NCBI GenBank assembly: GCA_014193315.1 | Contig: BJHS01000013.1 | Coordinates: 1-64,000 of the forward strand | Reading direction: 5' to 3' | DNA from: Verrucomicrobiota bacterium | Lineage (GTDB): Bacteria > Verrucomicrobiota > Verrucomicrobiia > Opitutales > UBA953 | Length of the DNA stretch: 64,000 bases | Part shown: positions 1-64,000 of the stretch, one piece after another | Layout: each line of letters starts with the position of its first letter | Position numbering within the stretch: position 1 is the first letter of the stretch | Translations under genes and position numbers: made by a program | The notes under the pieces: model-generated | Databases searched by the model: none | The model's input: the letters and a program-made list of their open reading frames with translations, nothing else | What the model was told of the DNA's origin: nothing

Positions 1-2
1 CC

Positions 3-83
3 CTCGAGCGCACCTGCCTGCTACTGTTCCTGCTCGGCGTCACCGCCTGGGTGGCGAACCATTTCGTCTGGGGCACTCGCTGA
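3..83 (+). CDS. C-terminal end of an unidentified membrane protein (5' truncated by the window)
   Basis: Frame 3 is open from the window edge to the TGA at 81-83 and gives 26 residues, among them a hydrophobic stretch (LLLFLLGVTAW) followed by a short polar end (WGTR). The stop lies 10 bases before the map start, so the two genes are probably co-transcribed. secY often precedes map in ribosomal operons, but SecY normally ends in a basic cytosolic tail after its last helix and this fragment has none, so I do not call it SecY. Function unknown. Confidence 0.45.
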   Translation, partial: LERTCLLLFLLGVTAWVANHFVWGTR

Positions 84-93
84 GTTTCGTCGG

Positions 94-855
94 ATGATCG
101 ACCTCAAGTCGCCGGAAGACGTCAGCCGTATGCGGGCGGCCTGCGCGGCCGCCGCCCGGGTCTTGCATGATTTGGCGGACCTCGTGGTTTCCGGCGTCTC
201 GACGGCTGGACTCGACGCCGCCGCCCGTGGCCTCATGGCCCGCCATGGTTGCGAGAGCGCCTGCCACGGCTACGTGGTCGGTCGTCTGAGCTACCCCGGC
301 TACATCTGCATCTCCCTGAACGACGAGGTGGTCCATGGCATCGGTGTGCCGGACCGGATCATCCGGGAGGGCGACCTGGTCTCCCTGGATGTGGTCGTCC
401 GCCGCGATGGCTTCATCGGGGATAACGCCCGTACCGTCATGGTCGGGAAAGTCGCCCCGGAGGCCCGTCAACTCTGCGTCGACACGGAGAAGGCCCTCCA
501 TGCGGGCATCGCCTCGATCCAGCCTGGCAGCAGGGTAGGGGACCTATCTGCGGCCATCCAGGCCGCCCTGGCTCCCGGGGGGTATGGCATCGTCCGTGAT
601 TTTGTCGGGCACGGGGTGGGGCGTAAGATGCACGAAGAGCCCCAAATCCCCAATTACGGTAAAGCTGGAACTGGTGCTAAGTTATTGCCAGGCATGGCTT
701 TGGCTATCGAACCCATGGTTAACCTAGGCACCCATAAAATCGTCATGGCGGCGGATGGTTGGACCGCCCGTACCGCCGACGGTAAGGTCTCGGCGCACTT
801 CGAACACACGGTCTTGGTCACCGAAACCGGGGTCGAAATCCTGACCCTACCTTAA
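94..855 (+). CDS. map: Type I methionine aminopeptidase
   Basis: Removes the initiator methionine from nascent proteins in the cytosol; a dinuclear metallopeptidase. The 253-residue protein has the usual length of the short bacterial (type Ia) enzymes. The five metal ligands are visible: D99 (VSLDVV), D110 (IGDNART), H173 (VGHGVG), E206 (AIEPM) and E237 (HFEHTV). The substrate-contacting histidines are H81 (VVHGIG) and H180 (RKMHEEP). The N-terminus [14 protein letters not shown] matches the family start. It sits directly upstream of rpsM, separated by 80 bases, at the place where map-infA-rpmJ is found in many bacteria; infA and rpmJ are not in that gap. No Shine-Dalgarno sequence precedes the ATG. 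Confidence 0.97.
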
Positions 856-935
856 ACTCGTATTTTTTGCTTTCCAATCCACGCAGAACCTTCAAGTTCC
901 GACCTCTTTCCCACCTTCCAAACAGCACGGACACC

Positions 936-1316
936 ATGCCACGAATCCTCGGCGTAGACATTCCCAACAACAAGAAAGTAGAGATTTCTCTCCGCTACAT
1001 CTACGGCATCGGCCCGCGCCGAGCCACGGAGATCTGCGAAGCCCTCGGCTTCGACCCCGCCATGCGGGCGCAGAACCTCTCCGAAGAGCAGCTGAACAAG
1101 ATCGTCGAGTACATCGTCCGCATGGGCTATAAGTGCGAGGGTGACCTGCGCCGCGACATCGCGCAGAACCTGAAGCGCCTCCAGGCGATCAAGTGCTACC
1201 GCGGTCTGCGTCACTTCCGTGGCCTGCCGGTCCGCGGCCAGCGTACCCGCACCAACGCTCGTACCCGTAAGGGCAAGCGCAAGACCGTCGGCGTCGCCGC
1301 CGCTCCGGCGAAGTAA
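936..1316 (+). CDS. rpsM: 30S ribosomal protein S13 (uS13)
   Basis: Head protein of the 30S subunit that forms intersubunit bridges and contacts the P-site tRNA. I chose the ATG at 936 because the product then begins [14 protein letters not shown], the standard S13 N-terminus, although the frame is open upstream to 867. The 126 residues contain the helix-two-turns-helix region ([13 protein letters not shown]), the [16 protein letters not shown] segment and a basic lysine/arginine tail ending in an alanine-rich stretch. First gene of the S13-S11-S4-alpha-L17 cluster. The start is preceded by a C/A-rich leader (acaccATG) without a Shine-Dalgarno motif. Confidence 0.98.
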
Positions 1317-1345
1317 TCGTTTCCCCCTACCACACGCATTTTATC

Positions 1346-1900
1346 ATGAGCGAAGAAGCCCCCAAGCCCGCCAAAGCCAAGAAGCCCAAGGCCCCTGCCG
1401 CTGAAGGCGCCGCCCCGGCCCCCGCCGCCGAAGTCGTCGCCACCCCGGTGGCCGCCGAAGGTGCCGCCCCGGAGCGCAAGGAAATCACCGCCAAGGAACT
1501 CCTCGGTGAGGACATCGGCGAAATCAAGGTCCGCCGCGCCAAGGGCTCGAAGAACATCACCGTCGGCATCTGCCACGTGCTCGCCACCTTCAACAACACC
1601 AAGGTCACCATCACGGATGCCAGCGGCAACGTGATTTCCTGGGGTAGCGCCGGTCGCCACCAGTTCCGCGGTTCCCGCAAGTCCACTGCGTACGCCGCTC
1701 AGGTCGTTTGCCAAGAGGCCGCCAAGCAGGCCATGGCCCACGGTCTCAAGGACGTCTCCGTCCGTGTCAAGGGGCCAGGGATGGGCCGCGACAGCGCCAT
1801 CCGCGCCCTTCAGGTGCTGGGCCTCAACGTCACCTCCATTCTCGACACCACCCCGATTCCGCACAACGGCTGCCGCCCTCCGAAGCGTCGCCGCGTCTGA
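1346..1900 (+). CDS. rpsK: 30S ribosomal protein S11 (uS11) with long N-terminal extension
   Basis: Platform protein of the 30S subunit near the mRNA exit. The S11 fold starts around residue 63 ([16 protein letters not shown]) and runs to the conserved basic end [11 protein letters not shown]; its central motifs [17 protein letters not shown] and [14 protein letters not shown] are intact. In front of it lie about 60 extra residues: first an Ala/Pro/Lys/Glu low-complexity segment (1-45), then a more complex stretch ([18 protein letters not shown]). Total length is 184 residues against about 129 in E. coli. The extension is in frame, has no internal ATG at the usual S11 start and uses the same codons as the core, so it is probably translated. 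The N-terminus of S11 lies on the platform surface, so the tail is likely exposed near mRNA exit (inference). Confidence 0.96.
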
Positions 1901-1989
1901 TCGACCGCGTCTTTCCGCATCACCGCCCGGTTATGGCAACCCGGGCGGGAACTCCCACTCCGCCAACTCTACCAAACACCTAAAGCACC

Positions 1990-2598
1990 ATGTCTCGTTA
2001 CACCGGTCCCACGACCAAGCTCAACCGCCGCTTCGGCCAGAACATTTTCCCCACCTCCAAGGGTGAGGAGCGTCGTCCGTACCCTCCGGGTATCCACGGC
2101 AAGACCACCCGCCGCAAGGTTTCCGAATACGGCGTCGGCCTCAATGAGAAGCAGAAGCTTCGCATGATGTACGGCCTGACCGAGAAGCAGTTCCGTCTCT
2201 CCTTCGCCCGCGCGAAGCGCATGGGCGGCGTCGCCGGTGATAATTTCCTCCGCATCCTCGAGACCCGTCTCGACAACGTGGTCTTCCGCCTCGGCTTCGC
2301 CAACTCTCGCGCCGCCGCCCGCCAGCTCGTCGCCCACGGGCACATCCGCGTGAACGGCCAGAAGGTCGACGTCGCCAGCTTCACCGTCTCCCCCGGAGAT
2401 GAACTCGAAGTCCGCGACCGCACCTCCTCCAAGCAGCTCGCCACCCGCGCCATCGAAGAAGGCCAGGGTCGTGCCGCCCCCGCCTGGCTCGTCGTCCTCG
2501 CCGACGCCCTCAAGGGCCAGATGGTCCGCGAGCCTGCCAAGGAAGAACTTCCGTCGGACATAAACGTCCAGATCATCGTCGAATTCTACAGCCGCTGA
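1990..2598 (+). CDS. rpsD: 30S ribosomal protein S4 (uS4)
   Basis: Primary 16S rRNA-binding protein that nucleates assembly of the 5' domain of the 30S subunit. The 202-residue product starts MSRYTGPTTKLNRR and lacks the N-terminal four-cysteine zinc motif, so it is the zinc-free (C-minus) type. The central S4 RNA-binding domain is plain (LDNVVFRLGFANSRAAARQL followed by GHIRVNGQKVD), and the C-terminus VQIIVEFYSR is the usual one. It lies between rpsK and rpoA. The 89-base gap before it and the 34-base gap after it contain no terminator. Leader is gcaccATG without Shine-Dalgarno. Confidence 0.98.
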   Translation: MSRYTGPTTKLNRRFGQNIFPTSKGEERRPYPPGIHGKTTRRKVSEYGVGLNEKQKLRMMYGLTEKQFRLSFARAKRMGGVAGDNFLRILETRLDNVVFRLGFANSRAAARQLVAHGHIRVNGQKVDVASFTVSPGDELEVRDRTSSKQLATRAIEEGQGRAAPAWLVVLADALKGQMVREPAKEELPSDINVQIIVEFYSR

Positions 2599-2632
2599 TC
2601 CCCACCCCCAACCTCCCAACGGAACCACAGCC

Positions 2633-3649
2633 ATGAGCAAGCGTCTCGGTCAATTTCAACGTCCCAAGCATCTCAAAAAGGAGGAGTCGTCCGCGACCCC
2701 CACCTACGCCAAGTACACGGCGGAACCCTTCGAGACTGGCTTCGGCCACACCGTCGGCAACTCCCTCCGCCGCGTCCTCCTGAGCTCCATCGAAGGCGCC
2801 GCCATCAGCGCGGTGACCATCGAGGGCGTTCAGCACGAATTCCAGCCCATCGAAGGTGTCGTCGAAGACGTCACCGAGATCGTGCTCAACCTGAAGAAGG
2901 TCCGCATCCGCACCGAGGCCAACAAGCGCGAGGCTTTCAAGGGCACCATCGACGTCAACAAGACCGGCGTGATTAAGGCCTCCGACATCAAGTTCGAGAC
3001 CAAGGGCACGACCGTCTCCCTCGTCAACCCCGACCAGGCCATCTGCACGCTCGATCGCAAGCGCCGCTTCTTCGCCGAGTTCGAAGTCACGGTCGGTCGT
3101 TCCTGGGCTTCGGCCGAGGAGAACAAGAAGCCCGAGCAGGCCATCGGTTCCATCCCCGTCGACTCGCTCTTCTCCCCTGTTACCTCGGTGAAGTACTCCG
3201 TCGAGAACACCCGTGAAGGCCAGAAGACCGACTACGATAAGCTCGTGCTCGAAGTCGCCACCGACGGTCGCATCACCCCGGACGAAGCCCTCAAGGAAGC
3301 GTCCGCCATCATGCGCCACCACCTCGAGGTCTTTGACACCGTCTCGGCCGACAACGTCGAGTTCGAGAGCGGTCGCTCCGAGGTCAGCGAAGAGCAGAAT
3401 CGCCTCCGGAAGCTCCTCAACATGTCCGTCAACGAGATCGAGCTCTCCGTCCGAGCCGCCAACTGCCTCAACAACGCCAACATCAACACCGTGGGCGAAC
3501 TGGCGATGAAGACCGAGCAGGAGATGCTCAAGTACCGCAATTTCGGCAAGAAGTCCCTCAATGAGATCAAGGCCAAGCTCGAACAGCTGGGCCTCTCCCT
3601 CGGCCAGAAGATCGACGAGCGCCTCCTCGACAAGGGCGTCAACGCCTAA
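2633..3649 (+). CDS. rpoA: DNA-directed RNA polymerase alpha subunit
   Basis: Scaffold subunit of RNA polymerase; the N-terminal domain dimerises and docks beta/beta', the C-terminal domain binds UP elements and activators. The 338-residue product shows the NTD motif TVGNSLRRVLLSSIEGAA, an acidic linker near residues 240-255, and the alphaCTD (residues about 260-325) with SVNEIELSVRAANCLNNA and KYRNFGKKSLNEIKAKL, which carry the helix-hairpin-helix DNA-contact residues. Length is slightly above E. coli (329). Its position between rpsD and rplQ is the conserved bacterial order. Confidence 0.98.
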   Translation: MSKRLGQFQRPKHLKKEESSATPTYAKYTAEPFETGFGHTVGNSLRRVLLSSIEGAAISAVTIEGVQHEFQPIEGVVEDVTEIVLNLKKVRIRTEANKREAFKGTIDVNKTGVIKASDIKFETKGTTVSLVNPDQAICTLDRKRRFFAEFEVTVGRSWASAEENKKPEQAIGSIPVDSLFSPVTSVKYSVENTREGQKTDYDKLVLEVATDGRITPDEALKEASAIMRHHLEVFDTVSADNVEFESGRSEVSEEQNRLRKLLNMSVNEIELSVRAANCLNNANINTVGELAMKTEQEMLKYRNFGKKSLNEIKAKLEQLGLSLGQKIDERLLDKGVNA

Positions 3650-3673
3650 GCCCCGAGACCCGGACCTACCCTC

Positions 3674-4138
3674 ATGCGCCATCGCTCCCACCATCACGTC
3701 CTCGGGGTGAAGACGGCCCACCGCCGCTCCCTCGTCGCCAACCTCGCCGCCGCGCTCTTCACGAACGCCCGCATCACCACGACGCTGTCCCGCGCCCGTG
3801 CCCTGCGTCCCTACGCCGAACGCCTGATCACCTTTGCGAAGAAGGCCGCGCAGTCCTCCGACAAGGCCGTGAAGCTGCACTATTACCGCCTGGCTATCGC
3901 GAAGCTCCGCAATGAAGACGCCGCCCAGCTGCTCTTCAAGACGCGCGCTCCCGAGTTCCTCGCCCGTAAAGGTGGTTACACCCGCATCTATAAACTCGGC
4001 GCCCGTAAGGGTGACGCCGCTGAGCAGGCGCTCATCGAACTGGTCGCCAAGGATGACAAGACCCCGGCCATGACCCCCAAGGCGAAGACGGCGAAGAAGC
4101 CGAAGGCCAAGGAGGAAGCGGCTACGGCGCAGGCTTAA
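3674..4138 (+). CDS. rplQ: 50S ribosomal protein L17 (bL17) with basic C-terminal tail
   Basis: L17 sits near the peptide exit tunnel of the 50S subunit. The core (MRHRSHHHVLGVKTAHRR, TNARITTTLSRARALRPYAE, GGYTRIYKLGARKGDAAEQA) is canonical and ends around residue 125. It is followed by about 25 low-complexity residues rich in Lys, Ala and Glu (KAKTAKKPKAKEEAATAQA), giving 154 residues against 127 in E. coli. Last gene of the operon; a strong intrinsic terminator follows 22 bases after the stop. The tail resembles the Ala/Lys/Pro extension on S11 in composition. Confidence 0.97.
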   Translation: MRHRSHHHVLGVKTAHRRSLVANLAAALFTNARITTTLSRARALRPYAERLITFAKKAAQSSDKAVKLHYYRLAIAKLRNEDAAQLLFKTRAPEFLARKGGYTRIYKLGARKGDAAEQALIELVAKDDKTPAMTPKAKTAKKPKAKEEAATAQA

Positions 4139-4160
4139 GCCCAAGCGCACGTCCGCCTTC

Positions 4161-4202
4161 CGAGACGCGTTCGCCTTCCCAGGCGGCGCGTCTCGCCTTT
4201 TT
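4161..4202 (+). terminator. Intrinsic terminator of the S13-L17 operon
   Basis: A perfect 9-bp stem (CGAGACGCG at 4161-4169 pairing with CGCGTCTCG at 4187-4195) is followed by CCTTTTT. The loop contains a second short pairing option. It lies directly downstream of rplQ. Confidence 0.9.
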
Positions 4203-4221
4203 AGCCTCCGCCCACCTTCCC

Positions 4222-4458
4222 ATGATCCAGACCGTCGAACTCGGCACCTTCCTCGCCTTCGTGGGTGGATTGGCCTTGGTCGGTCTCCTCGGCCTGCAGG
4301 CCTGGTATGACCGGCGGGACGCCCTCCTCTCCGATCACCGTCGGATCAATTCGGCCTTTTCCTGCGCCCGTTGCGGGCTAACCTACGTTCGTCCCCGCCG
4401 CCGCGAGGAAGCCACCTGTCCTAACTGCGCTTGGAATAACGTCCGCCTCAAATTCTGA
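4222..4458 (+). CDS. Small membrane-anchored zinc-ribbon protein, function unknown
   Basis: A 78-residue protein with one N-terminal transmembrane helix (about residues 8-27, [20 protein letters not shown]), a short basic region, and a C-terminal zinc ribbon made of two Cys-x-x-Cys pairs (CARCGLTY and CPNC). The ribbon looks like the rubredoxin-type knuckles seen in many uncharacterised small proteins. It starts 20 bases after the L17 operon terminator, and its stop is 16 bases before guaA, so it is probably the first gene of the guaA-dnaX transcript. Real coding is supported by the conserved-looking ribbon and its tight fit between neighbours. I know of no assigned role. Confidence 0.75.
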
Positions 4459-4474
4459 CCTCCCCCTTTTTTCC

Positions 4475-6031
4475 ATGGCCCAACAGTCCATCGCCATCCT
4501 CGATTTCGGTTCGCAGCTGACCAAGGTCATCGCGCGCCGGATTCGCGAGTGCAACGTGCACTCCCGCATCTACCCCTTCGGCGTCTCCCCCGAGACCTTG
4601 CGCGCCGACGGCGTGGTGGGCGTCGTCCTCTCCGGCGGCCCTTCCAGCGTGAAGGCCAAGGGCTCGCCGCACCCGGACGCGGCCATCTTCGAGATGGGCG
4701 TGCCCGTTCTTGGCATCTGCTATGGCGTGCAACTCATGGGCCAGATGCTCGGCGGCAATGTCGCCAGCAGCAGCCATCGCGAGTACGGCCATGGCACGCT
4801 CACCTTTCGCAAGGGCTCCCAACTGCTCCACGGGCTTAAGTCGCCGCTGCGCATCTGGAATTCCCACGGCGATAAGGTCACTCGCCTGCCCAAGGGTTTC
4901 AAGGCGGTGGCCAGCACGGAGAACTCCGAATGCGCGGTTGTCGAGGACCCGAAGCGCCGCTTCTTCGGTATTCAGTTCCACCCCGAGGTCGCCCACTCCG
5001 AGCGCGGCATCGACATCCTGCGCAATTTCCTCTTTCGGATCTGCCATTGCCGCGCCGACTGGAAAATGGACGACTACGTCGACACCGCCGTCCGCGAGAT
5101 CCGCGCGAAGGTCGGCAAGTCCCAGGTCATCCTTGGCCTCTCCGGCGGGGTCGATTCCTCCGTGGCCGCGGCCCTCATCCAGCGGGCCATCGGCAAGCAG
5201 CTGACGTGCGTCTTCGTGGATAACGGCCTACTGCGTCTCAATGAGCGCGCCCAAGTCGAGAAGATGTTCCGCGGCAAGTTCAAGGTCGACCTCCGCGTGG
5301 TCGACGCCTCCGCCACTTTCCTACGCAAACTCAAGGGCGTCACCGACCCCGAGCGGAAGCGCAAGATCATCGGGCATGAGTTCATCAAGGTGTTCGAACG
5401 CTCCATCGCCGAGGTCCAGCGCACGAAGAAGGGCAAGGTCGATTTCCTCGCCCAGGGCACGCTTTACCCCGACGTCATCGAATCCCTTTCGCCCAACGGC
5501 GGCCCGGCCGCCACGATCAAGAGCCACCACAACGTGGGCGGGTTGCCCAAGCACATGAAGCTCAAGTTGCTGGAGCCGCTCCGCGAGCTCTTCAAGGACG
5601 AGGTCCGCGCCCTCGGCGAAGCCTTGGGTCTGCCCCACGAGATGGTTTGGCGCCACCCCTTTCCTGGCCCGGGCTTGGCCGTCCGCGTCTGCGGCGACAT
5701 CACCCGGGAACGGCTCGAGGTGCTCCGGCAGGCCGACGACATCTTCATCAGCGAGTTACGCACTTCCGGCCAGTACGCCAAGGTTTGGCAGGCGTTCGCC
5801 GTCTTCCTCCCGGTCCGGAGCGTGGGTGTCATGGGCGACGGACGCACCTACGATAACGTGTGCGCCCTGCGGGCCGTGACCTCCTCGGACGCCATGACGG
5901 CTGACTGGGCCCGCCTGCCCTACGAGGTGCTCCAGCGTGCCTCGACCCGGATCATCAACGAGGTCAAGGGCATCAACCGCGTGGTCTACGATGTCTCGTC
6001 CAAGCCGCCGGCGACGATCGAGTGGGAATAA
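4475..6031 (+). CDS. guaA: GMP synthase (glutamine-hydrolysing)
   Basis: Converts XMP to GMP with ATP and glutamine, the last step of de novo GMP synthesis. The product has two parts: a class I glutaminase (residues about 5-195), with nucleophile C82 in GICYGVQLM and the His/Glu pair in [10 protein letters not shown], and an ATP pyrophosphatase with the PP-loop SGGVDSS at 223-229. The C-terminal dimerisation part ends KPPATIEWE, the usual GuaA terminus. At 518 residues it is close to the E. coli length of 525. The start is read without a Shine-Dalgarno sequence (ttttttccATG). Confidence 0.98.
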
Positions 6032-6084
6032 GCCGAGCATCGCTCCGTTGACACCCCGCGGGTCCGGCCTTTCCCTTCGTTCTC

Positions 6085-7641
6085 GTGTCCGAACCTGGTT
6101 TCCAAGTCATTGCCCGCCGCTGGCGGCCCCGTCGCTTCGATGAGCTGGTCGGTCAGGAGCACATCGTCCGGACCCTGCGCAACGCCCTCGAGACGAAGCG
6201 CATGGCCCACGCCTACCTCTTCGTCGGCCCCCGTGGCACCGGCAAGACGACCACCGCCCGGATTCTGGCCAAGGCCCTCAACGGCACCGGCGGCCCCAAG
6301 GCCGACTTCGCCGTCGACGACCCGGTCTGCCTCTCGATCGAGCAGGGCAACTGCCTCGACGTCGTCGAGATCGACGCCGCCTCCAATCGCAGCCTCGAGG
6401 ACGCCAAACGTATCCGTGATGAGTGCCAGTTCGCGCCTTCCGCCTGTCCCTTCAAGGTCTTCATCATCGACGAAGTCCACCAATTGACGAAGGACGCCTT
6501 CAACGCGTTGCTTAAGACGCTGGAGGAGCCGCCTCCCTGGGTGAAGTTCATCCTCGCGACCACGGAGGCCGATAAGGTCCTGCCGACCATCACGTCGCGC
6601 TGCCAACGGCTGGAATTCCACCCGATTTCCGAAGAGGTTATCGCCGCCCAGCTTGCCCGGATCGTGAAGGCCGACGGCGTGAAGGCCGATGAGATGGCGC
6701 TCACCGCCATCGCCCGCCTCGCCAACGGCGGGATGCGTGACTCCCAGTCGATCCTCGATCAGGTCATCTCTTTTTCCGGCAAGACCGTGACCGAGGCCGA
6801 CGTGCTTTCGATCTACGGTCTGGCCTCCGCCCAGCAGATCGCCGACCTCGCTCGCGCCATCGCCACCGGCGACGGCCGGCTCATCCTCACGCTGTGCGAC
6901 GCCTTTCATACGGAAGGTCGCGACCTCTTGCGCGTGCTCGGCGACCTGCAGGCGCGCGTCCGCCAAGCGTCCCTCGACTCCGTCCGCCAGGGCGGGACCA
7001 GCGCCCTCCTGGGGGCACCCTTGGCCACCGAGCAACTGGTGCGGGTCCTGGAGTGCTTGCAGACGGGGGAGCAGGGGATTCGCCAAGGGCTATCGCCCCG
7101 GGCCAACTTCGAGGTCACCTTGCTCAAAGCCATCGAGCAAAGTAGGGCGAGGTCCATCGACCTCCTCATTAAGGATATCGCCGCCGCTTCAGCTGGACTC
7201 CCTCGGGAGCCCGGCGAAAAAAAAATAAACCCGTACCTGGTGCCACCAGCGAACCTCTTCGGCGGGGGTGCCGGCGTCGTCGCGTCCCCGGTAACGGTCG
7301 CCGCCATCGCGGCACCCGTCCTGCGGCTGGCGCCCATCGAGGATGTGCCGATCGAGGATACGACCAACTACGAGGAGGGCTTGCCGCCGCTCGAATCCCT
7401 GGGGGCGGAGGATGACGCCCCCCTTCCGATACCGGTCAGCGGCTTTGCGTTTCCAGGCGTTACCGCGGCGGTGGCCAACGTGGCCGAGACCGGAAAGTCC
7501 GCGTTCCCCGGCGACCCCGATTTTCAGGCGGCCTTGGAGGCCTTGCCTCCGGGCTTACGCGAAAAACTGCAGTCGACCCTCGGGGCGGAATTCACCTCGT
7601 TGCGCCCGGTTCCCGCCGGCAAGCTGCGCCGCCTCGTCTGA
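6085..7641 (+). CDS. dnaX: DNA polymerase III subunit gamma/tau
   Basis: Clamp-loader ATPase that loads the sliding clamp and couples the polymerases at the fork. Translation starts at a GTG. The AAA+ core shows Walker A GPRGTGKT (48-55), Walker B/DExx in [11 protein letters not shown] and sensor/arginine-finger motif TSRCQR. The zinc module that normally follows Walker A has only two cysteines left (C82 and C90). Domains I-III end near residue 370; the tau-type tail (380-518) is Ala/Pro-rich and acidic. At codons 378-381 the reading frame crosses nine consecutive A residues, a slippage signal of the kind that produces the shorter gamma protein in E. coli and Thermus. The gene lies between guaA and a phosphodiesterase. 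Confidence 0.97.
7205..7228 (+). promoter_or_regulatory. Candidate dnaX slippage/frameshift site: A9 run with TAA in an alternative frame
   Basis: A run of nine A (7217-7225) is read GAA AAA AAA ATA in the dnaX frame. The heptamer A_AAA_AAA (7218-7224) is in the correct phase for -1 slippage. GGGAG at 7205-7209 ends 7 bases before the run, near where a stimulatory Shine-Dalgarno-like element would lie. Loss of one A puts TAA (7226-7228 in the genome) in frame, ending the protein after residue 380. A -1 ribosomal shift would add 63 codons and stop at the TGA at 7413-7415. A small hairpin (CTGGT/ACCAG, 7237-7249) follows. Confidence 0.65.
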
Positions 7642-7643
7642 GC

Positions 7644-8102
7644 GTGGCCGCCCCGATCGAAATCGGCGTCCTGTCCGACACCCATGGGCTGCTGCGCGCG
7701 GAGGCGGTCATCGCGCTCGAAGGCTGCGCCGAGTACTTCGTGGCCGGCGACCTTTGCAGCCCGCTCATTGTGCCGGTCCTGGCGTCGCTGGGGCCGACCT
7801 TCGCGGTCGCCGGTAATGGCGACGACGACGCAAACCTACCGCTCGTCGTCTGCCGTGAGGTCGCCGGGGTCCGGATCCTCATGCATCATGGGCATCTCCC
7901 CGTCGATGAGGCGTCGTACCGCCCGGATGTCGTGATTACCGGCCACACCCATGTCCCGCTCATCGAACAGGCCGGGCCCGTCTTGCGGCTCAACCCCGGG
8001 AGCGCTGGCCGCCGCCGTTTTAACCTTCCCGTGACGGTGGCCCGGCTTACCTTGCGGGACGGTCGGGCTTCCGCCCGTTTGATCGAACTCCCGCTCGCAT
8101 GA
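7644..8102 (+). CDS. YfcE/MJ0936-type metallophosphoesterase
   Basis: A 152-residue single-domain calcineurin-like phosphodiesterase. All the metal-site blocks are visible in order: SDTHG (near residue 11), a GD pair (VAGDLCSP), GNGDDD where the family has GNCD, MHHGH, and GHTHVP. Such proteins hydrolyse phosphodiester bonds in vitro, but their natural substrates are mostly unknown. It starts at a GTG two bases after the dnaX stop, and its stop overlaps the hrpB start (ATGA), so it is translationally coupled inside a dnaX-hrpB operon. Confidence 0.88.
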   Translation: MAAPIEIGVLSDTHGLLRAEAVIALEGCAEYFVAGDLCSPLIVPVLASLGPTFAVAGNGDDDANLPLVVCREVAGVRILMHHGHLPVDEASYRPDVVITGHTHVPLIEQAGPVLRLNPGSAGRRRFNLPVTVARLTLRDGRASARLIELPLA

Positions 8103-10630
8103 GCCAGCCCCTGCCTATCGACCTGCTCAAGGCGGACCTCGTCGCCGCCTGTGGTCTGTCGCGTCGGTTGGTCCTACGTGCCCCGACCGGCTCGGGCAAG
8201 TCCACCCGCATCCCGCAGATGCTCTTGGATCTCGGCCTGGTCGAGGGGCAGATCGTCGTGCTCCAGCCTCGGCGCATCGCCGCTCGGTTGCTGGCCGCGC
8301 GCATCGCGCAGGAACGCGGCGTGAAATTGGGCGGCGAAGTCGGTTACCAGATCCGCTTCGAACGGGTGGAGTCGGCCCAGACCCGGATCAAATTCGTCAC
8401 CGAAGCCCTGTTGTTACGCCAGATGGCCTCCGACCCCCAATTGAAGGGCATCGGCGCCGTCGTCTTCGATGAGTTCCATGAGCGTAACCTGCACTCGGAC
8501 GTCGCCTTGGCGTTGGCGCGGCGGCTCCAGGAAGAAGGTCGGCCGGACCTCCTCATCGTGGCGATGTCGGCGACCCTCGATACCGAGGGAGTCGCCCGTT
8601 GGCTCGGTTCGGCCGAGACGTTGGCCGCCGATGGGCGGACCTTCCCGGTCGAGATCGAGTACACCCATCAGCCGCGCACCTCCACCCGGCCCATCTGGGA
8701 TGCCGCCGCGGAGCAGGTGAGACGCCTCCTGCAGGAAGAGCCGGAAGGCGATGTGCTCGTCTTCATGCCTGGCTCGTATGAGATCATGCGTACCATCGGG
8801 GCGGTGCGCAACCTGCCAGAATCCGGCGGCGTGGAAGTCTTACCGCTCCATGGCGAATTACCGCCCGAAGAACAGGACCGCGCCGTCAAGCCGGGGCCTC
8901 GCCGCAAGGTGATTGTCGCGACCAACGTCGCCGAGACCTCGCTCACCATTCCCGGCGTCCGCGCCGTCGTCGACGCCGGCCTCGCCCGGGTGGCGCGCTT
9001 CGACCCCCACCGGGGAATCGACACCTTGCTCATCGAGCCGGTCTCGCAGGCATCCGCGGAGCAGCGCGCGGGCCGCGCGGGCCGCACCGGTCCTGGGCGC
9101 TGCATCCGGTTGTGGTCACAGACCGACCACGCGTCCCGGCCGTTGCGTGAGACGCCCGAGATCAAGCGGGTGGACCTCTCGGAGACCATCCTGCTCCTGC
9201 TGACCTCGGGTTGGGGCGACGCGACCACCTTCCCTTGGTATGAGAAACCCGACGACAAGGCTTTGCAGCGGGCCATGATGGTCTTGCAGGACCTCGGGGC
9301 GGTCGATGGCGCTGGCGCGCTGACCCGGCTGGGTCGCCGGATGTCCGCTTTCCCCGCGCACCCGCGCTACGCCCGCATGCTCATGGCGGCGGGCGAATTC
9401 GGCTGCGTCGACGAAGTCGCCGGCATCGCCGGCCTTTCGCAGGGCCGCGATATCCTGTTCCGTAAGGTCGACGACCGGACGGAGAACGCCCGCGACGCGG
9501 TCGTGCAGGATGATGGCTCTGATTTCTTCACGCGGCTCGCGCTGCTGCGGCGGGCCGCGGCCATGAAGTTCGACCTCGATGGCTGTGAACGTCTCGGGAT
9601 CCATGCGCAGTCGGCCCGCCAAGCCGACCAGGCGGCGCGTCAATTCCTGCGGATCGCCGAAGGGCAGGGGCTACCGGTCAACGGTGAGCCCGCCGACCCC
9701 GAGGCCATCCGCCGCTGCCTTCTCCTGGGGTTCTCCGATCGGCTAGCGGTCCGGCTCGATGCGGGGACGTTGCGCTGCGCCCTCGTCCATGGCCGCAAAG
9801 GCGAGCTCCGCCGAGAGTCAGCCGTCCGTCAGGCCAGGCTCCTCGTGGCGGCCGAGATCGACGAGATCCAGGCGCGCGGCGAGGTGACGACCTACTTGTC
9901 GCTCTGCACCGCGGTCGAGGTCGCCTGGCTCCACGAACTTTTCCCCGCGGATTTCAACGAAGGTGCCGCCGCCCGTTACGAGCCCACGTTGCGCCGAGTC
10001 GTCACCCGGGTCGAACGACGCTTCCGTGACCTCGTGCTGGAGACCGTGGAACGCGACGATGCGCCCTCCGACGCCGCCAGCCGGCTCCTCGCCGAGGAGG
10101 TGATCGCCGGTCGCCTGGAGTTGGAAAAGTGGGACGGGGCCGTCGACGCCTGGATTCGCCGCCTGAACTTCCTCGCGAAGCATTGCCCGGAGCTGGGCAT
10201 CGCCCCTTTCGACGAGGCCGGTCGCCGGATGGTGATCGAGGAAGTCTGCGCCGGGGCCGTCGCCTACCGCGAGATCCGCGAGCGCCCGGTCATGGGAATT
10301 GTCCGCGGTTGGTTGACCCACGAGCAGGCGATGGCACTCGAGTCCTATTGCCCCGAAAAAATCGTGCTCCCCCGCAAGAAGCACCCCGCCCGCATCGAGT
10401 ACACCGCCGCCGGCGAGGCGGAGATCGAAGCGACGGTGCAGGAGCTCTACGACTTCCCGGGCGCCAAACTCCGCGTCTGCCAAGGCAAGGTGCCCATCGT
10501 CATCTGCATCCAGTCGCCCGCCCGCCGGACGCAACAACGGACCCGCGACCTCGACGCCTTCTGGAAGGGCTCCTACGAGCTGGTGAAGAAGGAACTTCGC
10601 GGTCGCTACCCCAAGCATGAGTGGCGATAG
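8099..10630 (+). CDS. hrpB: HrpB-type ATP-dependent RNA helicase
   Basis: DEAH/RHA-family helicase of 843 residues. Motif I is APTGSGKST (28-36), motif II is DEFH (124-127), the HrpB-specific variant of DEAH, motif III is SATLD, and motif VI is QRAGRAGRTGPG. The helicase-associated and HrpB C-terminal domains follow, and the protein ends RGRYPKHEWR, characteristic of HrpB. The cellular RNA substrate of bacterial HrpB is unclear. The start codon overlaps the stop of the phosphodiesterase gene (8099-8102). Confidence 0.93.
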   Translation: MSQPLPIDLLKADLVAACGLSRRLVLRAPTGSGKSTRIPQMLLDLGLVEGQIVVLQPRRIAARLLAARIAQERGVKLGGEVGYQIRFERVESAQTRIKFVTEALLLRQMASDPQLKGIGAVVFDEFHERNLHSDVALALARRLQEEGRPDLLIVAMSATLDTEGVARWLGSAETLAADGRTFPVEIEYTHQPRTSTRPIWDAAAEQVRRLLQEEPEGDVLVFMPGSYEIMRTIGAVRNLPESGGVEVLPLHGELPPEEQDRAVKPGPRRKVIVATNVAETSLTIPGVRAVVDAGLARVARFDPHRGIDTLLIEPVSQASAEQRAGRAGRTGPGRCIRLWSQTDHASRPLRETPEIKRVDLSETILLLLTSGWGDATTFPWYEKPDDKALQRAMMVLQDLGAVDGAGALTRLGRRMSAFPAHPRYARMLMAAGEFGCVDEVAGIAGLSQGRDILFRKVDDRTENARDAVVQDDGSDFFTRLALLRRAAAMKFDLDGCERLGIHAQSARQADQAARQFLRIAEGQGLPVNGEPADPEAIRRCLLLGFSDRLAVRLDAGTLRCALVHGRKGELRRESAVRQARLLVAAEIDEIQARGEVTTYLSLCTAVEVAWLHELFPADFNEGAAARYEPTLRRVVTRVERRFRDLVLETVERDDAPSDAASRLLAEEVIAGRLELEKWDGAVDAWIRRLNFLAKHCPELGIAPFDEAGRRMVIEEVCAGAVAYREIRERPVMGIVRGWLTHEQAMALESYCPEKIVLPRKKHPARIEYTAAGEAEIEATVQELYDFPGAKLRVCQGKVPIVICIQSPARRTQQRTRDLDAFWKGSYELVKKELRGRYPKHEWR

Positions 10631-10714
10631 TCCGCCGGTCTCCCTGATGCGCCGCCGTGTCCTCATCCCCGTCGCTTTCCCTCGCTTCGCCGGGGTGGCC
10701 CCGACTGCCTGATC

Positions 10715-11395
10715 ATGGCCACCCCATCCTTGCCCTGGCATCAAGTGCCGATCCATGTGGTTGATTTCGAGGGCGGCCCTCGGACCGGCGTCGTGGAGTC
10801 CGGCGTGGCGACTTTGCTCGGGGGAGAGATCGTCTCGACCGCGACCTCGCTTCACGCCGCGCGCACCGCGATTCCCGCGATGGACACCCAGTGCCACGGC
10901 TTAGCCGGCCGGGATCTCGCCGACGCGGCGCCGTTCGAAGCCCAGTGGGATCAGTGGGTCTCGCTGCGTCGGACCGGCCTGTTGGCCGCCCATAACGCGA
11001 CGGTGGAGCACGACTTGTTACGGGGGACCTGGAGCCGCCCCTCGGCGGTGCCGGCGTTTGTGGGCGAAGGTGGGATGGTCGCCGAATGGGCCCCCTGGAT
11101 CGATACCTGCCGGCTCGCCCGGGCCTGGGCACCTTCGCTGGGCGACTTCCGGTTGGGGCAGCTGGTGACCGACCTGCGTCTGGGCGCCCGGCTCGATACC
11201 TTGGCGGCCCAGCACTGTCCGCCCAAGCGCCGGCGCTTCCATTGCGCCCTCTACGACGCCTTGGCCGCGGCCTTGGTCCTTCGCGCCTTGTGCGGTCTGG
11301 AGGGGCGCTCGCAGGCAACCTTGGCCCAATTAGTCCGGTCTAGCGTCTCCGCCCCGGCGGCTAATGACTTGATGCAAGGCGAGCTGGGTTTGTGA
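10715..11395 (+). CDS. DEDDh 3'-5' exonuclease of the DnaQ/RNase T superfamily
   Basis: The 226-residue protein carries the three exonuclease blocks: Exo I VVDFEGG with D17 and E19, Exo II AAHNATVEHDLL, and Exo III HCALYDALAAA, which gives the H-x4-D signature of the DEDDh class. It is about the size of the catalytic core of DnaQ (epsilon) and lacks additional domains. It could be a polymerase-associated proofreader or a stand-alone exonuclease for DNA repair or RNA trimming; the sequence does not separate these. It lies 84 bases downstream of hrpB on the same strand. Confidence 0.85.
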   Translation: MATPSLPWHQVPIHVVDFEGGPRTGVVESGVATLLGGEIVSTATSLHAARTAIPAMDTQCHGLAGRDLADAAPFEAQWDQWVSLRRTGLLAAHNATVEHDLLRGTWSRPSAVPAFVGEGGMVAEWAPWIDTCRLARAWAPSLGDFRLGQLVTDLRLGARLDTLAAQHCPPKRRRFHCALYDALAAALVLRALCGLEGRSQATLAQLVRSSVSAPAANDLMQGELGL

Positions 11396-11442
11396 GTTTC
11401 CGCTTCACTCCGCGGGCGAGGGCTAACTAGATAGCCTCCCTC

Positions 11443-12444
<1,002 letters not shown>

Positions 12445-12464
12445 AGTTTGGCTAATGAAAGATC

Positions 12465-12500
12465 AGGCGGCAATGGACCTCCCTTGACCGCCTTTTTTTT
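12465..12500 (+). terminator. Intrinsic terminator after mdh
   Basis: AGGCGG (12465-12470) pairs with CCGCCT (12488-12493), extended inside by CAA/TTG with one bulged A, and runs into eight T residues (12493-12500). Confidence 0.88.
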
Positions 12501-12517
12501 GCCCCTAGTTTAGACAG

Positions 12518-13858
12518 ATGCACCTACTGGCCCGAGTCGACTGGTTCCAGATCCTGGCCGCGCTCTGCTTCTGGCTGGCCTTGGTCTGGGCGCAGCACCT
12601 GGACCGCGGCTTCCCGGTCTGGCTGCGCCGCCTCGCCCTGCCGGCCTTGCTGGTTTGGTTGACGGTGGATGTCTCCACGGACGGGGTGGGCTTCTGGCCG
12701 GCCTTGGCCGCCGCACCGGCGCTGGGCTTCGCGGTCTGGCTGTGGGGCCATGGACTCCGGCGCTTTCTCGCCGATGACCTGGCGCCGCCGCCACGCCGCT
12801 TTCTGGAGATGCTGTCGGCCACCGGCCCGCTGGTCGCGGCGACGGCCTGGGTCTGGTCGCGCTACGATCGGACCTTCGCGGGCTTTCCGGAGCCGCTCGC
12901 CACGCTGACCACCGTCCACTTCGCCATCACGTTCGGTGTCCTACCGCTGGCGATGGCGGCGAGCGAACGCCCGCTGCCGCGCTCGCGTCGGCGCGACCTT
13001 GGTCTCTGGCTTTACGTCGCCGGGGCGCCGGCCACCGCGTTGTGCTTCGCGTTGCGGCCCGATCCATTTCACCCTGGCTTGGTTGAGGTCGCCTGTGCCG
13101 TCGCCTTCGCCACGGGTTTCCTGCTCTGGGCCGCCGGCCTGCCGTTGCGGCGCGGGCCCTGGCCGTATGTCTGCCTGGTCCCCGGCTTCTTGCTCGGGGT
13201 CGGCTACACCGCCGCCCCGGCCTTCGGTTGGGACTACCTCACGATTCCGCAGATGGCCGCGGTCCACGGCTCGCTCAACCTGCTCGGTTCCCTGCTGCTC
13301 GCCGCCCAGGCGCCGGCGTTCGACGATACCCAGCCCCCGGCCCCCGACCCGGACGCCGCGGTCGCCGGTTGCGCGTTGGCCGAGGCCACCTTTGTCGATG
13401 AGCACCGCCACGTGCTTGGGCCGTGGTCGCCGGAGGCGTTCGCGCGCCTGAAGTCGGCCTTGCTCGGCTACCGTTTCTACCCCGGGTCGGTCATGCTTCG
13501 GCGGACCCAGTTCGAGGATGAAGGCCGCTTGGTGCGGGTCGGCGACCGGCTCGGGCTCGGGCTGCTCTTGCCTAACTTGCCCGGCCTGCCGCCGTTCCAG
13601 CTCCCGGCCATCGTCGAGGTCGACGTCGTGGAGACCACGGAGGACTCGGTCCGACTCGGCTATGTCACGACTCGTCGGCATTACGGCCGTGGTCATTGGT
13701 CGGCGGAGGTTCGCCGCGAAGGCGAGCAGCTGGTACTTACCGTCAACTGCCACGTTCGTCCTAGCCGCTGGTATGTCCGCCTAGGTCAACCGGTCTACCG
13801 GCGTTTCCAACTGGCCGCCTTCCACGCCGGCTTGGCCAACCTGCGTTCCCTTCGTTGA
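12518..13858 (+). CDS. Membrane protein: YndJ-like N-terminal region fused to a DUF1990-like domain
   Basis: The first 270 residues form a multi-pass membrane domain (about eight hydrophobic segments, beginning ILAALCFWLALVW). From about residue 285 the protein becomes soluble, with a DUF1990-like pattern: WSPEAFARLKSALLGYRFYP, a beta-rich middle (VRVGDRLGLGLLL, VRLGYVTTRRHYGRGHW) and a closing HVRPSRWYVRLGQPVYRRFQ. In Bacillus, YndJ and a DUF1990 protein (YndH) are encoded as neighbours, so a fusion is a reasonable reading from memory of those families. No catalytic residues are obvious and function is unknown. The gene ends exactly where the convergent gene on the other strand ends. Confidence 0.6.
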   Translation: MHLLARVDWFQILAALCFWLALVWAQHLDRGFPVWLRRLALPALLVWLTVDVSTDGVGFWPALAAAPALGFAVWLWGHGLRRFLADDLAPPPRRFLEMLSATGPLVAATAWVWSRYDRTFAGFPEPLATLTTVHFAITFGVLPLAMAASERPLPRSRRRDLGLWLYVAGAPATALCFALRPDPFHPGLVEVACAVAFATGFLLWAAGLPLRRGPWPYVCLVPGFLLGVGYTAAPAFGWDYLTIPQMAAVHGSLNLLGSLLLAAQAPAFDDTQPPAPDPDAAVAGCALAEATFVDEHRHVLGPWSPEAFARLKSALLGYRFYPGSVMLRRTQFEDEGRLVRVGDRLGLGLLLPNLPGLPPFQLPAIVEVDVVETTEDSVRLGYVTTRRHYGRGHWSAEVRREGEQLVLTVNCHVRPSRWYVRLGQPVYRRFQLAAFHAGLANLRSLR

Positions 13859-14863
13859 TCAGGGCGCCGCGAGGCGCACCATGGTGATCTCCGATGGTTT
13901 GCAGGTGCCGAGGTGGATCTCGCCATCATTGGCGATACCGAAAATCGGCGGCTCGGGGCTGATGACCGCGACCTGACGGGAAGCCCGGCCGGCGTTGATC
14001 TTCTGCAGCCCGATGAAGTCGATGATGACCGGGTTGGCGCTGGCGATCATGATTTTATCGGAGAAAATCCAATTCGCGTCGTAGGTCGGTCCGCCGAGCA
14101 CTTGGTAGCCCTCCAGCGAGAGGATGGTCAAGGCTTGCCGCTTGGTCAGCCCCGGGGTCGCGCAGACCTCGACGGCGGCTTTGGCGGCGTTGGAGGGGGC
14201 GTTCATGAACCGCTCGGCATTGACCATGTTGCCTAAGGATGCCGCGGCGATGGCACCATGCACGCCGAGCGCATGGCTGTCGCTGAGCACCGGTAGGTTG
14301 ATCCAGAAATCGACATCGTCGAAGAGCGTCTTGGGTAGGATGCTGATGCGCGGGTTGCCCCAGGTGATGCCGGCGGTGCCTGGGCTGGGCATGACCTGAT
14401 TCTCGTACTGCAGCCGCCGGTCGTTGGCCCAGCCGGAGGCGAGCTGGTCCCACGCCATGACGGGGAAGCCTTCAAACCGGGCCGGATCCTTACTTAGTAT
14501 CGGCAGCAAGCCGCATAGCCGCAGCGCCTCCTGCCGCGCGTCGCAGAGGATGATGCCATCCCGGGTGAAGCCGCGGCGAAGCAAGGCCGCACCCAGCGCC
14601 CGGATCAGGGGTTTGGGTGTGCACAGCCCCATCCCGGAGTCGGACGAGATCTTGAGGCCGCACCGCTGGAGCGAGCCCGGCCGGAGCGGAATCGCCGTCC
14701 GTTGTTCATGTTCCGTGAGCAGCCGCTCGACGGCCGTCGCGTAGTCGTGGTCGGTGAAGCCGTTCAAGCGCTGTTCGATCAAGAGCAGTTTGGGGTTCGT
14801 CGCCCCCAGGGCGTCGGCGAGTCCCAGCAGGAGCAGCAGGAGGTAGCCGTGGACCCGGTTCAT
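13859..14863 (-). CDS. Secreted DUF362-like protein
   Basis: A 334-residue protein with an N-terminal signal peptide (YLLLLLLGLADALGA). The body matches my recollection of DUF362 proteins: an N-terminal block with KISSDSGMGLCTPKPLIRAL, a region ILCDARQEALRLCG, and a long central part (DFWINLPVLSDSHALGVHG, SLGNMVNAERFM, AVEVCATPGLTKRQALTI). I see no CxxCxxC ferredoxin motif, so the iron-sulfur suggestion attached to some DUF362 proteins has no support here. It is divergent from the MFS gene across 83 bases and convergent, with zero spacing, to the YndJ-like gene. Confidence 0.55.
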   Translation of the reverse strand: MNRVHGYLLLLLLGLADALGATNPKLLLIEQRLNGFTDHDYATAVERLLTEHEQRTAIPLRPGSLQRCGLKISSDSGMGLCTPKPLIRALGAALLRRGFTRDGIILCDARQEALRLCGLLPILSKDPARFEGFPVMAWDQLASGWANDRRLQYENQVMPSPGTAGITWGNPRISILPKTLFDDVDFWINLPVLSDSHALGVHGAIAAASLGNMVNAERFMNAPSNAAKAAVEVCATPGLTKRQALTILSLEGYQVLGGPTYDANWIFSDKIMIASANPVIIDFIGLQKINAGRASRQVAVISPEPPIFGIANDGEIHLGTCKPSEITMVRLAAP

Positions 14864-14946
14864 GCACGCAGTATCGGCCCCGGGCGCGCCGCTCGCAAGC
14901 CGCTGTTTTGTTTGCGCCCCGGCCCTCGGGTGTCATTTTCGCCCCC

Positions 14947-16293
14947 ATGACCGTGAGCCCCTCGTCCTCGCAGCGCCGTACCCTCGGGCTCATCTTCCTG
15001 ACGGTCTTCATGGATATCGTCGGTTTCAGCATCATCATCCCGCTGTTTCCCCATCTGCTGAACCATTACATCCAGGCCGAGGGCTCCGCGGCTACGTTGA
15101 TCGGGTGGTTGAGCTCCTTGGCAGAAGCAATGGGCGGCGACACGGTCTTCAAAAAGACGGTGCTCTTCGGCGGGCTACTCAGCACCTTGTATTCGTTGCT
15201 ACAGTTCATCTTCTCGCCGATCTGGGGTTCGCTTTCCGACCGCTTCGGCCGTCGGGGCATCCTTACCGTCACATTGGCTGGGAGCGCCTTATCCTATGTG
15301 CTTTGGATCTTTGCCGCCCAGTTCTGGGTGGTCGTGCTGACGCGGCTAGTCTGCGGCATGATGGCCGGTAATATCGCCGTGGCCAGCGCCGCCGCCGCTG
15401 ATGTGACCGATGAAAAGGAGCGGACCAAGGGCATGGCGGTCGTCGGTATCGCTATCGGGCTGGGTTTCCTCTGCGGTCCGATCATCGGCGGCTTCACCGC
15501 GCCGGAAACCGGGGCGCCGGTCGCCGCCGCCACCACCGCCTTCGGCCTGAACCTCTTCTCCAAGTCCGCGGCCATCGCCGCTTTCATGGCGTGCAGTAAC
15601 TTTTTCCTAGTGCTGGCCTACTTCCCGGAGACGCTGCCCCCCGAGAAGCGCGCCGCTAAGGACGCCCAACGTCCGTCGATCTTCGACCTCGCCAACGTCC
15701 GCTCCCGCGAGGTGCGCCGGACCTCCTTCGCCAATCTTATCTACCAGATCGGCTTCACCGGCATGGAGAACACCATCGTCTTCCTGACGCTCGCGCTCTT
15801 CACCTATAGCCCGCGGGATAACGCGGTGCTCTTCCTCTTTAATGGCGCCAGTTTGGTGTTGGCCCAAGGATTATCCCGGCGGGTCGTGGGGCGCTTCGGG
15901 CAACGCAAAGTCGTGCTCTTCGGTTTTTTGACCGCCGCCGTCGCCTTCCTGCTGGTCGCAGTGATCCCGACCCCGGTCGGCGCCGCTATCCTGCCTGCTT
16001 GGGGTAAGCCGGTATTCTTCGTGGGGATGGGGCTGATCTCTTTCGCGACGGGCCTGATTTTACCGAGCGTCTCGTCGCTCGTCTCGCTCTACTCCGACGC
16101 CTCGGAACAGGGACGTAACCTGGGTATCCTTCGTTCGGCCGGTTCGTTGGCGCGCGTGATCGGCCCGATCAGCGCCGCCTTGCTTTACTTTCACTTCGGT
16201 TCCCATTTCTGGGTCTACTTCGCGGCCGCCGCCTTGATGATTCCGGCTTTCTGGGTCGTCCGCGGCTTGCCGGACCCGCAACCGCACGGTTGA
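14947..16293 (+). CDS. MFS transporter, TetA-like DHA1 family
   Basis: An inner-membrane secondary transporter with about 12 hydrophobic segments. The N-terminal block LGLIFLTVFMDIVGFSIIIP is typical of TetA-like drug:H+ antiporters. The loop 2-3 motif GSLSDRFGRRG, the MFS motif A, is intact. An unusual stretch of about 35 residues (HYIQAEGSAATLIGWL to VFKKTVLF) enlarges the first periplasmic loop. I place the start at ATG 14947 (MTVSPSSSQRR) rather than the in-frame ATG at 14908, because the 13 extra residues look non-coding and would crowd the divergent promoter region. Substrate unknown; drug or metabolite export is likely. Confidence 0.82.
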   Translation: MTVSPSSSQRRTLGLIFLTVFMDIVGFSIIIPLFPHLLNHYIQAEGSAATLIGWLSSLAEAMGGDTVFKKTVLFGGLLSTLYSLLQFIFSPIWGSLSDRFGRRGILTVTLAGSALSYVLWIFAAQFWVVVLTRLVCGMMAGNIAVASAAAADVTDEKERTKGMAVVGIAIGLGFLCGPIIGGFTAPETGAPVAAATTAFGLNLFSKSAAIAAFMACSNFFLVLAYFPETLPPEKRAAKDAQRPSIFDLANVRSREVRRTSFANLIYQIGFTGMENTIVFLTLALFTYSPRDNAVLFLFNGASLVLAQGLSRRVVGRFGQRKVVLFGFLTAAVAFLLVAVIPTPVGAAILPAWGKPVFFVGMGLISFATGLILPSVSSLVSLYSDASEQGRNLGILRSAGSLARVIGPISAALLYFHFGSHFWVYFAAAALMIPAFWVVRGLPDPQPHG

Positions 16294-16306
16294 GGTCGGC
16301 CTGAGT

Positions 16307-17647
16307 TCAGGCCAGCCCCCGCCCGACCGCGTCGCCGCCGCGGATCACCTGCATCAGGGAGATCCCGCCGCGGAAGGCGCCGTGGAAATGCAGGCCGGGG
16401 TGGGCCGCCTCCGCCTGGGTCAGCGCGGCTTCGCGCCTGGTCTGGTCGATGCCATATTGCGGGATGGCTCGCTCCCAGCGCTGGATCCATTCCTGGTCTG
16501 GGGCGCCCTTGGTTCCGAGTGTCACGCCCAGTTCCTCGTCGAGTAGCCGGCGGAGTTCGTCATCTCCCGCGCGACCGAGGGCGGGCTGGCGCGCCCCGCC
16601 GATAAAACTGGTGAGCAGTACTTTGCCTGCGGGTGCCCGGCCCGGCAGCACCGAGGAAGGGAAGAGGCATCCGAGGATGCGGCGGCGTTCTTCGCCCGGC
16701 ACCAGGAAGCCGAAGCCATCGAGCGCGTGCTCGACCGCGGTGCGGTCGTACCCGCGCGCCACGACAGTGACCGGCGGGGCTTCGGTACGCTCCCAGTCCC
16801 GGAAGAGTGCCTTCAGGCCTTCGTCAAAGGGGAGGGAAGGCCAATGCCAATGCGGGGCCGTGACGATGAGCCGCCGCGCCCGGGCCCCGTCATCCTGCCC
16901 GTCGGCATCTCGCCAAGCGACGTTCCAGCCTTTGGCGTCCTTGCGGATCAAGGTCGGCATCGCCCCGAGCCGGAGGGCTTGCGCGGCGCGCAACGGGGTC
17001 GCCATGCCGTCCGCCAGTGCCTGCATCCCTTGCCGAAAGCCCACCACGCGCCGTGCCGCGCCGCGGGTACGCGCCAGACCGAGGATGATCGAACGATGGG
17101 ATTGTTCGAGGGCGTGGATCCGAGGGAAGCAGTTGCCCATGACAAGCCGGGCCGGATCGCCCGCATGCACGCCGGAGACGACCGGGTCCATCAGGCGGGC
17201 GGCCGCTTCGGCCCCGAAGCGCCGGGTTGCGAACCCCTCGATTGTCTCGCCAGCAAACCCACCCCGGGGGAGGAAGAGGTCGCCGAGGAGGCGTAATCTA
17301 CCTCGGGTGGATAGCAGCTTGGATCGGAACAGCGAAGCGGGATGGGCGGTGAGGCCGTGGAGCTTGCCACGGGAAAGGATGAAGCGCTTGGCGGCCGCGG
17401 TATCGGCTTCCTGAATTTCGTCGGCCAACCCGTAGGCATGCAGCAGGGCGAGGTCCTCCTCGCCCTCGGTTTGCAGCGTGTTGGGCCCGACTTCGACCAG
17501 CCAGCCGTCCTCCCGGATAGTCCGGATGGACCCGCCGACCCGGGTGGATGGCTCGATGACCCGGACCTTGGCACCCGACCGGTGGAGGGCGTGGGCCACC
17601 GCCAAGCCGGCGGGGCCGGCACCAAGGATGACCGCATCGAGTTCCAT
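16307..17647 (-). CDS. hemY: HemY-type FAD-dependent (proto/copro)porphyrinogen oxidase
   Basis: A 446-residue flavoprotein of the protoporphyrinogen oxidase group, acting late in haem synthesis. The N-terminus shows the dinucleotide-binding motif GAGPAG (9-14), followed by the family features RVGGSIRTIREDGWLVEVGP and, at the C-terminus, the FAD-covering block GLHFHGAFRGGISLMQVI. The substrate could be protoporphyrinogen IX or coproporphyrinogen III (CgoX); the window holds no other haem genes to decide. It converges with the MFS gene, the stops being 13 bases apart. Confidence 0.82.
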   Translation of the reverse strand: MELDAVILGAGPAGLAVAHALHRSGAKVRVIEPSTRVGGSIRTIREDGWLVEVGPNTLQTEGEEDLALLHAYGLADEIQEADTAAAKRFILSRGKLHGLTAHPASLFRSKLLSTRGRLRLLGDLFLPRGGFAGETIEGFATRRFGAEAAARLMDPVVSGVHAGDPARLVMGNCFPRIHALEQSHRSIILGLARTRGAARRVVGFRQGMQALADGMATPLRAAQALRLGAMPTLIRKDAKGWNVAWRDADGQDDGARARRLIVTAPHWHWPSLPFDEGLKALFRDWERTEAPPVTVVARGYDRTAVEHALDGFGFLVPGEERRRILGCLFPSSVLPGRAPAGKVLLTSFIGGARQPALGRAGDDELRRLLDEELGVTLGTKGAPDQEWIQRWERAIPQYGIDQTRREAALTQAEAAHPGLHFHGAFRGGISLMQVIRGGDAVGRGLA

Positions 17648-17711
17648 CTGGGCATAACAACTTCTTCTCTCAGGGTTGGCAACCCTGCGTCCCGGTGTAT
17701 GTCTAGGCGGG

Positions 17712-18731
17712 ATGATGCGACTTCCTCTGCTCCTATTGCTGGCCGCCTCTCCCGGTGCGTTGTTCGCCGATGCCGTGACTTTACGCGATGGTACTTACTT
17801 GCGTGGGCGCATTGGTCGGATCGCGGAGGGCAAGCTGGAGATCCAAGTGATGAACGGGGTCGGTCCGTTGAGCATCCCCTTGGTCAACGTCGAGTCCTTC
17901 CGCACGGATGAGGCGGTCCGACTCAGCGGGCAGGGCGGTGCCGTGCTGGATGGCGTCGCTTCCGCCGTGGCCGGGCGGGCGGGGAGCAGTGGCGGCGGCG
18001 AGACGTTCGCCTTGAATGAACGCTTGGAACTTTGGCGTGAGCCTAGGGCGCGGCCCGTGGAAATCGCCCCGCCTCGCGCCTGGAAGATGCAGGCCGACCT
18101 CGATCTCTCGGGGCGTTCCGGCGCCGCTCAAGGCAGCGGCTTCAGCGCGGGTTTCCAAGCCAAGGGTACCGGTGCCGCGGACACCTTGAGCGGGAGTGTC
18201 CGACTGGTGCGGGCGACCTCTGGTAACCAAACGTCGGCGGATGACCTGCACGTGAACGTGTCTTACGAGACGAACCCGACGGGCGTCGTGTTCTGGTACG
18301 CCCGCACCGATACGGGGTACGATAACGCCAGGCAGGTCGACTTCCTGTCAGTCAACGCCGCCGGCCTCGGCTTACGGCTCTTCACCGATGCCCTGGGTAA
18401 ACTGGATGCGCGCGTGGGCCTGGCCCATCGCTACGAAAACTATGCCTTGCCCGGTCAGGCTAGCCTGTCGACCCCCTCGATGGACCTCGGTCTATTGTTT
18501 GAGCGCGAGTTCGGTTGGGCTAAATTGGAGACCGCCCTTTCGGTGGTCCCCTCTTTTCAGGATGCCGGGGATTATTACGTTCGGCATGAATCGGCCCTGA
18601 ATATTCTGCGCGGTGCTGGCCCGCTCTCGCTTAAGTTAGGCATCTCCAATGACTTCCGAGGGAAGCCGATTGCCGTACAGGTCCGGCTGGATACAGCTTA
18701 CTTCCTTCGGGCGGTCTATGCGTGGAAATGA
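17712..18731 (+). CDS. DUF481-like outer-membrane barrel protein
   Basis: A signal peptide (MMRLPLLLLLAASPGALFADA) is followed by a small beta domain (VTLRDGTYLRGRIGRIAEGKLEI) and, from about residue 140, alternating hydrophobic strands typical of a beta-barrel: VNVSYETNPTGVVFWYARTD, GLRLFTDALGKLDARVGLAH, FLRAVYAW at the C-terminus. DUF481 (YdiY) proteins have this layout. I use the first ATG of the adjacent pair (17712) since the upstream in-frame ATG at 17676 would place 12 residues before the signal peptide. AGGCGGG just upstream is one of the few Shine-Dalgarno-like sequences of the region. Confidence 0.65.
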   Translation: MMRLPLLLLLAASPGALFADAVTLRDGTYLRGRIGRIAEGKLEIQVMNGVGPLSIPLVNVESFRTDEAVRLSGQGGAVLDGVASAVAGRAGSSGGGETFALNERLELWREPRARPVEIAPPRAWKMQADLDLSGRSGAAQGSGFSAGFQAKGTGAADTLSGSVRLVRATSGNQTSADDLHVNVSYETNPTGVVFWYARTDTGYDNARQVDFLSVNAAGLGLRLFTDALGKLDARVGLAHRYENYALPGQASLSTPSMDLGLLFEREFGWAKLETALSVVPSFQDAGDYYVRHESALNILRGAGPLSLKLGISNDFRGKPIAVQVRLDTAYFLRAVYAWK

Positions 18732-18746
18732 CCACCCGTTAAATGT

Positions 18747-18775
18747 CTATTTTTAAGCACAAAGCCTAAAAATAG
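18747..18775. repeat. AT-rich inverted repeat between the DUF481-like gene and glnN
   Basis: CTATTTTTA (18747-18755) and TAAAAATAG (18767-18775) are perfect 9-bp inverted arms with an 11-base loop, strongly AT-rich against the GC-rich surroundings. It may terminate the upstream gene (T5 lies inside the arm) or serve as an operator or UP-like element for glnN. The right arm overlaps the 9-mer AATAGCCAT (18771-18779), which recurs at 40236-40244 in reverse. Confidence 0.6.
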
Positions 18776-18805
18776 CCATTAGAACAGTGTGAATGGTTAC
18801 CAATT

Positions 18806-18827
18806 GCACCGTGGCACACACGGTGCT
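18806..18827 (+). promoter_or_regulatory. Candidate sigma-54 promoter and overlapping dyad upstream of glnN
   Basis: TGGCACACACGGTGCT (18812-18827) has the sigma-54 -24 element TGGCAC and a -12 GC at the exact required distance (GG and GC separated by 10 bases); the -12 half reads GTGC rather than TTGC. The predicted start would be near 18838, 30-35 bases before the glnN ATG. The same bases form a dyad, GCACCGTG (18806-18813) and CACGGTGC (18819-18826) around 5 bases, so a repressor/activator operator is an alternative or additional reading. Confidence 0.5.
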
Positions 18828-18870
18828 TTCCCAGAGGGGTCAAAAGACGATTTTTCACCAATCCTAAACC

Positions 18871-21027
<2,157 letters not shown>

Positions 21028-21053
21028 GCCGCCCCCGGCTTTGCCGAGACCAA

Positions 21054-21082
21054 GGGCCGAACCTCCGGGTTCGGCCCTTTTT
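21054..21082 (+). terminator. Intrinsic terminator after glnN
   Basis: GGGCCGAACC (21054-21063) pairs perfectly with GGTTCGGCCC (21068-21077) around a 4-base loop, followed by TTTTT (21078-21082). Confidence 0.93.
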
Positions 21083-21127
21083 GTTGTCCCCCATAGCGAC
21101 TTCCTACCCGCCGGGCCCCTCAAAGCA

Positions 21128-21153
21128 GAAGGCCCGTCAGATGACGGGCCTTC
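21128..21153 (-). terminator. Hairpin downstream of rpsU
   Basis: A near-perfect 12-bp palindrome (GAAGGCCCGTCA at 21128-21139 with TGACGGGCCTTC at 21142-21153) lies 23 bases beyond the rpsU stop. On the minus strand it is followed by CTGCTTTG, a poor T-tract, so it could be a terminator or an RNA 3'-end stabiliser. Confidence 0.6.
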
Positions 21154-21176
21154 GGGCTGACAGGGAGGAGGGCGGT

Positions 21177-21377
21177 TTAGACGTTATCCCACTTCTTACG
21201 CAGGTAGGCGTTGAAGTTCTTGACCTTCTTCTTGCGACGGCGGCGTTCAGCCGGCTTCTCGAAGCCTCGCTTGGCGCGGGCGTCCTTGATGATTCCCTCG
21301 CGGTCGATCTTTTTCTTGAGGCGGCGGAGAGCCTTGTCGACGGTCTCGCCTTTGCGAATCTTGATTTCTACGGACAT
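21177..21377 (-). CDS. rpsU: 30S ribosomal protein S21 (bS21)
   Basis: A small very basic protein that binds near the 3' end of 16S rRNA on the 30S platform. I start at the ATG whose product begins MSVEIKIRKGETVDKALRRL, the standard S21 N-terminus; the frame is open 16 codons further. The 66 residues include the KRGFEKPAERRRRKKK block and end KNFNAYLRKKWDNV with aromatic residues Y58 and W63. In Bacteroidota the S21 C-terminus helps to sequester the anti-Shine-Dalgarno sequence, relevant because this window is nearly free of Shine-Dalgarno sequences; whether this S21 does so is unknown. Divergent from smc. Confidence 0.95.
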   Translation of the reverse strand: MSVEIKIRKGETVDKALRRLKKKIDREGIIKDARAKRGFEKPAERRRRKKKVKNFNAYLRKKWDNV

Positions 21378-21518
21378 GTTGGCGTTTGGAGGGTCGAAAG
21401 AACAAGGGGGGAGGCGGTTCGTCAACCCCGAATCCTAGGGATTTACAGCCGTGAATAAGTCCCCCCCTTAGACTCTTGCGGGAGGGGTGGGGGAGGGCAA
21501 TCGTGCGGTCTACCCTCG

Positions 21519-24500
21519 ATGTACCTCAAGGAAATCGTCGCCAACGGATTTAAAAGCTTCGCCGACCGGACCCGCATCGACCTGCGGCCGGGCGTCACGG
21601 CCGTCGTCGGCCCTAACGGCTGCGGTAAGTCCAACATCGTGGACGCCATCCGCTGGGTGCTGGGGGAACAGAGCGCCAAATCCCTCCGGGCCGGGGCCAT
21701 GCAGGACGTCATCTTTAACGGTTCCGACCGCCGGAAGGCTCTCCCCCAGTGCGAGGTCGAGTTGATTTTCGCCGATTGCGAGAAAGAGCTCGGTACCGCC
21801 TTCGCCGAGGTCTCGGTCATGCGCCGCCTTCACCGGGAGGGTGCGAGCGACTATTTCATCAACGGGAAGCCTTCCCGCCTGAAGGACATCCAGCGGCTGT
21901 TCATGGACACAGGTATCGGTCGGATGTCCTACTCGTTCATGGTGCAGGGCCAGATCGACCAGGTGCTTTCCGCGAACCCCGCTGAGCGCCGTTACATTTT
22001 CGAGGAGGCCGCCGGGATCACCCGTTACAAGGTGCAGCGCCGCGAGGCCCTCAACAAACTCGCTGGCGTCGACACGAACCTCGCGCGTATCACCGACGTC
22101 GTGAGCGAGGTCGGGCGCCAGATCGCCACGTTGCGCCGCCAGGCCGCCAAGGCCCTGCGCTACCGTCGCCTGCGGCATCGCTTCACCCACCTCGACCTCG
22201 CTTGGCAAGCCAAGCAGTTCGGCAATCGCCGGACGCAGGTGGCCATCCTTGAGGCGGACTTCGCCTCCTGCCGCGAGGAGGTCGCCGCCTTGAGCGAAGG
22301 CTTGCGTAGCCGCGAGGCCGCCTTGGGCGATGCCCGCGGCCGGCGCACCGCCTTCGCCGAACAGGTCCAGCAATCCCAGCAGGCGCTTTTCGACCAGCGG
22401 ACCACGCGGGAGAACGCCGAGGCCGAGGCTCGCACGTCCGACCTGCGGGCGGACGATCTCGTGGCCCGCTTGGCCGAAATCGCGCGCGAGGCCCAGGAGG
22501 CCGAGGCCGCCATCGCCGATTACGATGTCCGCCTGAGCGGGAGTTCCACCGCCAAGACCGACGCCGCCGGTTCGGTCTCCGCGACCGACGCGGCTTTCCG
22601 GGACAAGACCGCCGAGGTCGAAGCTTCCCTCCGCCAGTTGATGGAGGTTGAGCAGTGCCTCCGTCGCGCCCGCCAGGATATCCTGATCGCCGAAGGGGAG
22701 ATGACCCGCGCCCGCGCCGACGTCACCAACCTGGAGGTCGATCTCCGCGGCTACCAATCCCGCCATGTCGATGTTTCCGGCTCCCTCGCGCAGGCGAAGG
22801 AGGAGCGCGAAGGTTTGGAGCGTCGCGTCGCCGAGTGTGCCGCGGTCGTGACCGCCCGTCATGGCGAACTGCAGGCCGCCCGGCTTTCCGAGCAGGAGGC
22901 GCTCGAGCAGGGCCGCACCCTGCTCGGTGATTTCCGCACCTTGCAGCAGACCATCTCCGAGCAAGACCGTAAGGTCGCCAAGCTCTCCGCCCAACTGGGT
23001 CTGCTCGAGCAGATGCAGTCCCGGCTCGAAGGTTTCTCCGACGCGGCCAAGGCCGTGTTGCGGGGCGAGCTCGCCGAGGCGATGCCGGCCGGCAAGGCCG
23101 CCGCCCTGGCCGACCTCGTGACCGTCACGGATGTCACAATCGCCGCCGCCCTTGAGACGATTCTCGGCGCCGCCTCCGAGGCCGTGACGCTCGATAACGC
23201 CGAATTTCTCCCGGGCATCGTCGCCCAGATGGGCGAGCGTCAGCTCGGCCGCGCGGTTTTCCAGGTCGAGGCCCCGCCCGCCGCCCGGACCGGTTCGGCC
23301 GCGCCGGGATGGCTGCGACCCGCGACCACCGCGGTGCAGTCGAAGTCGCCCGCCCACGCCCGCCTGGTCTCCAACCTCTTCGATGGTTGCTACGTGTGCC
23401 CCTCGCTGGGCGACTTCATCCGTTGGTGGCGCGCGAATCCCGACTTCGAGTTCTTCCTCGTCGCCACGACCGAGGGCGACCTTATCGACCGCCGCGGGTT
23501 GGTCTTCGCCGGGCGGCCCCGCAAGGCCGCCGCCGGTGGCGCCGGTTCCGGCGTCTTCTCGCGCGAGAGCGAGATCCGTTCGGTCCGCGCCAACCTCGAG
23601 ACCGAGAACGACCAGCTGACGACCTTCAACGAGCAGGCCATGGGCTTGCAGGCCGCGATGGACGCCAACGAGGCTGAGCTCGGCCAGCGCCGCGGCGCTA
23701 CCCAGTTCGCCGCGCAGGAACTCTCCGTCGCCCAGGCCGATGAGCGCGCCGGCCGCGCGACCCTTTCCTCGGCGGATGAACGCATCGCCCGCGAGCAGCG
23801 CCTGCTCAATGAGCTCGACGCGGCCAAGGCCGAGGCCGTGATTCGTCGCGACCGCGCCCAGGAGACTTTGACGGTCAAGTACACCCAGGTCGCCGAGTTG
23901 CGCGAGGCCATCACGACCGGCGAGACTTCTGTCGAGACCGCGCGCGCCGAGAGCGAATTGCGCCGCACCGCCCTGGGCGAAGCCCGCCTTTCCCTCGCTG
24001 AGCAGCGCCAGCGGTTGGAATTGGTCGGTCGCGAAGTGGCCGAACTCGAATCGCGCCGGACTGAGGCCGCGATCCGGCTCTCGGCCCGCCGGAGCGAGGC
24101 TGCCCAGAACGAGCGTCAGGTCGCTGAACTGCGCGCATTATCCGCCACCGCCAAGGAGACGTCCCTCCGCCTCGCCGGTGAAATCGAGGTCGCGACGGCC
24201 GCCTTGGCGGTCGTTCGTAAGGAGCTTTCCGCCACCGACGCCGCGGTGGAGGCCGAGGATCGCATCCTCGCCGTCGACCGCGAAAAACTCCGCGTCATCG
24301 ACACCCGCTTGCGCGGGCTCGAGGTCGCCCTCGCCGAGCAGACCTCGCAGTGCGGCTTCCTCGTCGAGAAGGTCCAGGCCGACCACCAACTCGAGGTCGC
24401 TTCCGTGGATTGGCGGCTGCAACTCTGGTTGGCCGACGGCGAGCCCGATGGGCTGGCTGGTTTCGACGATCTGGAGGACCCCGAGGAGAAGGAGTCCGAG

Positions 24501-25274
24501 CGCCGTCCGGCCAAGGCCCCGACGCATCGTGGCGAACCGACCGCCGAGGACCTCGCCGCCCTCGACGCGACCGACTGGCCCCCGTTGGTGCGCGAAATCT
24601 CCGAGCTGCGCGACCGCATGGCCGGGATGGGCTCGGTCAATCTCGTCGCCGTCGAGGAATACTCCTCGCTCCGCGAGCGCCACGATTTCCTGACCAAGCA
24701 GAGCGACGACCTTTGGAAGGCCAAGGAGGAACTCACGAAGGCGATTGACGAGCTGAATCAGACCTCCCTCAAGCTCTTCACCGACACCTTCGAGCAGGTC
24801 CGCAAGAACTTCCAGTTCACCTTCGAGCGGCTGTTTGACGGCGGTCGCGCCGACCTGCAGCTCGTCCAGGGCGAGGACGTCCTGGAAAGCGGTATCGAGA
24901 TCGTCGCCCACCCGCCCGGCACCAAGCTGCGGGGCATCTCCCTCCTCTCCGGCGGCCAGCGCACCATGACGGCGGTCGCCTTACTCTTCGCCATCTACAT
25001 GGTGAAGCCTTCCCCCTTGTGCGTGCTCGACGAGCTCGATGCTCCCCTCGACGACACCAACGTGGGGCGCTTCACGGACATCATCCGCGAGTTCACCCGT
25101 TACTCTCAGTTTCTGATCATCACCCACAATAAGCGCACGGTCTCGGCGGCCGACGCCATCTTCGGCGCGACCATGCAGGAGAAGGGGGTCACCCGGCTGT
25201 TCTCGATGCGTTTCAACAAGGAACGCGACCAAGCCGAGCCGACCCAGCCGGGTGGTTTCACGATGGCCCGCTGA
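21519..25274 (+). CDS. smc: Chromosome segregation/condensation protein SMC
   Basis: A 1251-residue SMC ATPase that organises and segregates the chromosome. The N-terminal head has Walker A GPNGCGKSN (31-39). Two long coiled coils rich in Glu, Arg and Ala (about 170-500 and 680-1010) flank a hinge (about 510-670, with glycine-rich turns). The C-terminal head carries the signature LLSGGQRTM (about 1141-1150) and Walker B VLDELDAPLDD. A proline/acidic stretch near 990-1030 lies between the second coil and the head. The ScpA/ScpB partners are not in the window. Confidence 0.97.
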   Translation: MYLKEIVANGFKSFADRTRIDLRPGVTAVVGPNGCGKSNIVDAIRWVLGEQSAKSLRAGAMQDVIFNGSDRRKALPQCEVELIFADCEKELGTAFAEVSVMRRLHREGASDYFINGKPSRLKDIQRLFMDTGIGRMSYSFMVQGQIDQVLSANPAERRYIFEEAAGITRYKVQRREALNKLAGVDTNLARITDVVSEVGRQIATLRRQAAKALRYRRLRHRFTHLDLAWQAKQFGNRRTQVAILEADFASCREEVAALSEGLRSREAALGDARGRRTAFAEQVQQSQQALFDQRTTRENAEAEARTSDLRADDLVARLAEIAREAQEAEAAIADYDVRLSGSSTAKTDAAGSVSATDAAFRDKTAEVEASLRQLMEVEQCLRRARQDILIAEGEMTRARADVTNLEVDLRGYQSRHVDVSGSLAQAKEEREGLERRVAECAAVVTARHGELQAARLSEQEALEQGRTLLGDFRTLQQTISEQDRKVAKLSAQLGLLEQMQSRLEGFSDAAKAVLRGELAEAMPAGKAAALADLVTVTDVTIAAALETILGAASEAVTLDNAEFLPGIVAQMGERQLGRAVFQVEAPPAARTGSAAPGWLRPATTAVQSKSPAHARLVSNLFDGCYVCPSLGDFIRWWRANPDFEFFLVATTEGDLIDRRGLVFAGRPRKAAAGGAGSGVFSRESEIRSVRANLETENDQLTTFNEQAMGLQAAMDANEAELGQRRGATQFAAQELSVAQADERAGRATLSSADERIAREQRLLNELDAAKAEAVIRRDRAQETLTVKYTQVAELREAITTGETSVETARAESELRRTALGEARLSLAEQRQRLELVGREVAELESRRTEAAIRLSARRSEAAQNERQVAELRALSATAKETSLRLAGEIEVATAALAVVRKELSATDAAVEAEDRILAVDREKLRVIDTRLRGLEVALAEQTSQCGFLVEKVQADHQLEVASVDWRLQLWLADGEPDGLAGFDDLEDPEEKESERRPAKAPTHRGEPTAEDLAALDATDWPPLVREISELRDRMAGMGSVNLVAVEEYSSLRERHDFLTKQSDDLWKAKEELTKAIDELNQTSLKLFTDTFEQVRKNFQFTFERLFDGGRADLQLVQGEDVLESGIEIVAHPPGTKLRGISLLSGGQRTMTAVALLFAIYMVKPSPLCVLDELDAPLDDTNVGRFTDIIREFTRYSQFLIITHNKRTVSAADAIFGATMQEKGVTRLFSMRFNKERDQAEPTQPGGFTMAR

Positions 25275-25317
25275 CGTCGCTTGCTTTGGCCTATCCGGAC
25301 GCTAGTCTGGTCAGGTC

Positions 25318-26418
25318 ATGAGCCGCCTCCTTGCCTTCATCGCCCTCCTGCCGGCGCTGCTGCTCGCCGGCGTTTCCTTCGAGTCCGACCAGCGCCCGGT
25401 GAACCGCTCCGTCCCGGGGGCGAGTTACGCCGACATGTTGTCGCGGATTACCCCCGCCGTGGTGAGCATTCGCACCGCGCAGGTAATCCCGCCCGACATC
25501 CTGCGCCGCCTGCGAGGGCGCATCGACCCGAACGACCTCAAGGTGGACACCAAGACCGGCGAAGTCACGGTCCCCGCCGGCCTCGGGTCTGGTACGATCA
25601 TCAATCCGGACGGCTACGTCATCACCAACCGCCACGTCGTCACCCTGCCCAATAATACCACCGCGGAGAGCGTGTTCGTCACTTTGAAGGACCGCCGCGA
25701 GTTCCGGGCCAAGGTGCTTGGGGTCGATAATAAGACGGATATCGCGGTCTTGAAGATCGAGGGCCGGAACCTCCCTTACGCCCGCTTCGCCGACAGCGAC
25801 AAGGCCCTCGTGGGCGATGTCGTCTTCGCCATCGGCAACCCCCTCGGGGTCGGCATGACGGTGACCTCGGGGATCATCTCCGCGACTGGCCGCTCGGGCA
25901 TGGGCCTCGATTACGAGGATTTCCTCCAGACCGACGCCTCGATCAATCCGGGCAATAGCGGCGGGCCTTTGATCGACTTCGAGGGGCGCATCGTCGGGAT
26001 GAACACCGCCATCCGCACCTCCGGCAATGGCGGCAGCATCGGCATCGGGTTTTCCATCCCCTCCAACCTCATGATCAGCGTCGCCCTCGACCTGGCCAAC
26101 CATGGCAAGGTCGTGCGCGGCCTGATCGGGGTCATGGGCGAAGACCTGCCCCTGGACGACGCGACCAAGATGAACCTTGCCCGGAGCGGCGCCGTTCGGG
26201 TCACCGACGTCACCGAAGGCTTGCCGGCCGCCAAGGCGGGTCTGCGCATGGGTGACATCATCGTGGCCATCGACGGTAAGCCGTTCGCGGACTGGAATGA
26301 ACTCCGTATCGCAATCTCCCGGCGGAAGCCCGGCGAAACCTTGATGGTGAACTTCATCCGGGAAGGGCGGGGCTCCTTTGCCCGGATCACGGTGGCCGCT
26401 CGCCCGACCGGCAGCTGA
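25318..26418 (+). CDS. HtrA/DegP-family serine protease with one PDZ domain
   Basis: A periplasmic or membrane-anchored quality-control protease of 366 residues. The N-terminal hydrophobic segment (LLAFIALLPALLLAGVSF) may be a signal peptide or an uncleaved anchor. The catalytic triad is H106 (ITNRHVV), D141 (KTDIAVLKI) and S214 (NPGNSGGPL). A single PDZ domain follows (about 270-360, with GLPAAKAGLRMGDIIVAIDG), so it is nearer to the DegS-like architecture than to two-PDZ DegP. A segment of about 30 residues (RLRGRIDPNDLKVDTKTGEV) before the first strand is unusual. The next gene starts 3 bases after its stop, pointing to co-expression. Confidence 0.92.
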   Translation: MSRLLAFIALLPALLLAGVSFESDQRPVNRSVPGASYADMLSRITPAVVSIRTAQVIPPDILRRLRGRIDPNDLKVDTKTGEVTVPAGLGSGTIINPDGYVITNRHVVTLPNNTTAESVFVTLKDRREFRAKVLGVDNKTDIAVLKIEGRNLPYARFADSDKALVGDVVFAIGNPLGVGMTVTSGIISATGRSGMGLDYEDFLQTDASINPGNSGGPLIDFEGRIVGMNTAIRTSGNGGSIGIGFSIPSNLMISVALDLANHGKVVRGLIGVMGEDLPLDDATKMNLARSGAVRVTDVTEGLPAAKAGLRMGDIIVAIDGKPFADWNELRIAISRRKPGETLMVNFIREGRGSFARITVAARPTGS

Positions 26419-26420
26419 AC

Positions 26421-27191
26421 GTGCGGTCCCTCGGTACCATCCGCGATCTCGCGGGCGGCCGCGTGCCGCCGCTGACCCGCACGGCCTTGCTCGCTGGACT
26501 GGCGGTCTTCTTGGCGGCGCTGGCCTTGGTTCGACCGACCGATGGCGGCCTCCCTCCCGCCGAGCCCTTGCGGGGTGGAGTTCGCTGGGTCGCCGCTGGC
26601 AATGGGGTTGCCGAAGGGGTCGTGTTGCTGGACCCCTCGGTGGCCTACCTGCCCTCCAAACTCATCGCTTCCACTGACTTAGCCTTTACGGGGACAAAAA
26701 TGAGCGAAGAGACCCCTTTTGCCCGTTTAGACCGCCGGTTGACGAACGACCCGCTGAAATCCGCCGACCCCCCTTTAAGGTTGGTAGAGCCGGTGGCTCC
26801 GAGGGCGAGCTCGGCGGTGCCTTTGACGGCCGCGGACCCCTTCACCACCTTTGGCCGGGCCAATTTGGCTCAGTCCAGCCTGGCTCCTCGTGCGGGCAGT
26901 TTCGAGGTTTATGAACTAAGTGGGGCTAAAAAGTCTTTTATCAGCGGGATTCTGCCCCCTTTAGAACTTAAAAACATTAATAAAACAGATAAATCAGTAA
27001 ATAATGCCCCACTATGGTCTACTTTTGAAGCCATCGTTGGGGTCGACTCCCTTGGCTTACAAGGCCGGCCTGCCGTGATTCGATCCTCGGGGGATCGCGA
27101 GGTGGATCAGGCTCTCACCCGATGGGCGGCCGGGGTCCCCTGGGCCAAGCACTTACCCCCTGGTTCCTACCGCTTATTTGTCAGTCCGTAA
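26421..27191 (+). CDS. Unknown membrane-anchored periplasmic protein, partner of the HtrA gene
   Basis: A 256-residue product read from a GTG three bases after the protease stop. It has one N-terminal hydrophobic segment (TALLAGLAVFLAALALV) and otherwise a soluble, proline- and alanine-rich body. The C-terminus (REVDQALTRWAAGVPWAK followed by LPPGSYRLFVSP) is reminiscent of the closing strands of TonB-type domains, which is only a pattern impression. Bases 26928-27007 are strikingly A/T-rich for this genome and encode a Lys/Asn-rich island (ELKNINKTDKSVNNA). I cannot assign a function; coupling suggests a role with the protease. Confidence 0.6.
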   Translation: MRSLGTIRDLAGGRVPPLTRTALLAGLAVFLAALALVRPTDGGLPPAEPLRGGVRWVAAGNGVAEGVVLLDPSVAYLPSKLIASTDLAFTGTKMSEETPFARLDRRLTNDPLKSADPPLRLVEPVAPRASSAVPLTAADPFTTFGRANLAQSSLAPRAGSFEVYELSGAKKSFISGILPPLELKNINKTDKSVNNAPLWSTFEAIVGVDSLGLQGRPAVIRSSGDREVDQALTRWAAGVPWAKHLPPGSYRLFVSP

Positions 27192-27230
27192 GCCTTCCAG
27201 CTGGGCTGTAAAAGGCTTGGAAATATCCGC

Positions 27231-27259
27231 TTGACGGGGGGGGTGGCGGTGGTCATTCA
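27231..27259 (+). promoter_or_regulatory. Candidate promoter of the tRNA-Thr/tuf transcript
   Basis: TTGACG (27231-27236) resembles a -35 element and CATTCA (27254-27259) a weak -10 after 17 bases. The spacer starts with a G8 tract (27236-27243 including the last base of the -35). The predicted start is about 30 bases before the tRNA. Confidence 0.35.
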
Positions 27260-27296
27260 AACCCTTCCCTCCTCGTCCCAAGCACTTGGTCGGGAT

Positions 27297-27372
<76 letters not shown>

Positions 27373-27420
27373 TCACTTTCCTTTCCACACACCATCCAAC
27401 CACCTCCCACCACCAAAACC

Positions 27421-28608
27421 ATGGCCAAAGAGAAGTTCAACCGCACCAAGCCCCACGTCAATGTCGGTACCATCGGTCACATCGACCATGGCAAGTCGAC
27501 CACGACCGCCGCGATCGTCGCCGTCCAGGCCCGCAAGGGTCTCGCCGAGACCAAGTCGTACGCTGAAATCACCAAGGGCGGTACCGTCCGCGACGCCACG
27601 AAGACCGTGACCATCGCCGCCTCGCACGTCGAGTACGAGTCCGTCGGTCGCCACTACGCCCACGTTGACTGCCCGGGCCACGCCGACTTCGTCAAGAACA
27701 TGATCACCGGCGCCGCCCAGATGGACGGTGCGATCCTCGTGGTCTCCGCCGCCGACGGCGTCATGCCCCAGACCAAGGAGCACATCCTCCTCGCCCGCCA
27801 GGTCGGCGTGCCGAAGATCGTCGTCTGGCTCAACAAGGTCGACCTCTCCGAGCCCGACCTCATCGACCTCGTCGAGATGGAAGTCCGCGACCTTCTCAAC
27901 AAGTACCAGTACGACGGTGACAACGTCAAAATCGTCCGTGGCTCCGCCACCGCCGCCCTCGACGCTAAGCCCGAAGGCGAGCAGGCCATCCAGAATCTCC
28001 TGGACGCTCTCGATGCCGAAATCCCTGAACCGAAGCGCGAAACCGACAAGCCGTTCATGATGGCCGTCGAAGACGTCTTCTCCATCACCGGTCGTGGCAC
28101 CGTCGCCACCGGCCGTATCGAGCGTGGCGTCATCAAGGTCGGCGAAGAAATCGAGATTGTCGGTCTCCGTGACACCCTCAAGACCACCGTCACCGGCGTC
28201 GAAATGTTCCGCAAGGAACTCGATCAGGGCCAGGCTGGCGACAACGTCGGTCTCCTCGTCCGTGGCGTCGAAAAGAGCCAGATCGAGCGTGGCCAAGTCC
28301 TCGCGAAGCCGGGCAGCATCAAGCCCCACACCGTCGCCAAGGCTCAGATCTACGTGCTGAAGGCCGACGAAGGTGGTCGCCACACGTCCTTCACCAACAA
28401 CTATCGCCCGCAGTTCTTCTTCGGTACCTGCGACGCGACCGGCACCGTTATCCTCCCGGAAGGCGTGGAAATGGTGATGCCCGGCGACAACGTCACGATC
28501 ACGATTGAGCTGCAGAAGCCCGTCGCGATGGAGAAGGGCCAGCGCTTCGCGCTTCGCGAAGGTGGCAAGACCATCGGCGCCGGCCAAATCCTCGAAATCA
28601 CCAAGTGA
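27421..28608 (+). CDS. tuf: Translation elongation factor Tu with atypical switch I
   Basis: GTPase that delivers aminoacyl-tRNA to the ribosome. The ATG at 27421 gives 395 residues beginning [20 protein letters not shown]. Conserved blocks: P-loop GHIDHGKS (19-26; T is usual at the last place), DCPGH with catalytic H87, NKVD (138-141) and RGSATAAL, where the family has SAL. Domains II and III are canonical ([34 protein letters not shown]). Switch I departs strongly from the family: residues 47-66 read [20 protein letters not shown] where nearly all EF-Tu proteins have an acidic stretch, EEKxRGITI. The Mg-coordinating threonine is kept (T64). It is flanked by tRNA-Thr and tRNA-Trp and heads the secE-nusG-L11-L1 block. 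Confidence 0.97.
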
Positions 28609-28633
28609 TTCGCCGCCGAAAGGCCTGATTCAC

Positions 28634-28675
28634 GATGCCGCGGCCCCCGAAAAAGGGGCCCGGCATCGGTCTCTT
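28634..28675 (+). terminator. Hairpin between tuf and tRNA-Trp
   Basis: A long stem, GATGCCG (28634-28640) and GGCCCC (28642-28647) pairing with GGGGCC (28655-28660) and CGGCATC (28661-28667), with one bulged C, is followed by GGTCTCTTT. It may be a partial terminator that lets tuf exceed the downstream genes, or a processing site before the tRNA. Confidence 0.55.
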
Positions 28676-28690
28676 TAAACCACAACACAC

Positions 28691-28766
28691 AGGACGGTAG
28701 CTCAATTGGCAGAGTAGCGGTCTCCAAAACCGTTGGTTGTGGGTTCGACTCCCTCCCGTCCTGCCA
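28691..28766 (+). tRNA. tRNA-Trp (anticodon CCA), CCA encoded
   Basis: A 76-base cloverleaf with acceptor AGGACGG/CCGTCCT, anticodon stem GCGGT/ACCGT around CTCCAAA (anticodon CCA), T arm with TTCGACT loop, discriminator G and genomic CCA. One T-stem pair is a U-U mismatch (GTGGG/CCCTC). The tuf-trnW-secE-nusG order is common in bacteria. Confidence 0.97.
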
Positions 28767-28792
28767 CCTTCACCCTCGATCACCACCACCAA

Positions 28793-28999
28793 ATGTTCAG
28801 CTTCCTCGGACGCCTGCGCGAATTCTGGAACGAGACCATCACCGAGGTCTTCGTCAAGGCTTCGTGGCCGACGCTCAAGGAGCTGGCCGACTCGACGCTG
28901 GTCGTAATCGTCGTCATCGCCCTCCTGGGTGCTGTCGTTTTTCTCTGCGATTTTTCGCTCTCCAACTTCGTCCAGTTCGCGACCCATCTGGTCCGCTGA
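28793..28999 (+). CDS. secE: Preprotein translocase subunit SecE
   Basis: The single-span SecE that clamps SecY in the inner membrane. ATG 28793 gives 68 residues: an amphipathic N-terminal helix, the conserved KASWPTLKEL cytosolic motif and one transmembrane segment (STLVVIVVIALLGAVVFLCD). This is the short form typical of most bacteria rather than the three-span E. coli type. It lies 26 bases after tRNA-Trp and 7 bases before nusG. Confidence 0.95.
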   Translation: MFSFLGRLREFWNETITEVFVKASWPTLKELADSTLVVIVVIALLGAVVFLCDFSLSNFVQFATHLVR

Positions 29000-29006
29000 A
29001 CCCACC

Positions 29007-29579
29007 ATGTCCAACGCCCCCTCCGATTTCCGCTGGTACACGCTCCAGACCCTCTCGAACAATGAGAGCAAGGTAAAGCGCCACCTCGACCGGGCCATCA
29101 AGGGTGAGGAGATGGCTGATTATGTCGCCGAGATTCTCATGCCGGTCAAGACCGTCAAGGACTTCCGCAACGGCAAGAAGCGCGAGAGCGAGATGAAGCT
29201 CTACCCGTCCTACCTCTTCGTCCGTGCCCGTTTGTTCGACGACGAAGGTGGCCTGCTCGAGGCTCCTTGGAATTTCCTGCGCAGCACCGATGGCGTCATC
29301 GGTCTGATCGGCGGCCAAGCCCCCGTCCCGCTGCGCACCGAGGAGATCAACACGATTCTCCAGCAGGTGGCGGACGCCGCGGACAAGGTCGTACCGAAGA
29401 TCGATTTCAACCTCGGCGAGCGCGTCAAGATCAATGACGGTCCCTTCGCCAACCTCGCCGGCAACATCGACAAGATCGACGCCGACCGCGGCAAACTAGA
29501 GGTCTCGGTCGACATCTTCGGTCGCTCCACGCCGGTCGAGCTCGAGTTCTGGCAGGTCGAACGCAACGACCGCGACTGA
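29007..29579 (+). CDS. nusG: Transcription termination/antitermination factor NusG
   Basis: Binds RNA polymerase and the ribosome (S10) and influences pausing and Rho termination. The 190-residue product begins MSNAPSDFRWYTLQTLSNNE, contains the NGN domain (FRWYTLQTLSNNESKVKRHL to about residue 125, with YPSYLFVRARL) and a C-terminal KOW domain (LGERVKINDGPFANLAGNI). The frame is open upstream, but this ATG restores the family start and leaves a 7-base gap to secE. A loop of about 15 residues (LFDDEGGLLEAPWNFL) enlarges the NGN domain slightly. Confidence 0.96.
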   Translation: MSNAPSDFRWYTLQTLSNNESKVKRHLDRAIKGEEMADYVAEILMPVKTVKDFRNGKKRESEMKLYPSYLFVRARLFDDEGGLLEAPWNFLRSTDGVIGLIGGQAPVPLRTEEINTILQQVADAADKVVPKIDFNLGERVKINDGPFANLAGNIDKIDADRGKLEVSVDIFGRSTPVELEFWQVERNDRD

Positions 29580-29615
29580 TTCCCTTTTTCCCCCTAACTT
29601 CCAAACTACACCACC

Positions 29616-30041
29616 ATGGCAAAGAAAGTCGTCGCCGAAATCAGGCTCCAGCTCCCCGCAGGCGCCGCTAATCCCGCTCCTCCTGTCGGCCCCGCGCTCG
29701 GCGCGAAGGGCGTCAACATCATGGCGTTCTGTAAGGAATTCAACGCCAAGACCAAGGACCAGGCCGGCATGATCCTGCCGGTCATCATCTCCGTCTACCA
29801 GGACAAGTCCTTCACCTTCATCCTCAAGTCCCCGCCCGCTTCCATCCTCCTCAAGAAGGCCGCGAAGATCGAGTCCGGCTCGAAGGTTCCGAATCGCGAC
29901 AAGGTCGGCAAGGTGACCAAGAAGCAGCTCCTCGAGATCGTCGAGCTGAAGAAGAAGGACCTGAACGCGGTCAACCCCGATAACGCCGCGCGCATGATCG
30001 CCGGCACCGCCCGCTCCATGGGCATCGAGGTCATCGGCTGA
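29616..30041 (+). CDS. rplK: 50S ribosomal protein L11 (uL11)
   Basis: Part of the GTPase-associated centre at the stalk base. The 141-residue protein has the proline-rich N-terminal block ([20 protein letters not shown]) and the rRNA-binding C-terminal block ([19 protein letters not shown]). Length equals the E. coli protein. Its leader ends caccaccATGg without a Shine-Dalgarno sequence. The gene is followed after 61 bases by rplA. Confidence 0.98.
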
Positions 30042-30102
30042 TTTTAACCCAACCCTAACCCAACACCCAACCACTGCATCCCGCAGGAGACCAAAAGTCG
30101 CT

Positions 30103-30813
30103 ATGAGCAAACAACCCAGCAAGCGCTACCGTGCCGCCCTTCAGGTCGCCGACCTGAAGGCCAAGTATGACATCGTCCAAGCCACCGAGATCATCAAGAA
30201 GATGCCCGGTGCCAAGTTCGACGAGACCGTCGAGATCTCCGCCTTCCTCGGCGTCGACCCCAAGCAGTCGGACCAGATGGTCCGCGGCACCGTCTCCCTC
30301 CCGAACGGTTCCGGCAAGAAGATCAAGGTCCTCGCCTTCACCGAGAACCCCGCCGAGGCCCTCGCGGCTGGCGCCGATTACGCCGGCCTCGCCGACTTGA
30401 TCGCCAAGGTCAATGGCGGCTTCCTCGACTTCGACGTCGCGATCTCCACCGTCACTGCGATGAAGGACGTCCGTCAGGTCGCCCGCGTCCTCGGTCCGAA
30501 GGGCCTCATGCCCAACCCGAAGTCGGGCACCGTTTCGGACGATATCCCGAAGACCATCAAGGAAGTCAAAGCCGGTCGCGTCGAGTTCAAGATGGATAAG
30601 ACAGGCAATATCGTGATCGTCATCGGCAAGAAGTCGTTCACCTCCCTGCAACTCACCGAGAACGCCCAAGCCGCCTTGGCCGCCCTCGTGAAGTCCCAGC
30701 CCGCTGGCTTCGCCGGTGGTCGTTTCATCAAGTCCATCACCGTCAGCGCCAGCATGAGCCCCGGCGTCGCCGTGGAACTCAAGCCCTATTCGGCCGCCTC
30801 CGCGACCGCCTAA
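30103..30813 (+). CDS. rplA: 50S ribosomal protein L1 (uL1)
   Basis: Forms the mobile L1 stalk that helps to eject E-site tRNA, and in many bacteria represses its own operon. The 236-residue product shows the signature blocks KFDETVEISAFLGVDPKQSD, VLGPKGLMPNPKSGTV and FIKSITVSASMSPGVAVE. Unusually for this window, an AGGAG (30085-30089) precedes the ATG, though the spacing of 13 bases is longer than optimal. The leader is C/A-rich. Confidence 0.98.
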   Translation: MSKQPSKRYRAALQVADLKAKYDIVQATEIIKKMPGAKFDETVEISAFLGVDPKQSDQMVRGTVSLPNGSGKKIKVLAFTENPAEALAAGADYAGLADLIAKVNGGFLDFDVAISTVTAMKDVRQVARVLGPKGLMPNPKSGTVSDDIPKTIKEVKAGRVEFKMDKTGNIVIVIGKKSFTSLQLTENAQAALAALVKSQPAGFAGGRFIKSITVSASMSPGVAVELKPYSAASATA

Positions 30814-30840
30814 TCACGCCTCACCCGAGCACACCCGAAC

Positions 30841-31332
30841 ATGCGCGCTGAAAAACAATTCCTCGTCGACGAAGTGGCCGCCCAATTGGCCGCCTCGCAG
30901 TACCTCCTCCTCGCCAACTTCACCGGGGTCACCGTCAAGGACGCCACCTCGATCCGCGACCAGCTCCGTGCCCATGGCGCCGAGTACCACGTGGTGAAGA
31001 ACAGCATCCTCAACATCGCCGCCAAGGAAGCCAAGCTGCCGGAACTCCCGCGCTCGGCCCTGAGCGGCCACACCGCCCTGGTCACCGGCGGCAAGAACCC
31101 GACGGGCGTCGCCAAGGTCCTCGTCACCTTCTTCAAGGACTTCTCCAAGCTGGAGGTCAAGGGCGGCATCCTCGATGCGAAGCTCCTGACCAAAGCCGAG
31201 GTCGAAGTCCTCTCCAAGCTGCCGTCGCTCGATGGTATCCGCGCCCAGCTGCTCTCGCTGCTGTCGACGCCGGCTTCCTCCTTCGTCCGCGTCCTCGACG
31301 CGAAGCGTCAGGCGGACGAGAAGGCCGCCTAA
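30841..31332 (+). CDS. rplJ: 50S ribosomal protein L10 (uL10)
   Basis: Anchors the L7/L12 dimers to the 50S stalk base. The 163-residue protein begins MRAEKQFLVDEVAAQL, contains ANFTGVTVKDATSIRDQLR and VVKNSILNIAAKEA, and ends in a C-terminal helix (FVRVLDAKRQADEKAA) that carries the L12-binding sites. The gap to rplA is only 27 bases, too short for the long L10 leader seen upstream of rplJ in E. coli. A folded spacer separates it from rplL. Confidence 0.97.
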   Translation: MRAEKQFLVDEVAAQLAASQYLLLANFTGVTVKDATSIRDQLRAHGAEYHVVKNSILNIAAKEAKLPELPRSALSGHTALVTGGKNPTGVAKVLVTFFKDFSKLEVKGGILDAKLLTKAEVEVLSKLPSLDGIRAQLLSLLSTPASSFVRVLDAKRQADEKAA

Positions 31333-31339
31333 TCCCTTT

Positions 31340-31379
31340 CCCCGCGGAAGTCCGGCCATGTGGCCGGGTTCGAGCGGGG
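31340..31379 (+). promoter_or_regulatory. Folded spacer between rplJ and rplL
   Basis: CCCCGC (31340-31345) pairs with GCGGGG (31374-31379) and encloses a second stem CCGGCCA/TGGCCGG (31352-31358 with 31361-31367). It sits inside the 154-base rplJ-rplL gap and could be an RNase processing site or an attenuator that sets the L12 to L10 ratio. Confidence 0.5.
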
Positions 31380-31472
31380 GGAACCCAAAAAACCAAAACC
31401 AACCCAAATCCAAAGAACCCCGGTTAGGGGCCTCGTGCCCTCAAATGTCCTTCACCGGACGCTAACCATTCA

Positions 31473-31477
31473 AGGAA
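31473..31477 (+). promoter_or_regulatory. Shine-Dalgarno sequence of rplL
   Basis: AGGAA at 31473-31477 lies 9 bases before the rplL ATG (31487). It is one of the very few plausible Shine-Dalgarno sequences in the window and belongs to the ribosomal protein needed in several copies per ribosome. Confidence 0.55.
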
Positions 31478-31486
31478 ACCAAAAAC

Positions 31487-31864
<378 letters not shown>

Positions 31865-31884
31865 CCTCGGTTCCACCGCACGAA

Positions 31885-31934
31885 GCGGGGAGGGGAGCGC
31901 CCTCCCGGGTTCACCCCCTCCCCGCCTCTTCTTT
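31885..31934 (+). terminator. Attenuator-like hairpin between rplL and rpoB
   Basis: A perfect 11-bp GC stem (GCGGGGAGGGG at 31885-31895 with CCCCTCCCCGC at 31915-31925) is followed by CTCTTCTTT. It lies 21 bases after the rplL stop and 90 bases before rpoB, the same location as the partial terminator of E. coli rplJL-rpoBC, and would lower RNA polymerase synthesis relative to ribosomal proteins. Confidence 0.75.
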
Positions 31935-32023
31935 CCCCCCCCACGGCCGCCTAGTCCGACCCAACCAGGCAACACAGTCCGCCCACCGCACCACACCGAC
32001 CTTCCTCGCCACTTTTACCAGCC

Positions 32024-35818
<3,795 letters not shown>

Positions 35819-35842
35819 CCCGACCAACCCGACCTTACCGAC

Positions 35843-40180
<4,338 letters not shown>

Positions 40181-40202
40181 GCCCGCCAACAGGCCTGCAT
40201 CG

Positions 40203-40229
40203 AACCCCGCCCGCTGTGGCGGGGTTTTT
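40203..40229 (+). terminator. Intrinsic terminator after rpoC
   Basis: AACCCCGCC (40203-40211) pairs with GGCGGGGTT (40218-40226) around a 6-base loop and runs into TTTTT (40225-40229). Confidence 0.92.
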
Positions 40230-40235
40230 GTGTCT

Positions 40236-40261
40236 ATGGCTATTTAATAGGCATTATGCCT
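40236..40261. repeat. Overlapping AT-rich palindromes upstream of the exopolysaccharide barrel gene
   Basis: ATGGCTATT/AATAGGCAT (40236-40254, one mismatch, 1-base centre) overlaps a perfect 13-base palindrome AGGCAT-T-ATGCCT (40249-40261). They lie 13-38 bases upstream of the candidate -35 element, a typical position for an activator site. The left arm is the reverse complement of AATAGCCAT found upstream of glnN. Confidence 0.55.
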
Positions 40262-40273
40262 GTCTTTTGGGGG

Positions 40274-40301
40274 TTGATAGGGTGGCAGGGGGGGGTAGTC
40301 T
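40274..40301 (+). promoter_or_regulatory. Candidate promoter with a G8 tract in the spacer
   Basis: TTGATA (40274-40279) and TAGTCT (40296-40301) form a -35/-10 pair with a 16-base spacer. The last eight bases of the spacer are an uninterrupted G8 (40288-40295). The predicted start is about 25 bases before the ATG at 40332. Confidence 0.45.
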
Positions 40302-40331
40302 CGGCTGCAACCCCTACACAAACGCACGACC

Positions 40332-41660
40332 ATGGTTCGTTTCCTTATCGCTGCCTCCAGCCTCGCCTATGCTTACACCGCCCAGGCCGCCAACATCTTC
40401 CCGACCTCCCCGCTGATCCAGTTGGGTAATAACACGGATATCTTCTTCGACTCAGCCGTCGCGCTTGAGATCACCGATAACCTTTACTCCTCGGCAACTG
40501 CGGTCTCCGCCACCTCTTGGACGTTCACCCCGGGCCTTGCCTTGGAGTATGGCAAGGACTCCAGTTTCGCGGTTAACCTCACCGCTAAGCGCGGATACGT
40601 TACCTACAATAAGGCCTCCTTGGCCGACCTTCAGGATAACCGCGACTCCCTGTCGGGCAACATCCGGTTCGACGACGGCGGCCCCTTGAGCCTGACCCTG
40701 GATAGCTCCTATAAGATCACGGCGCGCAACGACGACCTCGCCCAGCAAGGGGCCGGCACCACGGTCCCGTTGGGGGCCAATCTGCTCCGCCAGTCCAATT
40801 ACACCCATAATTTCGAGGCCATCTACAAGCTGACTGAGAAAATCAAGGTCACGCTGGGTTACACCAATACCTATAACCATTACCTGAACCCCATCAAGTT
40901 CGACGAGTCGGTGACAACGCAGATTAACCCGCCTCCCGCCCCTGCCAATCCTGGGGTTAAGACGTCCTACAACACGAACGGGTTGACCGAACTGAACACC
41001 AAGACCATCCCGCTCGAGGTCAGTTACCAGGCCTTTGAAAAGCTGTCCTTTGGTTTGAAATACCAGCACGACACCAGCGATTATTCGCCGGCTCCTTACT
41101 ACTCGAAGAACACCTCGACGGCCACCCCCACCTTGGTGACCACGATCCGTCCGTCGGCTTCCTACCCTCGCCAGTTGATCAAGGATTTCTATGGCCTGAC
41201 CGCCAAGGGCGACCCCACCGGTGCCGGAAAACTCAACGTGACGGCCAAAATCGGCTACTCGACTTCCCAACTGGATTTAGCGGAGTCGACTAGCAACCCT
41301 TCCTTCTCCGTCAACCTACAGCACACCTTGACCGAGAAGGTGAACCATAGCCTCAGCCTTTCGCGCGATATCACCGCCTCCTCCACCGGTGGTCTCACCA
41401 ACTCGAAGTCGTACACCTACACGGCCAACTTCACCGCGGCCGAGGACCTGAGCTTCAACCTTTCGGCCACCAAGAGCGACGTGTTGGCCGGGACGACCGC
41501 GGTCAATACCATGGTCTACAACTTCGGTGCCGATTATAAGTACAACCCCCACCTGAGCTTCAACTTAGGCTTCAACTTCACCGACTCCAAGATTCCTTCC
41601 TCACCGTCGGGCAACTTCCAGGCGTCGGCCCTGACCGCGTCGGCCGCCTTCCGGTACTAA
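40332..41660 (+). CDS. Outer-membrane beta-barrel protein linked to exopolysaccharide export
   Basis: A 442-residue secreted protein: signal peptide MVRFLIAASSLAYAYTAQAA, then a body built of alternating amphipathic strands with aromatic girdles (LTAKRGYVTYNK, NFEAIYKLTEKIKVTLGY, LSFGLKYQHDT, LSFNLGFNFTD) and a C-terminal aromatic residue pair (FRY), the classic outer-membrane signature. Barrels of this type accompany Wza/Wzc-like genes in exosortase- or polysaccharide-linked loci, where they are thought to help secretion through the outer membrane. It is the first of three genes in the same direction; the promoter region upstream has palindromes and a G8 tract. Confidence 0.75.
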   Translation: MVRFLIAASSLAYAYTAQAANIFPTSPLIQLGNNTDIFFDSAVALEITDNLYSSATAVSATSWTFTPGLALEYGKDSSFAVNLTAKRGYVTYNKASLADLQDNRDSLSGNIRFDDGGPLSLTLDSSYKITARNDDLAQQGAGTTVPLGANLLRQSNYTHNFEAIYKLTEKIKVTLGYTNTYNHYLNPIKFDESVTTQINPPPAPANPGVKTSYNTNGLTELNTKTIPLEVSYQAFEKLSFGLKYQHDTSDYSPAPYYSKNTSTATPTLVTTIRPSASYPRQLIKDFYGLTAKGDPTGAGKLNVTAKIGYSTSQLDLAESTSNPSFSVNLQHTLTEKVNHSLSLSRDITASSTGGLTNSKSYTYTANFTAAEDLSFNLSATKSDVLAGTTAVNTMVYNFGADYKYNPHLSFNLGFNFTDSKIPSSPSGNFQASALTASAAFRY

Positions 41661-41685
41661 GGCGACTATCTTGTAACCCGGAGGG

Positions 41686-41717
41686 GCGGAGGGTCCTGTT
41701 GACCATCCGCCTCTTTC
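41686..41717 (+). terminator. Hairpin between the barrel gene and the Wza-like gene
   Basis: GGCGGAGGGTC (41686-41696) pairs with GACCATCCGCC (41702-41712) with one mismatch, followed by TCTTT. It may reduce transcription into the export and kinase genes. Confidence 0.5.
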
Positions 41718-41733
41718 CGTTCATAAATATCCC

Positions 41734-42369
41734 ATGCCCTTCCGAACCAGCCGTCTCCCCCGACTGTTCCTTGCTTGGTTATGCCTGTCTGGCGTCTCCC
41801 TGTTCGCCGCCAATGAAACGATCTCCCCGGCTGCCGCCCCCGCACCTGCGGCCGAGCCTTCGCCGGTTCGGCTGACTTATAAGCTGCGTCCGCGGGATTC
41901 GATCCGGGTTGGGGTGATCAACGAGCCTGACACCTTGGTCGAGCGTCGCATCAATCCGGACGGAACAATCGACATCCCTTTCCTCAAGGAAGTCGTCAAG
42001 GTCGGAGGACTCACGGTCAGCGAGGCACAACAGTCGATCGAGAAACTCTTCCTTAGGTATTTTAAGCGCCCCCAGATCATCCTCAGTATCGTCTCCTATG
42101 CGGAACGCCGCATCTACGTGAACGGCTTCGTTGGTAAGCCGGGCTCGGTGCTCGTCCCCCCGGAGGAGACCTTGACCCTCGGTCGCGCCCTTTCCATGGC
42201 GGGTGGGATCCTTGCTCGCGGTAGCCGTTCGGACGTCACCGTCACGCGTAGCCTCAACGGCGTCCCGACCCCCATCGTCAAGGACATGTCCAAGATCGAC
42301 AAGGGCGAGGAGCCTGACTTCTCCCTCGAGGACGAGGACCAAATCTACGTCCGCGATCGCACTTTCTGA
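41734..42369 (+). CDS. Polysaccharide export protein (Wza-like, PES/SLBB)
   Basis: Periplasmic/outer-membrane exporter component of 211 residues. A signal peptide (FLAWLCLSGVSLFA) is followed by the polysaccharide export sandwich domain (YKLRPRDSIRVGVINEPDT, RRINPDGTIDIPFLKEVV, GLTVSEAQQSIEKLF) and one SLBB domain (RRIYVNGFVGKPGSVLVPPE, ALSMAGGILARGSRSDVTV). It is shorter than E. coli Wza (about 380 residues) and has a single SLBB and no C-terminal membrane helix. The signal region has no clear lipobox before an Asn-starting mature end. It is 3 bases upstream of the tyrosine-kinase gene, with which it surely functions. Confidence 0.88.
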   Translation: MPFRTSRLPRLFLAWLCLSGVSLFAANETISPAAAPAPAAEPSPVRLTYKLRPRDSIRVGVINEPDTLVERRINPDGTIDIPFLKEVVKVGGLTVSEAQQSIEKLFLRYFKRPQIILSIVSYAERRIYVNGFVGKPGSVLVPPEETLTLGRALSMAGGILARGSRSDVTVTRSLNGVPTPIVKDMSKIDKGEEPDFSLEDEDQIYVRDRTF

Positions 42370-42372
42370 ACC

Positions 42373-44649
42373 ATGGACGCACCTGCCCCCAAGCCCGGCC
42401 AACCCCAGGACGATGCCCAGCGCGGGCCGCGGGGTTATGGGTCCTATGGCAATTATGGTAACTACGGCGGCCCGGCCGGCGGTTATGGCGCCGGCGGTTA
42501 TGGTGCCTACGGCAATTACGGCGCCTACGGGTCGTCCGGAGCGAAGGCCAGCCCCTTCACGGTCTACCTCACCCTGTTGCGGGAGCGCTGGTGGTGGGTA
42601 CTGATATCGATTCTGGTCTTTGTCACCGTCGCAATCGTCTTCACTTCCTCGATTGTCCCGGAATACCGTGCCGCGGGCCGCCTGCGAGTCTATCGACTGA
42701 CCCCCAATCTCGGTAATAACAACAGCGCCGTCGAGGAAGCCCAGCGCATCGGCTCCAATGACGATTTCCTGACGGCAATCGAGTCGATGAAGAGCTCGAC
42801 GGTGATCGAGGGCGTCTCCCGGTTGCTGACTCCCGCCGAACGCAAATTGGTGCTGGAGCCTTATCAGCAGGGCAACGTCTTCACCGGTCCGCTCACCGAG
42901 CAGGAGGTCTTCGGACGGCAGCGAGCAATCAACCCGACGCGGCAGACCTTCGTCGTCAATGTTGAGTTCACGCACCCAAACCGGGAGCTCGCCCGCATGG
43001 TCGCCCAGCGGTTCTGTGATGTGATTCAGAAATCCAGCGAGGATGAACGCCTGACCATGACCCACCCCTTGGTCGAGAAGGCCCGGATTGAGATCGAATC
43101 CCTCGAGGATAAAGTGCGGCGCCTCTATGAGAAGAAGAACGGACTGGTGAAGTCCGGCGAGCTCCTCGACATCGCCGGGACGACCAACAGCATCGCCGCC
43201 CAGCGGGCGAAGTTGATTCAAGACCGCGAGGAATACCGGAAGCAAGTGGATGAGGTCGGCATCGTCGTGGCCCTGGTGAAGCAGTATCGCGTCGCCGGTC
43301 GTGACTTGGCCGAGATTCCGTTGGTCCGGGCGGATGTCGAGGTGACGAATACCCGGAATAAGGTCGCCGAAGAGACCGCCAAGACTCGCGCGATGGAGGA
43401 GATTTACACCGACCTCCACCCGAAGATGATCAACCAGCGACAGGTGCTGGCCCAGTGCGTGGCCGAGTTCAAGCGCTCGGTCAACACCAAGGCCGAATCG
43501 ATGCAGACCACGTGGCTCGACCTCCAGGCCAAGCTCGCGAACTCCGTCGAGATCCTGCGCCAGAAGGACGAAGCCATCAATAAACTGCAGGCGGCCGCCG
43601 TCGAGCTTGAGAAGATCGACAAGGACATCCGGGCCAACGAGGAGTTCCTCGGTCGCATGAAGCTGAACTACGAGGAGGCTAAACTCCGGACGGCCACCTC
43701 CGGCATCAGCACTTCCATCCGGGTGATGGATAAGCCCTCGGTCTCGGACAAGCCGGTCAACAAGAACTTCACCTTCAACGCCCTCGCGGGGCTTTTGCTC
43801 GGCCTTTTTTCCGGGGTCGGCCTCGTCCTGCTGATGGGGATGCTTGATGACCGCATCAAGTCGGTGAAGGACATCGAGGCGGGGCTTGGCGTGCAAGTCC
43901 TCGGCACCGTACCCAAAGTCGCCGAAACCACGGGTCCAGACCGGGCCTTGCTGGCCCGTCAGGATAAAGATCGGCTGGCGACGGAGTCGGTTCGGGCGAT
44001 CTATTCGGCCATGAAGATCAACCCGGCCACCGCCGCCGGCAGGGTTTTCCTCGTCACTTCGACGCGTCCCGGCGAAGGGAAGACGTTCGTGGCGACAAAC
44101 TTGGCGCTCACCTTTGCGCAGCACTCGGAGCGCGTCATCGTGGTGGACGCCGACTTGCGGCTCCCCAACGTGGGCCCGTCGTTGGGCTTCGCCGGCGATG
44201 GCGGCGTTAGCCGATGGTATAACGGCGAGATGACCCTCGACGAGGCGATCGTCAAGGATGTGGCCCCCGGTCTGGATGTCCTGCCGGTCGGCATGAGCTG
44301 CCGCAACCCGACCCAGGTCATCAACAACCCGAAGTTCGCCGAGATGATCGATGAGCTGCGCCGTCGTTACGACCGCGTGTTCATCGACTCGCCGCCCATC
44401 GGCGCCGTCTCCGACGCGCTCCACCTGATTCCGAAGGCCGATGGCGTGGTCTATGTCGTCCGCTTTAACGTCGTCAGCGCCCGCAACGCCGCCGCCTGCA
44501 TCGGGCGACTGCGGGAAGCCGGGGTGCCCATGCTTTGCGCCGTGCTCAACCAGATGTCCGTCCGGATGGCCTCGGTCTACACTGACACGTATGACCCGAC
44601 GGCCGGCAAGTACTACGCCAGCGACGCGGGCGGACCTCCTTCCCCTTGA
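42373..44649 (+). CDS. Wzc-like polysaccharide co-polymerase and BY-kinase with Tyr/Gly-rich N-terminus
   Basis: A 758-residue inner-membrane protein joining a Wzz chain-length domain to a bacterial tyrosine kinase. Residues 21-53 are a Gly/Tyr-rich low-complexity tail with nine tyrosines, mostly every third residue. TM1 (about 73-93) follows, then a periplasmic coiled-coil domain and TM2 (about 475-495, LAGLLLGLFSGVGLVLLMGM). The kinase has Walker A STRPGEGKTF, Walker A' VIVVDADLR and Walker B RVFIDSPPIG. The C-terminus also carries a short tyrosine cluster (VYTDTYDPTAGKYYASD), the usual autophosphorylation site. No glycosyltransferase genes follow; the next gene encodes an M48 lipoprotein. 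Confidence 0.9.
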   Translation: MDAPAPKPGQPQDDAQRGPRGYGSYGNYGNYGGPAGGYGAGGYGAYGNYGAYGSSGAKASPFTVYLTLLRERWWWVLISILVFVTVAIVFTSSIVPEYRAAGRLRVYRLTPNLGNNNSAVEEAQRIGSNDDFLTAIESMKSSTVIEGVSRLLTPAERKLVLEPYQQGNVFTGPLTEQEVFGRQRAINPTRQTFVVNVEFTHPNRELARMVAQRFCDVIQKSSEDERLTMTHPLVEKARIEIESLEDKVRRLYEKKNGLVKSGELLDIAGTTNSIAAQRAKLIQDREEYRKQVDEVGIVVALVKQYRVAGRDLAEIPLVRADVEVTNTRNKVAEETAKTRAMEEIYTDLHPKMINQRQVLAQCVAEFKRSVNTKAESMQTTWLDLQAKLANSVEILRQKDEAINKLQAAAVELEKIDKDIRANEEFLGRMKLNYEEAKLRTATSGISTSIRVMDKPSVSDKPVNKNFTFNALAGLLLGLFSGVGLVLLMGMLDDRIKSVKDIEAGLGVQVLGTVPKVAETTGPDRALLARQDKDRLATESVRAIYSAMKINPATAAGRVFLVTSTRPGEGKTFVATNLALTFAQHSERVIVVDADLRLPNVGPSLGFAGDGGVSRWYNGEMTLDEAIVKDVAPGLDVLPVGMSCRNPTQVINNPKFAEMIDELRRRYDRVFIDSPPIGAVSDALHLIPKADGVVYVVRFNVVSARNAAACIGRLREAGVPMLCAVLNQMSVRMASVYTDTYDPTAGKYYASDAGGPPSP

Positions 44650-44657
44650 TCCCTCCC

Positions 44658-45428
44658 ATGCGCTTCCTTCCGCTCCTCCTGCTCGCCGCCGCCTTCAGCG
44701 GCTGCCAGACCGCCCCCATCACGGGGCGTTCCCAGTTCATCGTCGTCGACGAGTCCGAGGTCGCTTCCTTGTCCGCCGGCGAGTTCTCGAAGATGAAAAA
44801 ACTGCCGAAGGATCCTCGCTTGGCGAAGATCCGCGAGATCGGCCTCAAGGTCGTCGCGGCTGCCCGTCGCGACGACCGCGCCGGCGTCCTTCCCCCGGCG
44901 GCCAAGTGGGAGTTCGCGGTCATCGATGACAAGTCGCCCAACGCGTTCGCGATGCCCGGGGGCAAAATCGGCTTCAACGTCGGGATGTTTCCCTACGCCC
45001 CGACCGACGATGATATCGCCGTGATCCTCGGCCACGAGGTCGCGCACGTGATCTGCCGCCACGGTGCCGAACGCGTTTCCCAGCAGCTCGGCGTCGCCGC
45101 CGCCGTCGCCTTGACTGACGAGGCCACCAAGAACAAGGACGCCAAGACCCGTCAGGCCTGGGTCACCGCCATCGGGCTGGGCTCACAGCTCGGCGTGCTC
45201 CTCCCGTACAGCCGTGGCCACGAGTCCGAAGCCGACCATCTCGGCCTCCTTTTCATGGCTCGCGCCGGCTACGACCCGGAGAAAGCGCCTGGGTTCTGGC
45301 AGCGCTTCTCGACGATCGGCGGGACCCGGCCGCCGGAGTTCCTTTCGACGCACCCGGCCGACGCCATCCGCGTCAAGCAGCTCAAGTCCTGGATGAGCGA
45401 AGCCAAGGCCCAGCGCCCTCAGGGCTGA
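44658..45428 (+). CDS. M48-family metallopeptidase lipoprotein
   Basis: A zinc protease of 256 residues attached to a membrane by a lipid. The signal sequence ends in a lipobox (AAFSGC, lipidated C16). The active site HEVAH (in VILGHEVAHVICRHG) and the third ligand block ESEADHLGLLFMARAGYDP are canonical for M48B, the BepA/LoiP/YcaL type that works on outer-membrane protein quality. I start at ATG 44658, which yields a clean signal peptide; a TTG at 44646 is in frame but unnecessary. Possibly co-transcribed with the kinase gene 8 bases upstream. Confidence 0.9.
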   Translation: MRFLPLLLLAAAFSGCQTAPITGRSQFIVVDESEVASLSAGEFSKMKKLPKDPRLAKIREIGLKVVAAARRDDRAGVLPPAAKWEFAVIDDKSPNAFAMPGGKIGFNVGMFPYAPTDDDIAVILGHEVAHVICRHGAERVSQQLGVAAAVALTDEATKNKDAKTRQAWVTAIGLGSQLGVLLPYSRGHESEADHLGLLFMARAGYDPEKAPGFWQRFSTIGGTRPPEFLSTHPADAIRVKQLKSWMSEAKAQRPQG

Positions 45429-45440
45429 GCGCCGGCCGCT

Positions 45441-47246
45441 TCAGCGCCGTTCCAGGCGTACCGGGCAGGTCAGGTAGACGCCCTTAGGGTCGTTCAGGGT
45501 GCGGATGGCGCGCAGCGTCTCGGCGTGGATGCGCAGGAACTGCAGCGCTGGGTCGTTCGGGGCGGTCTTAGTGAACAACGGATGCTCTTCATGTCCCTCG
45601 GAAAGCATTTGTTGCAGGAGCGATTCCCGACCCTCGTGTAGGGCGGGGACTTGCACCAGTTCGGCGTCCTTCAGTTCGGCGAGCGACTTAGCCAGGGCGA
45701 TGGCCTCCCGCAGGCCACCGAACTTATCCACCAAGTTACGCTCCCGGGCGTCGACGCCCAACCACACCCGGCCTTGGGCGAGTTCATGGGCGTCATCGCG
45801 CGACATCTTCCGTCCTTCCGCGACCACCTTGAGGAAGTCTTCGTAGACCTCGTCCACCATCGCCTGGATCAGGCCGAGTTCATCTCCGGTCGCGGCTCGG
45901 TGGCTCTGGCCGAGGTCGGCATAGCGATTCGTCTTCACCCCGTCGTGGGTCAGGTTGAACTTCTTGGCCAGTTGCTCGTAATTGAATTGCAGCCCGAAGA
46001 CGCCGATTGAGCCGGTGATGGTGGCTTGGTCGGCCATGATGACGTTTCCGCGCGCCGCGATGTAGTAGCCGCCGCTGGCGGCCACGTCGCCCATCGAGAC
46101 GACGACCGGTAGGCCTTTTTTGCGGAGCAGGGCGACTTCCCGGGCGATCAGGTCGCTGGCAAAGGCGGAGCCGCCGGGGCTGTTGACCCGCAGGACGATG
46201 GCCTTGACCCGGTTGTCGGCACGAAGTTGGCGGAGTTGGAAAGCCAGCCGGTCGCCCCCGATTTCGTCCGGAGCCCCCCAGCCGTCGACAATCTCGCCTT
46301 CCGCGTAGACCACGGCGACGCGCTGGGCGCCCCGGGGGAGCTGGACCTTGCCGGCGTATTGCGCCAGGGAAACTTGGCGAAAAGAGGTACCGGTCTCGTC
46401 GGCGGCCGCGCCGGCCTTGCGTAGTCGTTCGACGAGCTCATCGCGTTGCAACAGGCTGTCCACCAGTTTGAGCGTGAGGGCCTTCTTCGCGGGGAAGACG
46501 CCACTGGTGTCGGCGGCGCGGTTGAGCGCCGCGTTGGTGAGCTTGCGCGATTGCGCGATCTGCCCGACGATCCGGTCCCAGACGCCTTTGACGAGCAGCG
46601 TGGTCTGTTCGCGGGACGGTTCACTCATGTGGTCGCCGAGGAAGGGTTCCACGGCCGACTTGTATTTGCCGACCTTGGTGACTTGGACGCCGACCCCGAG
46701 CGTCTTCAGGGTTTCGCCGAAATACATGTGGGTCGAGGCCAGTCCCTTCAATTCGATCTCGCCCGCCGGGTGCATCGCGACGTGGTCCGCGACGCTGGCG
46801 AGGTAGTACTCCGACTGCGACCCATTCTCGAGCCAAGCCACGACGGGCTTGCTGGTCTCCTTGCGGTACTCGGCGATGGCCTTGCGGAGTTCGCCCAATT
46901 GGACGACCCCGGCCTCGATTTCGCCGGCGATGACGATACCGGCGATATTCCGGTCCTTGGCGGCGAGTTCGAGCGCGGCGAGGGCGCGGTACAGGTCGAC
47001 GGTGGGGCGCTTCTCCTCGCCGAACAAGGAGCCTAGGCCCGGGGTGCCGTGCTCCGGCGTGTCGTTCACCACCAGACCGTTGCCGATGAGCAGCAGGGTT
47101 CCCGGGCGGACGGCGACCGCGGTGGTTCCCGTGCCAGAGGCGCTCAATCCCGCCACGACGAGGACGAGCAGGAGGAAGCCGCAGAGCAGTCCGGCGAGAA
47201 AGGTCCCGAGGACCGAGGCGAGGAGAGTTTTCAGGAATTCTTTCAT
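45441..47246 (-). CDS. sppA: Signal peptide peptidase SppA (67K type)
   Basis: Inner-membrane serine/lysine-dyad protease that degrades cleaved signal peptides. The 601-residue double-domain form is present. An N-terminal anchor helix (LLCGFLLLVLVVAGLSA) precedes the first domain with the general base K196 (GKYKSAVEPF). The second domain holds the nucleophile S391 (MGDVAASGGYYIA) and the ATITGSIGVFG block. Lengths and spacing match E. coli SppA. It is divergent from the conserved unknown gene at 47365, with a 118-base gap between. Confidence 0.93.
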   Translation of the reverse strand: MKEFLKTLLASVLGTFLAGLLCGFLLLVLVVAGLSASGTGTTAVAVRPGTLLLIGNGLVVNDTPEHGTPGLGSLFGEEKRPTVDLYRALAALELAAKDRNIAGIVIAGEIEAGVVQLGELRKAIAEYRKETSKPVVAWLENGSQSEYYLASVADHVAMHPAGEIELKGLASTHMYFGETLKTLGVGVQVTKVGKYKSAVEPFLGDHMSEPSREQTTLLVKGVWDRIVGQIAQSRKLTNAALNRAADTSGVFPAKKALTLKLVDSLLQRDELVERLRKAGAAADETGTSFRQVSLAQYAGKVQLPRGAQRVAVVYAEGEIVDGWGAPDEIGGDRLAFQLRQLRADNRVKAIVLRVNSPGGSAFASDLIAREVALLRKKGLPVVVSMGDVAASGGYYIAARGNVIMADQATITGSIGVFGLQFNYEQLAKKFNLTHDGVKTNRYADLGQSHRAATGDELGLIQAMVDEVYEDFLKVVAEGRKMSRDDAHELAQGRVWLGVDARERNLVDKFGGLREAIALAKSLAELKDAELVQVPALHEGRESLLQQMLSEGHEEHPLFTKTAPNDPALQFLRIHAETLRAIRTLNDPKGVYLTCPVRLERR

Positions 47247-47364
47247 GGGTGCGAAAAAGTGCTATCGTCACTTTGCCCAGCTGACCAAACATCGCCACCT
47301 CAAAGACGTTTTTCGACGCTGGTTTCCGCTCGTTTCCCCGCGCAGGATTGGCTAGTTTTCGCTC

Positions 47365-48813
47365 ATGTACGAGCAGACACCGGATGTGGGCGCCGCCACC
47401 GAGCGGAAGGCGCTCGCCATCAACCTTGACCGCACCGCCTACGGTGCCTTCGCCGAGATTGGTGCCGGCCAAGAGGTCGTCCGACATTTCTTCAAGGCCG
47501 GGGGCGCTTCCGGCACCGTCGCTAAGAGCATGTCCGCCTACGACATGCGGGTCAGCGACGCGATCTACGGGCATCCCAAGCGGTACGTCTCCCGCGAACG
47601 GCTGGAGCAGATGTTGCAGCACGAGTACCAGTTGCTCGTCGACCGCCTGGCCGCGGAGCGCGGTGCCCAGACCCGTTTCTTCGCCTTCGCCGATACCGTC
47701 GCGACCACCCCGCATGACGGCAAGGGGCAGGGGCATTCCTGGATCGGCCTCCGGTTCCAAGAGGCCCCGTTGACCCCGCCCAGCGAGGTTCTTCTCCATT
47801 TGCGCCTGTGGGATAAGGATGCCGGTCGCCAGCAGGACGCCCTGGGTATCGTTGGGGTGAATCTGATCCATGCGGCGCTCAACGCGCGGACTGGGGTTGA
47901 TGCTTTCCTGACCGCCTTGGTCGATGGGGTCGGCGCCGGTCGCGTGGAAGTCGAGTTCGTCCATTTCAAGGGCCCTGCCTTCGGCGCCTTTGACAACCGC
48001 GCCGCCGCCTTGCGCCTCGTCCGCCTTGGCCTGACCGATGCCGTGCTGTTCGGGCCGGAAGGCGTCCCCGAGGTGCCGAGCGAGTACCTCTACAAGCGCA
48101 ACCTGCTCGTGGCGCGCGGCACTTTCCGCCCCGTCTCCTTGGTCAACGAGGACATGCTGGCTTGCGCGCTGCGCAACCTGCCGGAGGCGGGGCAGGACGT
48201 CCTCCCGCTTTTCGAGATGTGCATCGGCTCGGACCCGCATCCGGAGTCCGAGCTCATCGACCGAATCCGCCTCGTCGCGACCCTCCGTCGCCCGCTCTTG
48301 GTGACCCGCCATCGCGGTTGGTACCGTCTGCCGGCCTATTTCCGCATGCACACCGCGGGTCGCATCACCCTGGTGGCGGGGATGAATAACCTCGTGGATC
48401 TTTTCAACCCGGAGCACTACACCCAACTCGAGGGCGGTGTCCTCGAATCGTTTGGGCGGCTCTTTAAGGACGGCGTCCAAGTCATGGTCTACCCGATGCG
48501 GGGCGACCAGTTACGCCGTCTCGTGGCGGACCCCGTGGCCTGCAAGGTCTGTTTCCCGGAAAGCTATTCCATCACCGAGGACGCGGTCATCGCGGCGGCC
48601 GATATCCAGATGCGCCCCACGGTGGCGGGGCTCTTCCAGCACCTGCTTAACAACGGTTTCTTCGTGCCGATCGCGGGGGCCGACCCGGTGGCCATGGCTT
48701 GTCAGCCCCGTACCCTCGCCAATCGGATCCGCACGGGCGACGCCGGTTGGGAGAAGGAAGTGCCCGCCCCGGTTGCCGTCGCGATCAAGAGTCTCAAACT
48801 GTGGGCGGACTGA
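47365..48813 (+). CDS. Conserved protein of unknown function (nearly 500 residues)
   Basis: A 482-residue soluble protein. Its N-terminal blocks ALAINLDRTAYGAFAEIGAG, FFKAGGASGTVAKSMSAYDM and RYVSRERLEQMLQHEYQLLV belong to a family I recognise as widespread in diverse bacteria but with no function I can name; some database entries give it unrelated names. There are no transmembrane segments, signal peptide or clear enzyme motifs; the family pattern is a two-part alpha/beta protein with several conserved Asp and Arg residues (FAFADTVATT, LGIVGVNLI, FHRPL-type segments). It is followed after 7 bases by a small membrane protein gene. Functional assignment is not possible from sequence. Confidence 0.8.
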   Translation: MYEQTPDVGAATERKALAINLDRTAYGAFAEIGAGQEVVRHFFKAGGASGTVAKSMSAYDMRVSDAIYGHPKRYVSRERLEQMLQHEYQLLVDRLAAERGAQTRFFAFADTVATTPHDGKGQGHSWIGLRFQEAPLTPPSEVLLHLRLWDKDAGRQQDALGIVGVNLIHAALNARTGVDAFLTALVDGVGAGRVEVEFVHFKGPAFGAFDNRAAALRLVRLGLTDAVLFGPEGVPEVPSEYLYKRNLLVARGTFRPVSLVNEDMLACALRNLPEAGQDVLPLFEMCIGSDPHPESELIDRIRLVATLRRPLLVTRHRGWYRLPAYFRMHTAGRITLVAGMNNLVDLFNPEHYTQLEGGVLESFGRLFKDGVQVMVYPMRGDQLRRLVADPVACKVCFPESYSITEDAVIAAADIQMRPTVAGLFQHLLNNGFFVPIAGADPVAMACQPRTLANRIRTGDAGWEKEVPAPVAVAIKSLKLWAD

Positions 48814-48820
48814 ACCCGCC

Positions 48821-49426
48821 ATGCCCGCACCCCTGACTTCGCTCCCCCCGGAAGAGAACGCCGAACTCACGTTGTCCGTCGAGCGGGCGTTCCGGGAAGC
48901 TGCCGTACTGGAGCGGCTGGAGGCCATCTGGGCCGTCATCTTGGCCAAGTGCTTCCTCCTCCAATGGGCGATCGAAGCCTTTCAGATCCCGATCCGCGGG
49001 TTGGTCTACGTCTGGTTGCTGACCTTCGCCATGGCGACGATGGCTTCCGCCCTGTACCTGCGGGCGAACCGGATGAGCCTCCGGGTAGTGCCTTGGCAAT
49101 CGCGGGTGAGCTCGGCCTTGTTGGCCGGTTTGCTCCTGGGGCTGGGGAGCCTCGCCTATGCGCACGGCGCCCGGGGATGGTTGCCGGCCGGAGCGGCGGC
49201 CGGTCTGGCCTGCGGCCTGCTCGGTAATTGGGCGCTGGTCCGCGGCGTGCTTTCGGGCGCGTCGGAACAGTACGTCGGGGCCGTGGCCTGGTGGGTGTTC
49301 GGCTGGCAAGCCGCCCAGGATCATGATGGCCGCGCCCTGCTGTGGGTCGGGCTAGGGTTTCTCGGGGCGCAGGCCTTGCCGGGGTTCGTCCGGTTGGCCC
49401 GGCGCCGCCGGGAACAGCGCGTCTGA
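48821..49426 (+). CDS. Small multi-pass membrane protein, function unknown
   Basis: A 201-residue protein beginning MPAPLTSLPPEENAELTL. The first 35 residues are soluble; four to six hydrophobic segments follow (IWAVILAKCFLLQWAI, LVYVWLLTFAMATMASAL, ALLAGLLLGLGSLAYA, AGLACGLLGNWALV, LLWVGLGFLGAQAL), ending in a basic tail RLARRRREQRV. Its ATG is 7 bases after the upstream stop, so it is very likely in an operon with the conserved unknown gene. Not recognised. Confidence 0.7.
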   Translation: MPAPLTSLPPEENAELTLSVERAFREAAVLERLEAIWAVILAKCFLLQWAIEAFQIPIRGLVYVWLLTFAMATMASALYLRANRMSLRVVPWQSRVSSALLAGLLLGLGSLAYAHGARGWLPAGAAAGLACGLLGNWALVRGVLSGASEQYVGAVAWWVFGWQAAQDHDGRALLWVGLGFLGAQALPGFVRLARRRREQRV

Positions 49427-50335
49427 TCAGGCGACGTCCACCACGGCCTTGCCGCCGGTGCTATTGATGAGGTGCGCCATGAAGCGCTTCATCGCCGGCG
49501 TCAAGACGCGGCCCTTGCGGTGCAGGATGGCGAGCGGGCGGGCTACGCGGCGATCGCGCAGGCGGAGCATGACGAGAGTGCCTTGTTCGACTTCTTGGCG
49601 GATGGTGCCCTCGGGTACCAAGGCCACCCCAGCGTCGACCTCGACCGCCCGTTTGAGCGTCTCGATGTTGTCGAACTCCATGGACGGCTCGAGCTCGATG
49701 CGTTGCTCGCGGAAGAATTGGTCGAGCGCCTTGCGCGTCGGGATATCCTGGTCGAAGCCGATGAACTTGCCGCCCTGCAGGTCGGCGAGGTCGATCTCCT
49801 TCTTGCCGGCGAGCTTGTGCTTGGGCGCGCAGATCGCGACCAGCTGGTCTTCCATCAACGGGGTGATCTCGATCTGCCGCATCTTCTGCGGGAAGGCGAC
49901 CAGCCCGAAGTCGACCGCGTTCGAGACGACGTCCTCGTAGACGAGGTTGGAGCGGCGGTATTCGACGCGCACGTTGACGTGCGGGAACTCCTGCATGAAT
50001 CGTTTCACGTGCGGGGGCAGCTCATGGAGGCCGATCGAGACGATCGTCGAGATATGCACGGTGCCGCTGACGACCTTGCGCATCTCCTGCATCTCGCTGG
50101 AGACCTGCTCGTAGCGGTTGAGAATGTCCTTCGCCGCCTCGTAGAGGCTGCGGCCCTCGCGGGTGAGGCGGAACTGCTTCTGGCTCCGGTCGACGATCAA
50201 CACGTTGAAGTGCTTCTCCATCGAGCGCAGTTGCTGACTGACGGCGGACTGCGTGATGGCGTTGAGTTTGGCGGCCTTGGAGAAACTCTCGTTGTCGACC
50301 AGGTCGCGGAAGATCTTCAGGTTCTCGATGTGCAT
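49427..50335 (-). CDS. LysR-type transcriptional regulator
   Basis: A 302-residue LTTR. The winged HTH occupies residues 1-60 (FRDLVDNESFSKAAKLNAIT, QSAVSQQLRSMEKHFNVLIV), and the effector-binding domain follows from about 90 (VHISTIVSIGLHELPPHVKR, VNVRVEYRRSNLVYEDVVSN). It belongs to the CysB/CbbR-like group by general pattern; the effector is unknown. It ends abutting the membrane-protein gene and is divergent from yggS. A perfect dyad (50347-50364) sits just 12 bases upstream of the start codon, the usual position for autoregulation. Confidence 0.9.
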   Translation of the reverse strand: MHIENLKIFRDLVDNESFSKAAKLNAITQSAVSQQLRSMEKHFNVLIVDRSQKQFRLTREGRSLYEAAKDILNRYEQVSSEMQEMRKVVSGTVHISTIVSIGLHELPPHVKRFMQEFPHVNVRVEYRRSNLVYEDVVSNAVDFGLVAFPQKMRQIEITPLMEDQLVAICAPKHKLAGKKEIDLADLQGGKFIGFDQDIPTRKALDQFFREQRIELEPSMEFDNIETLKRAVEVDAGVALVPEGTIRQEVEQGTLVMLRLRDRRVARPLAILHRKGRVLTPAMKRFMAHLINSTGGKAVVDVA

Positions 50336-50346
50336 AAAGGGAAAGG

Positions 50347-50364
50347 TTAGATTACTAAATCTAA
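50347..50364. promoter_or_regulatory. LysR-type operator dyad
   Basis: TTAGATT-ACTA-AATCTAA is an exact 7-bp inverted repeat with a 4-base spacer in the lysR-yggS divergent region, AT-rich in a GC-rich context. It resembles LysR T-N11-A boxes and lies next to the regulator gene. Confidence 0.55.
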
Positions 50365-50392
50365 TGGGGAAAGCCTTGGTGTGTAGTTTTTC

Positions 50393-50401
50393 TTATCCAC
50401 A
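50393..50401 (+). promoter_or_regulatory. Consensus DnaA box
   Basis: TTATCCACA is an exact match to the high-affinity DnaA box. It lies in the 138-base lysR-yggS intergenic region. I see no cluster of other boxes, so a regulatory or titration site is more likely than an origin. Confidence 0.5.
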
Positions 50402-50473
50402 GGGCTAGAAACTGCTAAAAATGCCATTTTGGAGGCGTTGACTCGGCGGCGAAACTGCTCCACTAGTGTTCAA

Positions 50474-51172
50474 ATGGTCACCTATGACCAGTTTGTCGGG
50501 CAATGTGAGGCCGTTTTGGGCCGGATTCGACGGGCCTGCGAGGCTTGCGGCCGGGCTCCGGGGTCCGTCCGCCTGTTGCCCGTGACCAAGACCCACCCCG
50601 TCGCCGCCGCCGAGTACGCCCATCGCTTCGGGCTGGCCGCGGTCGGGGAGAATCGAGTGCAGGAAGCCCTCCAGAAGCGTCCCCTAGCCCCGGAGGGGCT
50701 CCGTTGGGAGCTGATCGGCCATCTCCAGTCGAACAAGGCCAAACAGGCCCTGCAGGCCTTCGACGTCATCCAGTCGGTGGACTCCGCCGAACTGGCCACC
50801 CGCCTTGGCCGGATCGCCGGCGAGTTGGGTCTCGTCCGGGAGGCGCTCATCCAGGTCAACTCCGGGGACGACCCCGCCAAGTTCGGCTGCGACCTCGCCG
50901 CCGCCCCGGCCGTCCTTGAGGCGGCCCTGGCTCACCCTGCGCTGAAGGTCGCCGGACTGATGGCCATCGCCCCGCTTTCCGACGACCCTGCCGTGGCGAC
51001 GCGAACCTTCGAGGCGTTGCGGCGTTGCCGCGACGAACTGGAGGCCCGCTTCGCGGTCCGCCTGCCGGAGCTCTCGATGGGCATGAGCGGCGACCTGGAG
51101 CTGGCGGTGGCCGCCGGCTCGACCTGTGTCCGGGTGGGTTCCGCGCTTTACGGGGAGCGCCCACCCACATGA
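50474..51172 (+). CDS. PLP homeostasis protein (YggS/PLPBP family)
   Basis: Pyridoxal-phosphate-binding protein that keeps vitamin B6 and amino acid pools balanced. The 232-residue product begins MVTYDQFVGQCEAVL. The PLP lysine is K39 in LLPVTKTHP, and the block FGLAAVGENRVQEAL, the GHLQSNKAKQAL segment, SVDSAELATRL and the closing LSMGMSGDLELAVAAGSTCV are canonical. The upstream in-frame ATG at 50429 would add 15 poor residues, so I start at 50474. Its stop overlaps the recN start (ATGA). Confidence 0.93.
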   Translation: MVTYDQFVGQCEAVLGRIRRACEACGRAPGSVRLLPVTKTHPVAAAEYAHRFGLAAVGENRVQEALQKRPLAPEGLRWELIGHLQSNKAKQALQAFDVIQSVDSAELATRLGRIAGELGLVREALIQVNSGDDPAKFGCDLAAAPAVLEAALAHPALKVAGLMAIAPLSDDPAVATRTFEALRRCRDELEARFAVRLPELSMGMSGDLELAVAAGSTCVRVGSALYGERPPT

Positions 51173-52830
51173 TCCGCCGCCTCGTCATTCGCGACCTCGC
51201 CTTGATGGACCGAGCCGAACTGGAGGTCGGCCCGGGGTTCACCGTGGTCACCGGGGAGACGGGAGCCGGCAAGTCCGTCCTGCTCGGGGCGCTGTCGTTG
51301 CTCGCCGGGAACCGCGCGGCGAAGACGATTGTCCGCAAGGGCGCCGAGGAATGCTCGGTCGAGGCCGAGCTGGAGATCGCCGGTGACCCGCGCTTCGCCG
51401 AAGTCCTGCGGTCGCTCGACCTCCCGGCCTGCGATGATGGGCTGCTCATCCTGAAGCGCTCAGTCCATGGGACCAAGGCGGGACGTATTTCCGTCAACGG
51501 TGGTGCCGCGACCCTCACGCAGCTCCAGCAACTCGGCGAACTGTGGATCGATTTCCATGGGCCAGGGGAGCCCCAGAAGCTGATGCGCGCCGAGACGCAG
51601 CAGGAGATGCTCGACCTGCATGCGGGCCTCGCCTCGCCGCTGGCCGCCTACCGCGCGGGCTGGCGTCAGCGGCATGAGCTGATCCGCGGAGCCGAGGAGG
51701 CCGCCACGGCCGAACGACTCTCCGAGGATGAGGAGGCTTTCCTCCGCTCCCAACTCGAGAAATTGGATGGCCTCGACCTCTCCGAGGAGGCCATCGCCAA
51801 ACTCGAACGTGACCACGCTCGCGCCTCCCGCGCGCAGGAGCTCGCCGCGTTGCTCGGCCAGCTTGAGGCAGGTCTCGGGTCCGACGGGCTCGGCGAGGTT
51901 TTTCCTAAACTGCTTAAAGCCGGCGATGACGTCGCCCGTATCGACGCCGAGGCCGCGGCCTTGCGCGACCGCTTGAATTCGCTCGCGGCCGAAGCCGAGG
52001 ATCTGCGTGGTGATTTCGCCCGGTTGGGCCGCGGCCTCTCCGCCGAGGAAGAGGCGACCGCGGGACTCGATGCCCAGATGAACCGCTGGCTCGAGTTCCG
52101 TCGCAAATACGGCCCAGGTGTGGAAGCGGTGCGCGAGAAGCGCGAGGCGCTCCGCCGCCGACTAGCCGCGCAGGGCGATGTCGAGGCCCGCGTGGCCAAG
52201 CTCAAGGCCGAGGCGGCCAAGGTGGAGCAGGAGCTCCGCAAGCATGCCGAGGTGCTTCGCACCGCCCGCCTCAAGGCCGCCGAGAAACTTGCCGCCGCCG
52301 CCCGGAAGATGCTGGGCGCGCTCGGTTTCAAGAAGGCCGACCTGCGCATCGCGGTCACCGCGGCCGACCTTGGGCCCCAGGGCGCCGACGCCGTGCGTTT
52401 CCTGTTTTGCCCGAACGCCGGCCAAGACCTTCTGCCGCTCGACCAAATCGCTTCCAGCGGCGAAGCCGCCCGCGTGATGCTGGCCTTGAAGACCGTGCTC
52501 GCCGCGGTCGACCGTACCCCGGTCCTCGTCTTCGACGAGGTCGACGCCAATGTCGGGGGGGAAATCGGCGCCCAGGTCGGTCGCGAGTTGGCCGCGTTGG
52601 GGGCCGGCCACCAAGTCTTCTGCGTGACGCACCTCCCGCAGGTCGCCGCGCTCGGGCACGCCCATCTGGTCGTCACCAAGAGCCAGGACGACCGGTCGAC
52701 GACGGTCGCGATCGCCCCGGTCCACGCCAAGCGCAAGGAACGCGAGTCCGAGTTGGCCCGTATGCTGGGCGACCGGAACAGCAAGGTGGCCTTGTCCCAC
52801 GCCCGCGAGCTTCTCGCCGGGGCGAAGTAG
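51169..52830 (+). CDS. recN: DNA repair protein RecN
   Basis: SMC-like ATPase of double-strand break repair. ATG 51169 gives 553 residues: Walker A GETGAGKS (29-36), two coiled-coil stretches rich in Glu/Ala/Arg (about 150-215 and 290-370), and a C-terminal head with a signature-like segment (LDQIASSGEAARVMLALKTV) and Walker B VLVFDEVDANVGG. Overlap of 4 bases with yggS indicates translational coupling. Confidence 0.95.
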   Translation: MIRRLVIRDLALMDRAELEVGPGFTVVTGETGAGKSVLLGALSLLAGNRAAKTIVRKGAEECSVEAELEIAGDPRFAEVLRSLDLPACDDGLLILKRSVHGTKAGRISVNGGAATLTQLQQLGELWIDFHGPGEPQKLMRAETQQEMLDLHAGLASPLAAYRAGWRQRHELIRGAEEAATAERLSEDEEAFLRSQLEKLDGLDLSEEAIAKLERDHARASRAQELAALLGQLEAGLGSDGLGEVFPKLLKAGDDVARIDAEAAALRDRLNSLAAEAEDLRGDFARLGRGLSAEEEATAGLDAQMNRWLEFRRKYGPGVEAVREKREALRRRLAAQGDVEARVAKLKAEAAKVEQELRKHAEVLRTARLKAAEKLAAAARKMLGALGFKKADLRIAVTAADLGPQGADAVRFLFCPNAGQDLLPLDQIASSGEAARVMLALKTVLAAVDRTPVLVFDEVDANVGGEIGAQVGRELAALGAGHQVFCVTHLPQVAALGHAHLVVTKSQDDRSTTVAIAPVHAKRKERESELARMLGDRNSKVALSHARELLAGAK

Positions 52831-52831
52831 G

Positions 52832-53650
52832 TCAGGCCTTCTTGACGAACCGATTGAGCCGGAGGCGCTGGATCATGCGCAGGCCGATGGCGGCCGCCCA
52901 GGGCTTGGGAAGGCGGGCGGAGAAGCCCCCGAGGAGCTTGTTCTTCCATCCCGTGATCACTTGCGGTCGGGTGTGTGCCATCGCCCGGAGGGCTTCATCG
53001 ACGCAGGCCTCCGAGGTCTGGCCACTAAGGCCGGTCGAACCGGTGAACCCTGCGGCCTTGGAGAAATTGGTCGAGACGGGGCCGGGGCAGATCGCCACGC
53101 AGCGCACCCCGTGCGGTCGCGCCTCCGCGTCGAGCGCGATGCTCCAATGCAGAGCGAACGCTTTCGTGGCGGCGTACGTCGTCATGAGCGGCGTCGGTTG
53201 GTAGGCGGCGAGCGAGGCCACCGTGGCCACTTGTCCGCCGCGGGCCTTCAGGTCGGGCCAGAGCAGGCCGGTGAGATGGACGACGGCGCGCATGTTGACG
53301 TCCACCATCTTCAGGGTGTGCTCCAGTCCGGGGGCCGGAAACTCGCCATAGCCGCCGAATCCGCTATTATTAATCAGTAGCATCCTTCCTTCCCGCGGCA
53401 TTAGTTCCCGTAATCTTCCGACAACCTTCTCGATTTCATGAGGTTGCGAGAGGTCGCACGTAAGATGACTGAACTTCAGGGAATTCGCGACCCCCTCCGG
53501 CGCGGTGCGGGAAAGGTTGAAGACGGCCGCGGTGGTGGCAGACTGTTCTAGGCGCGAGAGGATTGCTCGTCCAATGCCTGAAGAAGCTCCGGTGATGATC
53601 ACACAAGAAAAACCCTTGAGAAAATCGTCGACGAAGTCGGAGCGGGCCAT
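52832..53650 (-). CDS. Short-chain dehydrogenase/reductase
   Basis: A 272-residue classical SDR. The cofactor motif TGASSGIGRA is near residue 20, NNSGFGG follows at the nucleotide site, and the catalytic Ser and Tyr/Lys are in VASLAAYQP and YAATKAF. The product and substrate are unknown. The start is the ATG at 53650; the frame stays open further upstream only because it runs antisense to hpf. It converges with recN, with stops two bases apart, and is divergent from hpf with 40 bases between. Confidence 0.88.
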   Translation of the reverse strand: MARSDFVDDFLKGFSCVIITGASSGIGRAILSRLEQSATTAAVFNLSRTAPEGVANSLKFSHLTCDLSQPHEIEKVVGRLRELMPREGRMLLINNSGFGGYGEFPAPGLEHTLKMVDVNMRAVVHLTGLLWPDLKARGGQVATVASLAAYQPTPLMTTYAATKAFALHWSIALDAEARPHGVRCVAICPGPVSTNFSKAAGFTGSTGLSGQTSEACVDEALRAMAHTRPQVITGWKNKLLGGFSARLPKPWAAAIGLRMIQRLRLNRFVKKA

Positions 53651-53690
53651 GGATGCAGGTTCGTTCGTCAGCCCTAATAACACAACCCCA

Positions 53691-54050
53691 ATGAGCAATG
53701 CTCCCATCGTCGTGTCCGGTGTCCATATGGACCTGACCGACGCCCTGAAGGAAACGGTGTGCGCCAAGGTCGAAAAGCTGCTGCGCCACAACCCGCGGAT
53801 CATCCGCGTGCACGTCGAGCTCGTCCACGCCCGTTCGCGCGACCACAGTCGCGAGTTCGCGGCCCAAATCCGGCTGGAGGTGCCGGGTCCGGATATCGTG
53901 GTCCGGGAAGAATCGGAGGACTTGTACAAGTCCCTCGACCTCTTGGTCGACAAGGTCGACCGCCAACTCCGCCGGCGCCACCGGCTGGAGAAGGAGAAGC
54001 GGAACCACCCGCACCCGACCGACCTCGGGGATCTCGGCAAGGCCGCGTAA
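53691..54050 (+). CDS. hpf: Ribosome hibernation promoting factor (short HPF/RaiA)
   Basis: Binds the 30S decoding region in stationary phase and inactivates ribosomes. The 119-residue single-domain protein (SNAPIVVSGVHMDLTDALKE, HVELVHARSRDHSREFAAQI, ESEDLYKSLDLLVDKVDRQL) matches short HPF/YfiA; no C-terminal dimerisation domain of the long form. The tail RRRHRLEKEKRNHPHPTDL is basic. A strong terminator follows, so it is monocistronic. Confidence 0.9.
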   Translation: MSNAPIVVSGVHMDLTDALKETVCAKVEKLLRHNPRIIRVHVELVHARSRDHSREFAAQIRLEVPGPDIVVREESEDLYKSLDLLVDKVDRQLRRRHRLEKEKRNHPHPTDLGDLGKAA

Positions 54051-54073
54051 GCCGCGCCTGAGCCCGTGCAACC

Positions 54074-54110
54074 GACCCCGGTGGCCTCGCGGCCCCGGGG
54101 TCTTTGCTTT
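54074..54110 (+). terminator. Intrinsic terminator after hpf
   Basis: GACCCCGG (54074-54081) pairs with CCGGGGTC (54095-54102) around an inner GGCC/GGCC stem with a bulged T, followed by TTTGCTTT. Confidence 0.85.
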
Positions 54111-54177
54111 GGGTGGTGCGGGTGTCGGGCTGCAAACGCCCTCGCCCTCGCCCCGTTCCTGGGTTTTATCTGCCGTC

Positions 54178-55590
54178 ATGCGGATCTACTTCATGGGCAT
54201 CTGTGGCACGGCGATGGGTAATGCCGCCTTGCTGATGCGCGCCTTGGGGCATGAGGTCATGGGCTCCGATACCGGCATCTACCCGCCGATGTCCGATCAC
54301 CTCCGCGGCGCCGGCGTCGAGATCCTCGAGGGTTGGTCCGCCGAACGCCTCGCCCAGCTCAAGCCCGACCTCGTCGTGGTCGGGAACGTCGCCTCTCGCG
54401 GTCACCCGGAAGTGGAGTGGCTCCTCGAGGCCCGTACCCAGGCTTACCTCTCGCTCCCCGAGCTGCTTCGCACCCGCCTCTTGAATGAGCGCCGCAATCT
54501 CGTGGTGGCCGGTACCCACGGCAAGACCACCACGACCTGCATGGCCGCCGTCCTGCTCAAGGCCAACGGCGCCGACCCGGGTTGGCTCGTCGGGGGCGTC
54601 CCGCGCGACCTGCCGGATTCCGCGCATCCGGGCAAGCAGGGTGGGCCCTTTGTCATCGAGGGCGACGAGTACGACACGGCCTTCTTCGATAAGCGCAGCA
54701 AGTTCATCCAGTACCTGCCGCACGTCCTCGCGATCAATAACTGCGAGTTCGACCACGCCGATATCTTCCGGGATCTCGACGATGTCCTGCGGACGTTCTC
54801 CCATGTGATCCGCATCGTCCCGCGCGACGGCACGATCGTCGCCAACGGCGATGACGCCAACGTCCTCGGCTTGGTGAGGAACGTCACCTGGGCCCCCGTG
54901 GTCCGCGTGGGCACCGGCGCCGGCAACGATGCCGTCATCGCCGACTTTCAGGAGGCTTCGACCGGCTCATCCTTCACGCTCCTTTGGAAGGGCAAGGAAT
55001 GGGGGAGGGTGCGGTGGGCCCTGCCGGGTCTGTTCAATGCCCGCAATGCGGCGATGGCCGCGGTCTCCGCTGGTCTCCTGCTCGACGCGCAGAACCCGCC
55101 GACGCTGAAGCTCGACGCATTGGCCTCCTTCCAAGGCGTGCAGCGCCGCCAACAAGTGCTCGTCGACCGCCCGGACTTGACGGTCATCGAGGATTTCGGC
55201 CATCACCCGACGGCCCTCGACCTGACGCTGGCCTCCCTGCGCGCCCGTTACCCGAAGCACCGTCTCGTCGCCTGCTTCGAGCCCCGGAGTAATACCGCCG
55301 CCCGCAAAGTCATGCAGGATGCCTTCCGTGAGGCGCTCAAGCAGGCCGACGAGGTCTTTTTGGCGCCGCCGCATCGGGCTGACAAGCTGGGCGAAGAACG
55401 CTTCGACAGCGAAGGCGTGGCCGCCGCCATCACGGCCGCCGGTAAGCAGGGTTTCGCGCCGGCCTCAAACGACGCCTTGCTCGCCGAACTCACCGCCCGC
55501 GTGAAGTCGGACCCGTCCCCGCGCTGTGTCATCTTCTTTTCCAACGGCGCCTTCGGCGGTATCATCAAAAAGTTCGCCCAGTCGGTCTGA
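54178..55590 (+). CDS. mpl: Mpl, UDP-MurNAc:tripeptide ligase (peptidoglycan recycling)
   Basis: Attaches the recycled L-Ala-gamma-D-Glu-meso-DAP tripeptide to UDP-MurNAc. ATG 54178 gives 470 residues starting MRIYFMGICGTAMGNAALLM, the Mpl N-terminus (MurC starts differently). The ATP-binding loop GTHGKTTTT (112-120) is followed by EGDEYDTAFFDKRSKF and INNCEFDHADIFRD, which are Mpl-type blocks. Presence of this gene indicates meso-DAP peptidoglycan that is recycled. Confidence 0.92.
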   Translation: MRIYFMGICGTAMGNAALLMRALGHEVMGSDTGIYPPMSDHLRGAGVEILEGWSAERLAQLKPDLVVVGNVASRGHPEVEWLLEARTQAYLSLPELLRTRLLNERRNLVVAGTHGKTTTTCMAAVLLKANGADPGWLVGGVPRDLPDSAHPGKQGGPFVIEGDEYDTAFFDKRSKFIQYLPHVLAINNCEFDHADIFRDLDDVLRTFSHVIRIVPRDGTIVANGDDANVLGLVRNVTWAPVVRVGTGAGNDAVIADFQEASTGSSFTLLWKGKEWGRVRWALPGLFNARNAAMAAVSAGLLLDAQNPPTLKLDALASFQGVQRRQQVLVDRPDLTVIEDFGHHPTALDLTLASLRARYPKHRLVACFEPRSNTAARKVMQDAFREALKQADEVFLAPPHRADKLGEERFDSEGVAAAITAAGKQGFAPASNDALLAELTARVKSDPSPRCVIFFSNGAFGGIIKKFAQSV

Positions 55591-55591
55591 A

Positions 55592-56491
55592 CTAACTTTG
55601 CAGGCCGAGCGTTTCCCGGGCTTGCGCCGAATCGAGCACGATCTGCGCCTGCAAGGCGGTGAGGTCGGCGAACTTCTGTTCGGCGCGGAGGCGGCGTACC
55701 CAGCGAACGCGGACGGCATCGCCCGTGGTCGGCGCGGTGCCTCGTAGCACGTGGGCTTCGAGCAAGGGGGTGACGGGCCCGCTTTCGACGGTCGGCCGTA
55801 ATCCGTAGTTGGCGACGGCGGGCAGGGCCTCGCCTTGGAAGATGACTTCGACGGCGTAGACGCCGAAGGCGGGCTTGAGTTCGGGCTCCCAGGCGAGGTT
55901 GAGCGTGGGGAACCCGAGGGTGCGGCCGAGGCGACGACCGCCGATGATGGAACCCTCGGCTTCGTAGGGGCGGTGCAGCATCGCGTTGGCGAGGTCGAGT
56001 TCGCCGCCAGCGAGGCACTGGCGGATTCGTGAGCTGCTGACGGTCTCGTCACCGAGGCGCACCGCCCCTACGAGTCGCACGCCGAGTCCTTCGGCCGCGC
56101 CGTGCGCGATCAGGGTCTCGCCGTGGCCAGTGCGTCCGCGGCCATACTGGAAATTGGAGCCGACATGCAGCGATTTCAGGTGGGGGAAGGTGTGCTTCAG
56201 CCACTTCGGAAAGTCCCCCGCTTCGATGCCCGCATGGGTCCGGTCGAACTTCTCGTGGTGGATCCGCTGGGCGCCGGCTTCGGTCAGGCGCTCATCTTTT
56301 TGGGCCCGCGTGAAGATCAGCGGCACCGAGGATTCCGGCCGCAGGACCTTGCTCGGGTGCGGGTCGTAGGTGAGCACGCCGACCAGACCGCCGTCCGCCC
56401 GGGCGGCCTCGCGGGCGGAGCGCAGGACCACGCGATGGCCGAGGTGCACACCGTCGAAGGCGCCGATGGCGAGGTGGAGCGGCGTCGTCAT
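55592..56491 (-). CDS. ribF: Bifunctional riboflavin kinase/FAD synthetase
   Basis: Makes FMN and then FAD from riboflavin. The 299-residue protein has the N-terminal FAD-synthetase (nucleotidyltransferase) domain with IGAFDGVHLGH and the closing SSSRIRQCLAGGELDLA, then the riboflavin-kinase barrel (GRTLGFPTLNLAWEPELKPA). Its ATG overlaps the truB stop (ATGA), so it is the last gene of a coupled nrnA-truB-ribF unit on the minus strand. No FMN riboswitch was seen. Confidence 0.95.
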   Translation of the reverse strand: MTTPLHLAIGAFDGVHLGHRVVLRSAREAARADGGLVGVLTYDPHPSKVLRPESSVPLIFTRAQKDERLTEAGAQRIHHEKFDRTHAGIEAGDFPKWLKHTFPHLKSLHVGSNFQYGRGRTGHGETLIAHGAAEGLGVRLVGAVRLGDETVSSSRIRQCLAGGELDLANAMLHRPYEAEGSIIGGRRLGRTLGFPTLNLAWEPELKPAFGVYAVEVIFQGEALPAVANYGLRPTVESGPVTPLLEAHVLRGTAPTTGDAVRVRWVRRLRAEQKFADLTALQAQIVLDSAQARETLGLQS

Positions 56492-57207
56492 GCGGCGGGG
56501 GCGGCTTCGCTCACGGGCATGAGGGCGGCGAGGAGCTGGTCGTCGTTCATCGCGCCCAGCTGCGGGAGCGTGTGACCGCGGTCAAGGTCGAGCTGGCCGG
56601 AACGCGTGCGGCGGAGCATCGAAAGGTGGGCGCCGGGGCCGAGTTTGCGCCCGAGGTCGAAGGCCAGGGTGCGCACGTAGGTGCCCTTGGTGCAGTGGAC
56701 GCGGAAATTGATCTTCGGGCTCCGCCAGGAGATAAGTTCGAACTCCGAGAGGCAGATCGCGCGGGGCTCGCGGACGACTTCAATCCCCTTGCGTGCGAGG
56801 TCATAGAGCTTCTGGCCACCAATCTTCTTGGCTGAATGCATCGGAGGAATCTGGAACTGGTCACCGAGCATCGAGGCGAGGGCTGCGTGCACCTGGGCTT
56901 CGGAAATCTCGGGCACCGGATTCGTCTCCAGCGTCGCGCCTTCCGCGTCCTGGGTGTCGGTGACGACGCCCAGCGTGGCTTCGCCGAGGTATTCCTTGTC
57001 CTGGGCCATCAGCTGGTCGGAGGCCTTGGTGGCCTTGCCGACGAGCACGATGAGCAGCCCCGTCGCCATCGGGTCGAGGGTGCCGGCGTGCCCGACGCGG
57101 CGCGTGCGGTAGAGTCGCCGCACGCTGTCCACGACGTCGTGCGAGGTGATGCCCTGCGGCTTGTCGACGAGCAGCACGCCCGTGGGTTCGGCGACGGGCG
57201 CGCTCAT
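56488..57207 (-). CDS. truB: tRNA pseudouridine-55 synthase
   Basis: Isomerises U55 in the T loop of tRNAs. The 239-residue product starts MSAPVAEPTGVLLVDKPQGI; the catalytic aspartate is D45 in GHAGTLDPMATGLL, and the RNA-binding and KGTYVRTLAFDLG blocks are present. Upstream residues readable in the same frame are antisense to other genes and are excluded. Start and stop overlap nrnA and ribF by ATGA. Confidence 0.96.
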   Translation of the reverse strand: MSAPVAEPTGVLLVDKPQGITSHDVVDSVRRLYRTRRVGHAGTLDPMATGLLIVLVGKATKASDQLMAQDKEYLGEATLGVVTDTQDAEGATLETNPVPEISEAQVHAALASMLGDQFQIPPMHSAKKIGGQKLYDLARKGIEVVREPRAICLSEFELISWRSPKINFRVHCTKGTYVRTLAFDLGRKLGPGAHLSMLRRTRSGQLDLDRGHTLPQLGAMNDDQLLAALMPVSEAAPAA

Positions 57208-58205
57208 TTCGCCGAATACTCGCGGTAGTGGGCGATGACGATGCCGAGGATCTTGGCGCGGTCCTGCGGTAGGCGGCAGCCTTGCATGTTGAACCCGGCC
57301 GCCAGCAGGTGGCCCCCTCCGTTCAACTTGCCGGCGCAGAGGTCCAAGCGGAGTTTCGGGTCGCGGCCGCGGAGGCTGCCCCGGATGCCGTCCTTGCCTT
57401 CTTCCATCAACACGGCGATCTCCACCCCGACGACGGAGCGCGGGAACTCCACGAGCCCCTCCTTGTCCTCCTTGGTGGTGCCAGTCGCGGCGTAGTCGGC
57501 CTGCGTCAGCTCGCCGGAGCAGATCTTGCCGTCCTCGTGGAAGGCGATCGTGTTCAGGAAACGCTTGGTCAACTCGAGCTTGCCGCGACTCTCCTGCTCG
57601 AAGACGCGGAAATTCGCCTCGGCCGGGTCGGCCCCGCGTCGGACCAGCTCGGCGACGGTGGCAAGCACGTCGGCCGTGGTGCTCCGGTAACAGAAGCGCC
57701 CCGTGTCGGTCAGGATGCCCAGGTGCAGGCACTGCGCCGTGGCGGCATCGATGGGCAGGCCTTCCTGGAGCGCGGCGGCCGCGAGGATGTGGCAGGTCGC
57801 GGCGGCGTCCCGGACGACGAGGTTGACCTTGGCGAAGCCGGGGTTCGAGGCGTGGTGATCGATGTTGGCGTGGATTCCGGCGGGGAACTTCGCAAGGACC
57901 TCGGCGCCGACGCGGGAGGCATCGGCGCAGTCGACCGTCACCGCCACCCGGCCATCGGCGGCATAATCCTCGTTGGTCAGGAATTTCACGCCGACCACGT
58001 AGGCGGCAAGGTTCGCGGGGACCCGGTCGCGGTTGACGCAGAGGACATCCAGGCCTTCGGCTTGAAGGATCCGGGCCAGGGCGACCTGCGAGCCGATGCA
58101 ATCCCCGTCCGGACGCATGTGGCCAAGGACGGCCACGGGGCGGCCGCGGAGCTCGTTGATGAGGGCCCGGAGGGCGAGACCGGCGGCGGGCAGGGTAGGG
58201 ACCAT
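57204..58205 (-). CDS. nrnA: NrnA-type DHH phosphoesterase (oligoribonuclease/pAp phosphatase)
   Basis: Degrades short RNA oligonucleotides and possibly 3'-phosphoadenosine-5'-phosphate. The 333-residue product has the DHH-family blocks GHMRPDGDCIGSQ (28-40), VDCADASR, DHHASN (116-121), GILTDTGRF, and the DHHA1 terminal motif LNGGGHLLAAGF. Often found in bacteria next to infB-rbfA-truB; here rbfA and infB are not adjacent. First gene of the coupled minus-strand trio. Confidence 0.92.
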   Translation of the reverse strand: MVPTLPAAGLALRALINELRGRPVAVLGHMRPDGDCIGSQVALARILQAEGLDVLCVNRDRVPANLAAYVVGVKFLTNEDYAADGRVAVTVDCADASRVGAEVLAKFPAGIHANIDHHASNPGFAKVNLVVRDAAATCHILAAAALQEGLPIDAATAQCLHLGILTDTGRFCYRSTTADVLATVAELVRRGADPAEANFRVFEQESRGKLELTKRFLNTIAFHEDGKICSGELTQADYAATGTTKEDKEGLVEFPRSVVGVEIAVLMEEGKDGIRGSLRGRDPKLRLDLCAGKLNGGGHLLAAGFNMQGCRLPQDRAKILGIVIAHYREYSAK

Positions 58206-58359
58206 GGAGGGCCCACAACAAAGAACGACCCGTCACGGCTGGCAAAGTCAAAAGGCGCCAGGCCAGCGGGCGACCCGAGACAGCCTGCCCGTGGGGATGT
58301 CTCACAGGCGGGCGCTCGCCCATCGGCGGCGCGAGCTAATCCGCCCAAAGTCGCTGGTT

Positions 58360-58406
58360 TACAATCCTTGGGGAACGCTTGAACCCCTCGCGGCTTCGGG
58401 CATAGT
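58360..58406 (+). promoter_or_regulatory. Candidate promoter elements of clpC
   Basis: In the 238-base nrnA-clpC gap, TTGAAC (58379-58384) and CATAGT (58401-58406) form a -35/-10 pair with a 16-base spacer; TACAAT (58360-58365) is another -10-like hexamer. No CIRCE or CtsR repeat is seen. The part before 58360 (58206-58359) holds a GC-rich hairpin-forming stretch but no gene. Confidence 0.35.
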
Positions 58407-58443
58407 CCCTGCTACACCCGCATCGGGCTCACCCACTTCCACC

Positions 58444-60999
<2,556 letters not shown>

Positions 61000-61003
61000 G
61001 CCA

Positions 61004-61360
61004 GTGGATTGCCGCGGCCTCATCGCCGGGCTGTGGGGCGCGACCGCCGTCGCCCTCGGGGCCTTCGGTGCCCATGGCCTGAAGGAGCGCTGGGCGTCGA
61101 TCCCGGAGGCGGCGGGCTGGTGGCAGACGGCGACCCTCTACCTGCTGACGCACGCCATCGCCATCGGGGCGATTCGCGGCGGGGCCTCCGGTATCCTCTG
61201 GTCCATCGGCGCCGCCATCTTCAGCGGCACGCTTTACGCGCTGGCGCTGGGTGCCCCGCGCTGGCTCGGTGCGGTGACGCCGGTCGGAGGTAGCCTGCTC
61301 ATCGCCGGCTGGCTCTGGCTCGCTTGGCGTTCCCCCCGCTCGACGCCGCCCCAGGCCTGA
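61004..61360 (+). CDS. DUF423 family small membrane protein
   Basis: A 118-residue protein read from a GTG 4 bases after the clpC stop. The family block GATAVALGAFGAHGLKERW and four hydrophobic segments (ATLYLLTHAIAIGAI, LWSIGAAIFSGTLYALAL, GGSLLIAGWLWLAW) identify DUF423 (YgdD-like). Function unknown; the tight spacing suggests co-transcription with clpC. It converges on the beta-helix gene with 3 bases between. Confidence 0.85.
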   Translation: MDCRGLIAGLWGATAVALGAFGAHGLKERWASIPEAAGWWQTATLYLLTHAIAIGAIRGGASGILWSIGAAIFSGTLYALALGAPRWLGAVTPVGGSLLIAGWLWLAWRSPRSTPPQA

Positions 61361-61363
61361 GGC

Positions 61364-64000
61364 TCACCGTTTCGCGTCGGTCGTGCGAATGTCGAGTTCG
61401 TCGAGGTAGAAATCCGTCGCCTCATTGGCGTTGCTGATGAAGCCAAGCCAGGAGAGCTGATCGAATTTCGGACTGCGGAAGGGCAGGCCTTGGACCGCCT
61501 GGGTTGCACCGCCTCGGGGCGTCACGCGGAGCGTCCATTCCTTCGGCGTGTCGGCGCCGATTTCGGCGACCAACTCGAAGTGTACCCATTGCTGCAGGGG
61601 GATCGCGAGGACCAACCCTTTGACGCCGGTCACGCGCCCGTCCTTGATGGCGAGGACCGGTCCCGTGGCGTAAGGGTTGCCGCCGGTACGCCACTCGTGC
61701 ACGAAGTAGGCCTTGGGCTCGAGGTAGAGGTCGAACTGCACGGTGCTCGTGCCGGCCCGGTGGTTGGGGGTGAAGACCAGCATCGGGTAATAGGAGGCCG
61801 GGAGTCCGGGGGCGTCGCGGAAGAGCAGGCTCTGCTTGCCTCGCGCGGCCTGCGCCCCGGTCAAGAGCAGCGCATCCACCGGATCCTTCGTCGCGCTCGG
61901 CGCAAACCCCGGTTTATTCATGCGGCTCAGGTTGCCGTGCGCGGAAGGGAAGGGGTACTGGGGGTTCGTGATCCGGCCTTCGAAGTCCTGATGAAGATTC
62001 AGCGCCGGGGCCGCCGGCTTGGCTGGGCGCGGCGGGGTGGGCCCGCGTTCGAAGCTCGCGGCGACCTGCCTCCACGCCGCGCCGATGACGCCCATCTTTT
62101 CGATTTCCAGCGGTTGGAAGCCGAGCGCGAACGCCGGCGAGCCTGGCTGGAGTCGGAAATCGCGCGCCTTCGCGTCGAGGAACCGCGGGTCGGCGACGAC
62201 GGAGCCGACGTCCTGCCCGGCCTGTTGCCACCCCTCCAAGGTGAGTTTGTCGGCCGGGGGGAAGCGGACGGGCCGTCCCGAGTAGTCCCAGTAGAGGTTC
62301 CCGCGCAGCACATAGTTGCCCGGCGTGCCGCGCCATTCGTGGCCAAGCAGCCCGCCTCGGTCGAAGACCACGAGGTTGCGCTCGAAGACAAAGGAACGGT
62401 GCGTTTCCAGGCGTGATCGCTGGACCTGCGACTCCTCGCCGAAGGCCAGGATATTATTCCGGACGATGTTGTCCTTGCCGTAGTGCTGGTGGAAGCCCCC
62501 GTCGGTCGTGTCGTGGACCAAGTTGCCCTCCAGCGTGATGCCGGTGCTGCCTTCGTCGGTGTACAGTCCCCAGCCTCCGTAGTTAAAGCAGGTCACGTCG
62601 TGGATGTGGTTATGGCTTACCGAGGTGCCTTCCGAGGGGCCCAGCGTGTAGACGCCTCCCATGTCGCTCAGGATGCCTTTGCCGAGGTGGTGCAAGTGGT
62701 TCCAGTCGACCTGATTGCGCTTGGCGCGGCTGGGCGCGTAGCCCCAGCGCCAACCCACGGACACCGCGGAATAGAAGAGGTCGGAGATCTCGTTATGGGT
62801 GACCACATTGTCGGCGGCGGAGCCGATCCAGACCCCGACCGCGCAAGGGAAGAGCAGGCCCCCGTCGCGGATGATGTTATTGTGGATGCGGTTCGCGCGC
62901 ACCACGTCCGCGTCCTGCGGCTCGTCATTGAGCGTGCCGACCTTCACGCCGCCCGCCCCCATGTCGGTGATGAGGCAGTGCTCGATGGTCACGTCGTGCG
63001 TCCCCCGACGCAGGGAGAAGCCGTAGCTGCCGAAGCGGGACAGCTCACAGTCGAGGAAACGGATCGCGGTCGCGTGTTCCAGGGTGATCACGCCATCGAC
63101 CCGGCCGACCGCCGCTTGGTTGGGTTCGAAGGTCGCGAGCGTCGCCACGCCCTTCGCGTGTCGAAAGCGCAGGCCGCGGAACTCGAGGTGGGCGACCGGT
63201 CGGTCGGCCGACCCCACGAAGGTCAGGAGTTTCTCGAGCACCGGGTAGGTCGCGGGGTTGGCGGCGGGGGTCTCGCCGGCGCGGGGCAGGTAGGTGAGCA
63301 GACCGGCGCGGCTGAGGAACCATTCGCCGGGCTCGTCGAGCAAGGCCAGCAGGTTCTCGATCACGAAGCCTGTGTGGTGGTCCAGGGAGTTGTGCGGCTT
63401 CGTCGCCCCGCCGACGACCGTGAGGAACCCGGCCGTCGGGTCGACGGTCTCGATGCGGCGGCGCGTGTTATCCCACTTGTGGTAGAAGTTGATCACGGCG
63501 TCATGGGCCTCCGCCTCCGCGACCTCGGCGAAGGCTTGGAGGTCCTGCGGGTCGACCAGGATCTTCTGGCGGAAGACCTCGCCATCTTTTCGGTCGCCGG
63601 CGACCTTCGTCTCGCTCTCCATCGCCCGCATGAAGGCGTAGCCTTGGCCGTGCGAGCGGGCCCGCGTGGCGCGACGCTCGCCTACCCAGAGTTGTTCAAA
63701 GGTCTCGGTGCCGGCCGGGGTTCGCAGTTCCCAGCGCCCGCCTTTGATCGGCTGGAAGGCCGGAAGTTCCCGCCCGCCGGAGAGGACAACTTCGGCACTA
63801 GGCGCAGCGAGGTAGACGATCGGGTGGGCCGCGTCACCGCTGTCGGCCGCGTCGAAGGCGACGGTTTGGGCCAAGCGGTAGGTGCCGGCGGCGAAGACGA
63901 CCTGCACCGACTCCGTCAGCGGCCGCGGGAGTTTCCGGATCGCGAGCCGCGCCCCTTCGAGCGAAGCCAGCGGCCCGTCCGTGCGCGCTGGGTTGGCCCG
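61364..64000 (-). CDS. Large right-handed beta-helix protein, 5' truncated by the window
   Basis: The reading frame is open to the window edge, so the gene continues beyond base 64000; at least 879 residues are here. The N-terminal part (ARTDGPLASLEGARLAIRKL, then VVFAAGTYRLAQTVAFD) is the typical entry of pectin-lyase-like proteins. A parallel beta-helix follows (FLDCELSRFGSYGFSLRRGT, IEHCLITDMGAGGVKVG, VTHNEISDLFYSAVSVG, HNHIHDVTCFNYGGWGLY). A C-terminal jelly-roll of about 200 residues ends FYLDELDIRTTD. Proteins of this type bind or cleave extracellular polysaccharides; catalytic type cannot be named. No signal peptide is visible because the start is outside. Confidence 0.8.
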   Translation of the reverse strand, partial: RANPARTDGPLASLEGARLAIRKLPRPLTESVQVVFAAGTYRLAQTVAFDAADSGDAAHPIVYLAAPSAEVVLSGGRELPAFQPIKGGRWELRTPAGTETFEQLWVGERRATRARSHGQGYAFMRAMESETKVAGDRKDGEVFRQKILVDPQDLQAFAEVAEAEAHDAVINFYHKWDNTRRRIETVDPTAGFLTVVGGATKPHNSLDHHTGFVIENLLALLDEPGEWFLSRAGLLTYLPRAGETPAANPATYPVLEKLLTFVGSADRPVAHLEFRGLRFRHAKGVATLATFEPNQAAVGRVDGVITLEHATAIRFLDCELSRFGSYGFSLRRGTHDVTIEHCLITDMGAGGVKVGTLNDEPQDADVVRANRIHNNIIRDGGLLFPCAVGVWIGSAADNVVTHNEISDLFYSAVSVGWRWGYAPSRAKRNQVDWNHLHHLGKGILSDMGGVYTLGPSEGTSVSHNHIHDVTCFNYGGWGLYTDEGSTGITLEGNLVHDTTDGGFHQHYGKDNIVRNNILAFGEESQVQRSRLETHRSFVFERNLVVFDRGGLLGHEWRGTPGNYVLRGNLYWDYSGRPVRFPPADKLTLEGWQQAGQDVGSVVADPRFLDAKARDFRLQPGSPAFALGFQPLEIEKMGVIGAAWRQVAASFERGPTPPRPAKPAAPALNLHQDFEGRITNPQYPFPSAHGNLSRMNKPGFAPSATKDPVDALLLTGAQAARGKQSLLFRDAPGLPASYYPMLVFTPNHRAGTSTVQFDLYLEPKAYFVHEWRTGGNPYATGPVLAIKDGRVTGVKGLVLAIPLQQWVHFELVAEIGADTPKEWTLRVTPRGGATQAVQGLPFRSPKFDQLSWLGFISNANEATDFYLDELDIRTTDAKR

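Follow-up and report, generated by a model that had tools for sequence, protein, structure and literature searches.

Slippage at runs of nine or ten adenines in dnaX has already been published. In Thermus thermophilus, transcriptional slippage takes place at an A9 run in dnaX (Larsen 2000, as cited in PMC5009743, PMC1088944 and PMC6260861). GeneTack identified a "novel type" of dnaX in which tau is reached by recoding, with nine genes carrying 10 As, and its authors took mixed frameshift directions within one family to point to transcriptional realignment (PMC3711429). Slippage stimulated by a stem-loop has been described for insertion sequences, including a Roseiflexus element (Penno 2015, as cited in PMC5009743) and IS1447, in which an A9 run stands behind a stem-loop, A8 and A10 transcripts account for about 16% each, and seven A's suffice (PMC6211511).

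The window analysed here is a stretch of 64,000 nucleotides from a freshwater Verrucomicrobiota bacterium (contig BJHS01000013.1). On its plus strand, the essential gene dnaX occupies 6085..7641, with an inferred GTG start codon and a TGA at its end, and the full-length frame encodes a tau protein of 518 aa. A profile search matched the open reading frame to TIGR02397 with 371.7 bits, and the Pfam domains found in it are DNA_pol3_delta2, AAA, DNAX_ATPase_lid and DNA_pol3_gamma3, the clamp-loader domains ending at residue 353. Behind these domains lies an uninterrupted A run of the length at issue. A sequence-only reading of the window had placed A9 at codons 378-381 in the phase A_AAA_AAA, and we found it there, at 7217..7225 (GAA AAA AAA ATA, then AAC), when counting from the GTG at 6085. 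That reading was also right about the two other frames. In a transcript that has lost a single A (A8), the adjoining TAA at 7226..7228 would end translation at 380 residues; the stop in +1 is immediate. The -1 frame, which an A10 transcript would use, is open for 63 codons past the run (7224-7412) and closes with TGA at 7413..7415. The tau-specific C-terminal region (7229..7638) is in frame 0, and its C-terminal motif resembles, by eye, the tau ends that relatives encode in the 0, +1 or -1 frame; no frame change is needed to reach tau in the window, unlike in some of those relatives.

The window and Thermus have in common an A9 run behind the clamp-loader domains, with frame 0 giving tau and other transcript lengths giving gamma, which for the window is a prediction. 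They differ in that Thermus reportedly uses mainly insertions, whereas the stop in the window adjoins the run in the deletion (A8) frame and is kept only loosely in the -1 frame. A predicted stem-loop adjoins the run in the window, which may be a further difference. Many order-level relatives, with A10 and tau in the -1 frame, belong to the GeneTack type, from which the window departs by having tau in frame 0; the relatives also include genes with tau in +1, and an upstream hairpin goes unmentioned in the portion of PMC3711429 consulted. Like the Roseiflexus element and IS1447, the window has a nascent-RNA hairpin, here a predicted one, immediately 5' of its slippery run. Unlike these insertion sequences, the window has the arrangement in a chromosomal housekeeping gene, conserved in the genus and, in position, in part of the order. 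E. coli dnaX is the same gene with the same expected products, and a Shine-Dalgarno-like GGGAG likewise stands upstream in our genus, but the window has neither A_AAA_AAG nor an adjacent -1 stop, and no downstream stem-loop was found in it. In the literature listings and passages surveyed, no paper describes a hairpin abutting the dnaX run or a tau frame that drifts within an order.

That the genome has a single A9 is in itself unsurprising. One A9/T9 site was found in the 2.36-Mb assembly, the one in dnaX, and a hand calculation from base composition gives about 0.7 sites by chance for a genome of that size with 65% GC; we therefore dropped uniqueness as a sign of depletion. The conservation of the run is surprising. 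Among 45 distinct regions of the genus, the run is A9 in 42, A10 in two and A11 in one, and it is directly followed by TAA in 41 and TAG in four. The sequence-only reading had remarked that the TAA looked designed and had proposed an alignment of related genomes; with A9-A11 followed by TAA or TAG in 45/45 regions, both the remark and the expected conservation are supported. The genus keeps the deletion-frame stop. The +1 stop is immediate in all 42 A9 regions; their -1 stop, found anywhere from 3 to 100 codons past the run, is only loosely kept. In 41 distinct A9 sequences, AAA379, AAA380 and ATA381 show zero synonymous change, while AAA makes up 20.3% of the other lysine codons and ATA 3.9% of the other isoleucine codons of genus dnaX. 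Only six of 248 conserved degenerate codons have no synonymous variation in these sequences, and five of them are codons 375, 377, 379, 380 and 381; codons 372-377, which encode part of the hairpin discussed below, also show little synonymous change. The statement that this genome writes lysine almost always as AAG was too strong, since AAG accounts for about 84% in the window (AAA 117/752 for lysine; ATA 27/851 for isoleucine in the long open reading frames), yet the non-random AAA AAA ATA is borne out by its presence in 41/41 sequences. The conservation of run and stop supports the earlier proposal of a probable gamma-producing slippage site. We consider it likely that, through programmed transcriptional slippage at A9, a single dnaX gene yields two proteins, tau of 518 aa and gamma of 380 aa (domains I-III).

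Exactly one A9/T9 site is found in 33/55 genus genomes, and it is the dnaX site in all 33, identified by dnaX coordinates in 25 and otherwise in eight, among them one at a contig end (G017) by sequence context only. No site is present in 3/55 genomes and two or three in 19/55. Two other genes each carry an A9 shared by two genus genomes, at L301:1127 and L306:1240 within a thioredoxin-like reading frame near codon 194, and at L310:1206 and L312:1111 within a cytochrome-like frame with PPKKKPRPD near codon 103 (run positions in sense orientation; functions guessed from translation). Two further records bear the titles Polynucleobacter meluiroseus (L012) and Akkermansia muciniphila (L023), and their dnaX, with A9, is that of the Opitutae genus (about 77% and 76% identity); they are misnamed or mixed bins. 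The -1 frame past the run is open for 63 codons in the window, 100 in L008/L009 and 120 in L271, from another genus of the family, and in these cases gamma made from an A10 transcript would carry a long extension; it is open for 3-29 codons in the other A9 members of the genus.

The run extends well beyond the genus. A search of 131 genomes of the order gave 122 with a dnaX match, the records of near relatives being mostly titled Opitutae, Opitutales or Verrucomicrobia. At the site, 100/122 distinct order loci outside the genus have a run of at least nine (72 A10, 24 A9, 3 A11 and 1 A13), and shorter runs occur at codons 360-400 in five (A8 in 3, A7 in 2), so that the run is 9 or longer in 100 of the 105 loci having seven or more. 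The remaining 17 loci have no run at the site: 12 lack any run of 7 and five have one only elsewhere. Fifteen of these 17 come from genomes of 0.8-1.3 Mb, and the other two are L088 and L093. A run at the site is absent in 16/16 class members outside the order. A9 or A10 occurs in 15 of the 30 best-scoring phylum loci from 145 genomes, which are not a random draw, and in this part of the gene in 7/42 loci with other titles (L046-L087). Those seven (L049, L061, L065, L066, L067, L075 and L084) are titled Acidobacteria, Acidobacteriota or Pyrinomonadaceae. CTC or CTT comes after their A9 or A10, each of the two other frames is closed within 8 codons, and a clear abutting hairpin is mostly missing; these runs are possibly an independent occurrence. 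One dnaX from another genus of the same family (L247) has A8 at the site and a strong hairpin, with frames 0 and -1 both open for more than 180 codons.

The heptamer phase, which the sequence-only reading had pointed out, is not what is conserved: order-wide, runs are found in each of the three phases, and nearly all have at least 9 A's. It had also seen a Shine-Dalgarno-like element in the GGGAG just upstream. The motif is present at 7205..7209 (+), 8 nt before the heptamer, and is retained in 41/41 A9 genus sequences, which together with A_AAA_AAA in the right phase would fit a gamma made, like that of E. coli, by programmed -1 ribosomal frameshifting at a site served by an internal Shine-Dalgarno. 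We evaluated anti-Shine-Dalgarno complementarity in 68 representatives, one per 80% identity cluster of 169 dnaX, the profile sets leaving out dnaX with runs below 9 or too little upstream sequence. The z-scores were -0.10 at -10, -0.27 at -8, -0.51 at -6 and -0.70 at 0, a steady rise toward the run that leaves complementarity weakly raised close to it, without a peak at the E. coli spacing of -10. The Shine-Dalgarno core is missing in 4/8 aligned sequences of families f20 and f23, in all eight of which the hairpin can form. The E. coli-like reading of GGGAG is thereby weakened, and the motif may have a Shine-Dalgarno role in this genus. A search for 16S rRNA in the assembly gave no match, a search that also missed 5/14 control genomes. 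No downstream stem-loop was found (z 0.15 for 7226-7285; flat profile in 67 representatives). The -1 stop is distant in the window (63 codons; range over the genus, 3-100), and the +1 stop adjoins the run in the 42 A9 regions. Frameshifting to -1 could not reach the +1 tau of several relatives, and it leaves unexplained why 100 of 105 order loci with a run of at least 7 have 9 or longer. We therefore set E. coli-type frameshifting aside as very unlikely.

Ribosomes might instead slide both ways on the AAA codons of a homogeneous mRNA, the hairpin being incidental or acting on the ribosome. In vitro, E. coli ribosomes do slide into several frames when they meet iterated AAA (PMC4363877), and a frame-agnostic tau would fit such sliding too. 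Against it, a hairpin 0-4 nt before the run would sit in the mRNA track of the ribosome and rather matches the exit side of the polymerase, and run length is mostly held at 9 or more. About nine is the commonly cited length for polymerase slippage (PMC5009743 and PMC6211511, in part), and runs of at least 9 favour the polymerase because a ribosomal heptamer would need only 7. Length does not separate polymerase from ribosome cleanly, since IS1447 slipped with seven A's. Overall, we regard ribosome sliding as quite unlikely.

Directly upstream of the run, a terminator-like RNA hairpin can be drawn at 7192..7215 on the plus strand, GCUGG-a-CUCC[CUCG]GGAG-c-CCGGC, whose base lies one nucleotide 5' of the slippery tract and whose 3' inner arm (7206-7209) is part of GGGAG. 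The segment 7185-7216 folds at -16.4 kcal/mol with a dinucleotide z of -2.29, and the longer stretch 7160-7216 has z -1.31. No intrinsic terminator was called on either strand in 6000-8200, the T run on the minus strand preceding the hairpin, and no Rfam match was obtained up to E=1 in 6000-7700. Over the 68 representatives, the mean z is -1.04 (s.e. 0.18) for the 30 nt that end at the run, with 38% below -1.5; segments ending at least 6 nt earlier and all downstream segments tried range from about -0.4 to about +0.4 (downstream -0.24 to +0.42). Dinucleotide shuffles pick out the position at the run (p 0.0005; eight other offsets p at least 0.13), as does the synonymous rank (p 0.018; one other offset 0.049). 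The excess of structure persists when the kin of the window are removed (n=60, z -0.75, s.e. 0.16), and 45 control dnaX without a run have a mean z between -0.51 and +0.35 at codons 355-440. A stem abutting the run, with a spacing of 0-4, ranks in the top 5% within its gene in 16/68 representatives, where 3.4 are expected (binomial 1.9e-7), and among the top 10% in 23/68 (binomial 8.8e-8). The remaining 45/68 are not in the top 10%, and the Wilcoxon test over all 68 gives only 0.073 because many representatives have no clear stem. For the same reason, the hairpin cannot be essential for slippage.

It is possible, though on balance improbable, that run and stop are what matters and that the hairpin is a by-product of the GC-rich conserved peptide GLPREPGxKK. 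Synonymous shuffles of the window's own peptide fold nearly as well (-14.3 for the hairpin against a mean of -12.6, rank 0.284), and the case for the hairpin consequently rests on the set. There, the synonymous test of the abutting stem places 15/68 under 0.1 (p 0.0026) and 6/68 under 0.05. Different peptides in other families also give abutting stems (L094, L139, L188, L191 and L222), the uncommon codons CCT and CGG are used in 38/41 genus sequences, and A-U replaces a G-C pair in L302, L307 and L147, all of which argue against a by-product. An alignment of 22 sequences shows the stem paired in 88.6% of its cells, a value reached by 0/500 shuffles, and the covariation score is reached by 1/500; two-sided change involves only 2 pairs and is reached by 165/500 shuffles (L098 is in alignment A1 and absent from A2; L302, L307 and L296 are in A2 only). 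Judged from these alignments, covariation of the stem is modest. Among 30 frame-0 representatives, the hairpin goes together with an immediate deletion-frame stop at a nominal Fisher p of 1.3e-5 (table filled by hand). Independent contrasts on the tree gave on average 0.6 pairs in the same direction and 1.0 in the other; lacking their support, we make no claim that deletions are promoted by the hairpin.

Behind the run, the longest frame of the 68 representatives is 0 in 30, -1 in 29 and +1 in 9, or 30, 28 and 8 of 66 after removing L148 (contig end) and L255 (dubious) and putting L271 right to 0. Compared by eye, the tau C-termini look similar whichever frame encodes them. The tau frame changes at least 15 times on a quickly made tree with 66 dnaX, in which 19 of 63 forks are open. 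L148, L255 and six Acidobacteriota were left out of this tree, six non-representatives were added and frame 0 was assigned manually to L271; the tree includes three genus rows with A10 or A11 and tau out of frame, which could be assembly errors. Both non-tau frames close unusually early, at distances among the shortest tenth of those found for alternative frames in the same gene, in 58/68 representatives (55/65 without L148, L255 and L271). The two genus representatives both fall outside this pattern, L001 (rank 0.54) and L042 (rank 0.29), because their -1 stops are 63 and 18 codons on.

The three genus regions with A10 or A11, in which tau is thrown out of frame, would also be expected of a phase-variable or neutral homopolymer whose length changes in the DNA, or of assembly errors, with no programmed use of the run. 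This we consider extremely unlikely. Five single-contig genomes of family f14 (L149, L151, L154, L157 and L289) carry A10 with tau in -1, the run is free of synonymous change in 41 sequences, and the early closing of both alternative frames in most representatives is not what a neutral run predicts. Switching dnaX off makes little sense, as the gene is essential.

Long uninterrupted runs, tau in all frames, adjacent stops, a hairpin on the exit side and no downstream structure together fit slippage by RNA polymerase. We infer that RNA polymerase rather than the ribosome slips, and the efficiency of slippage, the existence of gamma and the effect of the hairpin are predictions of the same kind. 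At A9, the 9-10-bp hybrid of the polymerase could sit almost wholly on rA:dT and slip, releasing transcripts with A8, A9, A10 and further lengths. The A9 transcript would give tau, A8 would give gamma ending at the adjoining TAA, and A10 would give a gamma extended by 63 residues. Formed in the nascent RNA and placed like the hairpin of an intrinsic terminator, a single base ahead of the run, the hairpin might exert a pull at the upstream end of the hybrid and so increase slippage. Both tRNA-Lys(CTT) and tRNA-Lys(TTT) are encoded in the assembly, side by side at G000:C5:33789-34034; a review reports both for Thermus, not for E. coli, and links them to polymerase slippage in Thermus (PMC5009743, in part).

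Taken jointly, the observations lead us to favour, by a modest degree, the reading that in a housekeeping gene a terminator-like hairpin and an A9-A11 run program RNA-polymerase slippage, both in this genus and in roughly one in three of the divergent run-bearing dnaX examined, and that the tau frame is nearly neutral, with at least 15 switches between 0, +1 and -1. The frame might be nearly neutral because each transcript pool would hold all three frames. If this is true, hairpin-assisted polymerase slippage would no longer be a matter of insertion sequences but would extend to a core gene of replication, and the relatives would offer a large natural set, from A8 to A13, with a hairpin or none and with tau in any frame, for measuring slippage efficiency. 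Ordinary gene calling would presumably truncate dnaX wherever the DNA encodes tau out of frame, as it does in many relatives. The reading frame itself would drift freely once transcription supplies all three.
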